Origin: Nitzschia sp. pyKryTriq1
Lineage: Eukaryota; Bacillariophyta; Bacillariophyceae; Bacillariales; Bacillariaceae
Assembly: GCA_956465555.1 (NCBI GenBank)
Contig: OY101121.1
Coordinates: 2,008,722-2,072,721, forward strand
Direction: 5' to 3'
DNA: 64,000 nt
How positions within the stretch are numbered: position 1 is the first letter of the stretch; every line of letters starts with the position of its first letter. A program made the translations under genes and the position numbers. Below the pieces are notes generated by a model, which was not told the DNA's origin, did no database searches, and saw only the letters and a program-made list of their open reading frames with translations. Shown one piece after another: positions 1-64,000 of the stretch.

Positions 1-1
1 C

Positions 2-1057
2 GACGAACAGCCGAGTTTGACACAAGAAGAATTGCCGCCGTCCTTGGGCGGCAGCAACGGTGGTTTGTGCCGAAATCCTCTGGAAGCCTGGGCGCACCAC
101 TGTTTGTCATTGGATTCGACGGCCTTGGCGGAAACTCTCTTTTTGACGCTGGTGGCCAAGGCGGAACGAAAACAAGGAGAAATTCAACGCGGACCAGAAC
201 ATGCCTTGGGATGTGCGTCGTTGCAGCTAGTATGCCCCAGCGATCGTGCCGCTGATCGTCTCTACCAACAATTGCACCAGTTTTTGCATCAAGTGTGTCC
301 TGTCATGGCCGGGATGGACCTCACACATACTACGTACAGCAGTAGTACCACTACTACTGCGGATCGCCTACCTCTGGGAATCGTATCATTGCCGAGTAAG
401 GAGTCCGGCCGCCTTTGGGCCAATCCCTGGCAGCTTCCTCCTGGTGCGACCCTCTTGATCCGCGCTCCGAATGCTTGGAATCAGCACCCTACCGTCCGTC
501 CAATTTTGGAAGAGTTGTGTGCGCAACATCATCTCGCCTACAAGTTTGAAGGCGGGATGAAGGTTCCTTTTGATGCCGACTATCGAATCATTGTGGTTTC
601 GTCGTCCTCGTCATATTTGCAAAATACAATCCCCTGTACACTTCAATTGAAGATGAATGACATGGTTGCTGCCGAAGATGCCGAGACCACTACAATGTTT
701 CCTACCAGTACTGAAATCTTGCAAGAACTCCGACGGGCGTTGGCTCAAGGTCGATCCCACACTGGCGGTACAAGTAACGGCACTACTACTGATTCCAACG
801 TGGGATTGCCTCCGTCTGTCTTGGAACAGGCGCAGCAAGACTTTTTGCATCGGCGGGGGCACGCAAGGCGAAGTCAAGAGTCATCATCATCATTGACGAC
901 GCCTACTACTACCGCCATGCCTGAAGAGGCGGACTTTCATCGCTGGTTGACCTTGACGAGACTCTATGCCCGGGCGCGGGGGGCGTCCACAGCAACTACT
1001 GCGGATTGGGAATCCGCCTTGGGATTGGATGATACCATTCGAGTCTCTTATTCGTAA
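2..1057 (+). CDS. MCMBP: MCM complex-binding protein (MCMBP/ETG1), 3' part
   Basis: Frame is open from the left edge to a TAA at 1055-1057, giving 351 residues of a C-terminal portion; the start lies outside the window. The segments align in order with MCMBP: a region reading ETLFLTLVAKAERK (hydrophobic AAA-lid-like strand), RLPLGIVSLPSKESGRLW followed by LPPGATLLIRAP (the family's 'L.GTLQL.EGT.LVVDET' region), a YKFEGGMKVPFDADYRIIVV strand, and a C-terminal helical piece FHRWLTLTRLYARARG corresponding to the family's 'LH..L.VARL.SLS.G' helix. In plants and animals MCMBP binds MCM2-7 in the nucleus and helps unload or assemble the helicase. Ser/Thr-rich linkers (poly-T, poly-S) interrupt the conserved blocks. 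Identification is by remembered family pattern; I am fairly sure of the family but cannot judge completeness. Confidence 0.72.
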   Translation, partial: DEQPSLTQEELPPSLGGSNGGLCRNPLEAWAHHCLSLDSTALAETLFLTLVAKAERKQGEIQRGPEHALGCASLQLVCPSDRAADRLYQQLHQFLHQVCPVMAGMDLTHTTYSSSTTTTADRLPLGIVSLPSKESGRLWANPWQLPPGATLLIRAPNAWNQHPTVRPILEELCAQHHLAYKFEGGMKVPFDADYRIIVVSSSSSYLQNTIPCTLQLKMNDMVAAEDAETTTMFPTSTEILQELRRALAQGRSHTGGTSNGTTTDSNVGLPPSVLEQAQQDFLHRRGHARRSQESSSSLTTPTTTAMPEEADFHRWLTLTRLYARARGASTATTADWESALGLDDTIRVSYS

Positions 1058-1783
1058 GAAGAAGGCATAGCCTAGCTAGGCTGGGGCAAAGGGGGCGCAG
1101 TGCTACATAATATTATTCAGGAGTAGACTTAGTAGACTAGTAGTAGAGAGCAATTATTTGCATTTCAAAACACTGTGTGTAGAATGCATGAGAATAATAA
1201 TCTCGGATCGGGAACGTACGTACCATTGTACTGGTACTACTCCCACCAATGAGATCATGTACTCGTACTGTATTAACGGATCATACTGGTGCTGTACCGG
1301 TAGTCGGGGGTACCCGTCCTTGTACTGTACAAGTACCGGTACAGTACCGGTACAAACGGTTCGTACTTGTACCGCGGTAGAGAGAATAGAGAATAGAGAA
1401 TAGAGAATAGATGTCTGGGCACCACGCGATCCCTCGCGTCCAGAGACAACAGATATACCACATACAAGTACTTGTACAGTACGTACTGTACTTGTACTGT
1501 ACTTGTACTTGTACTTGTACTTGTACTTGTACTTGTACTGTACTCGTACCGGTAGTACGGTAGACCCGGTGCGGCGCGCCGGTCTCTTGTCTGTTCTTCC
1601 CGCCAAATTTCGAGGAAACTCGGAATTAGGCGACGCGAATGATGAGATGTCACTCTCATGTTCGGCGATGATCATTCGAAGAAAAAATCGGAAGTCTTCC
1701 GCACTGTTTGTTTTTGCTGCTACAGGAGCTAGAGCTGCGTTGTTGGCAATCGAGAATTACCCTTGTTTTTCAAAAACAATAAA
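1058..1783. other. Intergenic: simple repeats and GTAC palindromes
   Basis: No gene seen. It holds a GAGAATA tandem (about 1381-1409), a (GTACTT)n array (about 1490-1540) and several TACCGGTAC-like palindromic words around 1322-1360 and 1545-1560. Open frames here are products of the repeat (runs of Y-K or S-T) and are not credible genes. Confidence 0.7.
1490..1545. repeat. (GTACTT)n microsatellite
   Basis: About eight near-perfect copies of the hexamer TTGTAC are read directly, flanked by further GTAC words. Lies in the gap between the MCMBP-like gene and the nitronate monooxygenase gene. Confidence 0.85.
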
Positions 1784-3052
1784 ATGACCGCGAACGAAAT
1801 GAAATGGAAAACGAGATTTACCAAGGCCTTTCCATGTAGACTCCCCATAATGGGTGCCCCGATGGCAGGTAAGTAAAACAATCTTTCACTCGCCCCTCTC
1901 ATGGCCTCTGGCGGTGCGGCGGATATTAACACACAGGAAGACGTCATGTTCTCATTTTTCCTTTGTTCGTGATCGTGGAATGGCGATGGTTGATTATTGA
2001 TTATTGATTATTAATTGAAAGATGTCGCCGGTGCGGAATTAGCCGCTGAAACATGCAGAGCGGGAGGCTTGGGATTTTTAGCTGCGGGACACTTGAATAA
2101 TAAGGCGGCCTTGCATTCTCTAGAACAAGAAATTGAGCGGTTCAAAGACATCTCCGACGGAAAATACCCAATATGTATCGGATTCATATCACACAGTACT
2201 TTTGGGAGCCAAGTGGGGTGGGACTTGTTTGAGAATCTATTGGAAAATACCGAACCAGACGTGGTACAATTCTTTGCAGGCACGCTGCGCTCACCGGCTC
2301 GTCACCGGAATACAGATGCTGTTAAAATCGCCCAGTCTTTTGGATGCAAAGTAATCATGCAAGTATGTACTGTTGAGGAAGCCGAAATAGCGTTTGACTA
2401 TGGGGTGAACGCGATTTGTGCCCAAGGCACGGATGCGGGTGGAGATGGCATTAGACAGGAACTTGGATCTGGAACGTTGAGCCTAGTCGCCAAACTTGTG
2501 GAGTTGTCAGCGCAAAGGAAAAAGTCGATACCAATATTAGCTGCTGGGGGAATCACAGATGGCAAAGATCTTGCCGCGGCTCTCGCGTTAGGTGCCGATG
2601 GAGTTGTATTGGGTACGCGTTTGTGGGCTTCCACCGAAGCCAAGGGACCAAAGAAATTCAAGGATGCTCTAGTGGCAGCACAGAGTGGAGATGATGTAGT
2701 GCGAACAAGGGCCTTCGATACGATCTGCAACACCTTTCGAACTAACAAGTGGCCAATTCCTTATGACTCATCTGGTGTACTAAGGAATAAAACAACAAAG
2801 GATTGGGATGATGTAGCCAAACTCGAAAAGGCAATCTCCACGGCAGAGGGAGCAGCGTCGCTCGTTTCACAATACAAGACCGCATACGAGATCCACGACC
2901 CCGCCTACGCTTGTGTCTATAGTGGGAAGGGAGTCGGCAAAATTCACTCAATTGAACCGGCGTATGACATTCTCATGCGAATCGAGAGCGAAGCAATAGA
3001 GGCGATCAAACAAGTCGAGAAAGTTCTTCCAGAAACAATGAATGGCGTGTGA
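1784..3052 (+). CDS. Nitronate monooxygenase (2-nitropropane dioxygenase family)
   Basis: Two exons: 1784-1868 and 2022-3052, intron 1869-2021 (donor GTAAGT, acceptor AAAG). The ATG at 1784 starts a short exon ending in GAPMA; the split Asp codon joins it to VAGAELAAETCRAGGLGFLA, reproducing the family's N-terminal 'P.M.APM..VAG..LA..V..AGGLG' FMN-phosphate region. Total 371 residues. Further evidence for a FMN TIM barrel: CAQGTDAGGD (the 'Q..EAGGH' motif with Thr-Asp-Ala), ILAAGGITDGKDLAAAL and ALGADGVVLGTRL (phosphate-binding and barrel-closing motifs). The family oxidises alkyl nitronates such as propionate-3-nitronate with O2. The C-terminal ~100 residues resemble fungal-type members. The substrate is inferred only. 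No organelle signal is obvious. Confidence 0.85.
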
Positions 3053-3271
3053 GCATCCTATTATTAGCACGATCGATAAGACTCAACAGCGCACCGCTCA
3101 AGCTACGAATTTCTCGCTATGTGTATGTACGAATATTTGGAAATTACTAGAAATAATACTCATAGCCAAGCAAAAACTAATACTTGTCGAAGACAAAGCT
3201 ACTAGGGCTGTGTTGTTCGGCACAAAATATCTCTGTGACAACAACCCTTCTCTTGGTGCGGTAGGATTTCG

Positions 3272-4348
3272 TTATGAAGAAGATTCCTCGATTTCATCCC
3301 GGTCGCTGGAAGGGAGAAATGCATTGTGTTCCTGCCCACAGCCACAATTCTGTCTGACTTCTTCCTCCTCTGCTGACAGCCGCAACAGGGCAGCCCGAGC
3401 AGCTAGTTCTCGCGCCGAAGCGCGAGAAGAGTCATTCACATTCGCTCCACCCAATTTGTACGAGCCACCAGTTATTACTCTCTCCTGGTAATGGCTATCA
3501 ATCTCCATATCCGAACTACTAGTTCCATGTCCCTGCGTCCAATCTAGTTCCAAGCATTCCTTCTTAATTTGTCGCATCAACTGGAAAAAATGGCTATCGT
3601 GTTCCGAGTGGACATTGTGCGCCAGCTCATGGTAAAATACTTCTCGAATACTGGTCATCTTTCGAAAACCTTTCAAATCGTCCGTTCGTATCCGCAAAAG
3701 GATTTGTTGACCCTTGTTTCGATTCAATCCCATCACACAAACTTGGGACTCGCCGACCTTGCCTTCGGGGTAGAGCTCTGCTAGAGATCCCACGTTCCAT
3801 TGATGTTTGGTCATACACGCACGGATACCAGGATCATTGGCGATTGTCGTCAAGATTTGCCGGGCTTGATCTTGATGGGGCAAGTTAGGTAGTATTTCGA
3901 TGGGTCCAACACCATAGTGTCTACTACTGTTTGTAGACGCGGCATTCCGGGCCTGGGACATGACTTTCTGTCCCAATTGTTGACGGGCACGTTCCCTCAG
4001 CTTTCCTTTACTACTGATGTCATCGCGCACCAAAATTTTATTCTTGCGTTGACTTTTTCTATATTCTTCGTCGGCTTGATGCGATTCGATTTGAGAAACT
4101 CCAGTAGCCATCAGATGGTACGTCGCCTTGGCCTTGCCACCTCTCAAAAGTACGTCAGCCAACCTCGCCGTATCATCTTCTAGCTTCTTTCCCTTGAAAA
4201 TGAGTGTGATTTCTCGAGGCTTGAAGGACCCGGCCGCTTCCTCGGCCACCCGAGTTTTCACTTGGCCTACAGAAACAAAAGAATCATGGTGTTCGAGTGG
4301 AATCTCCACCTTGTTTCCGCGGAAGGTCACCACCACTTTGCAGCTCAT
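3272..4348 (-). CDS. WSS1: Wss1-type DNA-protein crosslink protease (UBL + WLM domain)
   Basis: 358 residues from ATG at 4348 (MSCKVVVTFRGNK). Residues 1-75 read as a ubiquitin-like fold (REITLIFKGKKLEDD is the typical 'L.F.GK.L.D' strand). After a basic linker comes a WLM/SprT-like metalloprotease core with HELAHNVHSEHDSHFF at about residues 239-254: HExxH plus a third His, the zinc site. Upstream, LRIRTDDLKGFR is the conserved 'LRLR....GFR' strand of WLM domains. Yeast Wss1 and metazoan SPRTN degrade proteins crosslinked to DNA, so a nuclear role is inferred. The acidic/Ser tail includes CGCGQEH but no clear SUMO-interacting motif. The frame extends 19 codons upstream to another Met at 4405, but that extension reads through GTAC repeat sequence and is unlikely to be coding. 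Confidence 0.85.
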   Translation of the reverse strand: MSCKVVVTFRGNKVEIPLEHHDSFVSVGQVKTRVAEEAAGSFKPREITLIFKGKKLEDDTARLADVLLRGGKAKATYHLMATGVSQIESHQADEEYRKSQRKNKILVRDDISSKGKLRERARQQLGQKVMSQARNAASTNSSRHYGVGPIEILPNLPHQDQARQILTTIANDPGIRACMTKHQWNVGSLAELYPEGKVGESQVCVMGLNRNKGQQILLRIRTDDLKGFRKMTSIREVFYHELAHNVHSEHDSHFFQLMRQIKKECLELDWTQGHGTSSSDMEIDSHYQERVITGGSYKLGGANVNDSSRASARELAARAALLRLSAEEEEVRQNCGCGQEHNAFLPSSDRDEIEESSS

Positions 4349-5210
4349 GATTTGTTGTTGCTTGATGATTGTCCAATACCGGTACAGGTACGCGTACTGG
4401 CGCAAGCAGAAGAATAGACACGATAACTCCGGTGCTTCTATGTTGCTTCATCGATTTTTATGTTGGTTGTTGGTTGTGCTTTTGTTCCGCGAGTTTCGAT
4501 CCTCTTTCCGTTCCTCTCTTCTTCTTTATTGTTCGTTGGTTCTCTGTTTTCGATTTTGTTCTGTTGTGATCTTGACGGCCGACGGACGGATGAAACATTT
4601 TAGGGGGAAAAGATAAAAGATGGGTTGCTCGCCGCTTCTCCCAAAATTAAAAAATTGGTACCGGCACTGTACATACCGGTACCGGTATGTACCTGGTACA
4701 GTCTACCGGTACTCGTACCGCTTGTGGCGAATTTCATGACACCTGGAACCTTGAGAAGTCTTTGATGCGTTGATTGGTGCATTTGAGAGTGGGAGGAATG
4801 TCCGAAGAGTGTCCGGTCGTTGTTTCATTATTTCTACTACTTGCTTGAAGGAACCAATAAAAACAGTCAGCGATCGCTGAAACTCTCAAACATTTTGTGG
4901 AAGTTGAATGAATCGTTCCTTCCAGATTGCGGTATGTACGTTCTCTTGTACCGGTATCCCATTTTTAAGTAGAGCGCGGAAAGACGCGAAGGCTCGTGAC
5001 CATTCAGTCATGAAATCTGTCGGGCCTCTGCTTCGCCCACCACGCGCAAAAATCCAACGGTGGCGGCGAAGATATCTTTCTCCTTTCGTCGTCGTAGAGG
5101 CCAACGACGGTCTACCACCATCAGAACCCTTCGCCCTCTCTCTCTGATCTGCTCATAAACCGAAACAGAGGAAGTACATACCGGTAACTCTTTTCCAATC
5201 CTTATCGACC
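4349..5210. other. Divergent intergenic region between WSS1 and GSIII
   Basis: Contains the likely promoters of both divergent genes. GTAC-rich palindromic words cluster at 4376-4400, 4655-4722, 4937-4952 and 5174-5186, including a run of alternating TACCGGTA/GTACC words. No tRNA or coding gene seen. Confidence 0.6.
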
Positions 5211-7479
5211 ATGTTTGCCACATCTGCTGCCGTCAAGGCCCTCGCCCGCCGAGAGGCAACCCGCACTAGTACCCGTGCTATGGCAAACCTTGCCGCCTAT
5301 GAAGATTTTGGCAAGAATGTTTTCACCGGGAAGGTCGCCGACGATTATCTTAAGAAGCACGGCGCCAGCGGTGATATCTTGAAGGACCCTGCATGGACCG
5401 CCAACCATGCCGACACTGTAGCTAACGCTGTTTTCGATTGGTAAGTGGCACATTACATTGGCTCATGGGATGTAGCCCATCAATCTTTGTGGCGGGTACA
5501 CGAAAGTCGTCGTCAAATATGTGTCGCGACGGCGATAGTTTCTCCGACAAAACTAACCACATTATCTCTTGTCTTCTAGGGCCATTGATCGTGGTGCGAA
5601 TGTTTACTGCCACTGGTTCCAGCCTATGGCTTCCAGCGGAGTCCGTCACGGTTTGACCGGTCAAGTGCAAAACATGATGTTGGAATTCGACTCCAACATG
5701 GAAATCAAGCAAGATTTCAAGGGAAAGACTCTCATCAAGGGAGAAACCGACGGTTCGTCCTACCCCAATGGTGGACTTCGTGGAACCCACCAAGCCGGTG
5801 GATACCTCGCTGTCGACACTTCCTCGCCCATTTTCTGCCGAGGCGACACAATCTTCATCCCCTCCGCCTTTGTCTCGTACTACGGTGCTGCTCTCGACGA
5901 AAAGACCCCTCTTCTCCGAGCCAACGCTGCCCTCGACAGAGAGGCAGGCCGTCTCTTCTCTAAGTTGGGCTTGGACGTCTCCAGTGGTATCATTACAAAC
6001 ATTGGTTTGGAACAAGAAATTTTCCTTATCCCTCGCGACGAGTACTACCGACGCCCCGATCTTCAAATGACCGGCCGTACCATCATGGGCAAGGATGCCC
6101 CCCGTGGACAAGAAATGTGCGACCACTACATGGCTCCTCTCTCCAGCGCCACTGCCGCCTTGGCTTGCATGCAAGAAATCCAAGACGAGTGCTGGCGCCT
6201 GGGAATTCCACTCAAGACCCGTCATCGAGAGGTCGCCCCCAACCAGTTTGAGTTTGCTCCTCTCTTCGGAACCAACACCACTCAAATTGACCAAAACATC
6301 ATGGTTATGCAAATCATTGAGGAAACCGCCGCCAAGCACGGACTTGCCGCTCTTCTCCAAGAAAAGCCCTTCAACAACGTCAACGGATCCGGAAAGCACA
6401 ATAACTGGTCCATCGCCACTCGTGCCGGTGTCCAAGTCTTCGACCCCGAAGCCGTCCTTAAGGCAACTGGAAATGAATTTGCTTTCCCTGTTATCATGGC
6501 TGCTGTTGTTGCCGCCGTCGATGAACACGGTGACCTCATGCGCATGGCTATCACCTCCCCAGGAAATGACTTCCGTTTGGGTGCCTGCGAGGCCCCTCCC
6601 GCCATTGTCTCCACTTACCTTGGTGACGATATGACCAGCTACTTGGAGTCCTTCGTGGCGGGTTCTGCCAAGGAGTACATTGCCAAAAAGAAGACTTTGG
6701 ACCTCGGAACCCGCGAAGTCCTTCCCTTCCAAGTTCCCGCCGAGGACCGAAACCGAACTTCTCCTTTCCCTTACGGAGGAGCCCGTTTCGAATTCCGTGC
6801 CGTCGGATCCTCCCAAAACGTCTCCTTGGTGAACACCGTTCTCAACACCATCACCGCCGAGAAGTTTGGTGAATTCGCCGACAAGATCGATGCTGGAGCC
6901 GACCCCGCCGACGTTGCCCGTGAAGCCCTCAAGAAGCACTGGAAGGTCATCTTCAACGGAAACAACTACGACCCGGCCAACCAACAAATGCTCACTGACC
7001 GTGGTGTCTGGCGCATTGACTCGGGTGTCGAAGCAATTGCCCAACTCACCACCGAGAAGAACGTCGCCCTCTTCGGAAAGATGGGCGTTTTCACCAGCGA
7101 AGAATTGACTGCCCGTCAAGATGTCCTCCATGACCACTACACTGGAACCGTCGAAATGGAAGCCTTGTGCATGATTGACATGATCAACCAACACATCATC
7201 CCCTCCTGCAAGAACGCTGGCATGGGATCGATCCCTGACTTGGAGGCATCGATTGCCAAGCTCAAGGCAGGCCTCAAGGCGGTCCACGCCGCAGATACCT
7301 CCATGGACAAGGCTCAAGCTGCCCGTGTCCTCCGTTTGGAAACCATGATTGAAGTCCGTGAGATCTGTGATGCCACCGAGGAAATCATTCCTGCCGACCT
7401 TTGGACTCTTGCCACATACAAGGAATTGCTATTCCTTGACCAACACACGGTGACCGAGCCTGACTATTTTGGCGAGTAA
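5211..7479 (+). CDS. glnN: Glutamine synthetase type III
   Basis: Two exons, 5211-5440 and 5580-7479, intron 5441-5579 (GTAAGT...TTCTAG); the Trp codon of FDW is split. The 709-residue product matches the ~700-residue GSIII size. Family motifs: MASSGVRHG in the N-terminal domain, EVAPNQFEFAPLF, the ammonium/glutamate-site loop NGSGKHNNWS, and FPYGGARFEFRAVGSSQN. It condenses glutamate and NH4+ with ATP. In diatoms GSIII is regarded as the mitochondrial isozyme (GSII is plastidial); the N-terminus MFATSAAVKALARREATRT is Arg/Ala-rich and lacks acidic residues for the first ~30 positions, consistent with a mitochondrial presequence. Codon use is strongly biased to C/G-ending codons, suggesting high expression, and this produces a long open antisense frame that I reject as a gene. 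Confidence 0.96.
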
Positions 7480-8502
7480 ATCATTGGTTGTCGTCAGACG
7501 AGTATAGACCAAGGGCCGCTTGTGAGGCGCTTTAGTCCTTGATTCAATAATATTGTCCTGGGTCGCCATGCGAACAAGGACGAATTTTAGAAACATGTAA
7601 CTGTACAACATTTTGCATTCTGCCGTCATGAAAAATTGCGCGGTGGTTCGTGTTTTACCGCCACAAATTACGATTTCAGCAACACTGTCTAGATAGCTCA
7701 TGCACGCACGGTTGCTTTCTAAAGAGTTTTATCGACTGGTTGATCGTCCTTGGTATGGCTCCTCGGGGTGCTAGTGTCGAATGTGACAGCTATTCCTCCG
7801 ATGCACGAGATACTTCGTCTCGATCGTCAATGTACTCGTGGTTGCTAACTTCGATGGCACGCACTTTTTGTTTTACGATATTCCATTAGAGTGTAGACAG
7901 CCCAAATTCTCAGCTCGACCCTTTTTGAAATTCACCATCTCACCTTTCAGCCCTCGGACGATGCTCTGGTAAATACATACAACCACGCACGGCCTTCTCT
8001 CTACCGGTACGAGTACGGTACAAGTAATTGCATGATCAATAGTCTCTACTCTCTCTACTACTCCTAGCTCTACTAGAGTAGAGAGGAAAGCTACAAGTAG
8101 CAGGGTAAAGACGCTACACTACCGGTAGACAACATCGAAGACTATACTACTAGGTTACTCCGATAAGTCGAATTTTGCGATTCGTAGTGAATGAACTTTG
8201 AACCCTGCCTGATGAGTGATGAAGCGAAGCACGTGCTTCGCTTTTTAGATCTTATCAATCGGCATCAAGAACGCCAGAGCATTTTGCTCCAAGAGAATTC
8301 CCTGGATGGGTGAAATCCCGTAGTAAAATGTGCATTAAAAATGGGAGGACGGAATTCATTGGCTCAAATGTGGCAAGAACAAGAAATGCCTCTCCGACCA
8401 AGGAAGAAAGATCAACGAGATCCTATTACATTGTATTAAACGAGAACTGTTGTGTTGGCCTCACAACTTTTGAACCTTCCATCAGAGAAATAAAGGGACA
8501 GC
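7480..8502. other. Intergenic region with a 22-bp palindrome
   Basis: No gene seen. CTCTACT/TAGTAGAG tracts lie at 8040-8100 and TACCGGTAC words at 8002-8022 and 8122-8130. A perfect 22-bp palindrome is at 8222-8243. Confidence 0.6.
8222..8243. repeat. Perfect 22-bp palindrome with central CACGTG
   Basis: Both 11-base arms are exact reverse complements with no loop; the centre is the E-box/G-box hexamer CACGTG and the 3' side runs into TTTTT. It sits about 260 bp upstream of the secreted binding-protein gene. It could be a bHLH/bZIP site, or a hairpin with a T-tract. Confidence 0.6.
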
Positions 8503-9922
8503 ATGAAGTTTTTAAGCCTAATTTTTGTGTGTGCTGCTTTTATTCAGACCTCGGTTGTCGATGGTAATGAAGTGGGCTGCGTCACTGGCGTTGTGGAGGG
8601 ACAGGATTACTTTCCCAACAAGGCTGTCGCTGAAGATTCGCAACAGTGGTCAGTGACGTACGAGAACACATACAAGGTCGTTTCCAACGCTGCCGCTGGA
8701 GAAAGCTACCTATTGTATCAGTGTGGAACTGAGCCTCCTGCGGAGCAGCTCGATGGGCGTCACGCGGCAGTGCTTTCGGTGCCACTTGAAGACGTCGGTG
8801 TGCTGTACACAACTATGATCCCCTTCCTTGAAATTCTTGGAGCGCGGGAGATGATCGGCGCCTTTTTGGGATCCAGCTCCTGGGTCTCTTCGCCGTGCGT
8901 GAGCGCACTTTTTGACCAAGGGCTTATCGAAGAAGTGGCCGATCCGTACGACGCCACAAAGATCACCAACATCCCTCTCGACATGCCCAGTTTTGTGGGA
9001 ACCTCGGGAGGCACCGCTCTCCAGACGGAAATCAAAGTTTCTGTGGAGAACGAAGAGAAGAACTTGGCTGCTTTTGAATGGATCAAGTTCTACTCTTTGT
9101 TTTTCAACTTGGAAGAAACTGCCAATGAGATCTACGGTGCCACCAAAGCACGATACAATTGCGCCGAAGAAAACGCCGCCCTTTTATCATGTGGCGACGA
9201 GCAAAAGTCTGTTGTCTTGTGGGCCTCGTACTCGACTTACTGTGGAGGATGGGATGTCGCAACTTGCCCAAATTACTACTGTGAATTTGCGGAAGTCTGC
9301 CAAGCTGAATTGCTCAATACGAATGAAATGGGTTCCTTGTATTCCGAGGCCTGTTTCAGAAACTATATGACCACTGAAGAGTTCATTGAGTTTGGGAAAG
9401 ATGCCGATATCTGGATCTACACCAGTCCCGACTTTGACAACGCATTCGCTACTTTCGGTGACAATCTGACAGACTTTGTGAGTATCCAGAACAAGGAAGT
9501 TTACGATACTGAAGGCCAAGGTGCCAACGCGTGGTTTGAGCAACGCCTTGCGGAACCTGGTAAGTGATATTTCCCTATGCATCAACAAACCCTGCATTCT
9601 GTCCCATCGTCCTCATGAAATCACGCTATGTTCAGACGTCGTACTGCAGGACTTTTGTGACTTGGTTGGAACTGAAAATCTGAATGTGCCCAATCCTCAC
9701 AAGCGTGTATGGTTCCGCAACGTGTTCACGGAGCCTGTTGGCAGCCTTGGTCAATGCGAAGACCCTGCAGCACCTTTGACAACAAAGGCTACGGAATGCG
9801 TAGCCCTGCCCGCCACTGTCTGTGCTGGATCTGGATCATCTGGATCTGGATCTGCGTCCAAGACCAGTGGCCTCTTGGTTGCTGCTCTCGTGGTACTTGC
9901 GGCTGCTTGTATTGTTGTCTAA
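8503..9922 (+). CDS. Secreted periplasmic-binding-protein-like (iron/cobalamin type)
   Basis: Two exons, 8503-9559 and 9636-9922, with a 76-bp intron (GTAAGT...TTCAG). 447 residues. MKFLSLIFVCAAFIQTSVVDG is a clear signal peptide. The core resembles the TroA/BtuF-like Peripla_BP_2 fold: AAVLSVPLEDVGVLYTT then FLEILGAREMIGAF, followed by a 'V.SP.V..L...GLIEEV' segment, as in Fe3+-siderophore and vitamin B12 binding proteins. The mature part is Cys-rich (TYCGG, CPNYYCEF, DFCDLV), suggesting disulfides. The C-terminus is a Gly/Ser linker plus a hydrophobic tail (GLLVAALVVLAAACIVV) with no cytosolic residues, typical of a GPI-anchor signal. Diatoms have such cell-surface proteins, including the ferrichrome-binding FBP1 of Phaeodactylum; whether this one is orthologous, and its ligand, cannot be told here. 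Confidence 0.72.
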
Positions 9923-10052
9923 GCTGGTACCACAAGCGAAACACTACACGCCATGGCAGGGGCGGCAGTTTCCACTGTCTATAGGGAGAAATACATAGCG
10001 CCAGATCTTTGTTAATCAATGCTAATTGTAAAGAGTCTAGTAGTACATCTGG

Positions 10053-11075
10053 CTAAACTGGAAGACTTTCTGGAGCGATCCTTTCGTGGTCCGAATTTTC
10101 TCGGTACTTGTAGTTGGCCGAATCGATCTTCAGGGCGTCCATATTGAGCTGGTCCTTAATGGAAGAATGTACCCAAAGGGTTTCCGTCCGTTCCTTCAAT
10201 GTCTTCAATAGAACATATTCATGTTCAGTTAAGAGTTCTTCCAGTACTGTACTTGGCCGCTCCACTGTCAGGGTGTGAAAACGATACTCGGAAAAGGGGA
10301 AGTGGGACATTACTAGGTCCTCAGCACCTTCCACATCCAAACTAAGATAGTCAATGACTCGGGGAACCTGGAATCGACGAAAGATGTCCAGCAGGCTCAC
10401 CGTGTAGCGATGCTGCGTTTCCCCCTCCTTGACGTTTTTATTGTCAAAGTCTTTCCCGACGATTCCACCTTTAGGTGCTTTCTCTTTGGGAAAATGAAAC
10501 TCTACTTCTTTCAATGTTTCCGATCCGACTACTGCCGCAACCACATGACATTTTCGATACGCCAGTCCACTCCAATAGACAGCATTTGGTTCCAAGCATA
10601 CTCCACTCCAGTCGTAGTATGTCTCCAAAGCATACGTATTGGATATCCGTACAGCGTCGTTGGAGGCGAGATCAATAAAGTATCCGTTCCGTTTTCCCCG
10701 AAATAATCGACTTATAATCTCATCTTGTCGGAACTGGCTAAACCACTGATTGGCTTGAAAGTAAGGTGTCGGGAGAGTGGTAGCACCAGCAATGTGAGCC
10801 TGGTTCCCGAAGAACACATGGATATTCTTCCAACCGACGTCGTCGGGAGGCCGCGAAAGAGTCGTTTTTCGAAAGCTAGAAGGTCCGATAGAGGCAGATT
10901 TTTTTTCATTAGGTTTCAGTACATTCAACTCTTGCGAGGATGAGGATTCAAACGATGGGATACTCGAGACGTAAAAGAAAAGCGGCGAGGACGTTAAAAA
11001 CCCAACCAGGAGCCCCGCAATAAAAATGAAAGCTTCCCGATTTCTGCGTCTAATGATAGATGAAGGCGAGGCCAT
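10053..11075 (-). CDS. FkbM-family methyltransferase, type II membrane protein
   Basis: 340 residues from the ATG at 11075 (MASPSSIIRRRNREA). A basic N-terminus is followed by one membrane segment (FIFIAGLLVGFLTSSPLFFY), giving a type II Golgi/ER-like topology. The lumenal domain carries FkbM features: SQFRQDEIISRLF, GYFIDLASNDAVRISNT (SAM-binding motif I region with DLA.N), WSGVCLEPN (motif II acidic residue) and IDYLSLDVEGAEDLV (the 'D.LK.DVEG.E' motif). FkbM enzymes are O-methyltransferases for small molecules or glycans; a glycan role is inferred from topology. An in-frame Met 22 codons upstream reads through GTAC palindromes and is disfavoured. Confidence 0.85.
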   Translation of the reverse strand: MASPSSIIRRRNREAFIFIAGLLVGFLTSSPLFFYVSSIPSFESSSSQELNVLKPNEKKSASIGPSSFRKTTLSRPPDDVGWKNIHVFFGNQAHIAGATTLPTPYFQANQWFSQFRQDEIISRLFRGKRNGYFIDLASNDAVRISNTYALETYYDWSGVCLEPNAVYWSGLAYRKCHVVAAVVGSETLKEVEFHFPKEKAPKGGIVGKDFDNKNVKEGETQHRYTVSLLDIFRRFQVPRVIDYLSLDVEGAEDLVMSHFPFSEYRFHTLTVERPSTVLEELLTEHEYVLLKTLKERTETLWVHSSIKDQLNMDALKIDSANYKYRENSDHERIAPESLPV

Positions 11076-11655
11076 TGTTGAATGATATGAAGGGTACCGG
11101 TACCGTACCAGTACAGTAGTGGCTCGGGGTAGACTTCCCATGTACCGTACTGGTACCGGTATCTACCGGTACCGGCGGGAGTAAAAGTGCAAATTTTCTT
11201 CTTCACAAGAACTGTGTAGTCTACGAAGTAGCTATGTATGTTAAATTGAAAATGGGCGCGCGGGAGGGGGGGGGATTCAAATTTCGCATTCAAGCTGGTC
11301 GGTCAGGAGGACGACATCCCTGACTGTGGTGAGTAAATTCACGAGCTCTTTTTTAGATCTCTTTGAGCGAGCGAGCAAGTTTGGGTTCGTGTCGCGTGTC
11401 GCACATGTCCGACATCAATGACTTTTTTGGGTCTTTTTGTCCGTCGTTCTATTCTACGCGTAACTTCTGCCCCTTGATGGGGGGAGAAACCACTCTTCCG
11501 TTTGTTCTACCCTGGATCTCTGTCCGTCCGCGGCCGCCTTGCTTCCCTCGCTCCCAACGCCGCGCAGATCCCATCCAACTGATGCAATAACAACAACAGC
11601 AGCAACAACAACGATACTTTACTGTAGCATTTCTATCTCTGGAAATCAATCAACA
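11076..11655. other. Divergent promoter region (FkbM / cNMP kinase)
   Basis: GTAC palindromic words at 11093-11182 sit directly upstream of the FkbM start. Upstream of the kinase are CAG/CAA-rich leader sequence (11583-11625) and a CAATCAATCAACA context before the ATG. No gene seen. Confidence 0.55.
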
Positions 11656-14290
11656 ATGAAGGGGTTTCCACTTTTCAAGAAAAAAGCTTCAAAGAAGAGG
11701 GAAGAGTCTCCTCCTCCTCCGGCGCCGGCTCCTGCACCGCCACCGGCCCCGAAACCTGCCCCAGTGAGAGCTCCCGCACCGGCACCGATGGCAAGTGTCT
11801 TGTTGGCGTTGATTGGCCGCGCCTGCTTTCCTACGTCATGTTTAGTACTGATCCTACGGGCGGAGTGGATCGCTGCTTGGATATTCCCGTCAGAACATCG
11901 TGTCGCATCCCCTTTTGTGAATGAACTCCATGTTTCTAGATGACACCACACTAACACTGTTTTTCTGCTCGCTCCTTCCTCTTTAGCCTGCTCCCGCACC
12001 GAGTCGCAGCAATGGATCATCTCCGCAGGATATGCAAACGGACGGCGTGGCGGTAGAGCGTGAGAAGAACATCAATGTGCACTCTCGCGTCCGGCAACAG
12101 CGTGGTCAGAATATTTTTGCTCAAAAGATCGACCTTACGGAAGACTTTGAGACCCCGCGATACCCCAAGTCTGATACGGCGGTGCAGTTCATCGATACCA
12201 GTTTAGTGGACAACTTCATTTTCGCTTCTCTTTCTGCTAGGGAACGTCGATTGCTGATCGATGCCATGATTTTGGAGACGGTGCCCGCCGGAACTGTAAT
12301 TATCAAACAGGGAGATATCGGTGACTATTTCTACGTTGTAGACGAGGGGCAGGTTAGCTTCGCCGTCGACGGAAACCACGTCGGTGCCTGTGGGCGCGGA
12401 GGCTCCTTTGGAGAGCTGGCGCTTCTGTACAACTGTCCACGTGCCGCGACATGTCTAGCCAACACAACCTGCCGTCTCTGGAAGGTCGATCAAAGAACTT
12501 TCCGTTACATGCTTGCTAACAACACACAAAGCCAGCAGAAGGATGTCCACGATGTTCTTCGAAAAGTGCCTTTCCTGTCCGAACTCGCGGAGGCCGATCT
12601 GCTTCGTATTTCCGACGCTCTGACCTCGGTCACCTTTCCGGAAGGCGAACGCATCATCAACAAAGGAGATGTCGGGGAAGTCTTTTACATTCTGCGAGAA
12701 GGAAAGGTCAAGGTACACGATATTGGATTCGGTGACAGTCGATATGTGGATATAGAGCTGGGGCCAGGAGACTGGTTCGGTGAGCGAGCGCTGCTGACAG
12801 GAGATGCCCGTTCGGCCCACATTACGGCCATCACGAACTGCACCACACTCTGTCTGTCGCGAGAAACCTTCGAAAAGGTCCTTGGTCCGCTTCAAGGCCT
12901 CATCGATCACGCCATGAAGAAGCGTACTCTCGAAGGTGTCCCCATCTTTGCCAATTCTCAGTTTCAACCTTTTGAAATGGCTCGTCTTGCAGACATGTTG
13001 CAAGAGCGAAGTTTCCCTCCCGGCACTGTGCTCGCCGAAGAAGGCAAGCCTCACGAGCAAAACCTCTATATCATCCGGGAAGGTCGCGTTGTCGTTGCTG
13101 GCTCTAGCGGTCAAATCAATACCCTGATGGACGCCGACTACTTTGGAGAAAACTGGCTCAAGACTGAGCCTGGATCACCTGCCAAGGTCACCATCACCGT
13201 GCAAGCCCACACGGAGTGCGGTGTATTGACTCGCCAGGATATAGAGGGTGTCATTGGGGATATCAAGAGACTAGGGCAACCACTCAACTTGATGCCGCAC
13301 TCTTTGAACAAATCCATTCGATACAAGGACCTCGTCAAATTCCGCATTCTGGGCGTCGGTACATTTGGAAAGGTCTGGCTCGTCAGTCACAAACGAACGG
13401 GTACTCCTTACGCACTCAAGCAATTGAGTAAGCGAGAGATTATTGGTCACCATCAAGTGGAGGGTGTGATCCGAGAAAAGAATATTATGGCCTCGCTTGA
13501 GCATCCCTTTGTTGTCAACCTTGTTGCAACATTCCAAGACGATCGCCACCTGTACATGTTGATCGAATTGGTACAAGGAGGCGAATTGTTTTCTGTAATC
13601 CACACGGAAACTCGGGATGGTATTCCAAACGGTAACTCGCGATTCTACGCCGCGTGTATCTTGGAATCGCTGAGCCATTTGCACTACCGAGGAATCTGCT
13701 ATCGTGATCTCAAACCCGAAAACATTTTGATCGACAACCGGGGATACTGTGTGTTGGTCGATCTTGGTTTCGCGAAGGTGGTTTCGGACAAGACCTACAC
13801 ACTTTGTGGTACCCCCGAATACCTCGCTCCTGAGATTATTCTGTCCAAGGGTCATGACAAGGGTGTCGACTACTGGGCTTACGGTGTGCTGATCTACGAA
13901 ATGCTTGTTGGACGCTCGCCGTTCTACTCGTATGGAACCGACCAAGTCAGTCTTTTCAAGCGAATCGTACAAGTCAAGTATTCTTTCCCACCTGGTGGCA
14001 TGGTCAGCGAACCGGCCCAAGATTTGATCCAAAGGTTGATTGTTCGTCGGCAAGCCAACAGATTTGGATGCCTTGCACGAGGAGACATGGATATTCGAGA
14101 CCACTACTGGTTCAATGTGATTGATGTCGAAAAACTTTTGGTTAAGCAAATCCCTGCTCCATGGGTTCCCCGCATCAAGGATCCTCTCGACGCATCGCAC
14201 TTTGATTCGTATCGACACGTCGAGAACGAGCCACCGTCGAACAAGCCTCACCTGACTGCCCAGCAGCAAGCGCTCTTTAAGGAATTCTAA
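11656..14290 (+). CDS. PKG: Cyclic-nucleotide-dependent protein kinase (three cNMP domains, AGC kinase)
   Basis: Exon 1 is 11656-11790 and exon 2 11987-14290; the product is about 812 residues. The 5' splice site that keeps frame best is ATG|GCAAGT (a GC-AG intron, 11791-11986); a weaker GT donor at 11764 is also in phase. Residues 1-60 are Lys- then Pro/Ala-rich. Three cyclic-nucleotide-binding domains follow at about 118-225, 231-345 and 353-465, with phosphate cassettes FGELALLYNCPRAAT, FGERALLTGDARSAH and FGENWLKTEPGSPAK (the last lacks the Arg). The kinase domain (about 497-755) has GVGTFGKVW, YALKQL, YRDLKPEN, DLGFAK (DFG replaced by DLG), GTPEYLAPE and an AGC C-tail. Multi-cNBD PKGs are known in protists. 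The Ala after Arg in site A is PKA-like, so cAMP versus cGMP preference is uncertain. Confidence 0.92.
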
Positions 14291-14999
14291 ACTATTTTCA
14301 GATCCATATTGTGCCCATCCCAGTACCGTTTGCGGTCCACGTGTTGTGTGTACTGCCAACAAGTCGAGACGGGGTGTTCTCTCTTTTTTGTCGGTACATT
14401 TGTGTTCTGTGTGAAAGCGGATCCGTTGGCGGGCCTGGTGTGGACAGAAATTTATGCGATGTGTAGTAGTCGTAGTATCTTCTTCTTGTGTAGAAGAATC
14501 CAAACACAAGCAAGACGGCTATAAAATGCTAACCGGGGGTTGTAATTTTAGAATCTAAAAGATAATCTCGCGTTGTCCTCATGTACTGGACGAAGTAGCA
14601 TTCCTGATAACGGTGACTACTCGTAGGTTTTTCTCACGACGTAGACTGACGTCTCCTCCCAATACTATTGGAGACCATGCAATTCAAAATGCGCCCGCTC
14701 TGTCGCCGCCTGAACAACCAAAGGATGGAAGTAAATAATAATGCCCATACGCAAGGAAGAAAGTGAGAAAGACCTGGATTTCTCGAATTTCAATTGGTAT
14801 ATTAGTCATCATTCATGCCTTCAAGAATGAAAAGTGGTGCGAGACTTTTTATTTACAAAACAACCGAATCATCGAGGAGTCATGATTATATTCTATTATC
14901 TTATATAACAGTATTATCACATCACATTTCGTTCTCTTCTTCATGCAGACATGCTGTACGAATAAGAAGTACCATGGTACCAGTACTGTACATAGTGTT
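14291..14999. other. Intergenic (3' regions of convergent genes)
   Basis: Lies between the 3' ends of the kinase gene and the Tim17-family gene. A GGTACCAGTACTGTAC word is at 14975-14991. Nothing else recognisable. Confidence 0.5.
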
Positions 15000-15659
15000 C
15001 TAATAATGTCCCATAAAGGAATCAATTACCAACGAAAAAGCCGCAAATCCTCCACATCCCATCGCTGCCGCTTGCGGCCCTTGCTTGGCTTGCAATGCCG
15101 CCCCCGTAATACACCCACTCGCCACCGAATTCCACACATCATGTTTGCCACGATATTTTTCCACTAAACATTCCGATCCTCCAAAGACTCCGGTGATAAA
15201 AGCAAAATTCCGACACCAGTAGAGTGATTTCTCCGCCGTTGCCCGAAAGGTCACTCGTACCTGTTCTCTCATGGGAGCTTGTGGCACATCCTTCCCTCCA
15301 ATGACTTGGACGGGAGGTGTGGCATCGGACATGGCTCCTAGAAATACTCCCATTAAGAGGCCCATCACGCCTCCTCCAAAGACCCCAATAGCGGCCTTCC
15401 CGCCGCAACTATTGGTGACCCAGGAAAAATCGGGGGGCAGTTCGGAAGGTCCGGCGGTTTGGAACCAAGGAAGAAAATAGGGCAGGGATTTGCGGGTAAT
15501 TTGATCCAAACTCATTTCGTCTGTGCTTTTTACTTGGACGGGCGGATGTAGAGCGGCGTCTTCCGTGTAGCTTTTCGAAGTCAAGGGGGGTTGTGATAGG
15601 ATCATTTGATAGATGGATTTGGGCGAGCCCGGATTGTTGCTCGGCGGTGATTGCGCCAT
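15000..15659 (-). CDS. TIM22: Tim17/Tim22/Tim23 family inner-membrane translocase subunit
   Basis: 219 residues, ATG at 15659. The N-terminal ~85 residues are hydrophilic; the rest has four weakly hydrophobic Gly/Ala-rich segments typical of the family: GVFGGGVMGLLMGVFLGAM, a helix around WCRNFAFITGVFGGSECLVE, SGCITGAALQAKQGPQAAAMG and GFAAFSLVIDSFM. The 'R...FA...G.F...EC.VEK.RGK.D..NS..SG..TG..L' string is the Tim22 signature. Tim22 inserts carrier proteins into the mitochondrial inner membrane. A paired Cys arrangement (SCGG, WCR, ECL, SGC) could support the disulfide reported in Tim22 proteins. Assignment to Tim22 rather than Tim17/23 rests on the long N-terminus and the ECLVEK motif. Confidence 0.83.
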   Translation of the reverse strand: MAQSPPSNNPGSPKSIYQMILSQPPLTSKSYTEDAALHPPVQVKSTDEMSLDQITRKSLPYFLPWFQTAGPSELPPDFSWVTNSCGGKAAIGVFGGGVMGLLMGVFLGAMSDATPPVQVIGGKDVPQAPMREQVRVTFRATAEKSLYWCRNFAFITGVFGGSECLVEKYRGKHDVWNSVASGCITGAALQAKQGPQAAAMGCGGFAAFSLVIDSFMGHY

Positions 15660-16526
15660 TTTGAAAGAATACTACAGTGCGTGTAGGGTAACACTCGCTT
15701 ATCAAAGAAGAGGGATGAGAGGTCAAACTAGAAGTGTGTTCATACATGCATGGTGTGGATGGATGCCCATTGCCGATTGCCGCTGCCCGCTGTTTCCTTC
15801 TTTCATCATTCATCATACGATAGGTAGTCCAGGGTCCAGTGTCCAGTGTCCAGTGTCCAGAGGCGGGGTCGGGTCCCCGCGTTACCTACCGGTATGCCGT
15901 CGTACAAAGTACCCGGTTATACGCGTTGTTGTGTGATGGTGTCACACTTCTTTTCTTTTTCACGCGTCAGTGCTACCGTACAGTACCAGTACTGAGTACG
16001 AGTACTGTAATCTCTGCTGCTCAGACTGCGCTACTCCTACTCATTCACGTTTTTAATCATGAATGAGACGTGCACTCGCATGGAGGATGAAGGAAGGACA
16101 GACGTCAGGAAGTTGTCACGATCCAACTAAGCGTCCGTTTGCCGTCCGTCCGTTATGCTTGTGTAGTTTTGCTACCGGGCCTACGTGTTACGTGGCGTTC
16201 TGTCTTCCACACGTTTTTAACGTCTGCACGACTGAGATCCTTCTCCACCGAATTCTTTAGCCATCTTTTCTCTATACATGCGATGAATTTAGCTCTTTCC
16301 CGCATTGTTCTCATCTTTCAGTCTCCGCCACCCAAGTTACCTCCAGTACAAATTCTACGGAGGCCCGTCCAAGAGAAGCTCTCCGAACGAATGGATGAAG
16401 GCAGACGTGGGTATTGCGGGCGTTGCGTTGGTTTTGTTTCCCGCCATGCATTTCTCATAAAATCCAATTCAGGATCAATTGCATCACTACCTACTTCCTA
16501 AACAAAAACACTAAAACAACAACAAT
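15660..16526. other. Divergent region upstream of HSP70
   Basis: Contains a 9-mer tandem (GTCCAGTGT-like, about 15829-15862), TACCGGTA and AGTACTGAGTACGAGTACT words near 15887 and 15975-16008, and the HSP70 leader. I looked for heat-shock elements (alternating GAA/TTC) and found no convincing array. Confidence 0.5.
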
Positions 16527-17079
16527 ATGAGTGGTAAGTTCGCTTAAGCAATAACGAGACAGAGAGAGTTCGACCATGGCGGGAAAGTGTCGGAAAGGCA
16601 AAGGCTTGTTCGTAGCAGGTGGCGAAGCCTTCTCGTTTTCGATGCTTCGCGACGATGACGACGACGTGGTCGAACCGAACGTCCCGTGACAATGAATGAA
16701 TGAATGGATGGATCGATGAAAACCGTTATACTCACACTCCCGATTCGTTGCCTTTACTTTTCTCATTGCAGCTGTCACAGGAGAATCTGTCGGAATTGAC
16801 CTGGGTACCACGTACTCGTGCGTCGGTGTCTGGCAAAACGACCGTGTCGAAATTATCGCCAATGACCAAGGTAACCGTACCACCCCTTCGTACGTTGCCT
16901 TTACCGAAACCGAGCGTTTGATCGGAGATGCCGCCAAGTCGCAAGCTGCCATGAACGCCACCAACACTGTCTTCGACGCTAAGCGCTTGATTGGACGCAA
17001 GTTTACCGACCCCGGTGTGCAAGCCGACATGAAGCACTGGCCCTTCAAGGTGGTCAGCGGACCCGGCGGAACCCCCATT

Positions 17080-17120
<41 letters not shown>

Positions 17121-17988
17121 GGAAGAGATCTCCTCCATGGTTCTTACCAAGATGAAGGATATTGCCGAGGCTTACCTCGGAAAGGAAGTCAAGAACGCTG
17201 TCGTCACCGTGCCTGCCTACTTCAACGACTCTCAGCGTCAAGCTACCAAGGACGCCGGAGCCATCTCGGGACTCAACGTTCTTCGTATCATCAACGAACC
17301 CACCGCCGCCGCCATTGCGTACGGTTTGGACCAAAAGGGTGAAGAGAAGAATGTCTTGATTTTCGACTTGGGTGGAGGTACCTTCGATGTTTCCTTGTTG
17401 ACCATTGAGGAGGGAATCTTCGAAGTCAAGGCCACTGCCGGTGATACCCACTTGGGAGGAGAGGACTTTGATAACCGCATGGTTGACTACTTCTTGCAAG
17501 ACTTCAAGCGTCGCCACCGCAAGGATATGAGCGGCAACAACCGTTCGCTCCGTCGTCTCCGAACGGCTTGCGAACGTGCGAAGCGAACTCTTTCCTCCTC
17601 CACCCAAGCTCACATTGAGATTGACTCGCTCTTTGACGGTATTGACTTCAACTCGACCATCACCCGTGCTCGTTTCGAGGACTTGTGTATGGACTACTTC
17701 AAGAAGTGCATGGACCCTTGCGAAAAGGTCTTGCGCGATGCCAAGATTGCCAAGAACCAAGTCGACGAGGTCGTGCTCGTTGGAGGTTCCACTCGTATCC
17801 CCAAGATCCAAGCCATGCTTTCTGACTTTTTCAACGGAAAGGAGCCCTGCAAGTCCATCAACCCCGATGAGGCTGTTGCCTACGGAGCCACCGTCCAAGC
17901 TGCCATTTTGTCGGGAGCCGACAAGTCCGAAAAGCTTTCGGAGCTCTTGTTGTTGGACGTCACTCCTTTGTCGCTCGGTTTGGAGACC

Positions 17989-18029
<41 letters not shown>

Positions 18030-18711
18030 TGTTCCCGCCAAGAAGACTCAAACCTTTTCGACTTATGCCGATAACCAACCCGGTGTGTTGATCCAAGTCT
18101 TTGAAGGAGAACGTTCCATGACCAAGGACAACAACTTGCTCGGAAAGTTCAACTTGGATGGAATCCCACCCATGCCTCGTGGGCAACCGCAAATCGATGT
18201 CTGTTTCGATATCGATGCCAACGGTATCTTGAACGTTTCTGCCCTCGAAAAGTCGACGGGTAAGGAAAACAAGATTACCATTACCAACGACAAGGGACGT
18301 CTTTCGCAAGAAGAGATTGAACGCATGGTTTCCGAAGCTGAACAGTACAAGGCTGAAGACGATGCCAACAAGAACCGTATCGAAGCCAAGAATGGACTCG
18401 AGAACTACTGCTACTCGCTCAAGTCTTCCCTCTCCTCCCCTGAAGTGGAAGGCAAGATCCCCGCAGGAGACAAGGCGGCCTTGGACAGCAAGATTGACGA
18501 AACTATCAGCTGGCTCGACGCTAACTTGGGAGCCGAAAAGGAAGAGTTCGAAGAAAAGCAAAAGGAACTCGAAGGAATTGCCATGCCCATTCTTCAATCC
18601 ATGGCTGGAGGCGGCGGTGGCGGTATGCCCGGAGGTGGTATGCCCGATATGGGGGGAGCTCCTCCTGCCGATGATCCTGCTGGTGGCCCCACTATTGAAG
18701 AAATCGACTAA
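16527..18711 (+). CDS. HSP70: Cytosolic Hsp70 chaperone
   Basis: Exon 1 contributes only seven coding bases (ATGAGTG, 16527-16533); the 238-bp intron 16534-16771 (GTAAGT...TTGCAG) joins it to 16772-18711, giving a 648-residue protein starting [19 protein letters not shown]. All three Hsp70 signatures are present: [22 protein letters not shown] and [14 protein letters not shown]. The substrate-binding domain and helical lid are full length, with a GGMP-type linker ([13 protein letters not shown]) and terminal PTIEEID, a conservative variant of the EEVD tail that docks TPR cochaperones, so the location is the cytosol/nucleus. Codon use is strongly optimised, as in the GSIII gene. A long antisense frame here is a codon-bias artefact. 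Confidence 0.97.
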
Positions 18712-19041
18712 GCGACACGCGTCTTTCTTGCATTAGACTATTATTAAACTTGCAATAGACCATTATTTAACTTGCATTTTAGAGATTCGATTGTTGAATC
18801 ATATTCGTTTTTCCTTTTTGTTCTTCGTTGCAACCATAGCAATTACGAGGAAATACGTGACATCATCATCAAATAATGAGCAATGATGGGCAGAGAGTCC
18901 AGGTAGTGGACATAAAATGGAGTGGAACCACCTCGTTGACTCTACCAGCTAGTAGTCGTAGACATGCGTCGTTGTTCACAACGGGTCTAGTTTAATTTTT
19001 TACAAAACTTGGGAACCACCCTACCGCCCCTTTACTCGACA
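18712..19041. other. 3' intergenic gap between convergent genes
   Basis: AT-rich 3' flank of HSP70 with a short repeat (TAGACTATTATTAAACTTGCA / TAGACCATTATTTAACTTGCA type, 18736-18778) and the 3' flank of the PAS-LRR-receiver gene. Nothing else seen. Confidence 0.5.
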
Positions 19042-22000
19042 CTACAGGCCTCCTCTTTCTTGCTGAATGACACTGATGCTCAGGTCACTAAACATTGGCG
19101 AGACGTCGTCCACCACTTTGAACAGACGAGGAATATTACACGGTTTGCTCTCCATGACATCCAATCCAGCCTCTTTGAACTTCATTAACTCACTTCGTTC
19201 AAAGTCATCCACATAGGCTGCCGTGAGTGCACAAATGGGCTGTCTCGTACCGGGTCGAACGGCGTCTTCCCATTCGCGTAACCGCTTGGTGGCCTCAAAC
19301 CCATTCATTACGGGCATGTCAATGTCCATAAAGGCGATATCGTAAATTGCTTGCTTGAGCTTGGCTAAGCCTTCCGTTCCATTGGCAGCTGTATCGACGA
19401 TGAAGCCTCCCTTTTCGAATGCTCGAGAGACAAGCTTTCGAGTGACATTACTGTCGTCGACAATCAGCACCTTCCTCTTCATTGAGCCCTGTCGCCAGCC
19501 GTCAAGACCACTGTTCATACAGTGGTAGCGTAGCTGCCGCAGAATGGTTAGAGAGGCTTCGGCATATTGCGTCAAGATGACCTCCTGTTGTTCCGGATCT
19601 TCTTCTGTTTCAATCATTTCAGTGGCGGTAGCCTTGAGTTCTTCTAGCTTCATTTCAAATTGAGGGAACATGGTGATACGAGCCTTGAGTCCACCACCCT
19701 TTCGCCGATCTCGCTCGCCTTGTGATATTGTGCTTCGATCAGAGCTGCTGTGCTGCATACTACTTCGCATACTTGCCCTTGACGTCGTCGACATGGAGCT
19801 GCGTGCCGAGATGGCACCTGGCATGTTGTAATCGCTGTATCGATGCCCACCCATGCTTCCTCTCGAGTCGCCTCGCGAGTCCCTGGAGAAAGATGATCTT
19901 CGTTTTCGTTCCATATCCCTGTCCGAATCATCACCATTTTGGAATTGACTCGCGGAATCCTCCATGGAGTCTGGGTCCCTGGATATTAGGCGTTGTGGTC
20001 GATCAAGGTGTTGTCCGGTCATGCACGCCCAGGCAGAAGGTGGCTCCGTATCTTGGCTTCCCTCGAGTTGATCAATGTCGATCCCAACCGAGCCCACATA
20101 CTGGACCAGCATGGGAGTTTCGTCTCGGAGTTCGTCCGCGACATCACTTTCGAGGGCGGCAAGCAGGTCACCACGCAGCTTCAAGTTGATGTATCCATCA
20201 CTTCCTCGGTCTTCAGATCCTCCGTCAGAATCGTAAAAGTATTTTCGAAGGGAGATCAGCTCGTCCTCGTCAAATGGAATTCGACTCAACCAACCAAGGA
20301 GACGCAAGTACGCGTTCTGTGACGGAATACCTTGCACATCGTTCATGCTTTGCACAAAGTCTGGCGTCAAGAAATGTTGATAGGAATCCCGCGAACCACG
20401 CATGCCAGAAGAGTCTCGCCCAGCCATCTTGGCAACTCGGTTTGATTCCATCCACTGTAATATCGTCTTCATCTGTTCGTCTTTTCGGATTTGGAAACAT
20501 TCCTCGTTACTGAGATTTTGAGCCGAAATCTTAAGAGCACCCAAAGCTACCATCGGGGGTCCGGCTTCGAAACCATTCATTCGTTTCATTGGAACCCATC
20601 GATTGGAAATGATACCTGCGATGATATGACACTGGGCTGCTTGACTCAGACAACAGTTGTCCACGTCTAGCTCCTCGAGACGGGGGTGTTGGGCAAGTGT
20701 GAACGCTAGCGCTACGGCACCCGAAATTTTCATAATATTCCCAGAGAGCCCAAGATACGTTACAGATTCGCATGCCACCAGACTTCTCATTAAACTGTTC
20801 ACACCCCGGCTGCCAATCTGGTTGAATCCTAGATTCAGCCGTGCCAGCATCTTCATACTCTGAAGAGACGCAGCCACCAGCTGACATCCTTGGTCTCCGA
20901 TGGCATTCTTGTCCAGCGTCAGACTGATAAGGTTGTGCTGCAGAAGCTTGTTCATCATTGTCTCAATACCTCCATGCGCGATGCCATTGTTCGTGAGGCG
21001 TAATTCCACAAAGTGTGCAACCGTTCGTTTGGCGATGGCACGTGTCAGCTTGGTCAGACCCTCGTTTCCTAACTTGTTGTTTGATAGGTCTAACCGGTCC
21101 AAGAAAGGCATCACTTGCTGCTTCTTGGGTAATTTCTTGCCTTCCAAGAAAGCGACAATCATATCGATTCCTTCTGGCCCAATGCCGTTCGAGTTGAGAC
21201 CCAGTTCTTTCACTGGACACATGTGACCCAGGCCATGCAAAAACTGTGCCACCGATTCCGCATTCTTAACCGCCGAGCCTAGATGTAATATTTGGAGTCC
21301 AAAGTCCTTGCTGTAGTACTTATCCGACCCGGAGGCAGCCCCAGGTTTTGAGCCACTGGCGGAGGAACGCCTAGGACCGAACATCTCATCGTCATCATCC
21401 TCTACCGAGGATTCACTGTCCTCTGCGTAACCACCTGAGGATGATCGAGGCTTCCGACCTCTTCTCCGTGCGTCACCGCTGTATAAGTCTGGTGACAGCG
21501 CTCGGCCGAGTTCGGTGGCCGCCCGATAAGTAATGTGGTTGCCAGACAAGATTATACCTCGGAGCGGTAGGATCCCACTTCGTTTTCGTTTCGTAAAGGC
21601 TTTTGCCAGTGACATACACCCTTTTTCTTCGATCCCACAAAAGCTTATATCTATTGTTTTCAGAGGCGACCCTTCCATCTGAATGACTTCGCACAAGACA
21701 TCCACGGCCGAATTCCCCATGTAGGTGTACGAGAGGTTGACTACCGATATCGGAGGTGCCTGCAGTGAGGGTGTTGACTGCGGCGAGTTTTGTGGGTTAT
21801 GTGCCATGTAATGGTCCAAGGCATCATCTAACCGGTAGCCAGCTGTCAAAGCTTGAAACACTAGAGCGCAAAGGTCCTCCACCGGCATCAATCCAGTCAG
21901 AATCAAAGTGATCATTCGAACTTCTGTTCGTGATAGCATGATCATTCCAAAGTCTAGTCGAACTCCTTCCCGCACCTCCTCCAGAACCGAAAAGGGGTCG

Positions 22001-23235
22001 AATGTTTCCTTCTTCCTACCAATCTTCTCCATGATCTCTTGTTCTAGCTTGTTGGCTTGCTTCCCCTTGCTGATAGCTCCGCCCGCCGCAGCTGCCTTCA
22101 TGAGTTGCATGAGAGGATCGTCCATCGAGGTATCAACACCTGCCGCTGAGGCATTCCGTAGCATGGCTTGGTAAGCGGCGGCGTCATCTGCGACCCATGG
22201 AATAGCTGACTCGTTCATGGTAGAGGAGCTATCGTCCGAGGGCTCGGATACTGCGCTGGATGATTTCTTGCCGCCGCCGCCCGGTCCACCTACCATTGTG
22301 TCTTCCAGTAATTTCATCGAGGCAACCTTTGCTGCTTCGACTGCTTGAACCAATATAGCTGTGATTCGGGTAATCCGATTAACAAAGATTGCTGTTTCTT
22401 CGTCCTCTACCGCTCGCTCCAGAAGAATAATGCCCGGAATCGGTTGATCAACATAAGATACTGCTTTTGTAACTAACCAAATCCAATCGCCTTCTATTGT
22501 TCGCCGGCGCAAATATACTTCTACATCTGAATGACCCTTGTCCCAGAAGTGGGATTTGACACCTAATAGTCCTGGAAGGTCATCTTCATTCACCGAATCG
22601 TATCTGCAATAATGAAGGCGGGCAAATTCAACGCATGAGACACTTAATCTTCTCCTCTGCGGATACTGGTCCTGACTGGTGATAACTTACGCTGATGTCA
22701 TCAACAGAGCGTCCGGCGGGAAACCTGTGACTGTTTGGGTCGCCTCCAGGATCATACCTGCAAGAATGGATTGGAACAGGATTAGAAATACAACAGTCAT
22801 TATGGAAGTACCAATCAGGCACGAGAAACATCTGGGAGACTTCATCTTTCCCTTACCATTTTGAGCAATCGTCAAGTAGTGCTCCTCCGGTCTATTATTC
22901 TCTTGCTCCTGTTGCGCTAACATTTGCAGCAGCGACTGAACACTGTCGTTCGCTGAATTTCCTATCCCCATCATGCCCAGATCATGCATCATGCTCGCCT
23001 GGTCTCCCATCTCCGCAGCTTGCATGGCCCTTAAAAAAGCGAGTTGTTCCGGATCCATTCCCAGGCTTGCATCGGAGGCATCCATATCCATCGTGGAACT
23101 ATGGCGAGAATGCTGATGGTCGTGCTGCTGTAGTCTTTCAGCACTCCTACGACCTCCACCTCCGCTGCCGCCTCTAGCCTCTCGGGCCGCCTCTGCCATT
23201 GCGGCCTCCGCGGCCAATTGCGCCGCTTGCATCAT
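19042..23235 (-). CDS. PAS - leucine-rich repeat - response-regulator receiver fusion protein
   Basis: Three exons on the minus strand: 23235-22857, 22757-22691 and 22603-19042; introns of 99 and 87 bp with GTAAGG/GTAAGT donors and TTGCAG acceptors. The spliced product is about 1,335 residues. After an Ala/Met/His-rich N-terminus, residues ~118-215 form a PAS domain assembled across all three exons (YLTIAQNGMILEATQTVTG ... YDSVNEDDLPG ... WIWLVTKAVSY). A hydrophilic linker with helical segments follows, then at about 430-830 leucine-rich repeats of the RNI/NLRC type (LDLSNNKLGNEGLTKL, LTLDKNAIGDQGCQLV, LNLGFNQIGSRGVNSL). Residues ~1200-1325 are a complete CheY-like receiver: KVLIVDDSNVTRKL, phosphoacceptor Asp in IAFMDIDMPVMNG, ALTA and ESKP. 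No kinase domain is present. It is probably a signalling output or scaffold protein; ligand and partner kinase are unknown. Confidence 0.85.
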
Positions 23236-24524
23236 TTTGGATACCGCACGAAATGACCCCCGGTGAGAGAGTCTCTAGGGTACGAGTACTGTACAGGGAT
23301 GAAGCAGATTAGATTTCGGAGATGATACTTTCAACTCTTTACTGTAGCTGGGGTAGAAGAGTCCCCAGGAGCATCGATAAAAGGACAAAAGAGAGTTGCA
23401 GGATCACATCGAGATGCCCGATGCCCGCAACAGGCTCCATCAGCTCTACCCGTACCGGTAGAGCAGTGACAAGCAAGGAGGCACGCACGGGGCACAAAGA
23501 GCGGTCTCGCCATGGGCCGGGAAACACAGCACGCGGTTTTGTTGGAGGGTGCGAGCGATGAGTCGCGTAATACTGGGGTACGGTACCTGGTACCGGCACA
23601 CCTGGTGTACTCGTATGGGTACCACGCCCACGGGCGGGGGAGCATGCATGCGGGATGCGTGGGATGATTATTCCACGAATCCAGGTGGTACCAGGTGTAC
23701 AGTACGTAACTCTCCCCCCGTGTCAATCGCAGGGCAGGGTACACGTACAGTACTTGTACCGGGTGGGTGGGCAGGCAGTACGAGTATAGAATGTACGTAA
23801 CAGGTGCTGCCGACCAACTACCGGTACACTGTACGAACAGTAAAGAAGACGGTCGTATGTGGCGTCGCCGCCGGCGCGGTTCGCTGCTTTTGTTCAATAT
23901 TGCCTTTTGACGGAATTCTGACGTAGACAACCGTCCGAATCATCAATGGGCTACTTTTAATGCTCGCGTCATCATATAAGCCTCGGACATATTATTTTGG
24001 GAATCAGTACAAGGTTCGCTACAGTAACGCACTCAGTCGTAGTTAGTAGATACTTGTGCCGCCGGAACCTGCCTACAATTACGTACCGGTGTTGTTTTTT
24101 GGATGGAAAAGTTTCAAATGGTGGTCTGTTTCAACTACATACCTTATTGAATTGCGGTCGCAATGAGAACTACAATATTGAATATGGGTATTAGAGTAAA
24201 ATGGAGGCTGCATGAAGGAATCAAGTCCGGTAAAACCCGAACTATCGTATCTAACTGGTAGCAGTGTTCCGGTGTTGCTTTATTCTGGATTGATTCCGTT
24301 CATCTACTATCCCTGCTCGGGGTCTTAGTAGTCTCCGGATAGAGGAGACTGCTCATGTGACGAAAGCTCCTCTACTAGTACCAGTGTTGTACAGCTAGCA
24401 AAACGTAGTGACGAGATTTTCGTTTGCTATCCTCGAAATGGAGTCTAGCTTGAGAGCCGTCTAGCTACAATAGTTTTCGTGCAGTCAACTTCGTATGGCA
24501 CACTCCTTGTTTCTATTTTTTTTA
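23236..24524. other. Intergenic region rich in GTACC palindromes
   Basis: At least eight TACCGGTAC/GGTACC/GTACTTGTAC words lie between 23280 and 23830. Open frames are short and composed of repeat translations. No gene seen in 23840-24524. Confidence 0.55.
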
Positions 24525-25607
24525 CTACACGACCCCGGGAGTGGACGCCATGGGCATTTTGGCCGCCTGGGGACTTTGACTTAGATCCAATCCAGCCGCT
24601 TGCCAGATCTTGACCATAGCGCTACTCGTATACTGCGTGCAAAGGGGATCGTTTTCGTGATAGGCCATGACATATTGCATTTTCGCATATCCTTCATTCC
24701 CAGACCCAAATCCACATTCTTCCACTAACGATGGACTTCCTCCCAAATAGACTTGATTGACTACCACATCTTGGATGATTTGGTGCTTCAAGCCCATTTC
24801 CATTTGAGGATCGGATTCTAGAAAAAACGACAAACAGCGCTTGAGGACCAACTTTCGAGCAATCATGCAAAATATTACCGACATTAGTACTTTCTCTCAT
24901 CCGTTCTTGAACTTACGAGCTGGAATTTTGGCACACTTCTGTGCCACCGTTTCAAGGACGCTTGGTTCCATCAGTTTGGAAGCCACTTTATGGACTGTGT
25001 TTCTAGCATCCACAATCCCCATTTCTTCTCCATTAGGCAAAACAGCATCTTCATCTAGTTGAAAGGCGGTCGCCAACATGTTTCGCCAAGTTTCTCTTCC
25101 CAGAGTTCGAAATTCCTCTTGTGCCGCCGGATCGCATCCACCAATGAACTGCGCCAACTGTTGCGTATACATCATGATCCCTTGTTCATTGGTATCGTAT
25201 CCCAAGGCTGCAATGGTATGCAGTTGAGCCCCGAGATAAATTTCCATCATGCGTTGCCATTTCTGGACCAAGGGCAAGTTTGGCGTCTGTGACAACAATT
25301 TCAGTCGTTGTTGTCCGACGCCGTATCGAAGAATCAATTGATTGGCACTTTGAATTCCTCGAGCCATTTGGATGTTTAATGATTTAGGAGGGACGGCGCG
25401 GAAGGTTGCTTGGGGATCGTCGGGAGGGAGAGCAGACGCAAAGGAACGAACGGCAGTGCTCGTAGCAGCGGACCGGCGGGAAATAAGGCTAGCCGTCGCG
25501 TCTTTCCAACACGACGTGGCCGCCATCGTCCTGCGGGTGGCCGATTGTCGGGCGGCCAAGAGTGCCGGCGATTTGATGCAGCGAACGAAATAATGAGCAA
25601 CCAACAT
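24525..25607 (-). CDS. Putative mitochondrial protein of unknown function
   Basis: Two exons, 25607-24917 and 24817-24525, with a 99-bp intron (GTAAGT donor; TACTAAT branch-like box; TTTTTTCTAG acceptor). Product about 327 residues. The first ~60 residues are rich in Arg, Ser and Ala with almost no acidic residues (MLVAHYFVRCIKSPALLAARQSATRR), a good mitochondrial presequence. The body is predicted helical and conserved-looking (YGVGQQRLKLLSQTPNLPLV, IYLGAQLHTIAALGYD, LGRETWRNMLATAFQLDED, QIIQDVVVNQVYLGG), without a motif I recognise. The intron is required because its frame contains an in-frame TGA. No function is proposed. Confidence 0.7.
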
Positions 25608-26535
25608 ATTGACAGAGTTATTGTTATTAGGGCTTTGGTTGATGATTGATTGCAGTTCTTCGGTAAGGAGCGCGAGATGAAATAATAAAGGACGACATCT
25701 GCAATACCGGGTACAACAATGTGCGGGGTGCGGGAAGAAAAGGAAGAAGATGCCTGCAACCTGCGATCTTTTTTTGCTGTTGGCAGTCGTTGTCAGAAGG
25801 AAGGCAGGACAGACCTACCGTTTCCGTACTGTACCTTTATCTGGTACAGTACATGTACCGGTACGTACCCGGTACTCGTACACACACTTTGAACTTGACA
25901 GAAACAGGAACATCCAAGGGTGCGGGTCACCGCGCACTAACGTGGAACTCGCTTTACGGGCACGCTTGGACAATGCTCTTTCGCGCTAGCCACGCTCCGT
26001 GGCAAAGCCCGCTTGGCCTGGGCCAAGATTCTTGGCCTAGGCCAAGAATTCTTGGCCTGGGCCAAGAATTCTTGGCCTGGGCCAAGACTTCTTGGCCTAC
26101 TCTTGGCCCAGGCCAAGAATTCTTGGCCTGGGCCAAGATTTCTTGGCCTAGTCTTGGCCCAAGGCCTACCCCCTTTCTGTACCCCCAAAAGAGTAAACAG
26201 ACTAGTCGTCGAATTTCAAACATCGCATCAGCGCATCAGCGCTCATCATCCCATTTCATCATCGCTCATTGAACAAATCCAAGATCTCTCGCATCGATTC
26301 ATTCTTCAATTTTCTCTTTTCTTCCCACCTACCATGGCATCTCTCACTCGAGGTGTCGCTTGTTTTGTGGCGACATCTCATCATCATCTCATCTTGGCAA
26401 TGGGATGTCGGCCGAACGGCTTTACTGTGTTGGCAGACGTCAATAGGAGACACCAGAAATCGTAACCATTCGCAAGAGCCCGCGTTCAGCTTCAATTATG
26501 GAAACATAGCCCAATCGTTGCTCACTGAAATTATC
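25608..26535. other. Intergenic region with palindrome array 1
   Basis: Contains GTACC palindromic words at 25827-25880 and the 157-bp array of CTTGGCC/GGCCAAG palindromes at 26012-26168 (listed separately), followed by an AT-rich leader of the RPC7-like gene. Open frames across the array encode repeated Gly-Pro-Gly-Gln/Trp-Ala-Lys peptides and are rejected. Confidence 0.6.
26012..26168. repeat. Tandem array of CTTGGCC-GGCCAAG palindromes (copy 1)
   Basis: About seven imperfect ~20-bp units built from CTTGGCCTGGGCCAAG joined by AATTC-type spacers; every junction CCAAGAATTCTTGG is itself a palindrome. The segment 26071-26150 aligns directly with 28376-28455 of copy 2 with about 7 differences in 80 bases by eye. 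Confidence 0.9.
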
Positions 26536-27248
26536 ATGTCAGGCAGAGGTAGAGGCCGCGGCCGTGGGGGGGCGAGCTCCGCCCTCGGGAGCACGGCTCT
26601 TGTTGCAGCGATCAGCTCAAGAAGCTGGTCTAGATGCCGGGAATCTGCGCAGCTTGCAAGACATTACCAAGCCTCTACTATTCCCGGATTTTGAATGGCA
26701 TTCGAGCGGCCAGAAGGGTCATGATCCAACGCCTTCGTCGTTGCAACCAGCTCAGTCCCTCATCCAAACGAGCCACGGCTCCCAACATTTATCTGATCAA
26801 CAAGAGCCGCGAAATGCATCATCGCTTCCAGGATTCTCCTTTCTATGTCCGACCGTCGCAAGAAGTTGACGTGGTCCGATACAACAAACGTCCGCGCCCT
26901 TTGGAACCAGATGTCCATGTAGCGGAGAGCATCGGCAAGACTGCCGATCCGCGGTACCTTCCCGAAGAACTTTTGCCTGACAAGCTTGTTGCTTTGCCCT
27001 TGGCTTCTTCTCACAAAGTTGGTGAATTAGGCGAGGATGGGACTCCGAAGCGAGCGTTGACGCTGGAAGAACTGGCAGCGGAGGAGCAACGAAAGAAAGC
27101 AACTGGGGAGGAAGGAGAGGAGGGGGAACTCAGTGACACAGCAGAAATCGAGGAGGAAGATGAAGAAGAGGTCGCCGATTACACGACAAACTATTACGCC
27201 AGTGATGATGAGAGTGATGGAGGCGACGGAGACGAAGCCGTCTTTTAA
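26536..27248 (+). pseudogene. RPC31: RNA polymerase III subunit RPC7 (Rpc31/POLR3G)-like, two frameshifts
   Basis: The coding signal runs through all three frames. Frame 1 (ATG 26536) gives MSGRGRGRGRGG; after a run of seven G (26566-26572) the signal moves to frame 2, with SGARLLLQRSAQEAG, then DITKPLLFPDFEWHSSG (the family's 'PLFP..E' element). Between about 26700 and 26770 it moves to frame 3 with NIYLINKSREMHHRF and SPFYVRP, ending in an acidic tail with ADYTTNYYASDDESDGG before TAA 27248, very like the Rpc31 C-terminus. Each shift equals one extra base. RPC7 is part of the Pol III initiation trimer (RPC3/6/7) in the nucleus. It may be a pseudogene, or a real gene with uncorrected homopolymer indels; the conserved peptide quality favours a recent event or sequencing error. 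Confidence 0.72.
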
Positions 27249-27514
27249 ATGATTGGTTCGTAGAGATATGCTCAGTTTTTGAAGCCGTAAAAATGTCTCC
27301 ATTAGAGGTTTTTAGTCGCTACGATCTCTTTCTTCTCAGTACGTATGCGTACCCGGTAGTATAAAGTCCCGACGAACATCGTACACATTAGTGGTTGTTA
27401 GTAAGGAAAAACAACAACGAAGGGTCGTATTTTGAATAGTAATCTACTCCGTAGTAGTCTACTACAAGAACGCGGACATCTCAGACACGACTCTCGCCAC
27501 TAGCAGTCGATCAC

Positions 27515-28225
27515 CTACTTCCCTCCAAACGCAACAGCGCGAAGCTCATCCTTTTGTTTCTTTTTCTTTTGACTGTTGCCTCCGTTGGGTTGTTCTGATT
27601 GGCCGCCGCCTGTTGCTTGCTTTGCTTGGCCATGAATTTCGTCGCACTCCCTCCCTGTGGGCCTTGATTGGCGGCTGCCACTGCCACGGACCCTGGTGAG
27701 GCCTTGGCTCGGACCACAGTAGCGGCTCCGGTACCACCCCATCTTCTTCTTGGAACCCATTACAGCAGGAGCTAGGCGGGCAGGCATGGCAGGGAAGTTG
27801 TTGGTCCTAGTTGCTGGCGACGACCTCACAGTGGGGGGTTGCGCGACCCTGCTGATAGCAGGGCCACTTCCACCCCATGATGAAGTGCCAGCGACGGCAA
27901 GATTGGGTCGCGTGGCCGCCGGTTTCTTTTCCGCAAATTGTTGTCGCCGGACGCTGTTCATGTATTGCAGGGCATGTTCAGAAGCTTGGGAATTCGGGCA
28001 GGATTCCAACAGCGACGGTAAGAAGGACCAAAAGTCTGGATCAGCATAGCCCCGATCGAACAGGGCTGCGGATTGATCGACATAGCCCTCAGGGGAGAGA
28101 CTACTTTCAGCAAAGTCTTTGGTGAGTCGTTTGAGCTGTTTGAATTTGTTTGGTCCAAGCGATGCTTTGATTTCTTCGACCGTCGCCTTGGCCGACACCG
28201 CCGATATCGATGGGGCTTGTAACAA
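27515..28225 (-). pseudogene. ZNF598/Hel2-like C-terminal fragment, 5'-truncated, compensated frameshift
   Basis: The open frame has no upstream RING, zinc fingers or credible ATG; it begins at a TTG shortly after a TGA, beside the palindrome at 28260-28281. The first ~100 residues (VEEIKASLGPNKFKQLKRL, SPEGYVDQSAALFDRGYAD, DFWSFLPSLLESCPN) match the C-terminal helical region of ZNF598/Hel2-type ribosome-collision E3 ligases. From about 27745 to 27575 the family-like peptide (WGGTGAATVVRAKA, SATKFMAKQSKQQAAANQNN) is in a different frame, consistent with one extra base after the AAGAAGAAG run and one missing C near the CCC run; the frame then returns for QKKKKQKDELRAVAFGGK. The original frame stays open throughout, so a product with a scrambled ~55-residue middle is possible. 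Probably a gene fragment; family assignment is moderately sure. Confidence 0.6.
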
Positions 28226-28250
28226 ATTAGATATGCACGTATGCTCTGTT

Positions 28251-28289
28251 GGTCCGAATCAGAGAACCATATGGTTCTCTGGTCCGAAT
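28251..28289. repeat. 22-bp perfect palindrome flanked by 9-bp direct repeats
   Basis: GGTCCGAAT occurs at 28251-28259 and again at 28281-28289; between and overlapping them is a perfect palindrome at 28260-28281 centred on CCATATGG. This resembles a minimal inverted-repeat insertion with target duplication, at the truncated 5' boundary of the ZNF598-like fragment. Confidence 0.6.
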
Positions 28290-28342
28290 GACCAACAGAT
28301 TTTTTTAAAAAATGGGGGGGGAAGCACAGAGAAGGGGGGCTC

Positions 28343-28494
28343 TAGGCCAAGAATTCTTGGCCCAGGCCAAGAATTTTTGGCCTGGGCCAAGAATTCTTGG
28401 CCTATTCTTGGCCCAGGCCAAGATATCTTGGCCTGGGCCAAGAATTCTTGGCCCAGGCCAAGAACCGTGGGCCAGGCCAAGAACCGTGGGCCAC
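28343..28494. repeat. Tandem array of CTTGGCC-GGCCAAG palindromes (copy 2)
   Basis: Same unit as copy 1 at 26012-26168 and in the same orientation by alignment of the unique ggcctaYtcttggcc junction. The last units degenerate to GGCCAAGAACCGTGGGCC, repeated twice. Confidence 0.9.
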
Positions 28495-29124
28495 GCTGAG
28501 AAGCAGACACCGCGGTTTCGATTTAACGCGCTTTTGAGTTCAGTGGAGGAAGGTGGAGCGCGCGTGATCGCTCGATCCTTGGATGTTCCAGCACCACCAT
28601 AATATGTCTGTACCGTACAGTACCAGTACTTCTTAGGCATACGTGTTCTTGGTTGGAGGCAGGTGTGGCCGGCTGCAGAATAACGTCGATTTAGCGGCAA
28701 AATGAACAACTCCGTTGTCTTTCGACGACCTTCGCGAGCGAGATCGCATCTTTCCAGCTTTCCGCGGCTGGCAGCAACGATGACGAAAGCAAAAGCCATA
28801 CAAGCAGGCGAGGAGTTTTTTGTGAAGCAAAGACGATGACAAAAGGACGAAAGCAAGACTCAAACCGCACAACAGCATTCATTCCGTCTATTTACTCGTA
28901 GACCACAAGCGGCAACGTTGAAGAGCAAACTTGCATTCATCTTTGGTTGACTGTAACGTAGAGACTGTCTCTAGCCGTGTGTACTTGTACTGGTATCCAA
29001 AGCACGATCCTACGAGCATTGCTTGATCTTCAAGACCCTTTCGCTGATTATTCACATCAATATTATTGTATCCGTTGCATAATACTCGTATATATTGAAA
29101 AGACAAAGCAAGCTTTCAGATACG

Positions 29125-29158
29125 ACAAGACAAGACAAGACAAGACAAAACAAGATAC
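29125..29158 (+). repeat. (ACAAG)n pentamer in the 5' leader
   Basis: Five to six copies of GACAA immediately precede the ATG of the CUE-domain gene, giving a purine-rich, unstructured leader. Confidence 0.8.
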
Positions 29159-29159
29159 A

Positions 29160-30131
29160 ATGGCGATTACTTACGAAGAAGCCTTGGGCACTCTCGAGGC
29201 CATGTTTGGTGAACCGTGGACCCGTGAAACCTTAGATGCGGTGCTGCGGCACGAAAAGGGCCACATGGAGAATACGTGCGAACAAATCTTGAATCACGGA
29301 TCACAAGAGCCTCAATTGTTGGTGGAGCGTCTCAAGAACGGTGGAAACAGCAACAATGGCGTACCGCAACATCAGCTGTCTATGGACGAGGAATTGGCGC
29401 GACAGTTGCAGGGAGGAGGAGGACGATCGGCTGCAGCTCCCGCCAGTGCTCCTAAAAAAGGACGGGGAACACCGACGGAGCTGCCCAAGGACTTTTTGAG
29501 AATTCCGGGATACAAACATCGATCTGCCGTAGCAGGAGGTAGTAGCGCAACCGCGGGAGAGGCCGCCATGGATGATGAGACACTGGCTCGGATGCTGCAG
29601 GATGAGCTCTTTTCGGAAGAATTGGCTCGGAATCCTGATTTTGCACATTTGGCACGGGGAGGTCGTGGCGGTGGAAATCGCCGGGCTGCTCCTCCAGGAC
29701 AACGGCGAACAAATGCTTCCAATGTAGCTCCTCCCAATCCATTCGAAGGAGTTCCGAATGTCATGGAGAATCTCTCGAGTACGTCCCTTCACCTTTTCAC
29801 TTTTTAATTTTATGTTGGTTTGTTCACAGACAGCAGGAGCTTATTGTACTGTGATGTTCGAGTGGAGACGATGATTCCAACTAACCCGTTTTTGTATTCG
29901 CTTGCTATTTTTACAGAACTTGGCGAGGGTGCTCGACGACGACTGCAAATGTTTGCCGTGAATTTTGAGAATAAGCTCAATGGTCGAAACAACTCTTCAG
30001 CGGCGGCTGGTGTACCACGGGCAGGTATTCTGCAGGAAGATACAGGCGCGGTGGCAGAACGTCGGGGTTTGCTGGACGATGACGGTGAGGAGGAGATTGA
30101 ATTTGAAATGCGAGAAAAGAAGAGTAATTGA
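29160..30131 (+). CDS. CUE-domain (ubiquitin-binding) protein
   Basis: Two exons, 29160-29778 and 29917-30131, intron 138 bp (GTACGT...TTACAG). 277 residues. Residues ~4-45 (YEEALGTLEAMFGEPWTRET ... HMENTCEQILNHG) have the CUE/UBA-like pattern: a 'L..MF' first-helix motif and a Leu-rich third helix that contacts ubiquitin. The middle is low-complexity Gly/Ala/Pro with two short acidic helices (DEELARQLQ and DDETLARMLQDELFSEELA) that look like duplicated ubiquitin- or partner-binding helices. The C-terminus has GARRRLQMFAVNFENK and an acidic tail. It is probably an adaptor in ubiquitin signalling or trafficking; the specific pathway is unknown. Confidence 0.78.
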
Positions 30132-30684
30132 TTGATCGATCGTGACACGCAGAATACGCGTTGATCCTCTAGCACTTGTTCATCGTCGAAAGGCAGAATC
30201 TTATTAAAATAGGCAAGATCGCAGGAAAATGCAAATGCAAATGCTGTATAGATAAATGGGTCTATTCGAAAAATTACAAACAAATAAGGTAGTAGTGGTA
30301 GTGGTAGTGGTGGTGGTTGCCATTATTGCGTAGATGTGATGTGAAACAGTTGATCTCTATCATCGTTCGTAGTGTCATCATTCTCTTGAAAATCATATTG
30401 ATGTGAATTATAAAACCCTGCCGTGGTGGTTAGGACGGACTAACGAGGCTCACATATGATAGTCGAAGAGAAGCGAGAGGACCGAAGACGAAAAGAAACA
30501 ACAATCAATCGATCATGTGCTGGCAAGGTAAATCAATAAATCTTGGTGGTGGATGGATCCTCGATGAGGGACCTTTCCGTTCGAAGCAAAAAAACAAATC
30601 CCAACAATTCAAGCAAAAACAGTCAAGCAGCAATCATAGTCAAGCGAACATAGTCAAACAAACAATTCATCAGCAAAACAATTT
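30132..30684. other. Intergenic 3' region
   Basis: Contains a GTAGTGGTAGTGG tract (30289-30318) and A-rich CAATTC/CAAACA sequence near 30600-30690. No gene seen. Confidence 0.5.
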
Positions 30685-31671
30685 TCAACAAGTGCGGTGC
30701 ATCAATCGAAGGGATCGTCGTCGACCATTCAAAAAAACGAGACCCAACAATTCTGACGACGAGACTACATCTTGCGTTTCATTTTGGCGGGCGGCCAAAC
30801 GAGGTGATCGACGAAGAACAATGGGAGTTGTCTCGTCGACAATAGAAATTTCATTGTTGTCGCTGCGGTTCTCATCTTCCATATCATTATCATCTTCGTC
30901 TTCCAAGTCCAATTCGGCATCAGGAAATGGCGAGGACAAGTCGTCGACTTCATCCGCGACGACGACAACACTTTCTTCTTCCGCCGGCGCCGAATACTCG
31001 CCATCGTCGGTCGCGCAAGTCCAAAAATGCTGGACCGAAGCAAAACCAAATTGATCCTTTTTCGTAACATCGCCCTTCTTTCTCTTCAAAGGTGCGGATG
31101 GAACATACTTCGAAACATTGGACGAAACTGGCTCTTCAAAACCAAAGAGCGTCTTCTTCTCATCGGCAAGATCGGCCTCGCGACAGAGTTCCCAGTATAA
31201 GTTCTTGGGTCCAGGAAGCAAATTCTTGGTGGGCGCAGGAGGAGCCTCACCGACAGCCATGAAGCCATTTTCAGGGACTTGAGGAAGCTCCGCGATCGAG
31301 GACAAATTGGGTCGCCACGAAGCTTGGTACTGTTTCGCGGCCCTTGCGTTCATGTGAACGGCGTAGACGGGGATATCGAAGACAGAAAGGGGCGTGTTGT
31401 GGCCAATTCGGATCTTTCGGGTCTTTGATCCGGGCGTAGAACGTTCGATGCCATTGAAGAGGCGGGTCGGGATGACAATGGGAGCGAATGATCGGATGGA
31501 AGGAATAGCGCTGTAGTCGACGTCGTCCGCGGCGACGACGACTTCATCCGACGAAGCGACAGGACGAGCATGAGCGACGATGGCCTTCTTGCAAAGGAAG
31601 ACCGCAATGAGAATGGTCGAAGCAACAACGGCAACAAGGTAGGAAGCAATGATGGTGGTCATGGTGATCAT
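30685..31671 (-). CDS. Hypothetical membrane-anchored protein with acidic C-terminal half
   Basis: 328 residues from ATG 31671 (another ATG at 31662); the frame is open slightly further upstream but without ATG. The N-terminus has a single hydrophobic segment (TTIIASYLVAVVASTILIAVF) followed by CKK, a signal anchor. The rest is soluble: a conserved-looking middle (NLYWELCREADLADEKKTLF, FGFASVQHFWTCATD), an Asp/Glu-rich stretch and, near the end, LRRSPRLAARQ and NGRRRSLRLM, paired Arg-Arg-Ser-x-Arg motifs seen in many nuclear or chromatin-associated proteins. I do not recognise a family. The gene-sized frame, sensible start and non-repetitive composition support its being real. Confidence 0.55.
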   Translation of the reverse strand: MITMTTIIASYLVAVVASTILIAVFLCKKAIVAHARPVASSDEVVVAADDVDYSAIPSIRSFAPIVIPTRLFNGIERSTPGSKTRKIRIGHNTPLSVFDIPVYAVHMNARAAKQYQASWRPNLSSIAELPQVPENGFMAVGEAPPAPTKNLLPGPKNLYWELCREADLADEKKTLFGFEEPVSSNVSKYVPSAPLKRKKGDVTKKDQFGFASVQHFWTCATDDGEYSAPAEEESVVVVADEVDDLSSPFPDAELDLEDEDDNDMEDENRSDNNEISIVDETTPIVLRRSPRLAARQNETQDVVSSSELLGLVFLNGRRRSLRLMHRTC

Positions 31672-32076
31672 GGTGATAGTAGCAATATTAGCAATGATGT
31701 TGTGTTCAACAAAGTGGGTCAATTCGGAAATTGTGGGGTGAAATCGAAGCAATGTGAGCGATGATGTTCTTGTTTTGTTGTGTGAATGGCCGTTGATGTA
31801 CGGTTTACTTTGTTATGGTTTGCACTGTTCGCCGGTTTCGCCCTTTGGATCGTGATTTGATTGGCTCTAGGAACCTGAAGTGCATTATGTAGCATTCGTT
31901 CGCCGTTCGCCCACGAATGACAGGACAGACGAGTGACGTCATTCTAAGACGAACGACCGACGAACGAAGCCGAGAAAAAAGATTTTCTCGCATTGCATTT
32001 CGCTACCGGTATTACAGTATTACCGTACTCGTATCTCAGTTCTGAGTTCTGACACACCATTGTCTTTGACCCAAAT
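31672..32076. other. Divergent intergenic region
   Basis: Short promoter region between the hypothetical membrane protein and the carrier fusion, including one TACCGGTATTACAGTATTACCG word at 32004-32026. Nothing else seen. Confidence 0.5.
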
Positions 32077-34776
32077 ATGACATCGGTGACACAACACTCT
32101 CCATATTTGTTTTTGACAATGGAATCGACGACGGAACAACGTCCGAAAGGAAGGCTATATTTGACGAAGACAGCGTGGGTGTTCTTATGGGCAACTTTGT
32201 ACCATGGAAATGCCAACGTGAGTTTCGGGTTTCCAGTAATGTCGACAATGGCGAGGAGTCGCCAGCTTCTCGTTTCGTCTCGGGATACTACGTTATTTCC
32301 GTTATCTTCCACACGCCCTCCAGTGGCTGACAGTGCTGCTATCGAGATAGACGATATCGGCCAGACCAAAGGCACGCGCCGCCGATTCATGGCATCGGGG
32401 TTGTTGGCATCAGCGACGTTGCTACTTGGCGAAACGGCGGTTCAAGCCAAAGAGCCCATATCCTCCATCGATCCTCGACCGGCTCCAAGTCTTCCATGGG
32501 TCAAGGACCCGCTCAATCCAAAACGGTCGACCTTGCGAGTTAAGGATGCCGAAGCATTGGGCTACAACCTGAGTTTTGTCACCTACCTCGCTCGATTTTT
32601 ACTGAACTTCGATCCTCTTGCCCAGCAATGGTGGATTAATGGGGCCCAGGAAATCCCCAAGAAAACCACCGATCCCGAAATCTTTCAAATCCGTCAAGGA
32701 CAGTTTTCCAGGTTTGCGGCGTCGGTAGAACTGGGTCTATTACAAGAGTTTAGTGGACCCGATGGTCCCAAACAATTACTTCAGAGTTTGTTGGATCGAT
32801 TTTGTTCCTTGGATACGGCAACGTCACAATATACTAATTCTACTAGTAGTGACAAGCGTCTTGTACGTGAATCCAAGGAAGCTCGACGCCAGTTGGCATT
32901 GCTGTTCGGATTGTTGAATGGTGACTTTCAGCCGACGGCGGAAATTACCAAACTACTGGCATCAGTGGACAATGGTTCGGTGGCTTCCATCACTCTCTCG
33001 ACGGATTCTTCATTCTTGCGAGGATTTTCACCCGGAGACACTCCAGCCGTGGACTTGCCCGCTCCCCAGGCGGGAGACGGGTACACCCAAGCCACTGTCA
33101 AACCAATCCTGACTCCAACCGGAGAACTTTTACGTTTGGATATTCTCCAAGGCGGTAAGGACGAAGTCTTTCAACGACCACCCACCATTGCGATTTCTCC
33201 ACCATTGGCAGAAGGGGGACGGGCTGCGCAGGCTGTGACCAAAATCAAAAGAGGATCACTGGTTGGAATTCAATTAACAGATCCTGGAAAAGGCTACACT
33301 TTGGCAGACAACATCCAAGTGATGGTCGAGTCGTCGTCGTCGTCGTCGGCGCCTGCTGTAACAGTACAGGCCGTATTGGAAATGGCCGTTTCCGCCATCG
33401 AGGTGGTAGATCCTGGTAATGGATATGCCGTGGAAAAACCGCTTCGAGTCTCATTGGTTCCGTCCAATGGTGGAAAGCCAGAAGTGATTGGACTTGGATA
33501 TTCCCGAGGCGAACGAGGCTCGTTTACTACCTACCGACAAGCAGGTGACAATAAAGTACGAAGCTTTGAAATAGCGCTCGATGAACAGAACGGGGGCGTG
33601 GTCAGTGGTACTTCGAGTGGTGGATCCCTACCTTCGTTGCCATTTACTAGTAAGGCCTCCTCGTCGCAACAACTTTTGAGCCTCCTGCCACAAGGATTCG
33701 GTTTGGAGTATGATAAAGAAAAGAAGAAGTACTTTCTGACGGTCGAAAAGGATTTCGCCGACAAGTACAATACCCCATCATCATCATTCAGTGGACGACT
33801 GGTTCCAGACTTTGGCCCACGAGGCGAGTCGCCAATTGAAAGGAACATGCAGTTGAGTATGCCTACAATCTTACGGCTCTGCTTGTCGGGTGCCATTTGT
33901 TCCTCGGGAGTCCATCTAGCATTAACACCCTTGGACGTTGTCAAAACAAAGGTCCAAACTAATCCTATCAAGTATCCCAAAATCGGAGGTTCCTTTTCAA
34001 CGATCTTCAAGGAAGAAGGAGTTGGCACTTTTTTCACAGGATGGGCCCCAACCCTTTTCGGTAATTTCATCGCTGGAGGCGTTCTGTATGCCATGACAGA
34101 GTTGATTCGAAGAAGCCTGACGGAAACTGCGGGTGCCAACGCCGAGTCGCTGGAAGTCTTTATTATTTTGGCTGCGGCAGGTACTGCTTCCGCCACGGCG
34201 GCCGTATTCTACTGTCCGTTCGAGGCTGTTCGTATTCGGACGGTGGCCCAACCAAAGTTTGCTTCAAATGCAGTGGATGTTGCCAAGCGAATGGTTTCGG
34301 AAGAAGGACTGGGATCGCTCACCAATGCGATTCCAGTCTTTCTCGTCAAGCAAGTCCCGTACGCTTGTGTCAAATTCACAATCTTTGATCTTTCGACTGA
34401 ATTTCTCTACAGAACATATCCCGCCGCCCAAGAAGACCTGAAACTATCGCTGCTAATTAGTCTTGTGGGAGGCGTCATGGGTGGCGTGGCTGCTGCTGTG
34501 GTATCCAATCCCGCCGATGCAGTCATTGCAGAACTAAAGAAGTCGAAATCAGATCAATCTCCTCAAGAAGCCCTGCAAGCGCTCTTGGATCGTGCAGGAG
34601 TGTCTGCGCTGTTCAAGGGACTGCCTCTGAGGATGGTCTTTTATAGCCTTGCAGCTTCTCTGCAGTTTTTGGTGTTCGACGGAGTGCGTTTTGCTTTGGG
34701 TATCGGCCCGGATGACCTCCGCCTTTACCTCGATGTGTTGGGAGGGGCTCTCGCCGAGAAGGGAACAATTGCATAG
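32077..34776 (+). CDS. Plastid-type presequence/Tat-like signal fused to SLC25 phosphate-carrier-like domain
   Basis: Up to 899 residues from ATG 32077; the second ATG at 32119 gives a better signal peptide (LTKTAWVFLWATLYHGNANVS, then FGFP), which fits the diatom bipartite plastid presequence with Phe after cleavage. About 50 residues later TRRRFMASGLLASATLLLG resembles a twin-arginine thylakoid signal ending AVQA. Residues ~125-590 are a soluble region with two related segments (GYTLADNIQVMV, GYAVEKPLRVSL) preceded by 'DPGKG/DPGNG'. Residues ~600-880 form three carrier repeats with signatures TPLDVVKTKVQ, CPFEAVRIRT and NPADAVIAEL; repeat 1-2 sequence (GWAPTLFGN, VKQVPYACVKFTIF) is phosphate-carrier-like. 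The third signature lacks the usual basic residue. Location and substrate are inferred. Confidence 0.82.
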   Translation: MTSVTQHSPYLFLTMESTTEQRPKGRLYLTKTAWVFLWATLYHGNANVSFGFPVMSTMARSRQLLVSSRDTTLFPLSSTRPPVADSAAIEIDDIGQTKGTRRRFMASGLLASATLLLGETAVQAKEPISSIDPRPAPSLPWVKDPLNPKRSTLRVKDAEALGYNLSFVTYLARFLLNFDPLAQQWWINGAQEIPKKTTDPEIFQIRQGQFSRFAASVELGLLQEFSGPDGPKQLLQSLLDRFCSLDTATSQYTNSTSSDKRLVRESKEARRQLALLFGLLNGDFQPTAEITKLLASVDNGSVASITLSTDSSFLRGFSPGDTPAVDLPAPQAGDGYTQATVKPILTPTGELLRLDILQGGKDEVFQRPPTIAISPPLAEGGRAAQAVTKIKRGSLVGIQLTDPGKGYTLADNIQVMVESSSSSSAPAVTVQAVLEMAVSAIEVVDPGNGYAVEKPLRVSLVPSNGGKPEVIGLGYSRGERGSFTTYRQAGDNKVRSFEIALDEQNGGVVSGTSSGGSLPSLPFTSKASSSQQLLSLLPQGFGLEYDKEKKKYFLTVEKDFADKYNTPSSSFSGRLVPDFGPRGESPIERNMQLSMPTILRLCLSGAICSSGVHLALTPLDVVKTKVQTNPIKYPKIGGSFSTIFKEEGVGTFFTGWAPTLFGNFIAGGVLYAMTELIRRSLTETAGANAESLEVFIILAAAGTASATAAVFYCPFEAVRIRTVAQPKFASNAVDVAKRMVSEEGLGSLTNAIPVFLVKQVPYACVKFTIFDLSTEFLYRTYPAAQEDLKLSLLISLVGGVMGGVAAAVVSNPADAVIAELKKSKSDQSPQEALQALLDRAGVSALFKGLPLRMVFYSLAASLQFLVFDGVRFALGIGPDDLRLYLDVLGGALAEKGTIA

Positions 34777-35322
34777 ATCGACTACGATGCTCGATAAATC
34801 TCGTTCCCAGTCACCCTCTAGACACCGAAGAATCACGTGTTATTCTTTGCTACTCCTATTACTCTATTCTCTCTACCAGAAAAAGAGGTCTACTCCTAGA
34901 GGGGAGGGGGCATCCGACTTATTGCGGGCCAACGCAATTTCAGAAGGCAGTCTGTCCAGTGTGCAGTACATTCTTCATTCCTCGCTCAGAACTTGTGTAC
35001 CGCTTCATCCATAATGAATCCAGTGTTTCGTTTTCATTAAATAGTGAAAGTACTCTTGCGTTTCTAGATCGATGTAGTCTTCGTCCGACGATGAACGGAT
35101 CGAAGCTAAGCTAGAATGTAGTATTTGAATGAAATTGACAATGCTATTTGAATTGCTAGTTGCTAGAATTGTGAGAAAAACCAATGCTGCTGCTGAAGAG
35201 AGATGAAAGCCAAAGACTAGAGTTCGTTGCTTTTCAGTCTTGGAAAAGTTCAAAAGATACGTTTTCCATCAGCGCGCCTGTCACTACGTGTGAAGTAAAT
35301 CAATAAGAGGAGCTTAGTAGAT

Positions 35323-35628
35323 TTATGAGACTACTGGTGATGAGAGCATCGTGGCTCCGGTAGCGGCCGTTGACGGAAGACGGACGGACAGTGACGTCAC
35401 ATATGGATCTTGGATACCGATAGGAGAAACACACCCTCGCATATGAGTCGTGACTGTGTTTGTTTCAGGATGTTGTAGATACTGATAGCGTACTAGCTTG
35501 TGATGGGAAGGCGGGTGGTGTTTGGTGAAGTAGTCTGCTTTGTTGAGACGACCGGGTGCCCAGTATACTATGGTGCTACCTTGTAATAAAATAATATGGC
35601 GGGAAAGCCTCGCAGCAGCCCATCGCAT
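35323..35628 (-). mobile_element. Ty1/copia retrotransposon remnant (RNase H C-terminus)
   Basis: The 101-residue frame contains IVYWAPGRLNKADYFTKHH followed by PPSHHKLVRYQYL, the C-terminal end of copia-type polyproteins as seen in diatom CoDi elements ('W..G..N.ADYFTKHH...HH...R..YL'). No integrase, reverse transcriptase or paired LTR is visible within reach, so this is an isolated fragment. Confidence 0.72.
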
Positions 35629-35914
35629 CCAAAAGCTTATTATAATACATTTTTGTCTGGTTCCCCCTCAAACTAGTCTCAACACCAACACGACTTCTTG
35701 ATCAATTTAGGCAGGTTGTTTACGCCGGTTTCCATGATGATGGTCATCTTGAGGAGTTCATCCAGCATTCAACAGTGGATTCCCGTGGTAATTTTTGACC
35801 ACTCACTACTCCTCGGCGACAGTCCTGGTCGCTTCTACCGGCTTTTTGTTCCCATTTCTATGGAGATCTTGATAGAACCGCATTCGTTGTAAAATCACGT
35901 GGAGAATTTTTCTG

Positions 35915-35975
35915 CGCAAATTCAGGCAGGTGGGTTCGGCAGGTAAATTCGGCAGGTGAATTCAGGCAGGTGAAT
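35915..35975. repeat. Short direct repeats of TTCRGGCAGGTRAA
   Basis: Four consecutive 14-17-bp copies read directly (AATTCAGGCAGGTGGG, TTCGGCAGGTAAA, TTCGGCAGGTGAA, TTCAGGCAGGTGAA). Function unknown. Confidence 0.7.
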
Positions 35976-35978
35976 TCC

Positions 35979-36323
35979 TCAGCAATTGGATGTAAAGGAA
36001 GAACGTATGACCTTTCTCCTAGGAGAATCTCTAAGGAGACCATGGAGAATCCCCTGGAGAATCCCCTGGAGAACAGATCCGCCATCCTGGAGATTCTGCG
36101 CCTCAGATGTTGAGTCGTTGGATTCAATCACTACCGTACGGATGTGGTGGACTTGGAAAAGTACGTCGTCGCCGGTGGAATCGTCATCGTCCGGCTCTTC
36201 TTCGTCATCCGGTGCATCATCGTCTAGGCCCATGTCTTGGAGGTGGCTAGGTAGATGATTGACGCGGGACGTCATCTCTGCCGCCCGCGCCATTTCTTCG
36301 GCACATCTACTAATCAGATTCAT
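35979..36323 (-). CDS. Low-confidence open frame, acidic
   Basis: 114 codons with an Asp/Glu-rich stretch (DDDAPDDEEEPDDDD) and a C-terminal part that is a translation of a GAGAATCCCCTG tandem. I recognise no family. It sits in retroelement debris and may be a gag-like scrap or non-coding. Confidence 0.2.
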   Translation of the reverse strand: MNLISRCAEEMARAAEMTSRVNHLPSHLQDMGLDDDAPDDEEEPDDDDSTGDDVLFQVHHIRTVVIESNDSTSEAQNLQDGGSVLQGILQGILHGLLRDSPRRKVIRSSFTSNC

Positions 36324-37271
36324 TATTTGATGGCGTCATCATTACTCCGTCTGTCAGGCGTGCGCCTTCCATCAGGCACACCATACATATCCAATGGATA
36401 AAATAGGCAAATCCAATCCATTGCGATAAAATTACTTAACGATTCTATGTCCTATGCGACTCTGGCACGCCAGCAACAAAATAAAACGTGATTCACAGGT
36501 AGTAGTACAATTGATTTTTTGTTTCTGTCATCAAACGTAATCTGACACAACGCTAGGTTGTGAAAGATCACGGTCGGTTGCATCGGTTGTAATACGACTT
36601 GCCATCCGAATGAAATTCCTCGTGGCGGCATGAAAAAATAATTCGGTCCCATCGATCACGTTATCTTGGAGTTGAGACGAAGTGATCGGATCGGTCACAT
36701 TTTACCGAGGAAAGGGATGACAGACGGAAAAAGGACGAAAAGGGAGGAGAAGAACAAACAGACGCCGCAGACACGACAGACACTAACCATTGGATATATC
36801 ATAAAAAGTATTCGGATATGAAGAATCTGAATGTTCGCTTATCCATTGGATATGCAAAAGACGCTTCCATCAGAAGCTCCTTCTGCCTCCGTCTGGCTGG
36901 CTGTCGAGCCAGGGATAAAAGTAGAAGATCCAAAAAAAAAGATCGCCGTCAAAACAAGCACACGCATTTTGCGCTCTGACAAGTTCTGACAAGTTATGAC
37001 CATGACGAACGACTAGAGCATGTGAAAAGAACCATACCGGTTGCAGATCACAACTCCTATTCGTACGAACCTCGATACAGCGCGGCAGCTTTCATTTCAA
37101 TACGAGCACTCAAATCAATCGTTGTCCGAAATTTGCGTCGACTCAACGATTGCCTCACTCATTCATTCTCGACAGACCCGTTAGCCTTGCTTTTTTTACT
37201 TTTTTGACGACTGAACTGTCGATAGACCCAACCAACAAATACTCAGAAGACGTTTTTGACACTGCACAACT

Positions 37272-38633
37272 ATGCGTCCAAATTTGTTCGCTCTTGCTCG
37301 AAATGTCTCGGGTGTACTGAGAACGACTGGATCTTTTATGAAGATGGGAGTATGGAATCATCAAAAGCACGAACAACTACTGCAACAACTACGAACATTT
37401 GCCACCACCAAGGTGTCGTCCCTATCCTTGACCGCCAAAAAACGAAAAGGAAAGAAGATTACCATGGTAACGGCATATGATTATCCATCGGCGGTCCATG
37501 TCGCTCGGGCCGGGATTGACATTACATTGGTGGGAGATTCTGTTGCGATGGTAGAGCTCGGTCACGAAACAACGCAAAGATTGAGTATGGATCATATCAT
37601 CCATCATTGCATTTCTGTGAAGCAAGGATTAGAATTCGTCAAATCTGGTTCCATGCTTGTCGGAGATATGCCGTTTGGTTCTTATGAATTCGAAGATACG
37701 GATGTGGCGCTGCGAAATGCCTATCGATTTGTGAAGGAGGGTGGTTGTGACGCTGTGAAACTGGAGGTTAGTTGCTATATTATGCTCGTAGTCTGTAATG
37801 CCGATCTTGGTTTTGTTTGTTTGGATGTGGGGTGAAGCGATAGAAGCCTTTCATTCCAACCCTGCCCAATTTTTATATTTTGTGTTACACACAGGGAGGT
37901 AGCCCGGCAAGGGCCAAGACGGCTCAAAAGATTGTCGATGGGGGTGGTGAGTACCCAAGCATCATGGTGTCAGAATGGTTCTCTATGTCATGCTTCTCTT
38001 TGTATAGTAGTCTAACCCAAGCCCACCCCTTTGGTCCTTTGATGGATAGTTGCCGTTATGGGGCACGTTGGATTGACTCCTCAAGCGATTAGTGTTATTG
38101 GTGGATTTCGTGCCCAAGGGCGTACTGCCATTCGTGCGAGGGCGTTACTCGATGAAGCGCTGCGATTGCAAGATGCCGGGTGTTTCTCGATTGTTTTGGA
38201 ATGTGTTCCGGGCAACGTTGCAACAGCTATTACCGAGACACTGGAAATTCCAACGATCGGCATCGGCGCAGGTGGAGGAACCTCTGGGCAGGTGTTGGTG
38301 TTTCATGACATGTTGGGAATGCTGTCACATCCTCATCACGAGCAATGGGTGCCTAAATTCTGCAAATCTTACGCCGAAGTGGGCCATGCCATTCAGGAAG
38401 GTTTACATGAGTTCAAGAAAGATGTAGAAGGTGGAATCTTTCCTGGAGAAGAATATTCTCCGTATGTCATGTCTGATGGTGAAAAAGAGATGTTTGATGC
38501 GTTGCTGCAAAAGGACGCCGATGAAAGGCAGAGGAAGCACGAGCTCGCAGCTGCGAAAATATCAGAAGCGGATGAATACCAAGCCTTGAATCTTTACGGC
38601 AACAGCGACTCCAAACCAAGTAGGGGTACATAG
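37272..38633 (+). CDS. panB: Ketopantoate hydroxymethyltransferase
   Basis: Three exons: 37272-37766, 37895-37946 and 38050-38633 (introns 128 and 103 bp, GTTAGT and GTGAGT donors). 376 residues. The first ~55 residues are basic and unrelated to bacterial PanB (MRPNLFALARNVSGVLRTT), a probable mitochondrial presequence. The TIM-barrel core has all PanB landmarks: ITMVTAYDYPSA, DITLVGDSVAMVELGHETT (Mg-binding Asp), MLVGDMPFGSYE, CDAVKLEGG, VAVMGHVGLTPQ (spanning the exon 2/3 junction), ETLEIPTIGIGAG and VLVFHDMLGM. It makes ketopantoate from 2-oxoisovalerate and methylene-THF, the first step to pantothenate and CoA. Confidence 0.95.
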
Positions 38634-38935
38634 TATATCGATATTTATCGTCAGTACTGGACTGTAGAAAGAATTGCTACAAATGCTACTGCTTGACTAG
38701 AGTAGAGTATCCATAGAAAGTTTAGTTCCTAGTAATTTCCCATCTTCGTTTGATCGCAACACTAAATGCCATCAAATCGAAGCATCCACAAATTGAGCCA
38801 ACAATCTAATCAAAGCCACAATTTGGATCCACGTATTCCATTGCCATACATGAAACTCGACCAGTGGAATCATCATCCCCGGCCAAGCAAACAACAACAC
38901 TCCATTAAATCAATAGATCAATCGCTTCGCAGCGC
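38634..38935. other. Intergenic gap between convergent genes
   Basis: 3' flanks of panB and eIF5A; AT-rich, no feature recognised. Confidence 0.5.
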
Positions 38936-39653
38936 TTAGTTGGCGCTCTCCTTCTTGAAGGCGACGACTTGCTCAATCCCGACAGCAGCCTGAACGGTGA
39001 CAATGACAGAGTTTTCACCACCGCTCCAAGCTTCACGGATTTGCTCAGCCATATCTTCGGGCCAAGAGGGGAGGTTCAAATCGGTCTTTTGGTTACCACC
39101 TTCATCCATAAGGGTGAGCTCGTCTCCATCGATATCGATGACTTCCCAGTCGGAACGGTTGACAATGGGGACGGTGGTTCCGTGCGAAGAAGGGATCATA
39201 TCTTCAAGCTTCTTTCCAGTGAAAATATCAGTGGCAGTAAAGTTACACTTAGCGTGACCGTGCTTTCCAGTCTTGGAAACGGAGATGCTGAGGACCTTGC
39301 AGGGCTTTCCCTTGATCATCATGAATCTGCAGTACAAAGAGAAATCATGTTATTAGCAAATCCAACATAATAAAGTTCCAAAGGAGCGAGCCGAAACAAC
39401 CACTCTTGCAATGGAAATCGCGACTGCAGGTGGTCGAAGCCTCTCCACTGCAAGTTCATTGGCTTGCGCGCAGTACTGAATTCTACGGCTGCGTCCGTAG
39501 GAAATGTAATCACCGACCAAGCACGACAAAAATGGCACCCGTCAAAAGTAAAACATACCCTCCTTTCTTGATTTGTCCAGCCTCCATAGGAATGGTGGCG
39601 GAGGCTCCGGCATCGGCCGTCTCAATGGCGTAATCGTGTTCTTCGTCTGACAT
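38936..39653 (-). CDS. EIF5A: Translation initiation factor eIF5A
   Basis: Two exons, 39653-39559 and 39326-38936, intron 232 bp (GTATGT...CTGCAG). 161 residues: MSDEEHDYAIETADAGAS at the N-terminus, then GQIKKGGFMMIKGKPCKVL, and the hypusination loop SKTGKHGHAKCNF in which the second Lys is the residue converted to hypusine. The C-terminal OB-fold follows (TGKKLEDMIPSSH, GDELTLMDEGGNQ, MAEQIREAW). It promotes elongation and termination on the ribosome after modification by deoxyhypusine synthase and hydroxylase. The gene is divergently arranged with DPH3. Confidence 0.96.
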
Positions 39654-40326
39654 GGTTGCTCTTTTGTTCTTGACCTGTTGTTGTGTTGTGATCGATGTCT
39701 TGGTCGGTGGTCCGTTGTCGGCGGTGAGAGCTTTGCTTCAGACAGCCACACAGCCACACACACGCCCGTCGTCCTCGCTCGTTTTTGCCGCCGAGAAATT
39801 TTGCGGCTATGACAGCCACCGACCGAAGAACCACAACTCAACTCGGCTTTTCGCGGTCCGGCGCTTCCAATTTCACGACGGACAGACGGCTCGAATCTTT
39901 TGGATGGCTCCGGAGTTGGTGCACGCGGCCGCAACTCCATTGTGATTGGCCCATTCGGTTCTCATCTGACGACTCGATGACGGGTCAAGGGTCAAGGAAG
40001 GACTCGTCTGTCTGTCCTCCGACCGACAGTTTTTTGAGTCACCAAAATTGACTCATTCGAATATAGTAATTCGCACACGACACGCAACTACCGCCATTTA
40101 CCACCACCACCATCACCACCACCACCAATTACAGACACAGTTGAAACGAGACACGAAAGGAGGTCAAAGGCCAAAGGCACTTTTCTTCTTTCGAAATGAC
40201 CAAGGGTGTCGTCTTTTTTCCTTCTCGTGTCAACACAATTGAAGACACTCCCATAACATAATTACATCCATCGTCCCACCTCTTTCTTCTGCTTACAACT
40301 CGTTCCCACCTAACGTTATTGCCATC
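39654..40326. other. Shared divergent promoter region of EIF5A and DPH3
   Basis: Separates two oppositely transcribed genes. A CACCACCACCATCACC tract (40103-40130) lies in the DPH3 leader. GTACC words, common elsewhere, are absent here. Confidence 0.5.
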
Positions 40327-40662
40327 ATGCCGCTCTACGAAGAAATCGAGATTGAAGACATGACTTATGACCCCAAAACGCAAACGTACACCTATCCCTG
40401 CCCTTGTGGGGATCGGTTCAAAATTTCCTTGGAGGACCTCTGGGATGGAGAAGATATTGCGGACTGCCAGTCGTGTACTCTTTTTATTAATGTGATTTAT
40501 GAAGAGGAAAACCTTCCCAAACTACGAGATGATGACGACTCGGATGATGAGGATAAAGGCGCACCTGCCCAGAAAACCACAGAAGGAGCCAAAGACGACG
40601 ACGAAACGACTCAAAAGGTGGTGGAGGCTGTGGCATCGCTTTCCATTGCGGCACGCTCTTGA
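40327..40662 (+). CDS. DPH3: Diphthamide biosynthesis protein 3 (CSL zinc finger)
   Basis: 111 residues, single exon. The N-terminal CSL domain is complete: [26 protein letters not shown] (CxC) and [15 protein letters not shown] (CxxC), four Cys binding one metal. Dph3/Kti11 donates electrons to Dph1-Dph2 for the first step of diphthamide formation on eEF2 and also serves Elongator-linked tRNA modification. The C-terminal ~45 residues are an acidic, disordered extension ([11 protein letters not shown]) longer than in yeast. Confidence 0.95.
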
Positions 40663-42045
40663 TGATATGATATGATATTATCTGAAAGATCCTGTTGGGT
40701 ATACTCGTAATGGGAAGATATCCATGCTATTATTAGAAGAAACAAAAAGGTAAGAAACAAAACAAAAGAATGCAATGCAAACGCATGCCGCGTCTCTCCC
40801 AAGCTGGGCCAGCTAATCGGGTAGTTACACATTCCACACCGCTTGATCCGTTTATCCCAGCAATACCAACCACCATTTGATGGAGGACATATAACGACTC
40901 GAAGAATGAGCCGCCAAAAAGGGGGCTTGCTCCTTTCAAGAGTCTGTCCTCTATCGAAACAAATCATCGTACTCGTAACTTTGCAACAACCACTCTTGCT
41001 CACATACATGCACCTCGATTTTTCATACCATTATATACTCTTTGTAATCGTGAAGGGGCAACGTGCTGGAATAATTAGACCCAGCCTTAGAAGGACAGAT
41101 TCGAGAACTCATAAAGAGTAGCCACTAGCAAGTCGAGAGAAGTCTCGTCGCCGCATCGAGACTGCATTACATCATGATACTGTACTATTCGTCGACACTT
41201 GGCAGTTGCTGAGAGCTCCTCTCCAACCAATGAAGAAACGTCAGTTAATTAAGCTGCACAGCGCAACGCAGACTTCGTATAGGTATCCGCCGCTATGCTA
41301 GGTTAAAGTAAATCCATTAGATAAATTGTGTTTCAAAGGCTGTGGAAGTATGGGAGTTCGTCGTCTTCGAAGGTATTACTACTACTTCCGAACACCGTAA
41401 AAGCAGCGAAAAAATGAACTGCTACTCTTACTAGCTACCTCAAAGTCGTTTTGGCAATTAAGAATAAGAGTCGAGCGAGGATCAGCCTTGATTACATAGT
41501 AGAGGAGTCGTATTTGGTGTACCTGTTACTAGTACACACACACAAATACATTTTTTGTTCCACCAATAAGGAGCACAAGTCACTGGCAACCGGTCCTATA
41601 AACTGTACTTGTACGAGTAGACCACGTGGATAGTGGATTTCCATTTTCCAACTCGCTCCAGCTAGCTCTCTACTCTCTCTCTCTCTCTCTACTACTACTA
41701 CTACTACTACTAGAGAGCTCTGGTAGAGTAGTAGTAGAGAGAGGCCGAGAGATTGGCTCCTGGAACAATCCTGAGTCGTCGTCAAGTCACGTAACGGACG
41801 ACCGTCACAACAAGTGGAACGATCTCCACGTGGCGATCAGATTCTGTACACGTACCGGCACCACGCATCAGGTACAAAACACAGTCTCTCCGCTCCTCGC
41901 GATGTTCTCTGTTTTTCTTCGCATCTGTCCCATCTGTCAATTTCCGTCGTCTTTTCGATGGACGAAGAAGACCTTATCTGTTGGAATAAAACAATCATCC
42001 TTCCTCCACAAATCCATCTGGAAGGTTCAAAAAGTGCAGCACAAA
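40663..42045. other. 1.4-kb intergenic region with CT/TAG hairpin
   Basis: Includes a (CT)n-(CTA)n tract at 41665-41745 that can fold back on itself. The frame of the downstream helicase is open through the last 420 bases with an in-frame ATG at 41902, so part of it could be coding. No other gene seen. Confidence 0.5.
41665..41745. repeat. (CT)n-(CTA)n tract with inverted complement
   Basis: CTCTCTCTCTACTACTACT is followed within about 30 bases by AGTAGTAGTAGAGAGAGG, giving a possible long imperfect hairpin in the leader of the helicase gene. Confidence 0.7.
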
Positions 42046-44253
42046 ATGACGGCCCAAATTCTTCTAGTACTAATACTCGTAGCCCCGTCGATGGGATTCA
42101 TTCCAAGCCAGCATCGGCCCACAGTGCCATTCTTGGCGCGAGGCTTTCCCGCCTCTGCTTTGACACAATGCTTTCAGTCTGGTGCAGACAGTATTGATGA
42201 TGCCGGCGAATCATCCTCCTCCTCATCATCATCTCAATCATCGATGGGACTCAATGAGCTCCAGACGCTGTTGCGCGACGCCGTCCAACGACAAGATTAC
42301 GTCGAGGCGGGTCAACTGTCCGATCAGTTGTTTGTGAGATTGTACAAGGACGATATGCCCCAAAACGATCAAGAAAAACGATTGAAACGAAAACGCATGT
42401 CGTGGCGGGGACTGGGTGCCGCTCCCTGGCTTGTGGATCGGCTTGATTCTCTCAATTATACCTTTCCGACGACCATTCAAATCAATACGATGGAAGCCGT
42501 CAACAAGATTTTAAATGCGACGGACGAAATGCTGGAAAGTACGAGTTTGGAACAGCGAATGGAAGCGCTCATGACGGCCGAGGAGAATATGGGAATCGTC
42601 ATTAGCGGTAGTACAGGATCCGGCAAGACACTTTCCTTTTTGGTGCCCCTGTTGAGTACCATGAGTGATTCCTTGTTTGCGCGGCAACGCATCCGCGTCG
42701 GTGCGGAAGAAAATGTGGGCGATACGCCGGACCTCTTGGAGCGGATTTCGATTGTGACCTCGCCGGTCATGAGAACCAACAGCCGCCGATCCATGCGGGG
42801 GAGTGGAGCGATTGCGACGGGGGCGTCTCTTGCGACGTTGGGAAAGTCGGGGAAGGATGTGAAGTCGCCGCTGGCGTTGATCGTCGTCCCCACGCGTGAA
42901 TTGGGAATCCAGACCGCCATGTTATTGTATGAACTGGTAGGTGGGAGCGTCAAGAAAGATGCTACTGATATTCGTGGAAAAGCCAACATGTTCAAATATA
43001 AAGGTCCAAAGGGTGTTAGAATCGGATGCGTTCTGGAAGATGAGGAGGCAGAGTTTGGCCTCAAGCTTCAAACTGACGTGGCCATCACCATGCCCAAGTA
43101 CTTGGGAAAGCTGATTGAAGACGGAGACTTGGTTCCCTCAAAGCTTCGAGTCCTAATTTACGACGAGGCTGATTTAGCATTGGAAGAAACCAATGCCAAT
43201 GATCTGGACTCACTATTCGAAAAAGACAACGAAGATCGGGAATACAACCGCCTCACATTTTTGGTCGGAGCCAGCGTAACAGAGTCCTTGGGTAATCTGG
43301 CCGTTCGTTCCAATATGTTGCCAGAGGGAAAAAGTTACATTGCTACCGCCACTCGACACGCACCACTACTCGCAGATCGCGACTTGGACAGTCAAGATGA
43401 TGCATCCGAGAAGACTGCGGGAATGGTCGGTGCCCAACCCAAGGCTGCTTCCCTCAAGGATTTGAATGTTTGCCTGGATCCTGGCTTACGACATCGACGA
43501 GTGCGAGTCGGAAAAGAGACAGGACTTTTGGTTCTCACTCGATTATTAAGAAAAGAATTGAAAGATTATGAAGCGAGACAAAGAGAGAATCCCCAACTAC
43601 AACGGCCTCGAGTGGTTGTCTTTTTTCCCAACGAGGAAATGGCGAAAAAGTCCATTGCCCCACTGCGCGACGCCTTGTGGGGAGAGCACAAGTTATGTGT
43701 CCTGCTTCCCAAAACGGGCTTCAATCCCTTGACAATGATGGAACAATTCAAGAACAACGAGACGACAGTCATGTTGGCGACACCCAATAGTGTGCGGGGT
43801 CTCGACTTTCCCTCTGTCACACACGTGTATACACTCTATCTTCCTATGGACGATCCTCGGGAGTATGTGCATTTGGCTGGTCGTGTGGGCCGTGTGGGAC
43901 AGATGGGCAGCGTCAAAGGTGGTGGAGGCCAGGTCATCTCCGTTCTTCGGGACGAGGACGCGGAGAAGATGGATGTTTTGGCTGCGGAATTGGGCTTTGA
44001 ATTTACTGATATCAAGGTGGACCAAGACGAAGAGTTGTTTGCTCGAACTGAAGACGGAGACGTGGATCTGGACAGTGTCGACGTGGAGAAGATGCGACGG
44101 TATCTCGAAGATACTTTGAATTTGCTAAGTGCCGAAGACGACGATGACGATACATCCGGTGCCACAGTAGACGTGGACTTTGAAGAAGAGGAGATCGATG
44201 ATTCCGAGGAAGTGGAAGAAAAGACGGATGACAAGGAAACAGATTGGCAATGA
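42046..44253 (+). CDS. DEAD-box RNA helicase, probably plastid-targeted
   Basis: 735 residues from ATG 42046, chosen because MTAQILLVLILVAPSMGFIPS is a signal peptide followed by a Phe-containing plastid-like cleavage context; an ATG at 41902 would add 48 residues. Helicase motifs: FPTTIQ (Q motif), SGSTGSGKT (I), PTREL (Ia), YDEAD (II), LVGASVTES in place of SAT (III), ATPNSVRGLDFPSV (V) and HLAGRVGRVG in place of HRxGRxxR (VI). The two divergent motifs suggest altered coupling of ATP hydrolysis to unwinding. The C-terminus is very acidic (AEDDDDDTSGAT, FEEEEIDDSEEVEE). An RNA-processing or ribosome-assembly role in the plastid is inferred. Confidence 0.85.
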   Translation: MTAQILLVLILVAPSMGFIPSQHRPTVPFLARGFPASALTQCFQSGADSIDDAGESSSSSSSSQSSMGLNELQTLLRDAVQRQDYVEAGQLSDQLFVRLYKDDMPQNDQEKRLKRKRMSWRGLGAAPWLVDRLDSLNYTFPTTIQINTMEAVNKILNATDEMLESTSLEQRMEALMTAEENMGIVISGSTGSGKTLSFLVPLLSTMSDSLFARQRIRVGAEENVGDTPDLLERISIVTSPVMRTNSRRSMRGSGAIATGASLATLGKSGKDVKSPLALIVVPTRELGIQTAMLLYELVGGSVKKDATDIRGKANMFKYKGPKGVRIGCVLEDEEAEFGLKLQTDVAITMPKYLGKLIEDGDLVPSKLRVLIYDEADLALEETNANDLDSLFEKDNEDREYNRLTFLVGASVTESLGNLAVRSNMLPEGKSYIATATRHAPLLADRDLDSQDDASEKTAGMVGAQPKAASLKDLNVCLDPGLRHRRVRVGKETGLLVLTRLLRKELKDYEARQRENPQLQRPRVVVFFPNEEMAKKSIAPLRDALWGEHKLCVLLPKTGFNPLTMMEQFKNNETTVMLATPNSVRGLDFPSVTHVYTLYLPMDDPREYVHLAGRVGRVGQMGSVKGGGGQVISVLRDEDAEKMDVLAAELGFEFTDIKVDQDEELFARTEDGDVDLDSVDVEKMRRYLEDTLNLLSAEDDDDDTSGATVDVDFEEEEIDDSEEVEEKTDDKETDWQ

Positions 44254-45321
44254 TGGTACAAGGCGAGTACAAAGCAATGCGATGCACTGATAAAGTAGGA
44301 GTCCCCCGTTGACTAGCTAGACCATTTTTAGAATAGAGAGATTATTTTGACGCGGCTCTCTCTAGCCAACCATCTAGAAGACGTGATACTACTACACGGG
44401 GTTTCGTACTAGTTTAACAAAGCGACCTTGGCCATTCTCCATGTATCTACCGCCCGTACCGCTAGAGTTGGTTTCAACCGGCGACGGGAAGATAGACTAC
44501 TTCTACGGGCGGAGCAACCTAAAAGATATGAAATATACCATGATGGTACCAAAAGTTCCAACCGTCAATGGCTATTTTGCTTGGATCTAGCGTAGCCCAT
44601 CTTTCAAGCTAACGGGCCACTCTCACTTTATTGTTACCCTATCCTCCCCCCTTACTGTACCAGTACTAAACTTTCCCCACATCTTCTGTCACACAATTTA
44701 AGAAGGCATAGTAGATAGCATAGTAGTCTAAGAAAATGGAATTTTCCCGATGGATCGTAATGAGAAAGGATTGGCAGGCCGCCTCGTGAAAATTGACAAA
44801 ACTACGGACCGTTGACTAAACATTCATATATACGTGTACGGATACTTGTAATGAAATCCATCCGTTGGATCCCCAGAGGCAGCCCCGTAGCACACGTACA
44901 TTCAGTACCAATTTCTACGAACAAACTTGTGAGTACGACCGACGACCGCTCAATGTCATCCGCCCGCGCTCCCTCTCTCTTGCGGTGCTTGCGTGACCCA
45001 GCGCAGAGCGCGTTGCTGTGGGCGGGAGCAGAACGTGTTTTTTGCATTGTTGCAACATCAACGAAACCACAAGGTTCTCGCAGTCTTTGCTCATAACACT
45101 TGCTCCAACCTTGAGCCTATCTTGAACACTCATCTTGTTGATCAATCAAACAAGAAGAAGCTTCGAGACTCTCTGATTTGAGAAGATAGTCTGGATATTG
45201 TAGATTTATCCGCTCAATTTGTGGCGTCATTGAAATACTGAATTTTTCTTTAGTAGTCTACCCATCACAACAAACCCTTGATCGGCACATTTGAAACGAC
45301 TGAACTTGAAAGATTTGCATC
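44254..45321. other. Intergenic region
   Basis: No gene recognised. It contains CCCTTACTGTACCAGTACT at 44648-44666, TAGTAGATAGCATAGTAGTCTA-type repeats near 44708-44730, and the leader of the NPF/PDZ gene. Confidence 0.5.
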
Positions 45322-47592
45322 ATGTCCAACCCTTTTGATCAATTCGCGACTGAATTAAACAGCGCCTTGCCTCCAGGAGCAGCTCCAGCGCCAGCTGAGG
45401 ACTCGAATCCTTTCTCGTTTGCTCCTCCAACCCCCACCCCTGCTCCCTCCGACAAGCCCGTCATGAACTCCATGAGCAACGGCTATGGCGGTGGATACGG
45501 GCAACCCCCCATGGGACAGCAGCCCATGTACGGTGGTATGGGGCAGCAACCAATGTACGGCGGAATGGGGCAACAGCCTCCTTCCATGAACGGTATGGGA
45601 GGTCCTCCTCCTCAGCAAAATGGAATGGGAGGTATGCCACCCATGGGAATGGGCGGACCACCACCTCCTACCCCTGCATCTGCTGCTCCCCCAGCCGGTG
45701 GGGATCCTTTCAGCAGCTTTGGTGCCCCCCCTCCTGCTCCTGAGCAGCTGTCCAACCCTTTTGGCGCTCCCCCTGCGGCTCCAGGTCCCTCGGACCCGTA
45801 CTCGGCGTATGGCGCTCCGCCACCAGGTCAAGACCAATATGGGGCGCCTCAACAAGCTCCTCCGACTCCTAACCCGTACGGAGGACCTTCTGTACCGCCG
45901 CCTCAGCAAGCCCCTCCTTCGGCGCCACCCACGCCCAATCCTTATGGCGCCCCTCCTCCGTCGAGTGACCCGTTTGCATCCTATGGAGGGCCCCCTCCTT
46001 CCGGTAACGCTTATGGTGCCCCACCGCCCTCGGGCGATCCTTATGGTGCCCCACCGCCTTCGGGTGATCCTTATGGTGCCCCGCAGCAACAGATGGTGCA
46101 AGCGCCCCCCACACCAAACCCCTACGGACCACCGCCCACTCCAGGGCAGTATGGAGCCCCCCCTCCCTCCAGCGATCCCTTCGGTGGGTATGGAGCTCCG
46201 CCCTCTGGTCCTCCTGCAAGTGATCCTTACGGTGGAGGCTACGGGGCTCCTCCTCCCCAGCAAAATCCTTATGGAGCTCCTGCTCCTCAACCTGGCTATG
46301 CCGATCCCTTCGGTGCGGATTCTGGTGCCTTGGTCGTTTCTCAGCAACAGAGCAACCCCTATGGCATGCCTCCTCAGCAACAACAGCTTCAGCAAGCTCC
46401 TCCTGCTGCAATTGACCCTTTTTCTGTTTTCAACCAAGCCCCTGCGCCAGCACCTGTACCTCCTCATTCCACTGCATTGGTGCCCGCTCAACAGCCAGCT
46501 CAATATGCTCCTCCTCCTTCGGATGGGGGCGACTTGTGGAGTGATCTTGGCTTTGACCCTCCTCCGTCTGAACAAGTGGCGCTCCCCGCCGACCAAGGTG
46601 TTCCAGAGGAAGAAAAGAAGGACAGCGGCGACCTTCCGCCTGGTGGAGAGTTTTATGATGCCCGTATCTTCACTCCGACCTTGGGTGTCATGTTCTTCAA
46701 GCCCCAAGAACTTACAGATTCTCTCTTTTTGAACACGGATCGTGGTTTGGTCGATAGCCTCGGAGAACGACCGGTAGTTGCCTTTATCGTGGAAGGCTCC
46801 TCGGCTCGAAGTGCTGGTGTCGAATTGGGTCATGTTCTCCTAAAGGTCAATGGCGTCGATGTCAGGAATCCCAAGGAAGCCTCCCGGCTCATCAAGGAAG
46901 GACCTCGTCCATTGCCTCTTTTGTTCTACGTCCCCAACACAGACGTGGTTGTCGCCGAGGGTGAACACATGGTCAAGTACGATACTCGAGAAACCACTGC
47001 CCCAAACAGTGCCAAGGACTGGAAGCCCAAGTACGTGGTCATTGGAGGTATCATTGCCCAGCCCTGGATGATGAACATGTACCGCTCCAAGTCGGAATAC
47101 GACATTGCTGTCATTGAGACTCAAGCCCGGCGTCCAGTTTCTGTCAAGGTGAAGCAATTCTCGTTGCAAGGCGCTCGTGTCCAAAACGATTGGCAAGGGC
47201 CTCAAATGGTCAAGTACAAGAACAAGTTGCACCCCTGGAAGTACATTGTGGTCTTGCCTGTCGCACGAAACCCAATCAAGATTTCCTCCCCCAACCTGGC
47301 GCAACTCAAACCCGTTCATGAAGGTATTCGTCGAGTCTTGTTGGCTCAACAACGGGGACGTGGAGGCAACTCTCATACTGCGGCACCTGTCCAGGATTCG
47401 TATTCGCCGCGTCAACCTTCGCAGGAGCAAGAGAGTGGAGGACATCACCAAGCACCGCCCCCACAACAGCATCACCAGCAGCAGCAGCAGCAGCAGCAAC
47501 AAATGCAACCGTACCATCACCAGGCACCCCCGCAGCAATATCACCAACCGCAATATGCGCAACCAGCGCAGCAAGCGTATGGTGGATACTAG
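45322..47592 (+). CDS. Pro/Gly-rich protein with NPF motifs and PDZ-like domain
   Basis: 756 residues. The first ~430 residues are low-complexity Pro/Gly/Ala/Gln with repeated NPYG, GAPPPS and DPFGGYG units and several NPF motifs (SNPFDQF, SNPFSF, SNPFGAP), the ligand of EH domains in endocytic adaptors. A globular region at about 450-690 includes a PDZ-like segment (ERPVVAFIVEGSSARSAG, LGHVLLKVNGVDV) and then a conserved-looking domain with KDWKPKYVVIGGIIAQPWMM, which could be a PH-like fold. The C-terminal ~90 residues are Gln/His-rich. An endocytic or membrane-trafficking adaptor role is inferred from the NPF motifs; no full-length family was recognised. Confidence 0.75.
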   Translation: MSNPFDQFATELNSALPPGAAPAPAEDSNPFSFAPPTPTPAPSDKPVMNSMSNGYGGGYGQPPMGQQPMYGGMGQQPMYGGMGQQPPSMNGMGGPPPQQNGMGGMPPMGMGGPPPPTPASAAPPAGGDPFSSFGAPPPAPEQLSNPFGAPPAAPGPSDPYSAYGAPPPGQDQYGAPQQAPPTPNPYGGPSVPPPQQAPPSAPPTPNPYGAPPPSSDPFASYGGPPPSGNAYGAPPPSGDPYGAPPPSGDPYGAPQQQMVQAPPTPNPYGPPPTPGQYGAPPPSSDPFGGYGAPPSGPPASDPYGGGYGAPPPQQNPYGAPAPQPGYADPFGADSGALVVSQQQSNPYGMPPQQQQLQQAPPAAIDPFSVFNQAPAPAPVPPHSTALVPAQQPAQYAPPPSDGGDLWSDLGFDPPPSEQVALPADQGVPEEEKKDSGDLPPGGEFYDARIFTPTLGVMFFKPQELTDSLFLNTDRGLVDSLGERPVVAFIVEGSSARSAGVELGHVLLKVNGVDVRNPKEASRLIKEGPRPLPLLFYVPNTDVVVAEGEHMVKYDTRETTAPNSAKDWKPKYVVIGGIIAQPWMMNMYRSKSEYDIAVIETQARRPVSVKVKQFSLQGARVQNDWQGPQMVKYKNKLHPWKYIVVLPVARNPIKISSPNLAQLKPVHEGIRRVLLAQQRGRGGNSHTAAPVQDSYSPRQPSQEQESGGHHQAPPPQQHHQQQQQQQQQMQPYHHQAPPQQYHQPQYAQPAQQAYGGY

Positions 47593-47854
47593 ATCGCCTG
47601 TCGCGGCACAAATTCTACTGTATTGCATGGAGATATATGCACGTACACATCCACAATCATTATCACTCAAACTAATAATCATTTGATCCACTACTAACAT
47701 AGTCTACTAGTAGTGATATTGTTATTTGAGAGAAGAAACTGGCATCCGTCTATAGAAGCAAGGCAAAATGAATGAATGAATCAATCAATCAATCTCGTCA
47801 CACGTATATACCTACATGGAGTCTACGAATACACAGTCTACTCTATCCTTGGAG

Positions 47855-49168
47855 TTAGGATAGAATTCCTCCCAGCGACAAACTAAAGGAAAATTGTTGT
47901 TGCTGCTGCTGTTGCTGCTGCTGTGGTTGTGGATATCCACTACTACTCGCACTGCTCCTGGGAAGAACTGTCGCCACGCAATCTTTGCCCGAACGTCGTT
48001 CCAGCAAAATGCGCTGAATCATCACTGTCATGTTTCTTCTTTGTTGTTGTTGTTGTGTATTGCTATTCATATTTGCGCTTTCAGTTGATGACGACATGGC
48101 CGCCGTCAAACTGGAAACCCAAGAAGAAGATCCGTAGTGGTGGTGGCTACTCCTACCCGTGGTAGTAGTACCACTACTGCTGGGAGTAGTAATCACCAAG
48201 GACACTTGAGGACAGGCTTGTAGCAAACGTGCCAGTTGCCTCACAACTTCCGTCTTGGCAGACGAAGAAGTATCCCCGACAGCACAGCTGTTGCTTGTGC
48301 TAGCACTCCGAGTGTTACTGGCTCCAGCCGTACCACCACCACCACCACCACCACTCGAGGACGCACCGCTGGGTTCTTGCAAGAAACCATCCCACAAGAG
48401 CAAGATTGGTGGAATCATGTCTTCTTGTTCTTCTTCCACTTCCCTCATCTTGAGTATTTCCTGTCTCAAGACTTCGAGAATGGGGACCCAGCCACTGGCA
48501 GTGTCGGTCGCACAACAATGAATACGTTCGAGACATTCCTCTTGCCATTCCTCCACTACTGATGATGATGTCAAGGATGACAAGGATGACGAGGACGATC
48601 CTTGCTGCTGCTGTTGCCGCAACAAGGTCGATCGAACCACATGTGCAAGTGCCGGACTGTTGGGAATTCCAAAGTCTTGCTGGGAATCCAAAACAATGAC
48701 TTGAGGCAAATATTTCTGACGTTGTTGTTGACGTTGGTGTTGTGCTGGTTCTGGTTGCGGATCATCGCTATCAACATTGCTGCTCCTCCTCGTTGTCGTC
48801 GTCTCAAATCGGGACGCACGCGTCGCCACCACAAAACGTGCCGCCAACGATCGGAGTGTCCAGGTCTTGGCGACGGAGCCCTCCAGCACGACAATAGTAG
48901 TATTCTTTCTACCCGTATGGACACTACTTCTGTCATTGTTGTTTCCAAAATGATACTGCTGCTGCTGTTGCCAGGCTGCATCCATATAGGAAATACCGCT
49001 ACCACCTTGTAAAAAGGCTGTGGCAGCTTCCGTGGGAGTGGTGGGTGGTCGACGTTGCATTGCTGCTGCTCGTCGACCACATGATGATCTCTGATGTTCG
49101 GAGGACGATCGTTGCCACCAATCCAAGGCCGTCTCTTGAAATGGTTGTGGTTGTGGTTGGATCATCAT
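47855..49168 (-). CDS. RecA-fold protein, XRCC2-like (putative Rad51 paralogue)
   Basis: 437 residues, ATG at 49168. A RecA-like order is seen: TTIVVLEGSVAKTWTLRSLA (Walker A position, but Gly-Ser-Val-Ala-Lys-Thr instead of GxxxxGKT), LPQVIVLDSQQDFG (XRCC2-type second strand), EEWQEECLERIHCCA (the 'L.RI....C' segment after it), PPILLLWDGFLQEP (Walker B-like) and VSLVITT. XRCC2 acts with RAD51D in homologous recombination and does not need a functional Walker A. The protein is inflated by poly-Q, poly-S and poly-G runs, and its last ~40 residues are low complexity. The assignment is tentative; another RecA/P-loop family is possible. Confidence 0.5.
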   Translation of the reverse strand: MMIQPQPQPFQETALDWWQRSSSEHQRSSCGRRAAAMQRRPPTTPTEAATAFLQGGSGISYMDAAWQQQQQYHFGNNNDRSSVHTGRKNTTIVVLEGSVAKTWTLRSLAARFVVATRASRFETTTTRRSSNVDSDDPQPEPAQHQRQQQRQKYLPQVIVLDSQQDFGIPNSPALAHVVRSTLLRQQQQQGSSSSSLSSLTSSSVVEEWQEECLERIHCCATDTASGWVPILEVLRQEILKMREVEEEQEDMIPPILLLWDGFLQEPSGASSSGGGGGGGTAGASNTRSASTSNSCAVGDTSSSAKTEVVRQLARLLQACPQVSLVITTPSSSGTTTTGRSSHHHYGSSSWVSSLTAAMSSSTESANMNSNTQQQQQRRNMTVMIQRILLERRSGKDCVATVLPRSSASSSGYPQPQQQQQQQQQQFSFSLSLGGILS

Positions 49169-50292
49169 GGGTGCTCGTCTTGCTCTTGCTGCTGATGTTG
49201 TTGTTTGAAAGTTGCTACCGTACTGCTTTGGTGAGGAGGAGGAGGAGGAGGAGGATTGATTCTATTCATTGACGATGAATTGATGATTCTTGTTGTTGTT
49301 GATGATGATGATGATGATGATGATACTACTTGATACTTCACCTCTCTCCTCTCGCTACGCATGTAAAAAATTGAGAATCTCAATTAATTTCGACTCACTG
49401 GACTACATTTTTCTGCGTGTTTTCCTCACGCTTCTGCATAATACACAGTCATAGCACGACGGCAGCCAGAAGGATTCTGGGTGCAAAGAACCCTGCTAGA
49501 GCTATCAATTCTTACTCTAATATCTCCCTGATGAGTAGAATGAATGTTTTAGTTACCATTAGGCTACTACTTTACGCTTCAGAAGAGCAATTTACACCAT
49601 TTCAAAATGAGACTGGTTATCTAGTGAATTTCTCGTGCTAAAATGACACCCTTGTACTCCTGGTATATTGCTACTGATCTCGAAGCATGAAAATCCTTTT
49701 AAGCCATTAGCCTTTACTATCCTACCTCCATTGTCACTTTACTGATGTGTTAGTTACTACTGGGCTCTCAAAGGAGTGATTTCCATCATTGCCAATTGAG
49801 ATCCGCTAGGAGGATCTCAGCAATCTCAATACTCGTTACCGCGGTGCATCACGGCGCGTCGCGAGAATCTCAATTTTTTACGATCTCAGTTTTTAATGCG
49901 CGTAGCTCGCCTCGCGCACCATAGTCTCGCGTACGCGGCGGGGGCGGGGGGGGGACTGCGGGGGACGGCGGCAAAAAATGATGGCAGTCTTGCGTGACTG
50001 GCGAACTTTGACTAGTTCGATCAAAGAATGAGAGAGGAGGAGTCAGTCGTCAGATGAGGAGGAGTAAGTCGTCTAGAGAGAGGGTCCCTACTAGTAGCTA
50101 GTAGAGGGGCCTACTATCTACTCTACCAGTACCCGCACTCTAGTAGAGAGTAGATGTGGAGGAATAGAACTATACCCTGGCATACTTCGTTGTTTATAGT
50201 GCTCCGACCTGACGGAATTGTTGGTATTCGAACTCTCTATCGTACATCCTACGAGTAGAGTATAAAGTCATTCTCCTGATTGTGGAAAAAGT
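49169..50292. other. Intergenic region, possible small repeat element
   Basis: GAGAATCTCAATT occurs at 49373-49385 and 49863-49875, bracketing ~490 bp of AT-rich DNA that includes a GAGATCC/GGATCTC hairpin near 49799. A G-rich stretch lies at 49937-49970 and a CTAGTAG/TAGAGAG tract at 50070-50155. A (GAT)n tract is at 49303-49323. Confidence 0.5.
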
Positions 50293-52122
<1,830 letters not shown>

Positions 52123-52813
52123 GATGGATTTATGTACGTATGTATGTATGTATGCACTGTTGTGTTGTACTCGTAGTGGGGAGAGAGAGACGAAGGTCTG
52201 TCGTGTAGCCAACTCTGGATGGACAATGACAGCTAGTGGAGTAGCATCAACAAGATCATCATCATCATTGCTTCATTGCTGCCGCCAACAACAACAAAGT
52301 TTTAGTGCGGGCTTTTGCCGCCGCCACCGCGGAGTTTTGCGCGGGATTTCGTGCCGTACTCGTACAGTAGAAAAGTATACGGACGTCTACGAGTACTACA
52401 GTATCGGTACATACTAACTGTACGAAGCAAATCCAAGGCGGCACACGCCAGTCAAAAAGCGAGCCGGCCGATCCACGCGCCAAAAAGGAAAAATTTGGCG
52501 CGACGGATCAAGTCGAACGGATCGGAAAAAGTAGTCTACGGCTCCTTTCGCCCAACGTTTTGAAAGTAACTCGCTAGTAGTAGTCTAGGAGTCTAGTCTA
52601 GTCTCTAGTAGAGTCCCTCTAGCTAGTAGTACATAGCTCGACAAAGAAGTACAGTACCTGGTATAGTACAAGTTTACAGCTGCGACAGTGTAGGATATGT
52701 TGTGTTATTATACAATTTGTGATTTTTTGTTTGTCTACGCTTTTGCCCATTCGTCTACAATACTCCCAGAACGGACTCCAAAATTTTGTTGGTGGTCGCC
52801 TCTTTGAACTAGA
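52123..52813. other. Intergenic region
   Basis: 5' flank of MSI1 and 3' flank of the coiled-coil gene. CTAGTAGTCTAG tracts at 52573-52632, GTACC words at 52353-52412 and 52650-52672, and a (GTAT)n tract at 52136-52154. No gene seen. Confidence 0.5.
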
Positions 52814-55800
52814 CTAAATGGTTTCGGACGAAGTGGTCGTGCGGATGGATGGAATCACCGAGCGAGACTTGAGTCGCTGAAAGGACGACGCCGTAACAGT
52901 AGTAGCCGCGGATCGATTGGATCGCTGCGAATTATTATTGTCGTCATACGAAGGGATTTTGGAAGTACTGGATGGCGTCTTGAGGAAGGAATGTGGGGGC
53001 CGGGATGCTCGGGGCGGTGTCTGCAAGTCGACACTGGAATTGCTGGAGCTGGAACCAGCGCCTCCTTTGCGAACAGGAGTTCGCTCTCCGCCACTGGGAC
53101 GAGCTCGTTGAATCTTTTCCTTCTGTAACTTGCGCTGTAAGAACGCCTCTTGACGGCTGATCTTGTCCTTCAGAGCACTATTATCTTTCTCCAACTCAGC
53201 GACCATCTTCTTCGCGTTTGCCGCGTCCGTATATTTGACTTTCAGTTTGGCGAGGGACCGTTCAGCATTTTCTCGATTCAAGCGCTCCTCGGCCAATTTA
53301 GCAGTCAACTCGTTTTCTCGCTTGCAGAGTTCTTCTCGAGCGTACTTCAGCTCCGTCTGTGTCTCTGACAACTCCTGTCGGCACCGAGAGGTTTCTTCTT
53401 CCAAAGCACAAACTTGTGCCTGCTGCTTGTCTAGTTTCGACTCCAAATCCTTGTTGTGTTCCACCATCTCACCGAGCAAGGTCGTTCGCTCTCTCATGAC
53501 GCGATCGGTCTCATGAAATTTCTTCTCCATTGTTCGTAGCTTAGAAGTCACTTCGTCGGACTCCTTTCGAAGTTTCGACTCGAATTGTTGCCGTTGGACC
53601 TCCAAGTCCTCTTTAGCTTTCATGATGGATACATCCAGGGCATTTTTCATCCGATCTAGCTCTTCCTTTGCCGAGGTCTCTGACTTGATTAATTGATCGC
53701 ACGAGGCCAACAAGACTCGCTCTTGCTTTTGGAGGTCCAGTTCGCGCTCGCTCAATTCGGAAATTACAGTATGGCGTTCCGCTAGCTGCATTTCGACCTT
53801 TAGCTTCAGTGTCTCCAGATCATGAATTTTCTGATCCTTCTTGGCCAACTCCTCCTCGTGCTCTTCGCATAGTAAGAGGGCCTTCCGTTCTTGATCTTCA
53901 ATTTGGGTCTTCAAGCTCTTGTTTTCCCGTTTCAGATCATTCGATGCTCGAGTCATTTCTACTTCATTATCTTCCATCTGAGCCTTCAATTTTTGGAGAG
54001 ACTCGGATAGTGTGGCAATTGTTTCCTCCCTATCATTCAACTCAATGACCCTCAACTCCTGAATCTCGTCGTCCTTCAAAGCAATGGTAGTCTGTAGCTG
54101 TTTGATTTCAGAGCTCAATTCGACTTCCTTGGCTGCATAGACCTTGTCCTGTGATTCAATGGTTTCCTGAATCTGTGTTTCCAAAGACTTGATCTTGTCT
54201 TCCTGCTCGAAAATAATATCTTGGTACCTCTCCGCTTCTTCCATGGCCTTGACCTCCACACTAGCGAGCTTTGAATTGCTCTCCGAGTGTCGTTGGCGCT
54301 CTTCCGATAGTTGCACCTCCAAGTCCTCTTGAACGTTCTTGGCATACTGCTTGGAATCTTCCAGTGAATTTTCGAGTGAGCTGATGGCATCGTGCAGAGT
54401 CTCAATCTGCTTGTCCTTTTCGGCGATATTCTCATACACGACGCCGAGTTTATTCCCAAATTCCTGTAACGTCGCCTCTTTCAGATCGATCACGCCGTTC
54501 AGATCTTTGACTCGATTCTCCAGCTGCGAGCACTTCTCCGATAGGTCATTCGAATGTTGGGCGTGGGAAATTTTTTGTTTGGTAGTTTCTTCCAATTGTT
54601 GCTCAACTTCCAGCAGTCGAGACTCTCGTTCTTCAAGACTCTTGGATAACTTTTCGACCGCTGCGCGGGATTCCTCGAGCTCACGTTCGAGGATTGCTCG
54701 TTTTGTTTCTGACTCGTTAAATGCTTGTCCAATTTCACTCTCGTTCTTACTGAGGCCTTCGATTGTTAGCTCAAGTCCATCGATGTGTCGTGCTTTCTTG
54801 CTAATTTCCTGCTCCAGAATTTCGATTTCTTCACGGCAATCGAACAGTTGACACTCAGCCTTTTCAAGCTCGGACTTTCCACTTTGAATCGACTCTTCCA
54901 AAGATTCGATCAGTGCTTCCTTTTCTAGTAATGCATTGCATGCCTGATCGTGGTGTGATTTCAACTCTTGATACTGCTCTATTGACGTCTTGTTCGCGTC
55001 TGTAAGGTCGGCCTCGAGAGACGCAACTATTTCCTGCAGTGCCGCCTTTTCGGTTGTCAAAGTAGCCAACTCACTGTTTGATTTGCTGATATTTTTCTCG
55101 AGTGCAGCATTCGCTGCCTCCTGGGAAGCGACAATTTCTTCAAGGGAAACAAGTCTAGATTCACACGCCGACAATTTCTCTTCGGTTTCGGCTTGTGATT
55201 GCTTCGTTGCTTCGAAATCTTGTTCCATCTTCGACAACTCGAGCGACTTCGCCTCGAACTTGAGTTCTGCATCATGGATCACTGCCCGGTTTTCGGAAAG
55301 ACTGTCGAGCGCAGAGTGCAATTGTTGGTCCAGAGACATTGATCTCGCACTGAGAGTCGTTATTTCTTGTTCAAGGATATTGATCTTGGTCGTGCTCTCC
55401 GACAATTTCAACTCTAGATCTGATCTGACTTTCTCGTTTTCGGATAGCGCGGCGTCCATTTCTTTGATCTTTTCTTCGTGCGACGACAAAACTTTGGTTG
55501 TTACGTCAAGCTCTGACTTCAAAAGTGCATCTACTTCTTGCTTCTTCTTGAGGTGCTGTTCGGCTGACACTAGCATACTATGTTTCTCGTCCAGCTGGCC
55601 ATGTAAAGTCACGGCACGCTTCTCGAACTCTTGTTTTTCGAGCTCAACGAGTTTCATTTGCCGATCCTTCGAGGCCATAACCTTTACCGACTCTTTCAAT
55701 TCGCCTCTCAACTCTGATTGCTTCTCTTTCAGCTCAACAATTTGATTCTCAAGAACCATGATTCTTGATGTTGCTTCACGGTTATAGGTTTCTCGCTCTA

Positions 55801-58234
55801 ATTGGGCCTGGATTGCCGCTGAGTACTCTTCTTGAATCTTTTGAGTTTTCAGTTTCTGTTCCGAGAGAGCATCTTGTACGGTCTTTAGAACCTTTTCGAT
55901 CTGCACTTTATTAGAAAGCTCGCACTGAAGAAGATCAATATTGCTTTTTGCTTCCTCGAGTGTCTTAACAGAAGATTCCCTTTCTCCTAGCGTCCTGTCG
56001 AGTTCCTGCTGCAACCGATTGAGGGTGCTTTCTTTTTCTTCGAGTAGAGCGCGGGCAGTCGCTAGCTCTGTTTCAAGGTGCTTTGATCGAGAAAGTGCCA
56101 TTGACGAATCGTCCTCTGATTTCATCGACGTCTTTCGAATTTCTTCAGCCTGGTGCTCAAGTGACATATTTGCCTGCTTGAGTGTTTTGATCTGCTCTTC
56201 ACGTGATCGCAATTCCGAATGGGCCTTTCTCAGCGCTACTTCCAGCTCATTCTTCTTCTGTTCAATCTCTCTCTTGGAACTCCTTTCCGATTGAGCCTCC
56301 TCGAGCAAAAGCTTTCTCATCTCATTCAAATTTGTGACGAGTTCACCTAGTTCTTGGATGCGCTCTTCAAGCTCAGACCGTTCAGCCTCGGAGTCATCAT
56401 GCTCAGGTGCATCTTCTCGGTAATCGATTGCGCGGAGGTTGTTTTCCAATCGTTTCACGTGCTGGTGATGTTTGGAATACTCACACTGATTTGTCTCAAG
56501 CGTGTTTTCCATTGATCGAAGTTGATCGTCGCGCGATTGAATCTCGGCTTCAAGCTCGCTAACCTCTTGCCTAGCCCTGGAAAGCGAAGATTGAACGGCG
56601 TTCGAGATTTCATCTTTTTCCTGTTGAAGCTGTAGAATATATTTCTCCTTTTGTACAATGTCTCTTCGACCTTCACTCAAAGCCGTTTCTAGCTTTTCTA
56701 TCCATCGACTTCGTGATGCAAGCTCAGACTGTAGGGAAACAGCTTCATTTCGAGCTTCGGCCAAAGATGCTTCGAGGTCGGCACGAAGCTCCTCCTTTTC
56801 GGCTTCAAGGAGGTCCCGAAAGTCACCCTCCCTTTCCTGACGGTGCAGTTGTTGACGACTGAGTTGAAATTCGAGCTCTTTCATCTTCCGTTGCATATTA
56901 GCTCTCTCCTCTTCGAGAGACTCCTTGTCGATAGTCAAATGTGCGTTTTCGTTGGTGAGATCAGCTAGATTCGAATCCAATATCTCAACGTATTCAACCA
57001 AAGCACTGTGATCAGACTCCAACTTTTCTAGTTGCTTGACTTTGATTTCGAGATTTTTCTTTTCCTCCTCTGCTTCGTCAAGACAAGTTTGCTTCTTCAT
57101 GAGCTCCCCCATTTGTCCAGAGAACTCTTCTTTAAGTCCCAGCATGAAGGCATCCTTTTCTTCAATTTTCTGTTGCAGGAGAGATAAAGTTTCCTCGTAG
57201 TCCTCATCGGTTGATTCAGATCGTTGATCTAGTAGCTGCCCCTCAAGTTCTGAAATCCTCTGTTCATAGTCGGCCACGATTTGCTCCGCTTCCTCCTGTC
57301 TCAGCGCCTTTTCCCTGCGCAAGGAGTTCTTCATATACATATTGTCTTGTAGGATTCGTTCCATTTGATCAATCTTTGATTGCTTGGTCTCAATGTCTTC
57401 AGCATGTGCTAGTCGCTGCCTTTCCATTTCGATTTCAGCCCGCCTACGTTCCAGACGTCGTTCGTCCTCGATCTGTTGCTTCTCTTCGGTGAGCTGCCGA
57501 ATATTTCCGAGGCACTCTTGCAAAGTAGTCACAATGCAGTCATGTTCTCGTTGGAGCTTTTGCAATTTCTCCTGAAGTTTCTCACGTGCGAGCTCTGACT
57601 CCTGTAACATATTACGCAAATATTGCAAGTCTTTTGTTTCCTGATCGGTGTCGGTCAGTTGGTTTTGAATGGATTCCAGAGCCTGAGTAAGTTCTCGATT
57701 CTGCGCTCTAAGACGACTCGATTCCCGCATTTTTTCCTCCTGAGAGGCACATCGTTTCACCAAAGCTTGAATTTCCCGTTCTCGCAATGCTAGTTGTTTC
57801 TGAATGTTTCGCTTCTCTTTCTCGAGTTGCTTAGCTTTTTCAACGAGGTTACTCCGCTCTTGGTCGATCGAGCCGAGGCCTTGCTGAATGGTGTGAAAGC
57901 GCTGGTGAAGGACGCGTAGCTGACCATCTTTTTGCTCATTGGCGGAGCGTAGGTCTTGAATTTCTTCTTCTTGTCGAGACTCAATGCTTTGACCTGAAGT
58001 GGATCTCCGAGACGTGCTGGGTCTCGTCTGAGACATTACGGACGAGCGCTGTTGATGAGGCGTTCTCTCAAAGAGCATTTTTCTTGTGGGAGTTATTTGA
58101 CCAATTGTTGACGGAGTATCGGCACCGGAAGAAGTTGGAGAGACTAAGGTCATGCCGGCAGGACTTCGAGCCTTTTCGGCTGTTTGAGGGATAGCCCGCT
58201 GGGTGGGATCAAACCACATGATTGGAGACACCAT
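52814..58234 (-). CDS. Giant coiled-coil protein (1,806 aa)
   Basis: Single exon; ATG at 58234 (MVSPIMWFDPTQRA). Residues ~90-1700 are an almost uninterrupted coiled coil rich in Glu, Lys, Leu, Gln and Ser, with few Pro or Gly. Both ends are basic, Ser/Thr-rich and disordered with proline-directed sites: SPAGMTLVSPTSSG, ITPTRKMLF and ERTPHQ at the N-terminus, and ERTPVRKGG, LQTPPRASRPP and FLKTPSS at the C-terminus. The architecture resembles golgins, centrosomal or NuMA-like spacers; no GRIP, GRAB, CH or kinesin motor domain is visible, and there is no membrane segment. The TP/SP sites suggest cell-cycle kinase control (inferred). Confidence 0.85.
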   Translation of the reverse strand: MVSPIMWFDPTQRAIPQTAEKARSPAGMTLVSPTSSGADTPSTIGQITPTRKMLFERTPHQQRSSVMSQTRPSTSRRSTSGQSIESRQEEEIQDLRSANEQKDGQLRVLHQRFHTIQQGLGSIDQERSNLVEKAKQLEKEKRNIQKQLALREREIQALVKRCASQEEKMRESSRLRAQNRELTQALESIQNQLTDTDQETKDLQYLRNMLQESELAREKLQEKLQKLQREHDCIVTTLQECLGNIRQLTEEKQQIEDERRLERRRAEIEMERQRLAHAEDIETKQSKIDQMERILQDNMYMKNSLRREKALRQEEAEQIVADYEQRISELEGQLLDQRSESTDEDYEETLSLLQQKIEEKDAFMLGLKEEFSGQMGELMKKQTCLDEAEEEKKNLEIKVKQLEKLESDHSALVEYVEILDSNLADLTNENAHLTIDKESLEEERANMQRKMKELEFQLSRQQLHRQEREGDFRDLLEAEKEELRADLEASLAEARNEAVSLQSELASRSRWIEKLETALSEGRRDIVQKEKYILQLQQEKDEISNAVQSSLSRARQEVSELEAEIQSRDDQLRSMENTLETNQCEYSKHHQHVKRLENNLRAIDYREDAPEHDDSEAERSELEERIQELGELVTNLNEMRKLLLEEAQSERSSKREIEQKKNELEVALRKAHSELRSREEQIKTLKQANMSLEHQAEEIRKTSMKSEDDSSMALSRSKHLETELATARALLEEKESTLNRLQQELDRTLGERESSVKTLEEAKSNIDLLQCELSNKVQIEKVLKTVQDALSEQKLKTQKIQEEYSAAIQAQLERETYNREATSRIMVLENQIVELKEKQSELRGELKESVKVMASKDRQMKLVELEKQEFEKRAVTLHGQLDEKHSMLVSAEQHLKKKQEVDALLKSELDVTTKVLSSHEEKIKEMDAALSENEKVRSDLELKLSESTTKINILEQEITTLSARSMSLDQQLHSALDSLSENRAVIHDAELKFEAKSLELSKMEQDFEATKQSQAETEEKLSACESRLVSLEEIVASQEAANAALEKNISKSNSELATLTTEKAALQEIVASLEADLTDANKTSIEQYQELKSHHDQACNALLEKEALIESLEESIQSGKSELEKAECQLFDCREEIEILEQEISKKARHIDGLELTIEGLSKNESEIGQAFNESETKRAILERELEESRAAVEKLSKSLEERESRLLEVEQQLEETTKQKISHAQHSNDLSEKCSQLENRVKDLNGVIDLKEATLQEFGNKLGVVYENIAEKDKQIETLHDAISSLENSLEDSKQYAKNVQEDLEVQLSEERQRHSESNSKLASVEVKAMEEAERYQDIIFEQEDKIKSLETQIQETIESQDKVYAAKEVELSSEIKQLQTTIALKDDEIQELRVIELNDREETIATLSESLQKLKAQMEDNEVEMTRASNDLKRENKSLKTQIEDQERKALLLCEEHEEELAKKDQKIHDLETLKLKVEMQLAERHTVISELSERELDLQKQERVLLASCDQLIKSETSAKEELDRMKNALDVSIMKAKEDLEVQRQQFESKLRKESDEVTSKLRTMEKKFHETDRVMRERTTLLGEMVEHNKDLESKLDKQQAQVCALEEETSRCRQELSETQTELKYAREELCKRENELTAKLAEERLNRENAERSLAKLKVKYTDAANAKKMVAELEKDNSALKDKISRQEAFLQRKLQKEKIQRARPSGGERTPVRKGGAGSSSSNSSVDLQTPPRASRPPHSFLKTPSSTSKIPSYDDNNNSQRSNRSAATTVTASSFQRLKSRSVIPSIRTTTSSETI

Positions 58235-58875
58235 GGTTGTGTTGTTTGTGTCGATCAATTAAGAATATATTTGATATCACCAAGGAGGAGTTATTCCAAC
58301 ACCCGATAAGGTTCCTAAGAGGAGAGCACAGTAGAGATATGTACGAGTAAAAGGCAGTCTCGTCGATTGGAATAACCTCTACTTGTACCGGTACAAGTAC
58401 GACTTGCACCAATGAATCAATTCAATATTTCCAGCCTTTGCGGGGTGCAGTTATCTGAATAACAGAGCAAGCAACTTTTGTTCCAACGGTGGAGGCAGTT
58501 GACGCCTCGTCCGGCGAGTATATACTATACGGTTCTGAATACTTTTGTTCTATAAGTTTAGAAAAGGGCTTAGGCTAAATATCTTGACCAACGATCACCT
58601 ATTCAATCCGAAAAATCGACTATCACGATCGCTTTTTCGTTGTGACGTCAGTGAGGCTCTGTCCACATCACGCACGCATAAAAGCACGACAGATGAGGGT
58701 ACATACAAGCACTGTACACTGGTGCTGTAAAGGGGCGGGACACGAGACAATAAGCAAAAGGCGTCGAGGTTGGAGGTTGGAGGTTGGAGGGACGAGAGTC
58801 GGAAGTTGGAATTCGGAATATCGAAGACAAGGGAGAGTGACACAATAAACAGCAACAAAAATCTTTAAAGTTACC
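58235..58875. other. Divergent intergenic region
   Basis: Palindromic ACTTGTACCGGTACAAGTAC lies at 58381-58400, 150 bp upstream of the coiled-coil ATG. A GGAGGTT tandem is at 58770-58790 in the leader of the DUF1517 gene. Confidence 0.6.
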
Positions 58876-59634
58876 ATGATGACGACCCGCCTTCGAAACT
58901 ATCTTTTCGCCAGCATGGCTGTAACCGGAGCCTTTGCCTTTTCGCCGAAGCTACCAAGCAATTTTGGATCCAGTCTTTCGACAACGACGACGGCGGCGGC
59001 GACGACGGCGACGGCGGCGACAACCCGTTTGCAACTCTTTGACAAGCTTTTCGAGGAAGAGGGAATGCTCGGCAAAGGAGTCACGGTCGGAAAGATTCAG
59101 GTAGCCTTGATCAGTCCCGACCGATCGAGTACTAGTATTTTCTCATTACTTGAAGATCATGCTATGAACACAGGGGACCAACCTCAAGAGCTTGCTCGGA
59201 TGGCCAACGATGTCTGCCTCGATCTCTTGCGCAAATCCGAGGATTGGGTGGCGGCCTGCAGTACGAGCAAGTGGTTCAAATCCAGTGAAGCTGGTAAAGC
59301 GGAGAGCTACTATAACGACCTCGCCAACACTGAAGCCGCAAAATTTGAGAAAGAATACATTCCCGACGATGACAGCGATGAATCAGACGGTGTCTCAACA
59401 ATGGTGGTAGTAAGTCTGATCTTGGAAATCCAGGGAGATTCGACCAAGTTTGATGGTGCAGGATATTCTATTGCTGGAACGAAAGAGGTTTTGGCAAGCA
59501 TCGCTAGTGATTGCTTGGTGGACGATGGATACTGTGTCAATGCTGTTGAAGTCTTTTGGACCCCTGGCGAGCCAAAGGAAGTATTGACCAGGGCGGAAAT
59601 GATTATGGACTTTCCCGAGTTGATCGATGTGTAG
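58876..59634 (+). CDS. Plastid-targeted DUF1517-family protein
   Basis: 252 residues. MMTTRLRNYLFASMAVTGAFAFSP is a signal peptide whose cleavage site GA-FAF matches the ASAFAP rule for import into complex plastids, followed by a Thr/Ala-rich transit region. The mature part follows the DUF1517 pattern: GKIQVALISPDRSS, NDVCLDLLRKSEDWVAAC (the 'LLRH..YWVY' block), FEKEYIPD, MVVVSLILEIQG, and NAVEVFWTPGEPKEVLTRAE followed by DFPEL (the 'AVEVLWTPQ....L...E....YP.L' end). Members are plastid or cyanobacterial proteins of uncertain function. Usual members have a longer, membrane-anchored N-terminus, absent here. Confidence 0.82.
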   Translation: MMTTRLRNYLFASMAVTGAFAFSPKLPSNFGSSLSTTTTAAATTATAATTRLQLFDKLFEEEGMLGKGVTVGKIQVALISPDRSSTSIFSLLEDHAMNTGDQPQELARMANDVCLDLLRKSEDWVAACSTSKWFKSSEAGKAESYYNDLANTEAAKFEKEYIPDDDSDESDGVSTMVVVSLILEIQGDSTKFDGAGYSIAGTKEVLASIASDCLVDDGYCVNAVEVFWTPGEPKEVLTRAEMIMDFPELIDV

Positions 59635-59861
59635 CAAAGAACGTATCCAAAAGTATGTACTGTAACATGCAGAGATAATCTTTCTTCGTGACTATTTTTC
59701 ACAGAAGGGCAGTAATGCCTATCTTAGAAATACAACAGAAGGCTTTCAAGTTGTTGTTCTAGAGGATCATTGTGTTTTATTTGGAAATCGTAACATGCAT
59801 GAGGAGGCTAAGGTGAGTAAAAGGTGAAGTGGGTGGTAATTTTGAATTCGGCGACCTCCAT
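59635..59861. other. Short convergent intergenic gap
   Basis: 3' flanks of the DUF1517 and sorting-receptor genes. Nothing recognised. Confidence 0.4.
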
Positions 59862-62056
59862 TTATGATGACATGAATTGCTGGCTTGCTTCTCCCATCCT
59901 GGCAAAAGCCATGGGATTGCTCGAGTCGCCATCATTATCCTCGAGGGGCATGTATTCGGCGAGGATACCTCGCACTTGTTCTCGCATGTTTTCTCGGGTC
60001 TTGTTGTAGTGCCAGTAACCAAGGCCTCCGAAAACAGCAATGACCATGAGCATGCTGGTAGCAAAGGTGTGAGTGGAGACCGAGCCAGAGCTGCTTCCGC
60101 CTCCTCCGTAGTTGCCAGAGCATTTGCCCTCGGTCACACAAGTCGTGGGATCCGAACAACTGGCGCACTGCTCACAAATCTTTGGCACGGTACCCTCTGC
60201 GTATCCAGCACAAATGGCGTGGAAGATCGAGTTGGACGAAAGTTGCCCCCGAATGGCAGCAGTGTTGACAAAGGCAGTGGGCAAGACCACGACTCCACGC
60301 TCTGTTTGGGCAGCAATTTCCAAATCCAAGAAAGCGTTGGGAGCATCATTCTCCAAACCACCACTATCAATCATGCATCGGTTAATCTTGTCCGCTTCTA
60401 CACCAGCATGCTTGTAGCAATCAGCAACACAGTCTTCGTTCATGAAATAGTCAGGGCTCGCGCATCGTGCAATGAACTCTTCAACGTAATTCCACCAGAT
60501 TTCACCAATACCGTTGTTCTCCCCGTAGTGCTTCCAAATGCACAGCCGACGAAGCGATTCCTTGACAACATCGGCTCCTGAGATTCCTTTCTCCAAGTCA
60601 TTGTCAGGGTCGGTAGCACAGTACCTGCCGTTATTGGTACACAAGTTATAGCAAAAGTTTTCTCCATCATTTCCCTGGCAATGGGTGCGAACGCCGTCGT
60701 AAATGTACATGTGGGGAGTAAAGTAAGCCCGGTCACCGAGCTTTTTCGCGATCGGCTTGAAGCTTTTGAGGAAATTTCGGCTCACAATATCGGTAGGAAC
60801 GGTCCACAAGTCGTATTCGACGCGGTCATCCGGGGTGGGCAAGGACCAAGCCATTTCCAGTTGTACCGGGTGATCATCCATGAGTTGTGCCTTGACGGCA
60901 TCCGCATCTTTCTTGAACATGAGGAAAGAAGGGATGGAGATGTCCGAGCCACTGCCATCGTCAGCCATAATGGGCTCGGAAGTCTCACAGGTTGGGTTAT
61001 CTGAGTCTGCCACGCATTCCGTGTCCGAGCAGAGGCATGTGTTGTCGGCAATGATAACACCGGAAGCTCCTGAACGTTGAGCATTTCGAACCTTGCACAA
61101 CAAAACACGGTGAGGATGGGACATCTAAAATGTTGATCATACCAACTCCATCACACACTAGCAGTAATGCATGAATGACTTGGACGGATGGGGAGAGTGA
61201 CTGATGATTCAGTGATTGACTGACTGACTGACGGACTCACCTTTTTAACAAATGTGCAGCCACCTCGATCCAACATGAGAATGTAAGGCGAGGGCCAGGG
61301 TGCCATCTTTCCTCCACTTTTCGGACGAGAAGGGTACCCTTTTGTGGTGTCCACATTGGGATCACACAAGTCCGAATCGGCATAGTAAACATTTTGAGCA
61401 ATGGATCCTCCATAGGGCGGCACTCCGAACAAAGCCTCTCTGTGATCGTATCCTTCCTCCTTGAACAAGCTGTGGGGGATCTACAATACCAATAGCAACG
61501 GAAAGACACATGAGCACATGGCCATATCACAAGAATAAAAAAGAGGCAAACGCATATGGGAACTGGTAAAATGCCTCGAAAGGCCGTCAATAATAACGTG
61601 AAGAGGAAAGTGACTGCTTGCGGGCAACATTCACGATCGTTTTCCCCATCCAACAGTGACACGCCTCTTGCACTGAGGGATACTGCAAGTAGTTACTTGA
61701 CCACCGGGTAAAGTAGAGGTAGGACCATGGTCCATTCTCCCATGACATGCATAGCGTGGAACAAGGTGGGAGCCGGAAAGCTAAGAGACCCCGTCGCGTC
61801 ATCCGGTGCGCTGCTCTTGAAACCCACGTAGAAAAATGTACTACGCCTACGAAAGTTCGGGGGACTTCCCAAAATGTAGGCTGCTGGCACGATCCACGAA
61901 CATGGCAGAACCTGGGTCTTTATTGCATTGCATTGTCGAAGAATAACCACCAAAATAACTTACATGGATCATCAATCGACTCGAGACATTGTCAGGAGTT
62001 TTTGCTTGGCTGGAGGCCAAAAGAAGAGATGCCAAGGCAACGCGAAAGATCGTCAT
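59862..62056 (-). CDS. VSR: Vacuolar sorting receptor (BP80/VSR type)
   Basis: Three exons: 62056-61964, 61480-61241 and 61091-59862; introns 483 bp (long for this window) and 149 bp. 520 residues. Signal peptide MTIFRVALASLLLASSQAK; PA domain with ALFGVPPYGGSIAQNV, YILMLDRGGCTFVKKVRNAQ (across exons 2 and 3) and SGASGVIIADN. The central domain has LCTNNGRYCATDPDNDLE, SGADVVKESLRRLCIW and GEIWWNYVEEFIARC, diagnostic of plant VSRs. A Cys-rich segment (CEQCASCSDPTTC), one membrane helix and a cytosolic tail with YMPLED follow; YMPL is the clathrin-adaptor tyrosine motif of BP80. It carries soluble hydrolases from Golgi to vacuole. The plant EGF repeats appear reduced to one short Cys cluster. 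Confidence 0.93.
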
Positions 62057-62948
62057 CTTGGTGTGAGTAAAAGTAAAATGAGAGAGAAAGAAAGTGAAAA
62101 CCCGCCGACCCGCCGGTCCCGTCGCGATACATACTGTACGGCAGGCGAGCCCCAAGGCGCCGCGTTCCATCGCGGAGGAAGGAATTCTGGCGCTCTGGGC
62201 CCAAATCATCATGAAGGCTCATCATAATACCCCTCAGCTACTTGTTTTTGAAAAAATGTTCATAATATTCGACTTTATGCTTGGGGGTAACCAGATCACT
62301 CCCCCGAAAGTGTGATTTACAAGTCACATCGCGAGCTCTACAGGTGCCTGGTACACTTTCTACATTCATGAGGTGCGCTTCGAGCTCGTATGACTCAAAT
62401 TTCGTTCTCCTACTACTTGCTGGCTTGCTTCTCCTTGGACGTCAAACAACATTCCAAAACCTACAGCAACGAGGATAATAATCCATCCAGCAAACGCGAG
62501 ATGAGCTATAGTACTAACAGTAGCTGCTGGTACTGGTACAGTATCGTAGTCTACGCTCGATGGCAAACAAAAAGAAGAGAATCTTGCTTCGACCGCCGAC
62601 TGGCCTGCTTCCACGCACCGACAACAACGACAACACCATCGTCCGACCCTCGCGACGACGACCGACGACGACGAGGACAACTTCACTCTACTAGGTCCCT
62701 ATACTTTGTTATATGTTGTTTGTAAGCTATCGTTATTTTGCCAGCATGCCAATAATATACTGTACCGGTACCGCAGATAACGAAGAAAGACGCCACACAC
62801 GAAACATCTGATTCATACCCTACGAACCTCCTGAAAGCTAAAGCAGTCGATTTTTTGTCAAAGATATTCATAGTATTGGAAATTCGAGCCGTTGTTAACA
62901 AGTTTCCTCATTCCTGACGAAAAAAGTTCGGATATCGTCATCATTATC
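62057..62948. other. Divergent intergenic region
   Basis: GTACC words near 62348, 62533 and 62760. Ser/Arg-rich open frames are repeat-derived. No gene recognised. Confidence 0.5.
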
Positions 62949-63347
62949 ATGGTCGACTGCAAGATCTTTAGCGATCGGCGCTTTAAATGTCATTCCGTCT
63001 ACGGAAAGCAAGGCGAAGATTGTCTCCACGAAGAATTAACCGAAAAACGGTGCCTCTCCTTGCATCACTGCCCTCGACAAGCCAAGGAATACTATGGAGA
63101 TGCCCCGATGACGACCAATAATAATACTGCTGACGCCACGCTCCCTTTTTTGGTCAACAAGGCGCTGTGTGCTTCCTGGGCCGAATCTTTTGCCTACGTC
63201 GATAAGGAATTGGAATTTGGACCTGATGTGGCGGCTCATCATCGGGATGCCAAGGAAATTGTGTCGAAAGATCGGGCCTTGAAACGAGAATGTCGAGATA
63301 TTGCCTTTACCTTGGCCCAGTGCTTGAGAAACAAAAAACTATTTTGA
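62949..63347 (+). CDS. Small Cys-rich protein of unknown function
   Basis: 132 residues from ATG 62949 (MVDCKIFSDRRFKCHSVYG); the frame is open 19 codons upstream without a better start. Cysteines are spaced in pairs (KCHSVYGKQGEDCL, KRCLSLHHCPRQ, LCASW, ECRDIAFTLAQC), reminiscent of CHCH/Cmc1-type intermembrane-space proteins, but clean twin CX9C motifs are not present. The C-terminal half is helical. No signal peptide. The density of non-repetitive coding and conserved-looking Cys/Trp residues supports a real gene; a role in respiratory-chain assembly would be a guess. Confidence 0.55.
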   Translation: MVDCKIFSDRRFKCHSVYGKQGEDCLHEELTEKRCLSLHHCPRQAKEYYGDAPMTTNNNTADATLPFLVNKALCASWAESFAYVDKELEFGPDVAAHHRDAKEIVSKDRALKRECRDIAFTLAQCLRNKKLF

Positions 63348-64000
63348 AGGAAGCAACAACACCTGTGTGGTGGTTGAACGCTACCAACTTTCAAGTAGAC
63401 GATTTCGATTGACTTTTGTCGTCAATCCATCATGCTACGCATCAGTCGACGCGAATCATCTGTCAATTGGGACCTTTCAGTATCTTGAGACGTACGAGAA
63501 TCGGTGGATCTACTAATTTACGGATTGCTTGGAAGATGACAGACAACTACTAGAAAGACTCTGGCTCGACGAAAAAGTTAGGACAGTAACAACCAAGGAG
63601 CAAGTCAACTACGCGTACACACGCTATCGTTTTTAACATGAATAGATTGTGAACTATGCGAGGAGTCTCTACCGGTATTCAATGCTAACATGAACGTCAC
63701 TTTGGTAAGTCAATCCGAGAGATGGTCTACTAGTAGAGAAGTGACAAGTTACGACAGTCAATAGGATGTGATGTGAGATGGGGTAGAAAATAGCTTAGTC
63801 GCATTAATCGGACGTGGAAAAGTTTAGTCGAATTAATCGGAGTAATGCTAACGGCTGAGTGTATCGGCTCGGTGCGCCGTGCCCGCCAGCTAGATGCGCC
63901 GTGTGGCCGAATTCACGAGACGGTTTCCCATCAAACGCTTCCGACTGCGTTCTTCTTCCACATCCCATAAAATAATCATTGCATTCGTTCATTCGTGACC
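63348..64000. other. Right-edge intergenic sequence
   Basis: 3' flank of the Cys-rich gene, one TACCGGTA word at 63671 and a TTAGTCGNATTAATCGGA near-repeat at 63796-63812 and 63825-63841. No gene recognised before the window ends. Confidence 0.45.

Follow-up and report, generated by a model that had tools for sequence, protein, structure and literature searches.

A probable PIF/Harbinger-type transposon carrying copies of RPC7-like and ZNF598-like host genes in the diatom Nitzschia sp. pyKryTriq1

The window, meaning the whole 64,000-nucleotide stretch that was analyzed, corresponds to C7:2008722-2072721 of the Nitzschia sp. pyKryTriq1 assembly, and genome searches were made in this same assembly (40.65 Mb, 20 contigs). 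Eight loci in it match silicic-acid transporters above the cut-off, as expected of a diatom host. It contains an RPC7-like gene and a piece of a ZNF598-like gene, which lie between two arrays of short palindromes. In an initial annotation, this block was considered to be either a mobile or duplicated unit bounded by the arrays or a region in which sequencing indels had been left unpolished. We found that the two genes are the inner part of a 2,681-bp DNA transposon, located at 25908-28588 and flanked by CAG on either side. Its parts, in window positions, are as follows.

25905-25907, no strand: left target-site duplication CAG, matching 28589-28591; its last G could equally well open the element
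25908-26011, plus strand: left terminal domain, which opens with GAACATCCAAGG and is conserved among full-length copies
26012-26166, no strand: left subterminal palindromic array, six units of ~20 bp (self-comparison, motif search, folding)
26167-26353, plus strand: transposon-derived left inner part (from the match of window 25903-26355 to a 5.9-kb relative)
26354-28235, no strand: 1,882 bp of captured host sequence, matching C11:897879-899773 (reverse) at 98.4%
26536-27248, plus strand: full-length copy of RPC7 (Rpc31/POLR3G-like), frame broken by two 1-bp indels
27515-28235, minus strand: ZNF598-like piece, the last 249 of 868 codons, with a 10-bp and a 5-bp deletion and an open frame
28236-28343, no strand: transposon-derived right inner part (matches to the 5.9-kb relative at 28235-28259 and from 28280)
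28344-28496, no strand: right subterminal palindromic array, six units (self-comparison, motif search, folding)
28497-28588, minus strand: right terminal domain, closing with CCTTGGATGTTC (TIR search, flank comparison)
28589-28591, no strand: right target-site duplication CAG, matching the left one

On either side of the element there is an open frame, 24897-25814 on the minus strand and 28962-29807 on the plus strand. Since these frames point apart, the element may occupy an upstream region common to both. A Pfam search of the flanking genes gave only sub-threshold matches, that of the right frame being CUE. For the genes inside the element, family searches supported the names given initially: PAH_ZNF598 matched the window piece above the cut-off (E 2.4e-6), and Rpc31 was matched weakly (E 0.0038, below the Pfam cut-off). 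The name RPC7 thus rests on this sub-threshold match together with the initial call.

The two arrays of ~155 bp were recovered as described. The consensus 16-mer of their units, with up to three mismatches, had 23 matches (12 places, both strands counted), every one of them within the two arrays, and shuffled controls gave a mean of 0.43 and a maximum of 3 matches. Predicted folding of the arrays was far more stable than that of shuffled sequences (z of -14.3 for the left array and -15.7 for the right). The arrays had been said to stand in the same orientation. They do match directly, at 92% over 115 bp, but an equally good match is found in inverted orientation (94% over 62 bp), and because the units are palindromes, the relative orientation of the arrays is uninformative. 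The palindrome also occurs elsewhere: the exact 16-mer was found at 73 + 67 places in the assembly (0 for the reversed control), with positions given for 100 of the 140.

The arrays do not mark the boundaries of the element, which lie ~105 bp outside the left array and 92 bp outside the right one. Similarity among copies extends beyond the arrays and ends at GGAACATCCAAGG on both sides. This 13-mer occurs at 53 + 49 places in the assembly, as opposed to 2 + 2 for the reversed control. The ends of the element carry a 12-bp terminal inverted repeat (TIR), GAACATCCAAGG at the left and CCTTGGATGTTC closing the right end. The first 60 bp are the same in all ten full-length copies. It had been suggested that the block has foldback-type ends, with the palindromic arrays themselves as the mobilized termini. 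Such arrays do stand near both ends and are able to pair, but they are subterminal, the conserved ends are TIRs of the PIF/Harbinger type, and two short elements have these TIRs and no palindrome. We therefore consider a foldback-type element highly improbable.

To describe the family, element pairs were drawn from 100 of the 102 places of the TIR 13-mer (the matches listed) and counted by eye. The 28 complete elements examined make up 28 of the 29 close inward-facing exact TIR pairs among these matches. Left out of the set were C16:605115 and two elements with one mismatch at one end each (C11:788629 and C2:2849356). A CWG triplet was present on both flanks of 27 of the 28 elements. The two triplets were identical in 23 elements, including all ten full-length copies (P 5e-4 if W is random), and unequal in five. 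A 1-bp duplication of W is an equivalent reading of CWG because the outer G/C of the element is fixed. The sequence GTAC was found within 12 nt of the element in 44 of 56 flanks, compared with 127 of 1,779 CWG sites in the window.

These flanks bear on whether a transposase is needed at all. The block could in principle have been spread by duplication of a segment or by recombination between palindromic arrays scattered in the genome, given the 140 exact 16-mers genome-wide and the presence of two like ends in 3 of the 28 elements. However, copies are bounded exactly by the TIR outside the arrays, between CWG triplets, and the flanks beyond differ. Spread of this kind is very unlikely.

The inner 1,882 bp of the element was copied from the host genome: it is 98.4% identical to C11:897879-899773, where both genes are intact. 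A genome search for such intact copies had been proposed in the initial annotation. Alignment of window positions 26354-28235 to this donor is unbroken, with 12 mismatches and 6 gaps. At the donor locus, the open frames of RPC7 and ZNF598 span 236 and 868 codons, respectively; the latter has C2H2 and PAH matches above the cut-off and RING matches just below it. The two genes converge there, and a single segment therefore brought along the whole of RPC7 together with the final 249 codons of ZNF598. Within 9.9 kb around the donor locus, the sole BLAST match to the element was the captured segment itself, and within 1.5 kb on each side of it there is one TIR-like site, with two mismatches and ~1.1 kb away. 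Thus, TIRs and target-site duplications enclose host gene sequence with no transposase inside, and the parental copy lies elsewhere without a TIR element. The captured block is a Pack-TYPE capture. The overlaps counted by eye at its junctions with the transposon (left, 2 bp; right, 1 bp) are, as far as sequence can tell, in keeping with template switching.

Other elements of the family were considered as carriers of further captured single-copy genes, and three candidates were rejected: 1,079 bp in C12:880459, 531 bp in C7:1013816, and 396 bp in C4:1768923. These stretches were taken as other repeats because they have 51, 54, and 31 genome matches, respectively. The 1,079-bp stretch, in C12:880459-883204, is an abundant repeat that recurs at many places as two halves (1-378 and 375-1079). 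Five elements contain five further unmatched stretches of 48-194 bp.

The inner 2,181 bp of the element is present in ten full-length copies, the window included. Nine are 99-100% identical and one, C1:3973227-3975793, is 97% identical; partial copies and shorter relatives are also present in the assembly. In an alignment of the ten copies and the donor, the nine young copies differed pairwise by 0-6 substitutions (mean 2.6 across ~2.17 kb). The window copy and C8:2039166 show no difference over 2,683 bp; C7:1754535 departs from the window copy at two bases. Such near-identity suggests recent or current activity.

Both genes had been reported as broken, by four single-base shifts. Relative to the donor there are indeed four indels, two of them of 1 bp in RPC7, where they break the frame in the nine young copies. 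The ZNF598 indels, however, are deletions of 10 and 5 bp with scrambled sequence between them. ZNF598 is truncated, but because its deletions sum to 15 bp, its frame stays open in all nine young copies (247 codons, no stop).

All four indels are common to the nine young copies and absent from the older copy C1:3973227 and from the donor. It had been proposed that hairpin-forming arrays depressed coverage and left unpolished indels in two real host genes, the only ones of their kind. The hairpins predicted for the arrays are indeed very stable. Yet identical indels are seen at nine loci, each with its own flanks, whereas neither the tenth copy nor the donor, whose genes are open, has them. Assembly error is excluded on these grounds, and an origin of the block as an artefact of assembly or polishing is extremely improbable. 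The alternative raised at the same time, a mobile block with gene fragments, agrees with the ten dispersed full-length copies, the inverted ends, the target duplications, and the intact donor elsewhere. Since the element is mobile and amplified, the two damaged genes are transposon-borne copies rather than sequencing errors.

The older copy retains a complete 236-codon RPC7 frame, with four silent and three replacing changes, and an unbroken ZNF598 C-terminal frame. In the part covered by the donor, it has ~11 private substitutions, as opposed to 2 on the stem of the young copies. The simplest order of events starts with a single capture, from which an older branch remained unbroken; one lineage then decayed, and its decayed form went through a burst. 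Judging from its reading frame, C1:3973227 may be a duplicate gene that, though it lies in a transposon, could be expressed. We also considered whether the capture was retained because its cargo works, either as a second RPC7 or through a regulatory antisense RNA useful to the host. The intact RPC7 frame of the older copy, with only three amino-acid changes, would fit this. However, the frame is broken in nine of the ten full-length copies, and five of the seven changes in the ZNF598 part of the older copy are replacing. We regard a useful cargo as unlikely.

A potential source of transposase is a single-copy element of 5,948 bp, C1:1691690-1697637, which has the same ends as the window element, CAG flanks, and 5 + 7 palindromes. 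The left inner part of the window element holds the leader and the start codon (ATG, 26334) of one ORF of this 5.9-kb relative, which the captured DNA interrupts after the first codons. The relative carries an exon that matches PF13359 (DDE_Tnp_4) above the cut-off, at E 7.6e-7 and over profile positions 1-155 of 158. Judged by eye, an open exon lies before it, and a single intron bounded by GT..AG separates the two. A genome search with the DDE exon gave one full match and five further ones of 34-37% identity, at C11:65291, C6:983428, C9:1408313, C13:710630, and C3:3510334. C6:983428 and C9:1408313 have equal scores and are perhaps copies of one family. A PDB sequence search of the exon against solved structures returned one designed protein (E 0.044, unconvincing), and an NCBIfam scan of three proteins gave for it only an IS5 match, far below the cut-off (E 0.045).

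The 5.9-kb element has two further ORFs, of 461 and 481 aa from stop to stop. Neither matched a Pfam family above the cut-off, and neither had another full-length match in the genome (365 aa of the second were searched). For the first, the 439 aa from the ATG were modeled by AlphaFold with a mean pLDDT of 38, with three N-terminal helices of low confidence (pLDDT of about 50-66). This ORF is a tentative candidate for the Myb/SANT partner protein of Harbinger elements.

With a family member that encodes a transposase of the DDE_Tnp_4/IS5 kind, 12-bp TIRs, and 3-bp flank triplets, the family has the marks of the PIF/Harbinger type (PHIS). Its CWG flanks differ from the TWA target duplication of PIF/Harbinger proper. 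Taking the evidence together, we hold it very probable that the block, with its gene cargo, is a non-autonomous Pack-TYPE element of a DNA transposon family of the PIF/Harbinger type in this diatom.

The subterminal arrays vary a great deal within this family. Among the ten full-length copies, the left array ranges from 38 to 148 bp and the right one from 39 to 151 bp; because these copies are nearly identical otherwise, the arrays must change much faster than the rest of the element. Palindromes were found in both halves of 22 of the 28 elements and were missing from one half in four and from both in two (189 and 252 bp, the short elements noted above). Thus, not every copy strictly needs the arrays. 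Where palindromes are present, the first begins at base 106-109 in 24 of 26 elements, including the transposase-encoding one. The elements with two like ends are C2:1792128 and C4:1768923, with two right ends, and C10:1073295, with two left ends. Together with the strong variation in array length, they suggest that the hairpin-forming arrays recombine. Both elements with two right ends have unequal flank triplets, CAG/CTG.

These features would fit the following course of events. One element may have acquired the host segment when repair or replication switched templates, and the transposase of the 5.9-kb element would then have mobilized the product in trans. Insertion would proceed by cut-and-paste into CWG inside GTAC-rich palindromic sites. 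Palindromes at a fixed distance of ~105 bp from the left end are probable binding sites for transposition proteins. In the zebrafish Harbinger3_DR, a Myb-like protein is described as binding a 9-bp subterminal motif (PMC9710019), which by analogy makes a protein-binding role of the palindromes plausible. Hairpin formation by the palindromes could also cause units to be gained or lost and ends to be exchanged. A further idea, tentative and on balance rather doubtful, is that the arrays act as a device for capture and end swapping, where replication forks stall inside the element and template switching reshuffles ends and inserts whole host genes. This would constitute a Harbinger-based route of gene duplication in diatoms, of which C1:3973227 might be a working product.

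CWG duplications are the defining mark of NuwaI, a PHIS (PIF/Harbinger-ISL2EU-Spy) group reported in 2015 from 16 animal genomes (PMC4482050). As described there, NuwaI shares with the diatom family its CWG duplications, a Harbinger-kind DDE transposase, short TIRs, and extra ORFs beside the transposase. Its TIRs are said to "usually" start with GGG, whereas those of the family in this diatom host start with GAA, or with GGA if the shared G is included. Pack-TYPE elements of maize and rice, including Pack-PIF, are likewise non-autonomous TIR elements with host gene cargo that are thought to be mobilized in trans (PMC8903248). According to the same account, the duplications of PIF elements in plants are mostly TTA or TAA, unlike the CWG of the diatom family; compared with the plant elements it describes, the palindromic arrays and a cargo of one complete gene plus part of its neighbor are particular to the diatom element.

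Animal Pack-TIRs, as summarized in PMC8277862, are also cargo-bearing TIR elements, a few of them multicopy, with a median breakpoint microhomology of 2 bp, similar to the 2 and 1 bp seen here. They are mostly hAT and Tc/Mariner elements with a median cargo of 224 bp, whereas the diatom element is of Harbinger type and carries 1,882 bp. In the fungal capture of histone H3 by a hAT element, a host gene was similarly captured and amplified while the original was kept (PMC6710886); that account gives hundreds of copies, inactivated by RIP, as opposed to ten full-length copies with inherited indels here. Among stramenopiles, Ectocarpus has Harbinger families, and some of its cargo-only giant elements were likened to Pack-MULEs (PMC12477816); the description of the Harbinger targets there gives ANT or TNA, with no mention of CWG, in contrast to the diatom family. 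In a search of the open-access literature, none of the titles listed dealt with gene capture in diatoms, and we make no claim that such capture is absent from the literature. The mechanism class is known. What appears to be new is the combination of a diatom host, the CWG group, palindromic arrays, and a whole-gene cargo.

In this diatom, then, a Harbinger-type transposon that targets CWG has recently captured host genes, and the capture is present in multiple copies. Because the donor, an older copy, a young burst, and a transposase-encoding relative are all present in one assembly, the order of capture, decay, and burst can be read and tested. For annotators, the ten apparent extra copies of RPC7 and ZNF598 in this genome are transposon cargo. 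The suggested recent or current activity of the family may make it usable as a mobile-element tool for diatoms.
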